Virus record (IMG/VR): IMGVR_UViG_3300043640_000122
Coordinates: 1 to 25,413 of that record
Origin: a virus
Length of the DNA: 25,413 nt
Reading direction: 5' to 3' (one strand)
Both the position numbers and the translations under genes were made by a program. Shown here piece after piece: positions 1 to 25,413 of the stretch. Numbering within the stretch: position 1 is the stretch's first letter; every line of letters starts with the position of its first letter. Below the pieces are notes generated by a model. It saw only the letters and a program-made list of their open reading frames with translations, had not been told where the DNA came from and did no database searches.

Positions 1-24
1 ATACCCGAAAGAGGTGCTACCTCC

Positions 25-210
25 ATGGTAGTGGAATCGAACGACATTCCCATCAACGGCGCGAAACCGCCCGCCGAGCCGGAGAACAGCATCACCGAGC
101 TGTCCGCGCTGGCCAGCAAGACCGACACCTCCGCCTACTGGGCCGGAGTCTTTAGCGGCTTCATGATGGGCGTCTGCCTGGTCCTGGCCATCTGGCTCGT
201 GACCACGTGA
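25..210 (+). CDS. Small single-pass membrane protein, function unknown
   Basis: A 61-residue protein whose first ~35 residues are polar (Pro/Glu/Ser-rich). They are followed by one hydrophobic segment of about 20 residues (about 38-58, from WAGVFSGF to IWLV) ending in TT, so it should be a C-terminally anchored membrane protein. The ATG has a purine-rich GAAAGAGG upstream (positions 7-14). The stop overlaps the next start as GTGA (207-210), which suggests translational coupling and membership in the same operon. I do not recognise a family. It could be an accessory or host-membrane-directed early phage protein, but nothing in the sequence decides this. Genuine coding is likely from the start site, codon bias and coupling. 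Confidence 0.65.
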   Translation: MVVESNDIPINGAKPPAEPENSITELSALASKTDTSAYWAGVFSGFMMGVCLVLAIWLVTT

Positions 211-401
211 AGTCGTGGCTCGGCGCGGCACCTGCTCGCGTAGACGACGAACTGCGGACCGCCCGGTTGGCCATCACGCGGGTACTCCGCCGGCCGCTCG
301 CCGAGGTGAACCCGGTGGACCTGGCCGAGGTCGGCCGCAACGCCGAGTTGCTCGGTGCCGCGATCGACAAGGCCAATCAGCACCGGGCTGGTGGCCGATG
401 A
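207..401 (+). CDS. Small hypothetical protein
   Basis: A 64-residue protein starting at GTG that overlaps the previous stop (GTGA) and ends in an ATGA overlap with the next gene, so it sits inside a translationally coupled chain. The sequence is Arg/Ala/Leu-rich and probably all-helical, with no cysteine and no membrane segment. A larger frame overlapping it (from 215) is most likely only the upstream extension of the following gene. I do not recognise a family. Function cannot be assigned; a role in the early or replication block is only suggested by position. Confidence 0.6.
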   Translation: MKSWLGAAPARVDDELRTARLAITRVLRRPLAEVNPVDLAEVGRNAELLGAAIDKANQHRAGGR

Positions 402-904
402 ACCCGCGTATCGCGATGGTCGGCAGCATCGAGGCCAACAACCAGCACGAGATCGACGAGCTGGTCCGGGAGACCGGGCTGACGGCGTTCGTGAAGGCCG
501 TAGCCGCCGAGTTCGACTACTCGGGTCCGGTCTTCGCCATCAACACGCCAGCGGGACCACGCCGGGCACGCGGGCTGTTCCGCGACCCGGTCGGCACCTG
601 GTTCGTGGACACCGAACTGGTCGCCCGGTCGCTGCACCCCGCCAGCGAAGACAGCCGCGACTGGCTGGGCCAGCAGATCGGTGGAGGCTCCGGCACCGTC
701 CACGAACTCCGCATCGTGGTGCTGTCGGTCGGCGAGCACTTCGCCCTGCTCACCCCGATCGACGACATCCTCTTCGCCGATGACCTCGAAGGCCAGTACG
801 AGGAAATGCCAGCGTCGTTCGGCTGGGCCAGGGGCTGGGAGAACCGGCCCGAGGTCGGCGACGAGCAGGCCATCTACCTGGTCGCGAACGGGGTGCCGGT
901 ATGA
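398..904 (+). CDS. Hypothetical protein, 168 aa
   Basis: The start ATG at 398 overlaps the stop of the previous gene (ATGA) and gives 168 residues. The frame is open further upstream to 215, but that stretch lies inside the preceding coupled gene, so I chose 398. ATG 416 is a weaker alternative. The protein is acidic and mixed alpha/beta in appearance (segments such as HELRIVVLSVGEHFALLTPI look like beta strands), without cysteine clusters or membrane segments. It ends in an ATGA overlap with the next gene. No family is recognised. It is probably a soluble phage early protein; any function would be a guess. Confidence 0.65.
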   Translation: MNPRIAMVGSIEANNQHEIDELVRETGLTAFVKAVAAEFDYSGPVFAINTPAGPRRARGLFRDPVGTWFVDTELVARSLHPASEDSRDWLGQQIGGGSGTVHELRIVVLSVGEHFALLTPIDDILFADDLEGQYEEMPASFGWARGWENRPEVGDEQAIYLVANGVPV

Positions 905-1317
905 CCACCCGTCACGGCGACCTCCGCGCGGTAGTCGAACGCCACGCCGACCGCCTTCAGCAGACCCCCGACATACAGATTGCCCGGCCGACCAGCAGCA
1001 CCACGAAGGAGAACAGCGTGACCATCAGTTTCGACCCCTCCAGCGTTGGACATGACGGGCGATGCGACCTCGACGCCGGATGCACCACTCCTGCGGCCTG
1101 GGCCGTCGCTGAGGCTTGCAGCCCGGAACTGCTGACCGGCGCTTCGGCGCTCGCCTTCTACTGCGACCAGCACATCGCCGCCGCCCCGGTGGCCTGCTTC
1201 GATGCCGTTGAGTGGGCATCGAAGTCATTCACCGGCGACCTCTGGCCCGCCTTGGTCGCGAGCTACCCGAACCCGCTCCCGGTGGCCAACGAGTCGCTGC
1301 CGACGGTGGGTGTCTGA
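901..1317 (+). CDS. Small Cys/His zinc-finger-like protein with two possible starts
   Basis: From ATG 901 (ATGA overlap with the previous stop) the product is 138 residues. Residues 54-92 contain CDLDAGC, a later Cys and YCDQH. This C-x5-C ... C-x2-H layout resembles small zinc-binding proteins that are common in actinophage early regions. An in-frame GTG at 1018 is preceded by an excellent ribosome-binding site (AAGGAGA, 1006-1012) and would give a 99-residue protein starting just before the Cys/His part. The 39-residue N-terminal piece has no such cysteines. Either or both starts may be used. A nucleic-acid or protein-binding role is inferred only from the Cys/His pattern. The gene at 4737 has a similar arrangement. 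Confidence 0.65.
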   Translation: MTTRHGDLRAVVERHADRLQQTPDIQIARPTSSTTKENSVTISFDPSSVGHDGRCDLDAGCTTPAAWAVAEACSPELLTGASALAFYCDQHIAAAPVACFDAVEWASKSFTGDLWPALVASYPNPLPVANESLPTVGV

Positions 1318-1318
1318 C

Positions 1319-1522
1319 ATGGCCGGGCAGCCGCAAATCGCCGTCGTCGACGGACCCGTGTACCCGCCCGGGTCGCCGCTGGACCAAGCCGCGCAGCAGA
1401 ACGGCCGCTGCGGGGCGTGCGGAAAGGCGCTGTTGCATCCCGATTCGATCGCCGCCGGCTTTTGCGCGCCAGACCGGATCACGTACGTCTGGCCCAGCAC
1501 CAACCTCACCGAGGAGAACTGA
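1319..1522 (+). CDS. Small CxxC (zinc-ribbon-like) protein
   Basis: A 67-residue protein starting at ATG 1319, one base after the previous stop, and ending two bases before ssb. It contains CGAC near residue 30 and one further Cys in FCAPD about 16 residues later, so a partial zinc-binding knuckle is possible. The C-terminus (TNLTEEN) also carries the GAGGAG ribosome-binding site of ssb in its last codons. I do not recognise a family. It is probably a soluble early protein co-expressed with SSB. Confidence 0.6.
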
Positions 1523-1524
1523 TC

Positions 1525-2016
1525 ATGGCTGGAGAAACGGTCATCACGGTCGTCGGCAACCTGACCGACGAGCCGGAGTTGAGGTTCACGCCCTCCGGCG
1601 CTGCGGTGGCGAAGTTCCGGATCGCCTCCACGCCGAGGTCGCTGGACAAGGCATCGGGCGAGTGGAAAGACGCGGACCCGCTGTTCCTGGCCTGCTCGGT
1701 GTGGCGGCAGGCGGCCGAGAACGTCGCGGAGTCGTTGACCCGTGGCTCCAGGGTCATCGTGTCCGGCCGGCTCCGCCAGCGGTCGTACGAGACGAAAGAG
1801 GGCGAGAAGCGCACCGTCTATGAGCTGGAGGTCGACGAGATCGGCCCGTCGCTGCGGTACGCCACCGCGAAGGTGCAGAAGATGACTCGCACCTCCGCCG
1901 GTGGCACCAGCGGCGGCCAGTCCAGCAGCGGCGGATTCGCCAGCGACGACCCGTGGTCCACGCCCGCAGCCACCCAGGCGCAGCCGTCCAACTTCGACTC
2001 GGAACCTCCTTTCTAG
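1525..2016 (+). CDS. ssb: Single-stranded DNA-binding protein (SSB)
   Basis: A 163-residue SSB that would coat single-stranded DNA during phage replication or recombination and recruit partner proteins. Residues 1-115 match the OB-fold of the bacterial SSB family: [16 protein letters not shown] at the N-terminus, then [27 protein letters not shown], and [19 protein letters not shown] Gly/Ser-rich linker follows (about 124-150), and the protein ends in DSEPPF, the acidic SSB tail tip that contacts partner proteins. Length is typical of the family. ATG 1525 is preceded by GAGGAG at 1511-1516; the longer open frame upstream lies in the preceding gene and is not used. A strong hairpin follows 6 bases after the stop. 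The family assignment is secure. Confidence 0.97.
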
Positions 2017-2022
2017 ACCCTG

Positions 2023-2045
2023 AACCCGTTGCGTAACAACGGGTT
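2023..2045 (+). terminator. Perfect hairpin just after ssb
   Basis: AACCCGTTG (2023-2031) and CAACGGGTT (2037-2045) form a perfect 9-bp stem with a 5-base loop, directly after the ssb stop. There is no T-run after it, so it is either a weak or factor-assisted terminator or an RNA-stability hairpin. A second stem, CCGTCC/GGACGG (2072-2077/2084-2089), lies in the same 118-bp gap before the next gene. The rest of the gap shows no convincing promoter. Confidence 0.45.
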
Positions 2046-2134
2046 CCGCCCCGACCGGCCAGGCCGGCGCACCGTCCACCGAGGGACGGCGGGGCACGTC
2101 AACAGACATCGGTCCCACAGACGGGGGACGCACA

Positions 2135-2470
2135 ATGAACCACACCCTCACGCTGCCCGACGAGATCCACGGGCAGCTCCAGTTCGAGTTTGAAGCCGGC
2201 TACACGGTCGGCTACGCGGCTGGCGTCCGGGATGAGCGGCAACGCATCGCCAACGGACACGCCGAGCTAGACCGGTCCTGGATCAACCAGGCGGTCCGGA
2301 CCGAAGAAGACCGCATCGCCGAGCGGGCCGCGGCGATGGAACACCACGCCGACCTGCTCGCCGAACGGCTGATCGAGCGGTACGGACGGCGCTACCGGGG
2401 CACCTACCACGGTGGGCCCGTCGACTGGGAGACCGGCGCTCCGCTGCGGCACCTGCGAGCAGTCGCGTGA
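2135..2470 (+). CDS. Hypothetical helical protein upstream of helicase
   Basis: A 111-residue protein starting at ATG 2135 after the hairpin-containing gap that follows ssb; GGGGGA lies about 6-7 bases upstream. The N-terminus (LPDEIHGQLQFEFEAGYTVGYAAGVRDERQR) is followed by an Arg/Glu-rich, probably long-helical middle. The pattern FEAGYTVGYAAGVRDER resembles short actinophage proteins of unknown role that sit next to replication genes. It ends in a GTGA overlap (2467-2470) with the helicase gene, so the two are probably translationally coupled. No enzymatic motif is visible. Confidence 0.65.
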   Translation: MNHTLTLPDEIHGQLQFEFEAGYTVGYAAGVRDERQRIANGHAELDRSWINQAVRTEEDRIAERAAAMEHHADLLAERLIERYGRRYRGTYHGGPVDWETGAPLRHLRAVA

Positions 2471-3978
2471 CCACCGCCTTCGAAGACGACCTCTGGGACG
2501 GCTTCATTGCCACAGAGGCACCCGTAGAACCGGCCGGCGGCGACCTCAACGGAGCACCGAACACGATGGGCGCCTGCCGCCGCACATGGGACGACATCGG
2601 CAACGCTGACCGGCTCGTCGACCACGCTGGACATCGCATCCGGTGGGCCATCGACGCCGAGAAGTGGGCGGTGTGGACCGACGGCAACCATTGGGCCATC
2701 GAGGGCGGCGGGACTCTCATCGTCGGTGTGGCCCGCGAGGTGCTGGACCGGATGCCCTTCGCCGAGGCTCCGCTGTACGACGACACACCGCGCATGAGCG
2801 CGGAGGGCAAGCCGCTGCCGTCACTGCGGGAGGACTTCCTGAAGTTCGTCAAGCGGCAACGGTTCAACACGAAGATGGCCGCGATGGCCGCGGTCGCCCG
2901 GTCGGTGCCGTCCATCCAGGTGCGGATGGACCAGTTCGACTCCCACCCGATGCTGTTCAACTGCCGTAACGGGATCATCGACATGCGCACCGGGGACCTC
3001 CAGCCGCATGACTCGGCGCTGCTCCAGTTGTCGCTGTCCAACGTGGTCTACAACCCGGACGCGAAGGCACCGCTGTGGGAGGCGTTCCTGGCCCGGGTGA
3101 TGCCCGAGAAGGAGCGCCGCGACTACCTGGCCAGGATCAGCGGGTACACGCTGACCGGCGACACCGGCGAGCAGGCCATCTTCTGCCACCACGGCGGCGG
3201 AGCGAACGGCAAATCAGTGTTCATGCGGATCTTGCGGGCGCTGGCTGGGACGTACGGGCAGGCGGTACCGCAAGCCACGCTGTTGACGAAGAGCGGCGAC
3301 GGCATCCCGAACGACGTCGCCCGGATGATCGGTAAGCGGCTGCTGATCACGTCGGAGACCGGCGCCGGGAAGCGACTCGATGACGAGCTAGTCAAGCAGC
3401 TCACCGGTGGCGAAGAGATCAGCGCCAGGTTCATGCGCGGCGAGTTCTTCGACTTCACACCCGTCGGGAAGATCCACCTGATGACCAACCACCTCCCGGT
3501 GATCGGGAGTGGCCACGGCACCGCCCGGCGCCTCCAAGATATCGGGTGGGATGTCACGATCCCGCCGGAGGAGCAGGACAAGTCCCTGGCTGATCGGATC
3601 ATCGCCGAGGAGCTTCCCGGGGTGCTGGCGTGGGCTGTGCGTGGCTGCCTGGAGTGGCGGGAGACCGGGCTGGCCGTGCCCGAGTCGGTGCGGCTCAAGA
3701 CCGCCGAGCACGTCCGGTCCAGCGACCCGCTGGCGCAGTGGCTGGAGGAGCGCACCGACACGGTGGCGGAAGAGGTCACCGAGACTCGCCCGCTGTTCAA
3801 GGACTACCGGGCGTGGGTCGACGAGTCCAACGGCAGGCCGATGACGGAGAAGTCCTTCGTCGACGCGATGGACGAGCGGGGCTTCGTCCGGGACAAGGAC
3901 GGCCACACCCGCCGGTCGGTGATCCGTGGCATCCGGCTGGTGCCGCGCATGCAGCAGGGAGGCGGCTATGGGCTCTGA
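2467..3978 (+). CDS. SF3 helicase (phage/plasmid primase-helicase D5/P4 type, no primase domain)
   Basis: A 503-residue replication helicase expected to unwind phage DNA at the origin using ATP. Residues about 115-235 look like the D5_N domain (NCRNGIIDMRTGDL, RISGYTLTGDTGEQ). The Walker A motif GGGANGKSV is at 243-251, the Walker-B-like segment RLLITSETGAG at 291-301, sensor-1 HLMTNHLP at 337-344, and the arginine-finger region GTARRL at 351-356; this is the superfamily 3 order. About 450-503 is probably a winged-helix tail. P4-type proteins often carry an N-terminal primase; here only about 110 unrecognised residues precede D5_N, and no primase motifs are seen. GTG 2467 overlaps the previous stop (GTGA). 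The 9-bp repeat cluster lies directly downstream, which fits an origin next to its helicase. Confidence 0.92.
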   Translation: MTTAFEDDLWDGFIATEAPVEPAGGDLNGAPNTMGACRRTWDDIGNADRLVDHAGHRIRWAIDAEKWAVWTDGNHWAIEGGGTLIVGVAREVLDRMPFAEAPLYDDTPRMSAEGKPLPSLREDFLKFVKRQRFNTKMAAMAAVARSVPSIQVRMDQFDSHPMLFNCRNGIIDMRTGDLQPHDSALLQLSLSNVVYNPDAKAPLWEAFLARVMPEKERRDYLARISGYTLTGDTGEQAIFCHHGGGANGKSVFMRILRALAGTYGQAVPQATLLTKSGDGIPNDVARMIGKRLLITSETGAGKRLDDELVKQLTGGEEISARFMRGEFFDFTPVGKIHLMTNHLPVIGSGHGTARRLQDIGWDVTIPPEEQDKSLADRIIAEELPGVLAWAVRGCLEWRETGLAVPESVRLKTAEHVRSSDPLAQWLEERTDTVAEEVTETRPLFKDYRAWVDESNGRPMTEKSFVDAMDERGFVRDKDGHTRRSVIRGIRLVPRMQQGGGYGL

Positions 3979-4507
3979 CGCCGGGTTCCGAAGGGGTCGT
4001 CGAAGGGGTTCCCAAGATCAAAGCTCAACCCCTTCGAGCCATTTGACCAGGGATTATGTAGATCTTTCGAAGGGGTCGAAGGGGTCGAAGGGGTTAAGAG
4101 CCCTATTACCTATAAACCAAAACCAAGACGCTCTCTTTGAGATCGGCGACCAACCCGCTGAAACCCCTTCGATGGCTTCGACCCCTTCGAACCCGCAGGT
4201 CACACCCCCGAAGGGGTCGCCTTCGAAGCCTTCGAACCCCTTCGCAGGGCTTGCCCGGGTGGAGATCGGCCCGCTGAAGGCCAAGGTCTGGGCGCCGTTC
4301 TGGGCCCGACCGATCGTCATGAAGGCCCGAGGCTGCCGCTGGTCGACGCCTGACCGCTGCTGGATCATCCCGGCGCGCCGGGCCGACGGCACCGTCACCC
4401 GACTCGAATTCGCCGGCTACGTGGTTCGGGTCATCGATCACGTTGCCGGTACCCGCGACCCGTTGCGGCTCCGCCCGACACCCCTCACCACAAGGAGCAC
4501 CCGGTGA
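3968..4507 (+). CDS. Unknown protein whose 5' half carries the 9-bp repeat cluster
   Basis: A 179-residue product from ATG 3968, overlapping the helicase end by 11 bases; AGGGAGGCGG lies just upstream as a ribosome-binding site. The first ~90 residues are low-complexity (SKGSKGSKG, then Pro/Ser-rich) and are produced by DNA repeats CGAAGGGGT and ACCCCTTCG. Because those repeats fall in more than one reading frame, the DNA rather than the peptide looks constrained. From about residue 95 the sequence looks like a folded domain (VEIGPLKAKVWAPFW, then GCRWSTPDRCWIIPARRADG and LEFAGYVVRVI), with paired Cys and Trp. I do not recognise the family. It ends in a GTGA overlap with the next gene. The base composition of the 5' half is clearly more AT-rich than its neighbours. 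Confidence 0.65.
   Translation: MGSDAGFRRGRRRGSQDQSSTPSSHLTRDYVDLSKGSKGSKGLRALLPINQNQDALFEIGDQPAETPSMASTPSNPQVTPPKGSPSKPSNPFAGLARVEIGPLKAKVWAPFWARPIVMKARGCRWSTPDRCWIIPARRADGTVTRLEFAGYVVRVIDHVAGTRDPLRLRPTPLTTRSTR
3989..4244. repeat. Cluster of ten 9-bp repeats in both orientations (candidate iteron origin)
   Basis: CGAAGGGGT occurs exactly at 3989, 4001, 4068, 4077, 4086 and 4209. Its reverse complement ACCCCTTCG occurs at 4028, 4163, 4181 and 4236. The copies at 4068-4094 are three perfect tandem units. The block 4163-4189 is an inverted three-unit array whose middle unit is degenerate (ATGGCTTCG), so 24 of 27 bases match. These two arrays flank 4095-4162, which includes an AT-rich patch (4091-4140 is 29/50 A+T by my count, containing TATAAACCAAAACCAA). 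The layout resembles iteron-type origins with a melting region and sits next to the SF3 helicase gene. A cluster of regulator-binding sites is the main alternative. Confidence 0.7.
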
Positions 4508-4737
4508 TCATCACCAACTTCGCCACCGACACCAACGACTGGTACGCGTTCTTCACCGACACCAAGGGCGAGGGCAGCACCTGGTCCTGCCCGGTCCTCG
4601 GCTGGGCCACCTGCGAGGGCGAAGAGTCCGGCACGACGTGGATCGAGCCCGTCGTACTCGTCGACCAGAAGACCCCGATGCCGATCAGCCAGCACATGCG
4701 CGGAGCCACCGACGTCACGTACCAGGTGGGCCGGTGA
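4504..4737 (+). CDS. Small hypothetical protein, 77 aa
   Basis: GTG 4504 overlaps the previous stop (GTGA) and has AAGGAG at 4492-4497 as ribosome-binding site. The product is acidic, with many Thr/Asp and aromatic residues (NDWYAFFTDTKGEGSTWSCPVLGW), and looks like a small beta-rich fold; two cysteines (WSCP, ATCEG) are present. It ends in a TGATG overlap with the next gene. No family is recognised and no function is proposed. Confidence 0.65.
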   Translation: MIITNFATDTNDWYAFFTDTKGEGSTWSCPVLGWATCEGEESGTTWIEPVVLVDQKTPMPISQHMRGATDVTYQVGR

Positions 4738-5156
4738 TGACCGGCATCCTCGCGAGCCCTCGCGACACCTCGCGGGACCTCGCCGCCGAGCTGGACCAGA
4801 TGCGCGCCGACCGGGTCGCCGCCGCGGTAGCCCGCAGGACCCGCACCGCCAACACCCGGGCCGCATTCGCCCAACGACGCACCGCCGGCAAGACCCGTCA
4901 CCACGCCGACCGGCTGGCCAACACGAAGGAGACCCCGATGCCCGTCAACGGCAGCACCGTGAAGACCGCCGAGGCCGCACCTGAACGCAAGCCACGCTGC
5001 CGGTACCTCATCCGGTCCGGCAGGCCGTCCAGCGGACTGGAGTTGACCAGATGCCCGAACGAGCTAGCCGGCAACGTTGGCGATGAAGTCGAGCTTTGTG
5101 TACGTCATTTGGCCGCCGCCATCGCACTCGTCCAGCGCCGAGCCTCCAGCAACTAG
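4737..5156 (+). CDS. Small Cys-containing protein with an internal start
   Basis: ATG 4737 overlaps the previous stop (TGATG) and gives 139 residues. The first ~67 residues are Arg/Ala-rich and probably helical. An in-frame ATG at 4938 follows an AAGGAG (4925-4930) and would give a 72-residue protein starting MPVNGSTVK. The C-terminal part has CRYL, then TRCPNE, then LCVRHL, a C...C...C-x2-H pattern like that of the gene at 901. A zinc-binding fold is plausible. The repeated design of a coupled upstream start plus a strong internal site ahead of a Cys/His module is unusual. Function unknown. Confidence 0.6.
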   Translation: MTGILASPRDTSRDLAAELDQMRADRVAAAVARRTRTANTRAAFAQRRTAGKTRHHADRLANTKETPMPVNGSTVKTAEAAPERKPRCRYLIRSGRPSSGLELTRCPNELAGNVGDEVELCVRHLAAAIALVQRRASSN

Positions 5157-5183
5157 CCCACCACCAACGGGGAGGACACCACA

Positions 5184-5792
5184 GTGGCAAACCTGCTCGC
5201 AGAAATCGCCGAGGCCGCCGACGCGCTCACCGAGCCGTACCAGCACCTCGAACCGATCTTCACCGTCGACCGGCACCGCAACCGCCGGATGAAGTCCGTC
5301 CACGTCACCCGGCTACCCGGACTCCTCGGACAGCTCGCCGAGCAGTTCCATCCCGGCGCCACCGATGAGCAGGGCACCCGCAGCACACCCGGCAGCCGGC
5401 CGCCCGTCAACCTCGACGCCCTGTCCGCGCACACCGCCATCACCATCGGCTCCACCCGCTGGATGTGGTCACTGGGCCTCGACATCCGGAACACCCCAGC
5501 GTCCAACATCCGGGCGCTGGTCGGTGCGGCCAGCACCATGGACTCCGACACACAGCGGGCACTACTGGCCGAACTCCGCCAGTGGCGCCACCAAGCCGAG
5601 GTGTTGACCGGCTGGGTGAGTGCGCCGTACGCGCCACACGGTCCATGCCCGCAGTGCGAAGCCGTCGGAGGACTCCGGGTACGCCTCGACGTCCACACCG
5701 CCACCTGCCTGCGCTGCGCAGCCTGGTGGACGCCCGACACCATCGACGAGCTCGCCGAACACATCCGCACGTTGACCAGCGTGTCCGCTTGA
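5184..5792 (+). CDS. Zinc-ribbon protein of actinophage type, 202 aa
   Basis: GTG 5184 is preceded by GGGGAGGA (5169-5176), a strong ribosome-binding site. The N-terminal ~120 residues (AEAADALTEPYQHLEPIF ... LGQLAEQF) look helical. The C-terminal part has CPQC near residue 155 and CLRC about 20 residues later, followed by a Trp-rich stretch (AAWWTPDTIDEL): a two-knuckle zinc ribbon. I recall proteins of this shape (DUF7341-like) in actinophage genomes at the end of early regions, often of unknown role. It is the last gene before a terminator-like hairpin and the packaging genes. A regulator or DNA-binding function is possible but not shown. Confidence 0.75.
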   Translation: MANLLAEIAEAADALTEPYQHLEPIFTVDRHRNRRMKSVHVTRLPGLLGQLAEQFHPGATDEQGTRSTPGSRPPVNLDALSAHTAITIGSTRWMWSLGLDIRNTPASNIRALVGAASTMDSDTQRALLAELRQWRHQAEVLTGWVSAPYAPHGPCPQCEAVGGLRVRLDVHTATCLRCAAWWTPDTIDELAEHIRTLTSVSA

Positions 5793-5826
5793 CTCTATGT
5801 CCGAATTCGACGAAGATCGCGGGTGG

Positions 5827-5855
5827 AGGAGTCTGCCGCTGGCAGGCTCCTTTCG
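5827..5855 (+). terminator. Intrinsic terminator candidate between early and packaging genes
   Basis: AGGAGTCTGCC (5827-5837), a 3-base loop GCT, and GGCAGGCTCCT (5841-5851) form an 11-bp stem with one T-G wobble. The T at 5851 and the following TT C are a short T tract. It lies 34 bases after the stop of the zinc-ribbon gene and before the HNH gene, so it may end the early transcript. The T run is short, so efficiency is uncertain. Confidence 0.55.
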
Positions 5856-5873
5856 CCATTGGGGGAGCAGCTG

Positions 5874-6215
5874 ATGCCACTCCGGCCCTGTCTAGGCAGT
5901 AGCACCGCAGCACCGGGCCACGTCCTCGTACAGGGCGCGTCCCGATGCCCCGGGTGCACCACACAGCAAGGGCGGGACAAACGCGGGAGGCGCCCCTACA
6001 GCTGGGGGGAACAGCAACGCAGGGCACGGGCAGTAGCCGACCACGTCGCGACGTTCGGGTACATCTGCCCCGGGGATCAACACCACCCACCCCACCCCAC
6101 ACGGGACCTCACCGCAGACCACCTCACCCCCGTACGTGCAGGAGGCAGTGAGGCAGGCCCACTACGCGTGCTATGCCGCAGTGCCAACAGCTCGAAAGGT
6201 TCGAGGCTGAGCTGA
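5874..6215 (+). CDS. HNH endonuclease
   Basis: A 113-residue HNH nuclease encoded just before the terminase genes, a frequent place for HNH proteins in cos-type phages, where they support terminase cutting. Visible motifs: CPGC at 25-28, Cys65 in YICPGD, the core ADHLTPVRAGG at 81-91 (Asp82-His83), and LCRSANSSKG at 100-109 with Asn105. Family members usually have CRxCN; here the second cysteine is Ala104, so the zinc site may be altered. ATG 5874 has GGGGGAG at 5861-5867 with ideal spacing; the frame is open further up to 5823, but that overlaps the terminator hairpin. It could also be a homing-type nuclease. Confidence 0.88.
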   Translation: MPLRPCLGSSTAAPGHVLVQGASRCPGCTTQQGRDKRGRRPYSWGEQQRRARAVADHVATFGYICPGDQHHPPHPTRDLTADHLTPVRAGGSEAGPLRVLCRSANSSKGSRLS

Positions 6216-6383
6216 GCACCAACAACACCAACCCAACCCCACCGCCGAGGGGCATGGGGGGCACCCCCCGATCGTGAAAATGTCCGAATAGGGGCCTGAC
6301 CCCATACCCCCCGGAATTTTTCCGTGGTACCTAGCGGCTCCAATTTCTCCCTGACCTGCTGTTTTTCGACGGAGGCGATTCCG
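6216..6383. other. Hairpin-rich non-coding gap before terminase (possible packaging site)
   Basis: No gene is seen in these 168 bp. The stretch holds GGGGGGCACCCCCC (6256-6269), GGGG-CCTGA-CCCC (6291-6303) and CGGAATTTTTCCG (6312-6324), a series of short inverted repeats with G/C runs. In many cos phages the cohesive-end and terminase-binding sites lie directly before the small terminase gene, so this is the natural place to look for cos or pac. The termini cannot be determined from the sequence alone. Position 6371-6375 (GGAGG) is the ribosome-binding site for the next gene. Confidence 0.4.
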
Positions 6384-6905
6384 GTGCCTCGTACGAAGAA
6401 GGCCGCCGGCACTGCGGTCGACACTCGCAACGGCCGCCGGGCTGACCTTCAGGTTGTGGCCGGCACCCGGTTCGATCCGCCGGAAGGCATCAGTGACCAG
6501 GCGGTCGAAGCCTGGAATGCCTACTGGGCGGACAACGTGGCCCAGGTGCAGACCCCGGTGGACCGCCCGGTGTTGCTGCGCTGGGTCACCGAGATGGACC
6601 GGTACCTGCGCCTGGTCGCCGAGGCTGACCGGCAGCCGGTGGTCAAGGGGTCGCAGGGTCAGCCGGTCGAGAACCCGTTGTATGGCGTGGCGTACAAGGC
6701 GCTGGCTGTGGTCCAGGCGTGCGAGAAGCAGCTGGGCATGGGCCCGCTGAACCGCTCCGCTTTGGGCATCGCGGTGATCGCAGAGGTCAAGTCGCTGGCC
6801 GAGATGAACGCCGGATACGGGGGTGGTCCGGATGCCGGTCAGCACTCCGACGAAGCCCCGAGCCCGCAGGACGACCCGCGCGTCATCAGCATCACCGCCC
6901 GCTGA
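6384..6905 (+). CDS. terS: Terminase small subunit (P27 family)
   Basis: A 173-residue small terminase that would recognise the packaging site and hand DNA to the large subunit. GTG 6384 has GGAGG at 6371-6375; the upstream extension to 6324 contains the CGGAA/TTCCG hairpin and is rejected. The layout matches the P27/phage terminase small-subunit family: a basic N-terminus (VPRTKKAAG), then FDPPEGISDQAVEAWNAYW, VDRPVLLRWVTEMDRYLR, and a C-terminal helical part with YKALAVVQACEKQLGMGPLNRSAL, where the GMGP/LNRSA segment is characteristic. Its end overlaps the large-subunit start by about 74 bases in another frame. Confidence 0.9.
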   Translation: MPRTKKAAGTAVDTRNGRRADLQVVAGTRFDPPEGISDQAVEAWNAYWADNVAQVQTPVDRPVLLRWVTEMDRYLRLVAEADRQPVVKGSQGQPVENPLYGVAYKALAVVQACEKQLGMGPLNRSALGIAVIAEVKSLAEMNAGYGGGPDAGQHSDEAPSPQDDPRVISITAR

Positions 6906-8454
6906 CCCGGGCTGCGGGGCGTGCGGATGGAAGCCCGCGGCGAAGGAACTGTGGCCCACCCATGGCGGGCTGGCCGTGCGGTGGATCGAGGATAATTGCA
7001 TCTGCGGCGAAGGCGACTTCTACGGCCAGAGGATCAAGCTGCGGGCCGATCAGCGGCTGTTCCTCTGGCGCTGGTATGAGCACTGCCCGAACTGCGACCA
7101 GTGGCGCTATGACGAGGCGTTGCGGGGCGAGGCGACCGGCGGCGGCAAAACGACTTTTATCGCCGCATTAGTGGTGTTGGAGTTCGCAGGCCCGGCACCG
7201 ATCGCCGTGTCCAGCCCGAACATCCCGATTGCTGCGGCGTCGTTCGAGCAGGCCGACTTGCTGTTCGGGACCGTGGCCACGATGTGCGGCGGCCGGGACC
7301 AGATGGCGAAGGAGTCCCCGCTTTGCGGGTTCTTCGAGGTGTACGACACGGAGATCAAATTCTCCGATGGGCGACCGGGCCGGATCTTCCGCATCGCCGC
7401 GGTGGCCGGCACGAACGAGGGCGGCTTGCCGACGCTGTTCGTCCGCGATGAACTCCACGAGTGGGGCGAGCCTGGCTCCCGGAAGGCACGCGTCGCGACG
7501 GTGGTCGGCAAGAGCACCCGGAAGCGCCGCACCGCGCACGGCTCGGGCCGGATCATCTCGCTGTCGACCGCGGGCTTCGACGTGAACAACTCGTTCCTGG
7601 GCCAGCTGTACAAGCTGGGCAAGCGGGTCGAGCGCAACCCCAAGGTCTCACCCCGGTTCCTGATGGACTGGTCCGAGGCGCCCGACGGGCTGAACTTCAA
7701 GCTGGCCAAGCATCGGGAGCAGGCGGTCAAGGCCGCATCCGGCGCGGCAGGTGTCCTCTGGGCGGTTGCCGACCGGGTCAACGACTGGGGTAAGCCCGCG
7801 TTCCCGTCGCACGAATGGATCCGGTACTTCGCGAACCGCTGGGTCGACGTCGCCGAAGACTCATGGATGCGCGACCACCCGGGCGCCTGGACGGCCTGCC
7901 AGGGCAAATGGAAGTCCGACCCCGCGAACCCATTCGTCGTCGCGGTCGACATGGCCCTGAAGCGGGACAGCGTCGCGGTGGACCGCATCGAGCAGCTGCC
8001 CGACGGCCGCTTCGCGGTTACCTCCCGGATCTGGGAACCGACCGGTGGGCCGATCGACCACCTTGACGTGTTCAACCATGCCAAGGGCCTGGCCGTCGGT
8101 AGCGGCTTCCGTGGCGTCGTCTATGACCCGCGCTTCTTCGAACTGCCGGCCCGGATGCTGGAGGACTCCGGCGTTCTGGCTATCGAGTTCGACCAGTCTC
8201 CGGTCCGGATGGCCCCGGCGTGCGGGCTGGCCTTCGACCTGATCACCGGCAAGCGCATCGTGCACGACGGTGACCCGGAGCTGACCGCCCACATCAACGC
8301 CGCGGTGAAGCGCGAGCAGGAGCGAGGGTTCACCTTGTCGAAGGGCAAGAGCAAGCGCCACATCGATGCCGCGGTCGCCCTGTGCATGGGCCTGTGGATA
8401 TTGCACGAGGTGCCGGCGGCCCCTCCACCGAAGCCGTGGGTGATGTACGGGTGA
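6832..8454 (+). CDS. terL: Terminase large subunit
   Basis: A 540-residue packaging motor: ATPase plus nuclease. Numbered from ATG 6832, Walker A ATGGGKTT is at 101-108, Walker B LPTLFVRDE at 199-207 with the Asp-Glu pair, and the coupling motif STAG at 245-248. The nuclease domain shows AVDMALKRD (Asp373), VVYDP (Asp432) and HIDAAVAL (Asp512), the expected acidic triad. The N-terminus has CGAC and later CPNC before the ATPase domain, possibly a zinc knuckle. GTG 6823 is a second possible start; ATG 6832 has GGGGGTGG upstream at better spacing. It overlaps terS by 74 bases and ends in GTGA with the next gene. Confidence 0.95.
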   Translation: MPVSTPTKPRARRTTRASSASPPADPGCGACGWKPAAKELWPTHGGLAVRWIEDNCICGEGDFYGQRIKLRADQRLFLWRWYEHCPNCDQWRYDEALRGEATGGGKTTFIAALVVLEFAGPAPIAVSSPNIPIAAASFEQADLLFGTVATMCGGRDQMAKESPLCGFFEVYDTEIKFSDGRPGRIFRIAAVAGTNEGGLPTLFVRDELHEWGEPGSRKARVATVVGKSTRKRRTAHGSGRIISLSTAGFDVNNSFLGQLYKLGKRVERNPKVSPRFLMDWSEAPDGLNFKLAKHREQAVKAASGAAGVLWAVADRVNDWGKPAFPSHEWIRYFANRWVDVAEDSWMRDHPGAWTACQGKWKSDPANPFVVAVDMALKRDSVAVDRIEQLPDGRFAVTSRIWEPTGGPIDHLDVFNHAKGLAVGSGFRGVVYDPRFFELPARMLEDSGVLAIEFDQSPVRMAPACGLAFDLITGKRIVHDGDPELTAHINAAVKREQERGFTLSKGKSKRHIDAAVALCMGLWILHEVPAAPPPKPWVMYG

Positions 8455-8636
8455 GACGCATCGAAGCTGTTGCCCTGTTCGCGTTCGCGCTGCTGCTGGC
8501 CGTTGCCGGCCTTGCGTGGTTGTTCGGCCCGTACGGGCTGCTCGGTGCCGGTCTGGCACTGATCGTGGTCACCCTGTTCGCCCTCGACATCAAGGACGGT
8601 GACCGTGAAGCTGTGGGACCTCCTGCGCGCCGGTAA
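8451..8636 (+). CDS. Small two-helix membrane protein
   Basis: A 61-residue protein with two hydrophobic segments, about residues 5-24 (AVALFAFALLLAVAGLAWLF) and 26-43 (YGLLGAGLALIVVTLFAL), followed by a polar tail. GTG 8451 overlaps the terL stop (GTGA). Its end overlaps the portal start by about 30 bases in another frame. Small membrane peptides between terminase and portal are seen in other actinophages, but their role is not known to me. It could be a holin-like or superinfection-related protein; no lysin is nearby, so a holin role is not favoured. Confidence 0.7.
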   Translation: MRRIEAVALFAFALLLAVAGLAWLFGPYGLLGAGLALIVVTLFALDIKDGDREAVGPPARR

Positions 8637-10026
8637 CACCGTGGCCCGGTACAGCCTCGACGACTACGGCCGGGACCTGACCTCCGCGTACGGGAACTTC
8701 GGACTGTACGGGTCGGGCACCTCGCCCTACCAGAAGACCGAGGACATCGAGAACAGCTTTGCCGGATACACCCAGGCGGCGTACAAGTCCAACGGGGTCG
8801 TGTTCGCGGTCATCTTGACCAGGCTGTTGCTGTTCTCCGAGGCCCGTTTCCAGTGGCAGAGGATCAATAGTGGCCGGCCGGGTGACCTGTTCGGCACTGC
8901 CGATCTGGCGCTGCTGGAGATGCCCTGGCCGAACGGCACCACCGGGGAACTGCTGGCCCGCATGGAACAAGATGCTTCGCTGGCCGGCAACTTCTACGCG
9001 GTGCGTGAGGCGGAGCGGCTACGCAGGCTACGCCCAGACTGGGTGACGATCGTTCTGTCGGCGCCGCCGGCCGAGGCTACTCAGTCCGACGTGATCGGCT
9101 ACTGGTATCACCCGGGCCGGGTCATGGCCGGGCTGGAACCCACCTCGACCGATGAGCTGTTCCTGCCGGAGGAGACCTGCCACTGGTCGCCGGTGCCGGA
9201 CCCCGATGCCCAATATCGCGGAATGTCCTGGTTGACGCCGGTGGTCCGGGAGATTCAGGCGGACCGGGCCGCGACCGAGCACAAGCTTCGGTTCTTCGAG
9301 AACGGCGCGACTCTGGGCCCGGTCATCTCCCTGAAGGAAACGGTGACGGCCGAGCAGTTCAAAGAGTTCATCGCCGAGACGAACGCTGCCCACAAGGGCG
9401 TAGAGAACGCCTACAAGCCGCTGTACGTCGGCGGCGGGGCGGACGTCACTCTGGCCACGGCCGACATGCGGCAGCTCGATTTCAAGGGCACCCAGGGCGC
9501 CGGGGAAACTCGGATCTGCGCGGCCGGCCACGTTCCCCCGATCATCGTTGGCCTGTCCGAGGGTTTGCAGGCGTCGACCTATTCGAACTATGCGCAGGCG
9601 CGCCGGGCGTTCGGTGACGGCTGGGCCCGGCCGCAGTGGCGTTCGGCGTGTGCGGCGCTGGCCAGCATCACCGATGTGCCGGCCGGGACCACACCCGGCA
9701 CAGTGCGGCTCTGGTACGACGACCGGGATATTGCCTTCCTGCGCGAGGACCAGGCCGATGCGGCGAAGATCGCCCAGACGGTGGCGATCACCATCAGGAC
9801 CTACACCGATGCGGGCTTCGAACCGAAGTCCGCGGTTGCCGCCGCGGTGGCCTCCGACCCGACGCTGCTCGTGCATTCGGGTTTGTACTCGGTGCAGTTG
9901 ACTCCGCCGGGTACAGCAGCCGCGCCGGGTAGCCCGGCGGCGGAAGGCACCCTGCCGGCACCTGAAGACACGCCAGCCGACGAGCCGGCCCCCGATACGA
10001 ACCCGGATGAGGTGGAGGCGCCATGA
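8605..10026 (+). CDS. Portal protein (HK97-type)
   Basis: A 473-residue portal that would form the dodecameric ring at the capsid vertex and the docking site for terminase. Family-like segments include NGVVFAVILTRLLLFSEARF in the N-terminal part, MSWLTPVVREIQADRAATEHK near residue 205, FFENGATLGPVISL, and the C-terminal half GETRICAAGHVPPIIVGLSEG with STYSNYAQARRAF. The C-terminus is an Ala/Pro/Glu-rich tail. GTG 8605 is preferred because AAGGA (8592-8596) lies 8 bases upstream; GTG 8599 is too close to it. The gene ends in an ATGA overlap with the protease gene. Order terL-portal-protease-capsid is classical. Confidence 0.93.
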   Translation: MKLWDLLRAGNTVARYSLDDYGRDLTSAYGNFGLYGSGTSPYQKTEDIENSFAGYTQAAYKSNGVVFAVILTRLLLFSEARFQWQRINSGRPGDLFGTADLALLEMPWPNGTTGELLARMEQDASLAGNFYAVREAERLRRLRPDWVTIVLSAPPAEATQSDVIGYWYHPGRVMAGLEPTSTDELFLPEETCHWSPVPDPDAQYRGMSWLTPVVREIQADRAATEHKLRFFENGATLGPVISLKETVTAEQFKEFIAETNAAHKGVENAYKPLYVGGGADVTLATADMRQLDFKGTQGAGETRICAAGHVPPIIVGLSEGLQASTYSNYAQARRAFGDGWARPQWRSACAALASITDVPAGTTPGTVRLWYDDRDIAFLREDQADAAKIAQTVAITIRTYTDAGFEPKSAVAAAVASDPTLLVHSGLYSVQLTPPGTAAAPGSPAAEGTLPAPEDTPADEPAPDTNPDEVEAP

Positions 10027-11264
10027 ACTTCAGTGAGTCGCTGCACCCCCGGGTGCCGGCCGGCGGTACCGGTGGCGGCGAGTTCGGCGCCGACGGGAAG
10101 GCGAAGCCCAAGGCCCCGGCCAAGGGCGGAGCGAAGGCAACGGCTCGGCCCAACGCTGGGCCGCTCAAGTCGTCGCTGTCCTTCGACGGCACGCGCGGCC
10201 CGGGCTACGGGACCAAGAACGGCGACCCGCACGTGCACGACCTTCAGGAGGCGCTGACCCGGCTGGGTCTCACCGACTCCGACGGCAAGAAGCTCGTCGA
10301 CGACGGGAAGCTCGGGCCGCGCACCACCGAGGCCATCAAGGCGGCCCAGAAGAAGCTCGGCGTCAAGGCCGACGGCGTGGTCAGCCCGGCGTTCTACACC
10401 AAGCTGCTGGCCGCCAAGGCGACCCCGAAGGCGGCACCCAAGGCGGCGCGTTCCGATTTCGAGGTCCCGATCCTCGGCCGGGACATGTACCTGCGCACCT
10501 GGCCGCTGGACGGCATCGAAATCGTGTCCCGTGCGAAGGGCGGCGACGGCAGAACGGTTGAGGCGTATGCCGCGGTGTTCGGTGTCCCGAAGGAGATCAC
10601 CGACCAGCACGGGCACTACATCGAGGACATCCACCGGTCGTCGTTCAACCGGACGCTGAACGGCAAGGGCGCCAAGGCGATGTGCCTCTACAACCACGGC
10701 TTGGACCTGCAGGGCAAACCGATGGCGATGGCCCAGGTGCCGCTCGGCCTGCCGCTGGAGATCAAGCCCGACTCGCGGGGCCTGCTCACCCGGACGCGCT
10801 ACAACAACAGCGAGTTCGCGGACCGGGTGCTGGAGTCGATCAAGAACGACGAGATCACCGCCCAGTCCTTCCGTGGCCCGATCTACCGCTCCGACCCTGT
10901 CCGGGTACCCCGGACGCGGCCCGGCGCGGCCCTGCCCACGGTGACCCGCCTGGAACTGGGCCTGTCCGACTACGGGCCCACCCCGATCGCCTACTACCCG
11001 GAGGCCCAGATCATGGCCGTCCGCTCGGCGGTAGACATCATCGAAGACATCGCCGGCCTGGACCAGGCCGAGCGTGCGGAGCTGATCCGCGCCTTGTCGC
11101 CCACCACTCCGCTGGTACCGACGGATCCGGAGACGACCACAGCCACCCCCGACGATTCGGGGCCCGGCGCCGAGGACCCGCGCGACGCGCACTCCAATCG
11201 GCTCGCTATTGCCCGTGCGCGGCTGCGTATGGACATGATCGCCAAGGGAGTACGAAATGGCTAA
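10023..11264 (+). CDS. Prohead protease with N-terminal peptidoglycan-binding-like domain
   Basis: A 413-residue HK97-family capsid maturation protease. The N-terminus (SLHPRVPAGGTGGGEFG) is the short motif often seen at the start of phage morphogenesis proteins. Residues ~66-130 match a PG_binding_1-like repeat: DPHVHDLQEALTRLGL, GKLGPRTTEAIKAAQKKLGV, ADGVVSPAFYTKLLA. The protease domain starts near 165 (IEIVSRAKGG, VEAYAAVFGVPKEI); likely catalytic residues are His225 in CLYNHG and Ser282 in TAQSFRG. A Thr/Pro/Glu-rich C-terminal region follows. The gene overlaps portal (ATGA) and capsid (8 bases). A peptidoglycan-binding domain on a capsid protease is odd; it may be packaged or removed during maturation. 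Confidence 0.9.
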   Translation: MNFSESLHPRVPAGGTGGGEFGADGKAKPKAPAKGGAKATARPNAGPLKSSLSFDGTRGPGYGTKNGDPHVHDLQEALTRLGLTDSDGKKLVDDGKLGPRTTEAIKAAQKKLGVKADGVVSPAFYTKLLAAKATPKAAPKAARSDFEVPILGRDMYLRTWPLDGIEIVSRAKGGDGRTVEAYAAVFGVPKEITDQHGHYIEDIHRSSFNRTLNGKGAKAMCLYNHGLDLQGKPMAMAQVPLGLPLEIKPDSRGLLTRTRYNNSEFADRVLESIKNDEITAQSFRGPIYRSDPVRVPRTRPGAALPTVTRLELGLSDYGPTPIAYYPEAQIMAVRSAVDIIEDIAGLDQAERAELIRALSPTTPLVPTDPETTTATPDDSGPGAEDPRDAHSNRLAIARARLRMDMIAKGVRNG

Positions 11265-12681
11265 GCGCACGGCTGCGACGATCGCGGCTGAGCAGGAAAT
11301 CCTCCGCACCGAGCTGATCGAACTCGACGAGCTGGAGGAGCCCACCGACGAGCAGGTCACCCGCGCCACTGCGGCGCTGGGCGAGTTCGAGACGCTGGAC
11401 ACCGAGCGCACCGCGGCCGTGGCCTACGAAGAGAAGATCGCCCTGGTGCGGTCCAAGGCACTCGACCCGGCCAACGTCGAGCCGGGCACGCCGCGCAGCC
11501 CGGAGGTCAAGCGGACCGCCGACCCGTACGAGGGGCTGGAGGCGCTGCGGTCCGGTTTCGCGGAGCCGGCCGACGTCATCTCCCGGGCGCAGACCGCCGT
11601 GGAGAAGGCGCCCCGGCACCTCAACGACGCCGGCCGCGAGCACATCCTGGCGATGCTGGACCAGGACGGCAAGCAGGCGGCTTTGCTGGCCCGGCACCTG
11701 CTGCTGACCGGCTCGGAGGAGTACCACCGCGAGTTCGAGGAGTTCTTCGAGTCCGGCGGCCGGTACATGGGCCCGAGCCTGCGGCGTGCTATCTCGCTGA
11801 CCCCGGACAGCGCCGGTGGCGCCCTGATGCCGTTCACCTTCGACCCGACGATCATCCTGACCAACCTCGGGATCAAGTCGTCCATTCGCAACCTGGCCAC
11901 GGTCAAGCAGACCCTGACCAACTCGTGGAACGGTGTCACCTCCGACGGCGTGACCGCCGGCTGGCTGGCGGAAAACACGGCCTCCGGCGACAACACGCCG
12001 GGGTTCACCCGGCCGGGTATCCCGGTGTACAAGGCGTTCGCGTGGGTGGTCGGTTCGTACGAGGCGCTGGCCGACAGCGGCTTCGCCTCCTCGCTGGGCA
12101 TGCTGGTCGCCGACGCGAAGGACCGGCTCGACGGTGCGGCGTTCGCGACCGGCAACGGCACCACCCAGCCCAAGGGCCTGGTCACCGCCGCGGTGGCGAC
12201 CACCGCCTCCCGGGTGGCTTCAGCCGGCGCGAGCATGGCTGTGGCCGACGTCTTCAACCTGGTCAACGCGACCAGCGAGCGGCACGGCGACGAGAGCGTG
12301 TGGTTCGCCCACAAGTCGGTGTACAACCAGATCCGCCAGTTCAGCACGGTCACCTCGGGTGGCGCGTTCTGGGCGGACATGGGTGTCGGCACCCCGCCGA
12401 GCCTGCTGGGCGCCGGGGCCTACAAGGAGTCCTCGATGGACCCCCTGAAGGCGGGCACCACCTCGACGCTGCTGGTCCTGGCGGACCCGAAGTCGTACCA
12501 CGTCGTCGACCGGGTCGGTCTGACCCTGAAATATAACGACATGATCATGTCGACCACGACCAACACCCCGATGGGCCAGGCCGGCTGGGCCGCGTTCTGG
12601 CGGACCGGCGGCGACCTGATCGACCCGGCCGGCTCGGCGAAGGTGCTGCGCCAGTTCACCACCACCAGCGCCTGGGTCTAG
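11257..12681 (+). CDS. Major capsid protein (HK97 fold)
   Basis: A 474-residue HK97-type capsid subunit. The first ~75 residues are Glu/Ala/Leu-rich and probably a coiled-coil delta domain (scaffold) that the upstream protease would remove. The rest shows the fold's usual pattern: TPDSAGGALMPFTFDPTIIL near 185, a Trp-containing SDGVTAGWLAENTAS, KAFAWVVGSYEALADS, DRLDGAAFATGNGTTQPKGL, and near the end NTPMGQAGWAAFWRTGGDLIDP. ATG 11257 has AAGGGAG at 11243-11249 and overlaps the protease stop. Two tandem hairpins follow the stop. High expression is expected from the strong ribosome-binding site and position. Confidence 0.96.
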   Translation: MAKRTAATIAAEQEILRTELIELDELEEPTDEQVTRATAALGEFETLDTERTAAVAYEEKIALVRSKALDPANVEPGTPRSPEVKRTADPYEGLEALRSGFAEPADVISRAQTAVEKAPRHLNDAGREHILAMLDQDGKQAALLARHLLLTGSEEYHREFEEFFESGGRYMGPSLRRAISLTPDSAGGALMPFTFDPTIILTNLGIKSSIRNLATVKQTLTNSWNGVTSDGVTAGWLAENTASGDNTPGFTRPGIPVYKAFAWVVGSYEALADSGFASSLGMLVADAKDRLDGAAFATGNGTTQPKGLVTAAVATTASRVASAGASMAVADVFNLVNATSERHGDESVWFAHKSVYNQIRQFSTVTSGGAFWADMGVGTPPSLLGAGAYKESSMDPLKAGTTSTLLVLADPKSYHVVDRVGLTLKYNDMIMSTTTNTPMGQAGWAAFWRTGGDLIDPAGSAKVLRQFTTTSAWV

Positions 12682-12693
12682 GCGCACCAATCG

Positions 12694-12714
12694 CCCGTCG
12701 GTAGCTCCGACGGG
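12694..12714 (+). terminator. First hairpin after the capsid gene
   Basis: CCCGTCGG (12694-12701), loop TAGCT, and CCGACGGG (12707-12714) are a perfect 8-bp stem 12 bases after the capsid stop. It is followed by AAGGAG, not by a T run, and is two bases from a second, larger hairpin. It may protect or end the capsid transcript. Confidence 0.5.
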
Positions 12715-12716
12715 AA

Positions 12717-12750
12717 GGAGACCCCCGGCTGCTGGGTGCCGGGGGTCTCC
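12717..12750 (+). terminator. Second, very strong hairpin after the capsid gene
   Basis: GGAGACCCCCGGC (12717-12729) and GCCGGGGGTCTCC (12738-12750) form a perfect 13-bp stem with an 8-base loop. No T run follows (GTATACCC), so it is not a textbook intrinsic terminator; partial termination or mRNA stabilisation would let capsid be made in excess over the downstream genes. The next gene's ribosome-binding site (AGAGGAG) begins 8 bases later. Confidence 0.6.
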
Positions 12751-12770
12751 GTATACCCAGAGGAGAAACC

Positions 12771-13481
12771 TTGTCACAGGTATTCGTGGCGTGGCTGCAC
12801 CCCGGCGACGTCAGCTCGGCGTTCGCCGAGTCCCTGTCCGGCATGCTCGCGTGGGACTTCCTGCGCCAGACCGAACGCGACCTGCCCCGCCAGCTCACCG
12901 GGATGCGCGGCTTCCACGCCGGCGTGAACATCGCCGGCCCCCGCAACGGCGTGGTCCGGGAGTTCCTGGCCCGGCCGGAGTGGGGCGACTGGCTGCTTCA
13001 GATCGACGTGGACATGCTGTTCGCCCCGGACTCGGTGGAGAAGCTGCTCGCCGCCGCGGACCCGGTGTCCGCCCCGGTGGTCGGCGGGTTGTGCTTCGGC
13101 GCGACCGACGGCGAACTGTGGCCCACCCTCTACGACCTCACCGAGGGCGACGACGGCCCGTACCTGATCCGGCGGCCCACGTTCGAGCTGGACACCATGC
13201 AGCGGGTCACGGCGACCGGCGGGGCGTTCCTGATGATGCACCGCTCGGTGCTGGAAGCGGTGCGGGACAAGGCTTTCAATGCGGCGTATCCGTGGTTCCA
13301 GGAAACGGAACTGTGCGGCGAGCCGTGCGGCGAGGACCTGACGTTCTGCCTGCGCGTCGGTCTGGCGGGGTACTGGGTGCACGTCAACACCGGCGTGCGC
13401 ATCGGGCATGTGAAGCCCACCGTGCTCGGCGCGGCCCGGTATCTGGCCCAGCAGGCGATGCAGGAGCAGGCCAATGACTGA
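12771..13481 (+). CDS. GT-A-like glycosyltransferase (first of two)
   Basis: A 236-residue protein with glycosyltransferase features: an N-terminal strand VFVAWLHPGDV, then WLLQIDVDMLFAPDSVEKLL, where Asp79-Val-Asp81 is a DxD metal/nucleotide-sugar motif. VTATGGAFLMMHRSVLEAV and GEDLTFCLRVGLAGYWVHVN (187-206) follow, as in GT2/GT-A enzymes, with His213 near the C-terminus. It would transfer sugar from a nucleotide donor, probably to a virion protein given its place after the capsid gene; that target is inferred. The start is TTG 12771, with AGGAG at 12761-12765. It overlaps the next gene by 8 bases. No membrane segment is seen. Confidence 0.8.
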   Translation: MSQVFVAWLHPGDVSSAFAESLSGMLAWDFLRQTERDLPRQLTGMRGFHAGVNIAGPRNGVVREFLARPEWGDWLLQIDVDMLFAPDSVEKLLAAADPVSAPVVGGLCFGATDGELWPTLYDLTEGDDGPYLIRRPTFELDTMQRVTATGGAFLMMHRSVLEAVRDKAFNAAYPWFQETELCGEPCGEDLTFCLRVGLAGYWVHVNTGVRIGHVKPTVLGAARYLAQQAMQEQAND

Positions 13482-14202
13482 CCTGGTGATGGTGGTCCCC
13501 TCGCGCGGGCGACCGGCTGCCGCTCACGAGCTGGTGCAGATGTTCAACAACACGGCTGTGACCCGGCCGGGCCTGGTGTTCGCTGTCGGCGAAGATGACC
13601 CGACGCTGCCGGAGTACCGCCGGCTGACCGGGTTGACCCTCGGCGTCCAGCTGGCTATCCAGCCCGTCCCGCCCGTCGACCGGCCGTCCACCATGGTCCA
13701 CGCGCTGAATGCCGTAGCCGTCTGGCTGACCAACGCCGAGGGCGGCCCGTACGCGGTGGGCTTCATGGGCGACGACCACCGGCCACGCACCTACGGGTGG
13801 GACCGGATGTACCTCGATGCCCTGCGCGAGATGGGCACCGGGATCGTGTACGGCGATGACCTGTTCCAGGGCGAGGCACTGCCTACGCAGGTAGCGATGA
13901 CCTCGGACATCATCCGGGCGCTGAGCTTCATGGCCCCGCCGAACCTGTGGCACATGTTCTGCGACGACTTCTGGCGCGACCTCGGCCGGGCGGCCGGGTG
14001 TCTGCGGTACATGCCAGAGGTCGTGGTCGAGCACCTGCACCCGCTGGCCGGCAAGGCTTCCGTCGATGCCAGCTACCTACGGTCCAACGACCCGGCTGTG
14101 TACGCACACGACGCCGATGTGTACACCCGCTACCACCGGTCGGGCCAGTTCGCCGCCGACGTCCTGAAGGTCCGGGCACTGCGACCAGAGGGGGCATCGT
14201 GA
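13474..14202 (+). CDS. Second glycosyltransferase-like protein
   Basis: A 242-residue protein directly coupled to the preceding glycosyltransferase. It begins MTDLVMVVPSRGRP, the usual first strand of GT2-type enzymes, followed by VFAVGEDDPTLPEY, then VGFMGDDHRPRTYGWD (Asp100-Asp101-His102), a likely metal-binding acidic motif. MFCDDFWRDLGRAAG (161-175) and VVEHLHPLAG complete the fold pattern with possible catalytic acid and His residues. ATG 13474 has AGGAG at 13462-13466. It ends in GTGA with the fibre-like gene. Donor and acceptor are unknown; glycosylation of a neighbouring structural protein is the simplest reading. Confidence 0.78.
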   Translation: MTDLVMVVPSRGRPAAAHELVQMFNNTAVTRPGLVFAVGEDDPTLPEYRRLTGLTLGVQLAIQPVPPVDRPSTMVHALNAVAVWLTNAEGGPYAVGFMGDDHRPRTYGWDRMYLDALREMGTGIVYGDDLFQGEALPTQVAMTSDIIRALSFMAPPNLWHMFCDDFWRDLGRAAGCLRYMPEVVVEHLHPLAGKASVDASYLRSNDPAVYAHDADVYTRYHRSGQFAADVLKVRALRPEGAS

Positions 14203-15377
14203 CCGCCACGGGTACTACCTCCGGCGACCCGCACAAGCTGGATAAGACCGGTGGCACCGTGACCGGGTCGCTGACCGTAGGCGACGGCGTCGCCAGCGAA
14301 GCTGTCACCGTTGTATCGTCGTTCACGGGCGGCGAGAACAACAGCGATTCAACCGGCCGCATCGACCTGTACTCGTACCAGCGCGCCCAGAAAAACGCCG
14401 CCGATGGCATCACCCCGGCAAGCTTCGGCGAGGTGCTGCGGATCTACTCCCGCCGGTACGACTCGAAGCAGATGATCGCCTGGTACGGGCCGACCTCATA
14501 CAACCCCGACCACACCCCAGCCACCGCCGACACCGTGTGGTTCTGGATGGGCGCCCACTACGAGGCCAACGACCACAACTCGGTGCATGGGCACTGGTCG
14601 GTGGAGGTGCCCGACTCCGCAGGCCAGATGCAGACCCGCATGGAGTTGCGCATCTGGGATCCCGTCACCGGCGTGTTCGGCATGGACCGCACCATCCTGA
14701 AGGTCAACGCCGCCGACGTGGTGATCGCCTGCGACGCCGGGTCGCTACAGATCGCGGGCACCGCCGGCACCGCGAAGAACATCTACTTCACTGATGACAG
14801 CCTCGCCGCAACGGCCGGCAAGCGGTGGGGGTTGCAGGCCGACACCACCGCCGAGGGCGGCTCCAACGTCGGCACCGACTTCCGGATCAACCGCTACAAC
14901 GACTCCGGCGCCTTCGTCGACAGCCCGGTCTTCGTCAAGCGCAGCACCGGCGTGGTCGGCATCGGCAACATCACTAGCCCAGCCGCCCGCGTGGACGTGT
15001 CCGAGGCTGGGTCGCGACACACCATCGAGGCGATTCAGACCACCAGCGGCACGGTCAACTTCGCCGCCTACTCCGGGATTCTGGGCGCGGTCGCCAACCG
15101 GTACGTGGACTTCCGGATATCCGGCGACTCCACCGGCCGGTTCGTCCTCCTCGGTGACGGCAAGCAGGAATGGGGTACGGGCGGTGCCGGTGGACGGGAT
15201 ACGAACCTCTACCGCGCTGCTGCCGGTGTCCTCCAGACCGACGGGAAGATAGCCGCCGGCCTCGACATCGAGGTCACCACCAACACCAAGGGCTTCGTCC
15301 TGCACGACCGCAGCGACGGCCACGTCTACCGGCTCAAGGCCACGGCCGGCGTTCTCGGACTGGAGCAGGTGTCCTGA
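14199..15377 (+). CDS. Fibre-like structural protein in the head region
   Basis: A 392-residue protein from GTG 14199 (GTGA overlap, GGGGG upstream). The N-terminus LDKTGGTVTGSLTVGDG is typical of phage fibre proteins. Later segments (GKRWGLQADTTAEGGSN, DFRINRYNDSG, VKRSTGVVGIGN, RYVDFRISGDSTGRFVLLGDG, KGFVLHDRSDGHVYRLKATAG) are repeated beta-rich fibre or capsid-fibre motifs. It lies between the capsid/glycosyltransferase genes and the head-tail connector, so a head-attached decoration fibre is more likely than a tail fibre. It may be the target of the two upstream glycosyltransferases; this is inference. It ends in a TGATG overlap with the next gene. Confidence 0.75.
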   Translation: MTATGTTSGDPHKLDKTGGTVTGSLTVGDGVASEAVTVVSSFTGGENNSDSTGRIDLYSYQRAQKNAADGITPASFGEVLRIYSRRYDSKQMIAWYGPTSYNPDHTPATADTVWFWMGAHYEANDHNSVHGHWSVEVPDSAGQMQTRMELRIWDPVTGVFGMDRTILKVNAADVVIACDAGSLQIAGTAGTAKNIYFTDDSLAATAGKRWGLQADTTAEGGSNVGTDFRINRYNDSGAFVDSPVFVKRSTGVVGIGNITSPAARVDVSEAGSRHTIEAIQTTSGTVNFAAYSGILGAVANRYVDFRISGDSTGRFVLLGDGKQEWGTGGAGGRDTNLYRAAAGVLQTDGKIAAGLDIEVTTNTKGFVLHDRSDGHVYRLKATAGVLGLEQVS

Positions 15378-15550
15378 TGGATCTTTCCGTGACCGCCGAA
15401 GAGTACGTACAGGCGTTCCAGCGCGACTGGCCGGCACAGGCCGAGATCAGCGCACTACGCCTCGCCAACGCCCTCCAGGCCCACCGTATCGCCGAACTGG
15501 AGATGGCCACCGACAACGGCCACTCGCACCCACACGGGGAGCAGGAGTGA
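15377..15550 (+). CDS. Small helical protein after the fibre gene
   Basis: A 57-residue protein starting at ATG 15377, which overlaps the fibre stop (TGATG), and ending in a GTGA overlap with the connector gene. It is mostly helical (VTAEEYVQAFQRDWPAQAEI, LRLANALQAHRIAELEM) with a His-rich polar tail (NGHSHPHGEQE). No family recognised. It may be a small chaperone or accessory to the fibre, by position only. Confidence 0.6.
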   Translation: MDLSVTAEEYVQAFQRDWPAQAEISALRLANALQAHRIAELEMATDNGHSHPHGEQE

Positions 15551-16458
15551 CCGACTTTGCGCAGGGCACGCAGGCTGGCCTGACTGTCCAGTGGACCGAG
15601 TTCACCGGCGGACCGCCGGCCGACGTCACCGGGCTGACCATCACCATCACCCGGGTCTCCGACTCCACGGTGATGCTCGGGCCAACCACGGTTGGCATCA
15701 CGCACCCGTCGGTCGGTCTGTACGGCTACACCTGGTGGGTACCCGAAGACGCGGACCTCGGCGACTATGCCGTCGTGTGGAACGCCACCGACCAGCAAGC
15801 CGACGCCGTCCAGGCGTCCGAGGTGATCACGGTCATCGCGGCCACGGTCGCCACCGGGCTGTACGTGTCGCTGGCCCAGCTAAAGAACTACCTCGGGATC
15901 CCGCAGGACGACACCAACGACGACGAGGAGATGACCAGCGCGCTGGCGTCGATCTCCCGCGAGATCGAGAAGTGCTGCCACCGGCAGTTCAACCGCTCCG
16001 ACGTCGCGACCTCCCGGGTGTTCTACCCGAACCGCTGCGACCTGGTGAAGGTCGACGATTTTTGGACCACCACTGACCTGGTGATCGCCATCGACCAGGA
16101 CGGAGACGGCGTGTACGAGACGACGTGGACCGCCGCCGACTACCAGCCTGAACCCCTCAACGGCATCGTTGATGGGGAGACCGGCTGGCCGTTCTGGAAG
16201 ATCGGCGCGATCGGTCGGGGCTTCCCGACCCGCAACCGCCGGCCCGCCGTTCAGGTCACCGCCCGGTGGGGTTGGGCCGCGGTACCGGCACCGATCATCC
16301 AGGCCGCGAAGATCGCCGCGGTGGAGACGTTCAGTCTCAAAGACACCAAGTTCGGAGTCGGCAATGCCAACGAGTACGGGCCGATCCGGGTGCGGCAGAA
16401 CCCGATGTGCGCGGCGAAGTGGAAGCCGTATGTACGTGACGCGATCCTGGTGGGCTGA
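15547..16458 (+). CDS. Head-tail connector (gp6-like) with N-terminal Ig-like domain
   Basis: A 303-residue protein. Residues 1-98 look like an Ig-like beta sandwich (AGLTVQWTEFTGGPPADVTGLTITITRV, GLYGYTWWVPEDADLGDYAVVWN). From about 106 the protein resembles HK97 gp6-type connectors: YVSLAQLKNYLGIP, then EEMTSALASISREIEKCCHRQF, typical of the helical core, and VQVTARWGWAAVPAPIIQAAKI. It would join the portal ring to the neck. GTG 15547 has GGGGAG at 15535-15540. The extra Ig-like domain could face outwards as a decoration. Order after the capsid and before the tail terminator is consistent. Confidence 0.85.
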   Translation: MTDFAQGTQAGLTVQWTEFTGGPPADVTGLTITITRVSDSTVMLGPTTVGITHPSVGLYGYTWWVPEDADLGDYAVVWNATDQQADAVQASEVITVIAATVATGLYVSLAQLKNYLGIPQDDTNDDEEMTSALASISREIEKCCHRQFNRSDVATSRVFYPNRCDLVKVDDFWTTTDLVIAIDQDGDGVYETTWTAADYQPEPLNGIVDGETGWPFWKIGAIGRGFPTRNRRPAVQVTARWGWAAVPAPIIQAAKIAAVETFSLKDTKFGVGNANEYGPIRVRQNPMCAAKWKPYVRDAILVG

Positions 16459-16461
16459 GCA

Positions 16462-16887
16462 GTGGCGATGAGCATTGTGGCCGTCATGGACGGCCTGGAG
16501 GTCCGGCTGAAGACCATCGCCGGGCTGCGGGTGTCCGACGTCAAGCCGGGCCAGATCAACCCGCCGCAGGCCGTCATCGGCATACCGCCCGTCGATGAGT
16601 ACTACGCGGCATTCAAGCGCGGAACGATGGTCGTGGCGCCGACGATTACCGTGCTGACCTCCGCGACCGTTGACCGCATCGGACAGCGGGCACTGGCCGG
16701 CTACGCCGACCCGTCCGGGGACCTGTCCATCGTCGCCGCCATCATGGCCGAGCCGACGCTGGGCGGCGCCTGCGACGACTGCATTGTCACCTCGTTCCGC
16801 CCACTGGGCATGGAAGAGGTTGGCCTCATCGGCTACTTCGGCGGGATCTTCACGCTGACCGTCTACGGATCGGGGATCGGGCAATGA
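16462..16887 (+). CDS. Probable tail terminator protein
   Basis: A 141-residue protein from GTG 16462, 3 bases after the connector stop; ATG 16468 is a close alternative. GLRVSDVKPGQINPPQAVIGIPP, then VVAPTITVLTSATVDRIGQRALAGYADPSGDLSI and TLGGACDDCIVTSF match the pattern of actinophage neck/tail-terminator proteins (lambda gpU-like role), which cap the tail tube and connect it to the head. It overlaps the next gene by ATGA. The assignment rests on the sequence pattern and position, not on a search. Confidence 0.72.
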   Translation: MAMSIVAVMDGLEVRLKTIAGLRVSDVKPGQINPPQAVIGIPPVDEYYAAFKRGTMVVAPTITVLTSATVDRIGQRALAGYADPSGDLSIVAAIMAEPTLGGACDDCIVTSFRPLGMEEVGLIGYFGGIFTLTVYGSGIGQ

Positions 16888-17072
16888 AGTACAAGGTGAT
16901 CGGCCCGCTACGGGTCAACGGGGTCAGCACCGGCGACGTGGTCGACCTGGACCCGGCGAACATCAACATTCCCATCCTGGTGGCCGCCGGGCACATCGAC
17001 CCGGAACCGGTCGCCGAGCCGGAGTCGGCCGTGGTCGAGCCGGCCAAGGCCCCAACGTCGAAGAAGGGCTGA
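16884..17072 (+). CDS. Small protein between tail terminator and tail-tube genes
   Basis: A 62-residue protein starting in an ATGA overlap. The N-terminal ~40 residues (MKYKVIGPLRVNGVSTGDVVDLDP, INIPILVAAGHIDP) look like a small beta-barrel; the tail is Pro/Glu/Ala-rich and ends KKG. Short proteins of this type with a VxGPxxVxG pattern are common in this place in actinophage tail operons. Exact role unknown. Confidence 0.65.
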   Translation: MKYKVIGPLRVNGVSTGDVVDLDPANINIPILVAAGHIDPEPVAEPESAVVEPAKAPTSKKG

Positions 17073-17075
17073 GCC

Positions 17076-17807
17076 GTGGCCTTTTCCCTGAAGGACGCCA
17101 CCACCTGGGTCGGTGGCTACGACATGACCACCGACCTCAACAGTCTGAGCCTGGCCCTGTCCAAGGACGAGCTGCCCTGTGCCGTGTTCAAGGATCAGGC
17201 CCAGCGGCGCACAGGTGGGCTGGAGGACGTCACCGCCCAACTCGATGGTTTCTGGTCCGGTGGAGACACTGCGATCGACGCGCAGGCGTTCAGCCAGCTG
17301 TCGGGCGGTCTGTGGGTGGCGACCCATTCGCAGGACGGCGCGGTCGGCAGCGTCGCCTACACCTACCGGGCGGTCACGCCTAACTACCAGGTCGGCGGGA
17401 AGATCGGCGAGGTGTTGCCGTTCTCGTTGAAGATGGACGGCGCGAAGGGCAACGCGGGCCGCTCGGCCGGTGGGGTGCGGGGCCTGATCGCCAAGCCGAA
17501 GGGCGTCGTTTCCGCGACCGGGGCGACCGGTACGGGTCAGCACCTGGGTGCGGTGGCATCGGGGCAGTACCTGTATGCGGCGCTGCACGTCTTCGCGGTC
17601 GGCACGACCATCAGCGTCAAGGTGCAGAGCGACGACAACTCCGGCTTCACCAGCGCCACCGACGTGGCCACGCTGGGCCCGATCACCACGATCGGGGGCA
17701 CCTGGATGACCCGGGTCGCCGGCCCGTTGACCGACTCGTACTACCGGCTCAACGTCTCGGCGATCACCGGCTCAGCCACCATCGCCGGGATCATCGGCAT
17801 CAAGTAA
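17076..17807 (+). CDS. Tail-tube-like protein with C-terminal extension
   Basis: A 243-residue protein from GTG 17076 with AAGAAGGG upstream. Its first ~140 residues can be lined up with the protein at 17867: both have KDA, a central GG/NG, DEL, F-x-D-x-AQ-x-R and GL-x-D in the same order. That suggests a shared tail-tube fold. Residues ~145-243 (GVVSATGATGTGQHLGAVASG, YAALHVFAVGTTISVKV, YYRLNVSAITG) form an added beta-rich domain, like surface domains on some tail-tube proteins. An intrinsic terminator follows. It may be the major tail protein with a decoration domain, or a minor ring at the tail end. Confidence 0.7.
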   Translation: MAFSLKDATTWVGGYDMTTDLNSLSLALSKDELPCAVFKDQAQRRTGGLEDVTAQLDGFWSGGDTAIDAQAFSQLSGGLWVATHSQDGAVGSVAYTYRAVTPNYQVGGKIGEVLPFSLKMDGAKGNAGRSAGGVRGLIAKPKGVVSATGATGTGQHLGAVASGQYLYAALHVFAVGTTISVKVQSDDNSGFTSATDVATLGPITTIGGTWMTRVAGPLTDSYYRLNVSAITGSATIAGIIGIK

Positions 17808-17819
17808 CCCGCCACCCCG

Positions 17820-17848
17820 AAGACCGTCCACGCTGGGCGGTCTTTTTG
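17820..17848 (+). terminator. Intrinsic terminator between the two tail-tube-like genes
   Basis: AAGACCGTCC (17820-17829), loop ACGCT, and GGGCGGTCTT (17835-17844) form a 10-bp stem with one T-G wobble, followed by T to 17847. This is a textbook rho-independent terminator, 12 bases after the stop of the 17076 gene. Read-through would still be needed for the tail genes unless a promoter lies close by; none is obvious in the short gap. Confidence 0.85.
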
Positions 17849-17866
17849 TATGCCCCGGAGGGCACC

Positions 17867-18283
17867 ATGGCTTTGGCATTCAAGGACGCCCTGATCACCG
17901 TCAACGGCGTCAACCTGTCCAGCTTCGCCAACAACGTGACACTCCCGATCGAGTTCGACGAGCTGACCACAACGACGTTCGGCGACGACGCCCAGGACCG
18001 GATCAAGGGGTTGCAGGACTCCAGCATCACCATCGACCTGTTCCAGTCGTTCGCCTCGTCCGAGGTCGACGCGACCCTGTGGGCGGCGTTCTCCAGCGAC
18101 GACCCGGTGACGATCGCGGTGCGGCCCACCTCGGGCTCCATCTCGGCCACCAACCCGGAGTACTCCGCGTCGTACCTGGTGAGCAAGTATCAACCATTCG
18201 GGAACAAGGTCGGCGAGGCGGCGACCACCTCCAACACGTGGCCGCTGGCCGGCGGGGTGAAGGTCGCCCGCGCGACCAGCTGA
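17867..18283 (+). CDS. Major tail (tail-tube) protein candidate
   Basis: A 138-residue protein from ATG 17867 with CGGAGGG at 17856-17862. It reads as a compact tail-tube subunit: FKDALITVNGVNLSSFANNVTLPIEFDELTTTTFGDDAQDRIKGL, then ITIDLFQSFASSEVDATLWAAF, and a conserved-type ending NPEYSASYLVSKYQPFGNKVG. The subunits would stack into the tube through which DNA passes. It resembles the protein encoded just upstream, so the pair may be duplicates. It ends in a TGATG overlap with the next gene. The open frame upstream to 17846 starts inside the terminator and is not used. Confidence 0.78.
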   Translation: MALAFKDALITVNGVNLSSFANNVTLPIEFDELTTTTFGDDAQDRIKGLQDSSITIDLFQSFASSEVDATLWAAFSSDDPVTIAVRPTSGSISATNPEYSASYLVSKYQPFGNKVGEAATTSNTWPLAGGVKVARATS

Positions 18284-18819
18284 TGATCGGCACCATCACC
18301 GGTGGCCAGAAACTCCGGGACGTAGCCAAGGCCCTGCGTACGGCCGGGAACACCGGTCTGCGCAGGGAACTGACCGCGGCCCTGAAACGGGCACCGGACC
18401 CGGTCGTCAAGGACCTGAAGACCGCGGTGGAGAAGGTACCGGTGGTGGGCTTCCCAGTCGCCACCAGCGGGGCCAGCCGCCGCCGCCCGTTCACGATGCC
18501 GAGCCGGGCGAAGAACCTGCGGGTCACCGTCGCCCGGGTCATCGACGCGCAGGTGGTCACGTCGGGTAGCTCGCCGCGACTGACGATCCGCGTCAACGAG
18601 GACCGACTGCCGGCCGCCCTGCGGACCCTGCCTCGCTACCTCGACGACAGCAGCCGCAAACCGTGGCGTCACCCGGTGATGGCCAACAAGAAGGTGTGGG
18701 TCGCCCAGAAGGGCAAACCCTGGTGGTGGAAAACCATCGAGCCACACCTGTCCGGGATCCGAGCCGAGGTTGATACCGCGCTCGACCACGTCCGTGACCA
18801 GATCGAGAGGTCAACATGA
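18283..18819 (+). CDS. HK97-gp10-like head-tail joining or tail completion protein
   Basis: A 178-residue basic protein from ATG 18283 (TGATG overlap). The N-terminus is helical (KLRDVAKALRTAGNTGLRRELTAALKRA), the middle Arg-rich, and the C-terminal part RKPWRHPVMANKKVWVAQKGKPWW resembles the HPVfGN...W...PW signature of the HK97-gp10/tail-completion family. It is found after the tail tube rather than before it, an arrangement also seen in some actinophages. It overlaps the next gene by ATGA. Confidence 0.7.
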   Translation: MIGTITGGQKLRDVAKALRTAGNTGLRRELTAALKRAPDPVVKDLKTAVEKVPVVGFPVATSGASRRRPFTMPSRAKNLRVTVARVIDAQVVTSGSSPRLTIRVNEDRLPAALRTLPRYLDDSSRKPWRHPVMANKKVWVAQKGKPWWWKTIEPHLSGIRAEVDTALDHVRDQIERST

Positions 18820-19202
18820 CCGCCATTCAACTGTCCGACGCGGACCAGCAGCGCCTCGGCGTGTCCGGCGCGCTGCCGTGGGACTCGGACGTCCTCATGC
18901 AGCGCGAAGCCGAAGTGCTGTCCGAGAACATTCCGGGCTTCGACCCGGACCGGTGGTTTTCGTTCCTGCTCGGCGAGCCGCTGCTGAAGGACGGCGAGCC
19001 GGTCATCGAGGACGGCAAGCCGGCGCGACGCCACGATGCGCAGTGGCTCAAGGCGATCGTGTGGTGCGCCTTGGACCGGGCCGGCTGCGCGGTGCCGTTC
19101 GCCGAGCTGGACTTCAACCGGCGTGGCGTGTCCGTGATCAACCCGGAGGACCCGGGAAAAGACGAACCGGACCAGCCGGAGGAGACACCCTCCGCCGAGT
19201 GA
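18816..19202 (+). CDS. Tail assembly chaperone, zero-frame product (gpG-like)
   Basis: A 128-residue acidic protein located directly before the tape measure, the place of lambda G-type tail assembly chaperones. It carries DPDRWFSFLLGEPLLKDGEPV and WLKAIVWCALDRAGCAVPF, then a Pro/Glu-rich end. ATG 18816 follows AGAGG (18806-18810). At 19154-19160 the frame reads G GGA AAA, a canonical -1 slippery site; slipping there would join the first 115 residues to the downstream frame. The chaperones coat the tape measure during tail assembly and are not usually in the virion. Confidence 0.87.
   Translation: MTAIQLSDADQQRLGVSGALPWDSDVLMQREAEVLSENIPGFDPDRWFSFLLGEPLLKDGEPVIEDGKPARRHDAQWLKAIVWCALDRAGCAVPFAELDFNRRGVSVINPEDPGKDEPDQPEETPSAE
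19154..19160 (+). other. -1 ribosomal frameshift slippery site GGGAAAA
   Basis: GGGAAAA occurs in phase as G GGA AAA in the chaperone frame, near its 3' end and before the overlapping frame that ends at 19342. Lambda uses the near-identical GGGAAAG for its G-GT fusion. The downstream frame is -1 relative to the first, as required, and the fusion product would be 175 residues. Only a minority of ribosomes would be expected to shift. Confidence 0.85.
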
Positions 19203-19342
19203 GGCAGGCGTACGAACCGCTGTTCGGCTACCTGTTCGGGCTCAAGCCGTGGGAGACCGAGCGCCTCACCCATGACCAGTGGCTAGGCCACAAGGCGATC
19301 GTCGACCGGTGGCGCGCCGGGGACCTACGACCACGGGGGTGA
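19160..19342 (+). CDS. Tail assembly chaperone, -1 frame extension (gpT-like)
   Basis: The -1 frame after the GGGAAAA site codes for about 60 residues, including VRQAYEPLFGYLFGLKPWETERLTHDQWLGHKAIVDRW. This short, aromatic-rich helical sequence is typical of the T part of actinophage G-GT chaperone pairs. It would be made as an extension of the protein from 18816 through a frameshift. An alternative is independent translation from GTG 19199, which overlaps the zero-frame stop as GTGA; it would give 47 residues. The frame stops just before the tape measure start. Confidence 0.82.
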   Translation, partial: RRTGPAGGDTLRRVRQAYEPLFGYLFGLKPWETERLTHDQWLGHKAIVDRWRAGDLRPRG

Positions 19343-19347
19343 TCTGA

Positions 19348-21624
19348 ATGGCCAATCCACTCAAGCTCGACATCGTCACCTCCAGCGACAAGAAGGGTCT
19401 CGACGAAGCGGCCCGCGGGTTCGAGAAGCTGGCCGACCAGGTCGATGAGACCGGCGACCAGATGCGCGAAACGGCCGTTGAAGCTGGTTACCTCAACGCC
19501 GAGCTGGAGAAGTCCCGGACTCGCCTCGATGGCCTGGTAAAAGAGTTCGACGCCACCGGCGACACGAAGTTGTTGAAGATGATCCGAGGCGAGCGGGGCA
19601 AGGGCACCCTGCTCGCCTCGCTCATCGGCGACGACTCGGACAACAAGCAGCAACTCGGGAAGTTCGACGCCACCCTTGAGGCCGCACTCAAGTCCGCGAT
19701 CGGGCACCTGCCGACGATCAACCCGAAGGCCGACCTGAGCGAGGCCGACGAGAAGGTCGCGTTCCTGCGGTCCGAGTTGGAGCGCCTCAGCAAGCAGCGC
19801 ATCGGCGTCGACCTGGACGAGAAGCGGGCGCTGGAGAAGCTCGTCGGTCTCAAGGCCGCACTGGCCGAGCTGGGCGGCGCCAAGGGTTCCCGTTTGCGGT
19901 TCGACACCGACTCCGCTGCCAAGGACCTGGCCAGCCTCGGGAAAATCTTCGAAGAGGTCGGCGTTGAAGGCGCCAAGGTGCTGGCCAAAAGCATCGAGGA
20001 AGGCGGAGACGAAGCCTTCCGGACGATGGCCGCCAGCCTCCAGGGGGCACTGTCGTCGCCGGTCATCGGGCCTATCGTCACCGTCGCCCTGGTAGCCGGA
20101 GTCGTCGCAGCAGCACCCGTCATCCTGGCGACCACCGCCGGTGCCCTGCTCGCTGGAGTCGCCGCGGCCGGGATCGGTGTGGGCATTGCGGGCCAGATCC
20201 ATGACCCGCGGGTCATGAAGGCGATCAGCGACACCAAGGACAGCCTGGCCACCGGGCTCACCGACGCGACGGCGGCGTTCGCCCCGGTCCTGATCGACGT
20301 AGCCCACAAGGCACAGAGCGCGTTCGCTGGGCTCGAACCCGGGCTCAAGTCGACGTTCGACCACCTCGCCCCGGTCGCGGACAAGCTCCTCTCGAACCTC
20401 GTGGTCATGGGCCAGAAGGCCGCGCCCGGGTTTGAGAAGGCGATGAACGCCGGTGGTCACGTCCTCGACCGGATCGGCGACGACCTGCCCGGACTCGGCG
20501 CGTCGTTCAGCAAAATGTTCGACGAAATCTCCGGCGGTGCCAACGGCGGGGCCGATGCCGTACACGACCTGATCCGGCTGATCGGGATGCTGGCCGTCGG
20601 AATCGGCGGGGTGCTGGAGGTCGGTGGTAAGGCGTTCTCGGTGGTTGAGGACGTCTTCGACACGCTGACCGGGAACTTCGGTGACCTGGACCGCAAGCTC
20701 GCGTCTTCGGCCGGCGGCACGGATGAGCTCGACAAGGAGTTGGCGGAGCTCGGCGACCACGCCGCGAAGGCCGGCGACGACATGGAGACCCTGTCCAACA
20801 AGATTTCGTCGACCGCCGTCACATCGGACACGCTGGCCGGGCAGATGTCGGACAAGCTGTTCGGCGCCCTAATGGGCATGGACCAGGCGACCCTCGGGTT
20901 CGCCGAGTCGCAGACCAAGCTGTCGCAGTCCCTGGACGAAAACGGGCGGCACCTGGATATCCACACCGAGAAGGGCCAGGCGAACCGCGAGGCCATCCTC
21001 GCCGCCATTCAAGCCAACATCCAGCTGTACGACCAGAACATCCAGTCGGGCATGAGCGCGACGGACGCGGCCGCGGCCTTCGATACGAACACGGCGGCCC
21101 TGGAGCGCCAGCTCACCAAGGCTGGTATGACCAAGGACGAGATCGACGGGTTGATCGGCAAGTACAAGAAGGTGCCGCCGGGCGTCGATACCGACATCGC
21201 GCTCCACGGGCTCACCGACGCGATCAACGACCTGGACGACATGCTCGCGAGGGTCAACCACCTGTCCGGCACGCACTACATCAACATGGTGACGGAGTAC
21301 GAGAACGCGAAGCACTCGGGGCCGGCGCCGAACGAGGCGCAGGGCCATGCCGATGGTGGCCGGGTCAAGGGCGGCGTGCCGATCATCGTCGGTGAGCGGC
21401 GGCCGGAGCTGTTCGTACCCGACTCCGACGGCGAGATCCTGCCCCGCGTCCCCAGCGGCTACAACACCCCGGTTGGTTCCACGCCCACACAGGGCGGCAA
21501 CAGCAACGCCGGGGGCTACGCCGACAGGGGCAACCGCACCGTCACGTTCGCCGGCAACGTCGACTCCGCCTTTGCGACCGCATTCATGCGGATGCAACGC
21601 GAAGGTCTAATCACCATCAGCTGA
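19348..21624 (+). CDS. Tape measure protein
   Basis: A 758-residue protein that sets tail length and travels in the tail lumen. The first ~180 residues are charged coiled-coil (KKGLDEAARGFEKLADQV, VAFLRSELERLSKQRI). A long hydrophobic stretch at ~237-281 (VIGPIVTVALVAGVVAAAP, ATTAGALLAGVAAAGIGVG) may cross the host membrane during DNA delivery. The C-terminus has GHADGGRVKGGVPIIVGERRPELFVPDSDG, the usual ending of siphophage tape measures. At about 0.15 nm per residue the tail would be roughly 110 nm. ATG 19348 has GGGGG at 19335-19339. It follows the chaperone pair, as expected. Confidence 0.93.
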   Translation: MANPLKLDIVTSSDKKGLDEAARGFEKLADQVDETGDQMRETAVEAGYLNAELEKSRTRLDGLVKEFDATGDTKLLKMIRGERGKGTLLASLIGDDSDNKQQLGKFDATLEAALKSAIGHLPTINPKADLSEADEKVAFLRSELERLSKQRIGVDLDEKRALEKLVGLKAALAELGGAKGSRLRFDTDSAAKDLASLGKIFEEVGVEGAKVLAKSIEEGGDEAFRTMAASLQGALSSPVIGPIVTVALVAGVVAAAPVILATTAGALLAGVAAAGIGVGIAGQIHDPRVMKAISDTKDSLATGLTDATAAFAPVLIDVAHKAQSAFAGLEPGLKSTFDHLAPVADKLLSNLVVMGQKAAPGFEKAMNAGGHVLDRIGDDLPGLGASFSKMFDEISGGANGGADAVHDLIRLIGMLAVGIGGVLEVGGKAFSVVEDVFDTLTGNFGDLDRKLASSAGGTDELDKELAELGDHAAKAGDDMETLSNKISSTAVTSDTLAGQMSDKLFGALMGMDQATLGFAESQTKLSQSLDENGRHLDIHTEKGQANREAILAAIQANIQLYDQNIQSGMSATDAAAAFDTNTAALERQLTKAGMTKDEIDGLIGKYKKVPPGVDTDIALHGLTDAINDLDDMLARVNHLSGTHYINMVTEYENAKHSGPAPNEAQGHADGGRVKGGVPIIVGERRPELFVPDSDGEILPRVPSGYNTPVGSTPTQGGNSNAGGYADRGNRTVTFAGNVDSAFATAFMRMQREGLITIS

Positions 21625-21634
21625 AGGGGTCGGC

Positions 21635-23350
21635 ATGAGTGGCATCGTCGTGTACACCAAGAACACCATCGAGACCCTGTCGGCGTTCGCCAATGGGACG
21701 ACCGACGACGCCGGCCAGATCAACGCCGCGCTGACTATGGCGCAGGCCACCGGTGGCACGGTGTGGCTTCCGCCGGGTGTCTATGGCATCGGCTCCGACC
21801 TCATCGTGCCACCCGGTGTGACGCTGACCGGTCAGGCTGGTGTACGCACCGATCTCGGTGCCAGCAGTGCCGCTGTTCAGGCGCGCATCAAGCTGCTGTC
21901 TACGTTCACCGGCAAAGCGGGTGTGTCCGTTGTCGACAAGGAGGTCGGCGGGTACTCGGCCGAGAACGGTTCGGTGACGATTCGCGACCTGAACATTGAT
22001 TGTTCGGCGAAGACGTCCGGCACCATTGACGGTATTCAGGTCAATGGCCGGTGCGACGGATTGCGCATCGAGAAAGTCTCGATCTACAAGCCGCCGAACT
22101 GCGGCGTCAGGTTCTTGCAATACACCCGGCTCGACACGCTCACCTACAAGACCATCAACCTGGTCATGGACCGGGTCGTCGTGCACACCAGTGCGTCGGT
22201 GGGCTTCAGCTTCAGCGGCAACACGGACTCGGAGATCACCAACTGCTACTCGCTCGGTGCGCTGGACGACGGGTTCAAGTTCTCGTTGAGCTGCGCCAAC
22301 ACGGTGGTGACCAACTGCCGCAGCGAGGGATCGGCCAACCACGGCTTCCACATCACCGGTTCCTGGAACACGGGGACCGGTTCGGGCGGCATGCTGTTGA
22401 TGGGCTGCTCGACTGACCGGAGCGTGAAGAACGGCATCCTGGTCGACGCGACCGGCACCGCCCCGATCGCCATCAGCAGCCCGATGCTGCGGCGCGATGG
22501 CCGCAACGGCGGTACCGGCGGCGGCTCCTACGCCGGACTGGCGGTCGCCAGCGCCACCGTGCCCGTACTCATCACCAGCCCCACCGTGTTCCCCGGGGTG
22601 GACGACGCCGGCACCGGTACCAACAGCCCGCAGTACGGCGTCAGCATCACCAGCTCCACCTTCGTGGCCATCAACGGTGGCGGCTACCTGCATGCCCAGA
22701 CGACCGCGTTCAGCGCGGACGCGACCAGCGTGGTGTCTCGGGGCCCGGGTATCGCGGAGCGCACCGGGTCGACCAGCGCGCCGGGCACCATCGCGGTGGA
22801 CAACTGGCCGCGGCCCGAGTGGACGCCGGAAGAACTGTCCTACAAGGCGTTCAACTACGACCCGCTGTTGGGTTCGACCAGCACCGGGCAGGCCAGCGGT
22901 GTGCCGCTGCTGGCCCGGGTGAAGGTCCGCAAGGCCATCCCGGTGACGAACCTGCACGTCTACATCAACACCGCAGGTGGCACCCTGACGAGTAGCCAGA
23001 ACCTGGCCGGGCTGTACTCGATCAGCGGCGGCACCGCGACCAAGATGGACGTCAGCGGCGACCAGACCACCGCGTGGGGATCCACCGGGGCCAAGACGAT
23101 GGCGTTGGCGGGCGGCGCCCAGACGATCCAGCCGGGCGACTACATCGTTGCCTTGCTGTCCGTGGGCACCACCTCGGCGAAGTTCGCCAAGACCTCAGCC
23201 GTCGCCAACGCCCAGTTCACCAACGGGCTGCTCGGTGCCAGCGGGGCCCGGTTCGTCACCAACGGCACCGGCGCCACTGCGCTGCCGGCCACGTTCACGC
23301 TGTCCAGCAACACGACGACCAGCGATTCGGTGTGGGTGGGGTTGTCATGA
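21635..23350 (+). CDS. Beta-helix (pectate-lyase-like) tail spike protein
   Basis: A 571-residue protein. Residues ~10-70 (NTIETLSAFANGTTDDAGQIN, ATGGTVWLPPGVYGIGSDLIVPPGVTLTGQ) match the start of the pectate-lyase-3 superfamily, and ~100-360 has the short repeating strands of a right-handed parallel beta-helix (VTIRDLNIDCS, LRIEKVSIYKP, SEITNCYSL, TVVTNCRSEGSANHGFHITG). About 410-571 is a separate beta-rich, probably jelly-roll-like domain. Such proteins bind or cut surface polysaccharides; whether this one is an enzyme cannot be seen. ATG 21635 has AAGGGG at 21624-21629. It lies between the tape measure and a minor tail protein, where a distal tail protein usually is. It ends in an ATGA overlap. 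Confidence 0.82.
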   Translation: MSGIVVYTKNTIETLSAFANGTTDDAGQINAALTMAQATGGTVWLPPGVYGIGSDLIVPPGVTLTGQAGVRTDLGASSAAVQARIKLLSTFTGKAGVSVVDKEVGGYSAENGSVTIRDLNIDCSAKTSGTIDGIQVNGRCDGLRIEKVSIYKPPNCGVRFLQYTRLDTLTYKTINLVMDRVVVHTSASVGFSFSGNTDSEITNCYSLGALDDGFKFSLSCANTVVTNCRSEGSANHGFHITGSWNTGTGSGGMLLMGCSTDRSVKNGILVDATGTAPIAISSPMLRRDGRNGGTGGGSYAGLAVASATVPVLITSPTVFPGVDDAGTGTNSPQYGVSITSSTFVAINGGGYLHAQTTAFSADATSVVSRGPGIAERTGSTSAPGTIAVDNWPRPEWTPEELSYKAFNYDPLLGSTSTGQASGVPLLARVKVRKAIPVTNLHVYINTAGGTLTSSQNLAGLYSISGGTATKMDVSGDQTTAWGSTGAKTMALAGGAQTIQPGDYIVALLSVGTTSAKFAKTSAVANAQFTNGLLGASGARFVTNGTGATALPATFTLSSNTTTSDSVWVGLS

Positions 23351-25413
23351 GCAAGCTGGCCTGGGTCGACCAGGACGCCACCACGTGGGCGGACCTGGAC
23401 GGCACGCCGTGGGTCGGCGTCGTCCATCTGCCGGGCGTCTTGGACGGCAACATCGTCGTCGAATTCGCGTGGGGCGCCGACCTGACCGCCGACCCCGATA
23501 CCTGGCAGTGGGTCGACGAAACCCACAACCTGCTCCAGGACAACGGGCAGCGCATCGTCATTTCCCCGATGGGCCGATCCGATGAAACGCCCACGGCATC
23601 GCTGCCACAGCCGGCCGGGTGCGCCTTCCAACTCCTCAACACCACCGGCGAATACACCACGTACAACGCCACCCGAGGTGGGCACCCATCGGCGTGGAAG
23701 AACACGCCGGTGCGGGCCACGGGCAACGCCGGCAACAGCGGCAGTCCGGCCATCCAGTTCCAGGGCTACCTCAACGGATTGCCGCCCAGCTGGGACACGT
23801 CCGGGAAACTGCCGATCGTGTCGGTCAGCGCGTCAGGCGATCTGCGCCGGTTGACCCAAGGCACCGACCCGCTGAAGTCGGCGATGACCCGGTACATGAC
23901 GGACCTTCTCAAGACCGGGCCGGTACCTACCGCCTGGTGGCCGATGGAGGACGGCGCTTCCTCCGTTCGCGCAGTCTCGCCGATTCACGGCGTCCAACCG
24001 CTTTCGCCCGGCGGAACGAAGATTGACTTCACGACTGGCGTATCGGCGCCTATCAACTTCGCCGGCACTCCCGGTCCCGGCGGCACCGCGCCCCTGCCGA
24101 CATTCCAGACGGGCAGCTTCATGTCCGCCATCCTGCCGCCGATTGCCACCGCGACTTCGTGGCGCGTGGATGCCCTCATCAAGATGCCGACGCTCGGCCC
24201 GACCAACGACGTATCCGTCATGCAGCTCAAATCGTCGGGCGATGTCCTGATCTGGGAGTTCCGGATTACGGGTGGCTCCAGCGGATTCGTGCTGTCCACC
24301 GTGTTTCCGCCCGCGTCACACCAGGACCAGGGATACGGCTTCTACCCGAGGGATCAGGAGTGGCATCACCTCAGTGTCCGCGCTGTTCAGAATGGCGCGA
24401 ACATCGACGTGACGCCGGTCTTCGACAACGACGTACGTTCGGTGACCACGTACACCAACAAGACCCTGGCGCCGTTGACGGAGATATTCGTTGGCATTTC
24501 CGCTAACGATCCGAACATTGTGTCAGTCGGTCAGATCATGATCTGGCACCCGTCCAACGCCCTCGACATATTCACCCCGGCGACCGGGTACAACGAAGAG
24601 AACATGATTGACCGGTTGAACCGGATCGCCAACCAGGAGAACATCCGGATCGACATCACCGGCGGCAGTGACACCAGGATGGGGCCGCAGGGCATCGACA
24701 CCGCGATGAACCTCATCAACGATTGCGTGGCCGCGGACCTGGCGCTGCTTTACGACGGACGCGGACCTGGCCTCGGTGTCATCACCCGGGAGGCCCGGTA
24801 CAACGCCCCGGTGTCGCTGACCGCGGACATGGCCGCCGGGCAGGTGGCGCCACCGTTCGCCCCGGCGGACAACGACCAGCGCAACAGGAACCGCTGGACG
24901 GTCGCCCAGGAAGGCGGGTCGCAGGCCACGTACGAAGACGTCAACGGTCCGCTGGGCTCCAAGAAGATCGGGACCTACAAGGACTCGCTGACCATCAACA
25001 TCGCTGATGACGGCGCGTTGAAGAACATCGCGGCGTGGCTGGTGCATCAGGGCACCGTTGTTGGCTACCGGTACCCGACCCTGTACCTGAACATGGCCGC
25101 GTCGCCGGAGCTCGCCGCCGACTGGCTGGCCACGCCACTCAATGGCCGCATCGACGTACTCAACGTCGACGCGGTCGCACCGGAGCATCCGCCCGGCGAC
25201 GTGTCGCTTCTCCTGGAAGGCTGCACGCAGGTTATCTGGCCGTTCGGGTGGACGGTGACGGCGAACTCCTCGCTGGCTGATCCCTGGAACGTGGCCGTTG
25301 TCGGCCGGACCCGGGTGGACACGCTGCACAGCTTCACCTCGGCTGATGTTGCCGTCGGTGCTACCTCGTTCCAGGTCCGGACGGACTCGGGCCACAAGCT
25401 GTGGACGCCCGGC
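23347..25413 (+). CDS. Large minor tail protein with LamG-like domain (incomplete at right edge)
   Basis: ATG 23347 overlaps the previous stop (ATGA), and the frame stays open to the end of the window, at least 689 residues. The first ~190 residues look like an N-terminal structural domain (LAWVDQDATTWADLDGTPWV). Residues ~196-385 resemble a concanavalin/LamG-type sandwich (TAWWPMEDGASSV, SWRVDALIKMP, EWHHLSVRAVQNG, TEIFVGIS), often used for sugar binding. The rest (GYNEENMIDRLNRIANQENIRI, TWTVAQEGGSQ-like DNDQRNRNRWTVAQEGGS, LNVDAVAPEHPPGDVSLLLEGCTQ) matches the central part of actinophage minor tail proteins. It probably forms part of the tail tip. The C-terminus is missing. Confidence 0.85.
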   Translation, partial: MSKLAWVDQDATTWADLDGTPWVGVVHLPGVLDGNIVVEFAWGADLTADPDTWQWVDETHNLLQDNGQRIVISPMGRSDETPTASLPQPAGCAFQLLNTTGEYTTYNATRGGHPSAWKNTPVRATGNAGNSGSPAIQFQGYLNGLPPSWDTSGKLPIVSVSASGDLRRLTQGTDPLKSAMTRYMTDLLKTGPVPTAWWPMEDGASSVRAVSPIHGVQPLSPGGTKIDFTTGVSAPINFAGTPGPGGTAPLPTFQTGSFMSAILPPIATATSWRVDALIKMPTLGPTNDVSVMQLKSSGDVLIWEFRITGGSSGFVLSTVFPPASHQDQGYGFYPRDQEWHHLSVRAVQNGANIDVTPVFDNDVRSVTTYTNKTLAPLTEIFVGISANDPNIVSVGQIMIWHPSNALDIFTPATGYNEENMIDRLNRIANQENIRIDITGGSDTRMGPQGIDTAMNLINDCVAADLALLYDGRGPGLGVITREARYNAPVSLTADMAAGQVAPPFAPADNDQRNRNRWTVAQEGGSQATYEDVNGPLGSKKIGTYKDSLTINIADDGALKNIAAWLVHQGTVVGYRYPTLYLNMAASPELAADWLATPLNGRIDVLNVDAVAPEHPPGDVSLLLEGCTQVIWPFGWTVTANSSLADPWNVAVVGRTRVDTLHSFTSADVAVGATSFQVRTDSGHKLWTPG

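Follow-up and report, generated by a model that had tools for sequence, protein, structure and literature searches.

A mirrored repeat array beside a D5-type helicase gene as a very probable phage replication origin

Introduction

What is the role of a dense cluster of nine-base repeats lying next to a helicase gene in a phage genome? The window analysed here, a viral contig taken at its full length of 25,413 bases, carries ten exact copies of CGAAGGGGT at 3989-4244, six on the plus and four on the minus strand. A sequence-only reading had proposed that the cluster is a replication origin beside an SF3 helicase, that the N-terminal region of the helicase might bind it and that its symmetric layout may be a distinct type. 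Classical iteron plasmid origins (RepA/RepE) consist of one-sided direct repeats with DnaA boxes and a Rep protein that is not a helicase. The alpha protein of phage P4 is a helicase-primase that itself binds short repeats (ori, crr) without a separate loader, and P4 uses two separate repeat regions. Here we argue that the array very probably serves as an origin like those of phage A2 and the SaPI islands, with the C-terminal wing of the helicase as its reader.

Results

Anatomy of the array

The features of the locus are as follows.
2467-3978, plus: D5/SF3-type replicative helicase, 503 aa, presumed initiator (Pfam, PHROG, AF2 model)
3784-3939, plus: codons of the predicted C-terminal winged helix, residues 440-491 (AF2 model)
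about 3886-3939, plus: wing codons, RR482-483 included (AF2 model; unit correlation peak at 474-485)
3968-4507, plus: small ORF, 179 aa, overlapping the helicase stop; the array in its first half reads as low-complexity peptide
3989-3997 and 4001-4009, plus: left outer units CGAAGGGGT, exact matches
4028-4036, minus: left outer unit, reversed, exact match
4044-4051, plus: degenerate TGACCTGC-like box of the left arm, TGACCAGG, 2 mismatches
4068-4094, plus: left inner tandem of three exact units
4095-4162, no strand: spacer, 68 bp, predicted melting region (stability minimum; gap as in relatives)
4163-4189, minus: inverted inner array of the right arm, two exact units on either side of a degenerate one (24/27)
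4195-4202, minus: exact TGACCTGC box of the right arm, mirrored in Streptomyces relatives
4209-4217, plus: right outer unit, forward, exact match
4236-4244, minus: right outer unit, reversed, exact match

The unit is confined to the array: counted on both strands, no further exact copy occurs in the 25,413-nt window, where base composition predicts 0.33 copies against the ten counted, in agreement with the earlier estimate of about one or less by chance. The ten exact copies within 256 bp and the perfect forward tandem facing a 24/27 inverted array over a 68-bp spacer, as first described, were all reproduced, and a repeat finder paired the two inner arms as inverted repeats of 30 nt with 90% complementarity, 66 nt apart. 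The sides are mixed, with a reversed copy in the left flank (4028-4036) and a forward copy in the right (4209-4217), and the outer units are less regular here than in the Streptomyces loci described below. The array centre lies about 150 bp past the helicase stop. The copies had been said to fall in two frames of the overlapping ORF; we count two codon phases for the forward copies and three for all copies. The 179-aa ORF at 3968-4507 matched no Pfam or PHROG family.

The spacer is 53% AT in a window of about 67% GC. By nearest-neighbour stability, the least stable 40 bp of the entire 25.4 kb are 4103-4142 and the least stable 50 bp are 4094-4143, while the least stable 70 bp, 4052-4121, overlap the left arm; the melting region thus coincides with the array, and the AT-rich patch noticed by eye in the spacer corresponds to a window-wide stability minimum within or beside it. 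Cumulative GC skew turns at 4100, as a maximum, whereas a standard origin is a minimum. DnaA boxes (TTNTCCACA, 0-1 mismatch) are absent from the array region and number 9 in the window against 9.3 expected. No Rfam family was found in the window. A 141-nt single strand folds strongly (z -6.0) because the arms are inverted, and a separate function for this fold was dropped.

The helicase and its neighbours

The protein encoded at 2467-3978 matches Pfam D5_N (5.6e-23) and DUF5906 as well as the PHROG family 'DNA primase' (4.7e-111). Its AF2 model (pLDDT 91.5) matches the folds of D5-type hexameric helicases, among them, strongly, the SaPI5 primase-helicase (7ola), which also gives the best profile match of all solved structures. 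The gene adjacent to the array is thus a D5_N/SF3 helicase with a predicted C-terminal DNA-binding fold, a winged helix with helices at 440-453 and 461-470 and strands at 474-477 and 484-491. In the same model, residues 474-485 form the hairpin wing that follows the recognition helix. Upstream, ORF 1417-2016 encodes a single-strand binding protein (PF00436); downstream are genes for terminase, portal and capsid. The window helicase is without an N-terminal Prim-Pol domain, which the relative L010 carries, and no separate primase was identified in addition to this helicase. Further along, ORF 13474-14202 matches both a PHROG DNA methyltransferase (1.4e-50) and a PHROG glycosyltransferase (5.9e-39) and sits beside a second glycosyltransferase-like ORF (12771-13481).

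Distribution of the layout among relatives

A search for similar DNA among annotated phages and plasmids, made with the array and with the gene behind it, gave no meaningful match. Relatives were sought by the array itself, with an 18-mer in viral contigs and then with the inner pair at its gap. The 18-mer, CGAAGGGGTCGAAGGGGT, occurs in 12 viral contigs, mostly as one tandem pair without an array, and the inner-pair matches L016-L020, L022, L025 and L026, a single pair each, were set aside as probable chance. The search yielded the Streptomyces-type viral contigs L004, L006, L008, L010 and L021 and, in the genome collection, four Streptomyces records (L027, L028, L030, L031) and two contigs of one Firmicutes MAG (L029 and L032); a relaxed unit search added L033, L034, L036, L037 and L038. 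Wherever a D5 helicase is recognisable in these loci, the array directly follows its stop. In each of four Streptomyces host genomes the tandem-plus-inverted pattern occupies a single place, except that one of them has an additional inner pair, probably by chance. Since the tandem form is confined to 2 of 393 Streptomyces genomes, both already found, this prophage type is rare.

How common is the general layout? Two alignment-guided scans, together with the earlier loci, gave 145 distinct helicase C-termini that are followed by a sufficient length of DNA. Any 7-mer present at least four times, forward to the left and reversed to the right of a 45-110 bp gap, was scored as an array. Such a two-sided inverted array lies within 640 bp after the helicase stop in 86 of the 145 loci (59%), as against 2-4% in controls (5/142 inside the gene, 4/136 at +900 to +1600, 3/145 shuffled). 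Lactobacillus phage A2 is among the array-bearing loci, and the layout is also present in Bacillus phi105, Staphylococcus DSP2 and Listeria FHC15313-PLM26. The units vary among phages (GCGAGGG, ACGGGAG, GTGACGG, GTTACT and others). Two types of Lactobacillus phage helicase that differ mainly in the wing, L062 and L064, have units TGTGACGG and AGGGAGG. The rule is not universal, as about 41% of the helicase loci have no array under it and five Arthrobacter, Microbacterium and Curtobacterium phages with a related primase-helicase and a DNA polymerase I (L041-L045) have none after the helicase; their origins must look different or sit elsewhere. The suggestion of a distinct origin type is consequently unsupported: the two-sided form is widespread in the D5-helicase family, and the symmetric layout is a common one of its phages.

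Mirror symmetry and a second box

Six distinct Streptomyces-type loci (L004, L008, L010, L021, L028, L030) are mirror-symmetric to the base: measured from the centre, the unit edges fall at +/-36.5, 45.5, 78.5, 90.5, 101.5 and 111.5 bp, apart from one or two positions that single loci lack or have in addition. In L049 the spacings between units are the same, and the centre is 11 bp longer, about one helical turn. Across the loci with CGAAGG[GA] units the gap between 7-mer cores is 61-84 bp, and the window spacer agrees in length. A second box, TGACCTGC, is mirrored at -64 and +57 in the Streptomyces-type loci, L010 included. In the window the right box is at +67 (4195-4202), shifted by about one 9-bp unit, as fits the presence of a third tandem unit in the window; the left box is degenerate. 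Because near-matches to this box occur in L053 and L203, whose units differ, sequence comparison suggests that its reader may be something other than the wing.

Units covary with the wing of the helicase

Similarity of units was compared with similarity of helicases over the 72 loci that scored 5 or more. With the helicase body held constant, wing and unit similarity correlate at a partial r of 0.48, and none of 2000 permutations reached as high, a figure that serves as a guide only, since the wing borders were chosen after inspection of the alignment and the loci are non-independent. With the wing held constant, the body gives -0.04. Among pairs with bodies more than 75% identical, mean unit similarity is 0.89 where the wings are alike (92 pairs) and 0.53 where they are unlike (108 pairs). 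Scanning the final 150 residues in stretches of 12 puts the highest partial r, 0.62, at residues 474-485, VRDKDGHTRRSV. Joint inheritance may account for some of the covariation, because the wing lies near the array; yet the last ten residues, nearer still, reach 0.36 in the same scan, so linkage alone does not explain it fully.

Of 143 loci, 15 carry CGAAGG[GA] arrays, and in every one of these the helicase has xRR[AS] within its final 75 residues; this loose motif also occurs in six loci that do not have the CGAAGG[GA] array, at other positions by inspection. On trees of the helicase body the CGAAGG[GA] label arose at least twice: a large, quickly built tree calls for three changes, and a more careful one of 36 rows, with L029 omitted, calls for two, none of 200 bootstraps allowing one. 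The loci belong to two or three distinct lineages of the helicase. L053, sister of the window's clade, is without the unit and without the wing. The Streptomyces locus L202, with wing TDRKS and units CGAAGGC/CGAAGGG, stands near the rule, one residue and one base being changed. Comparison of the sequences points to the C-terminus of the helicase as the reader of the units, and what covaries is the wing of the winged helix there, not the N-terminal region first named as the binder.

Some further loci are recorded as observations. L023 encodes a VapE-like helicase, not D5_N, that ends in KHPKTRRMEYRCDTR (noticed afterwards and offered as a lead only); two CGAAGGGGT arrays, at 5398-5700 and 8640-8880, flank its operon of primase and VapE-like helicase and recall the two repeat regions of phage P4. 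In L032, from the same Firmicutes MAG as L029, an array at 2689-2854 with spacing nearly identical to that of L029 adjoins a valS-like gene. No helicase was recognised in this 8-kb locus, and its array is possibly a remnant or decoy origin. L035 has a two-sided (T/C)GAAGGGAT array at 3990-4215 upstream of terminase genes, and no helicase was recognised on this 4.7-kb contig.

Discussion

The proposal of an origin beside an SF3 helicase is supported by the array position kept in relatives, the annotated A2 origin at the homologous place, the melting minimum and the covariation of unit and helicase. Comparison with known systems places it more closely. The window shares clustered short repeats beside an AT-rich region with classical iteron origins, from which it differs in its inverted units on two sides and the lack of a DnaA-box excess. 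As P4 alpha is generally described, a self-binding helicase is the likeness and the repeat regions are the difference. The origin of phage A2, taken from its GenBank annotation (AJ251789, rep_origin 32208-32717, 3' of primase ORF35), likewise lies just after a D5-type primase-helicase gene and has inverted units on both sides of an AT-rich spacer of about 69 bp. The A2 unit is ACGGGAGGA rather than CGAAGGGGT, its spacer is about 81% AT, its array is mostly non-coding and its protein, annotated as a primase, has 773 aa against 503 aa in the window. The Rep protein of SaPI5/SaPIbov1 is, in a secondary account, a self-loading helicase, and the iterons that its C-terminal domain recognises lie immediately behind the rep gene (PMC7581432, citing Ubeda et al. 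2007); on that account the likeness lies in the position of the iterons and in C-terminal recognition, and the difference in the iteron sequences and in the carriers being satellite islands instead of a phage. SCCmec Cch2 is similarly a D5_N helicase whose isolated C-terminal domain binds a putative origin downstream of its gene, here with only three direct AAGTG iterons and not a two-sided mirrored array (PMC7581432). Position, iterons and C-terminal recognition are, as far as these accounts go, already published for SaPI Rep and Cch2, and with such precedents the window origin belongs to a known kind.

Could the units have another role? Operators through which a phage repressor, or the helicase itself, controls the small downstream genes would suit an array at the start of a small ORF, and iterons often double in autoregulation. 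The scan for sigma-70-like promoters, which covers actinobacterial promoters poorly, found none in 3900-4560, and operators leave unexplained both the constant, easily melted 61-84 bp centre with its mirrored arms and the annotated A2 origin at the homologous place; we consider this reading improbable. The terminase genes at 6324-8454, about 2 kb downstream, might recommend a packaging (pac) or partition site in place of an origin. In many prophages, however, both the occurrence of the array and the sequence of its units go with the helicase, and no ParA/ParB-like gene is present among the proteins scanned, which makes such a site very improbable. That the repeats are kept as a coding feature, an SKG/AKG/NPF-rich peptide of the small ORF, draws on a frame that stays open through the array and on similar open frames in L008 and L010. 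Against this, the units lie in several codon phases and both orientations, their spacing in relatives is 9, 10, 11, 12 and 21 bp, and most of the A2 array and the counterpart repeats of phi105 sit between annotated genes. Units are thus kept in relatives in several phases and in non-coding DNA, as the origin proposal had anticipated, and the peptide explanation, scarcely credible on these grounds, was rejected.

How would an origin of this kind operate? The anatomy, the melting minimum, the conserved position, the mirror symmetry with its spacing and the unit-wing covariation are computed features of the locus; from them we infer binding, hexamer loading, melting and a bidirectional start. The array would serve as the replication origin of the phage, and copies of the D5/SF3 helicase, encoded directly upstream, would bind the CGAAGGGGT units via the C-terminal winged helix, with the wing residues (...DGHTRRSV...) reading the unit. 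The mirrored arms would seat one hexamer per side, the two facing each other over the AT-rich spacer of about 70 bp, which would then melt and be unwound in both directions.

What are the implications for the family? The wing-to-unit correspondence is the new, testable part of the proposal. We lean, by a small measure, towards the view that in D5-type phage helicases the origin unit is set by a short modular reading head made up of roughly twelve residues in the C-terminal wing. This head would be swapped or evolve afresh whatever the history of the remaining protein, with xRR[AS] specifying CGAAGG[GA]. This pairing may recur in actinobacterial phages, the viral clade L033-L038 and a Firmicutes MAG, and possibly in the VapE-type L023. 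The literature searched holds no description of an origin of the two-sided D5-helicase kind for actinobacterial phages, and the layout supplies predicted origins for dozens of phages and prophages, actinobacterial ones included. It also supplies a hypothesis for how a self-loading helicase reads its origin, in which a swapped wing means a changed unit. If the reading-head view is true, origin sequence would be predictable from protein and protein from origin sequence, and this would permit tests of origin specificity, of prophage incompatibility and of origin-carrying plasmids that inhibit phage growth.
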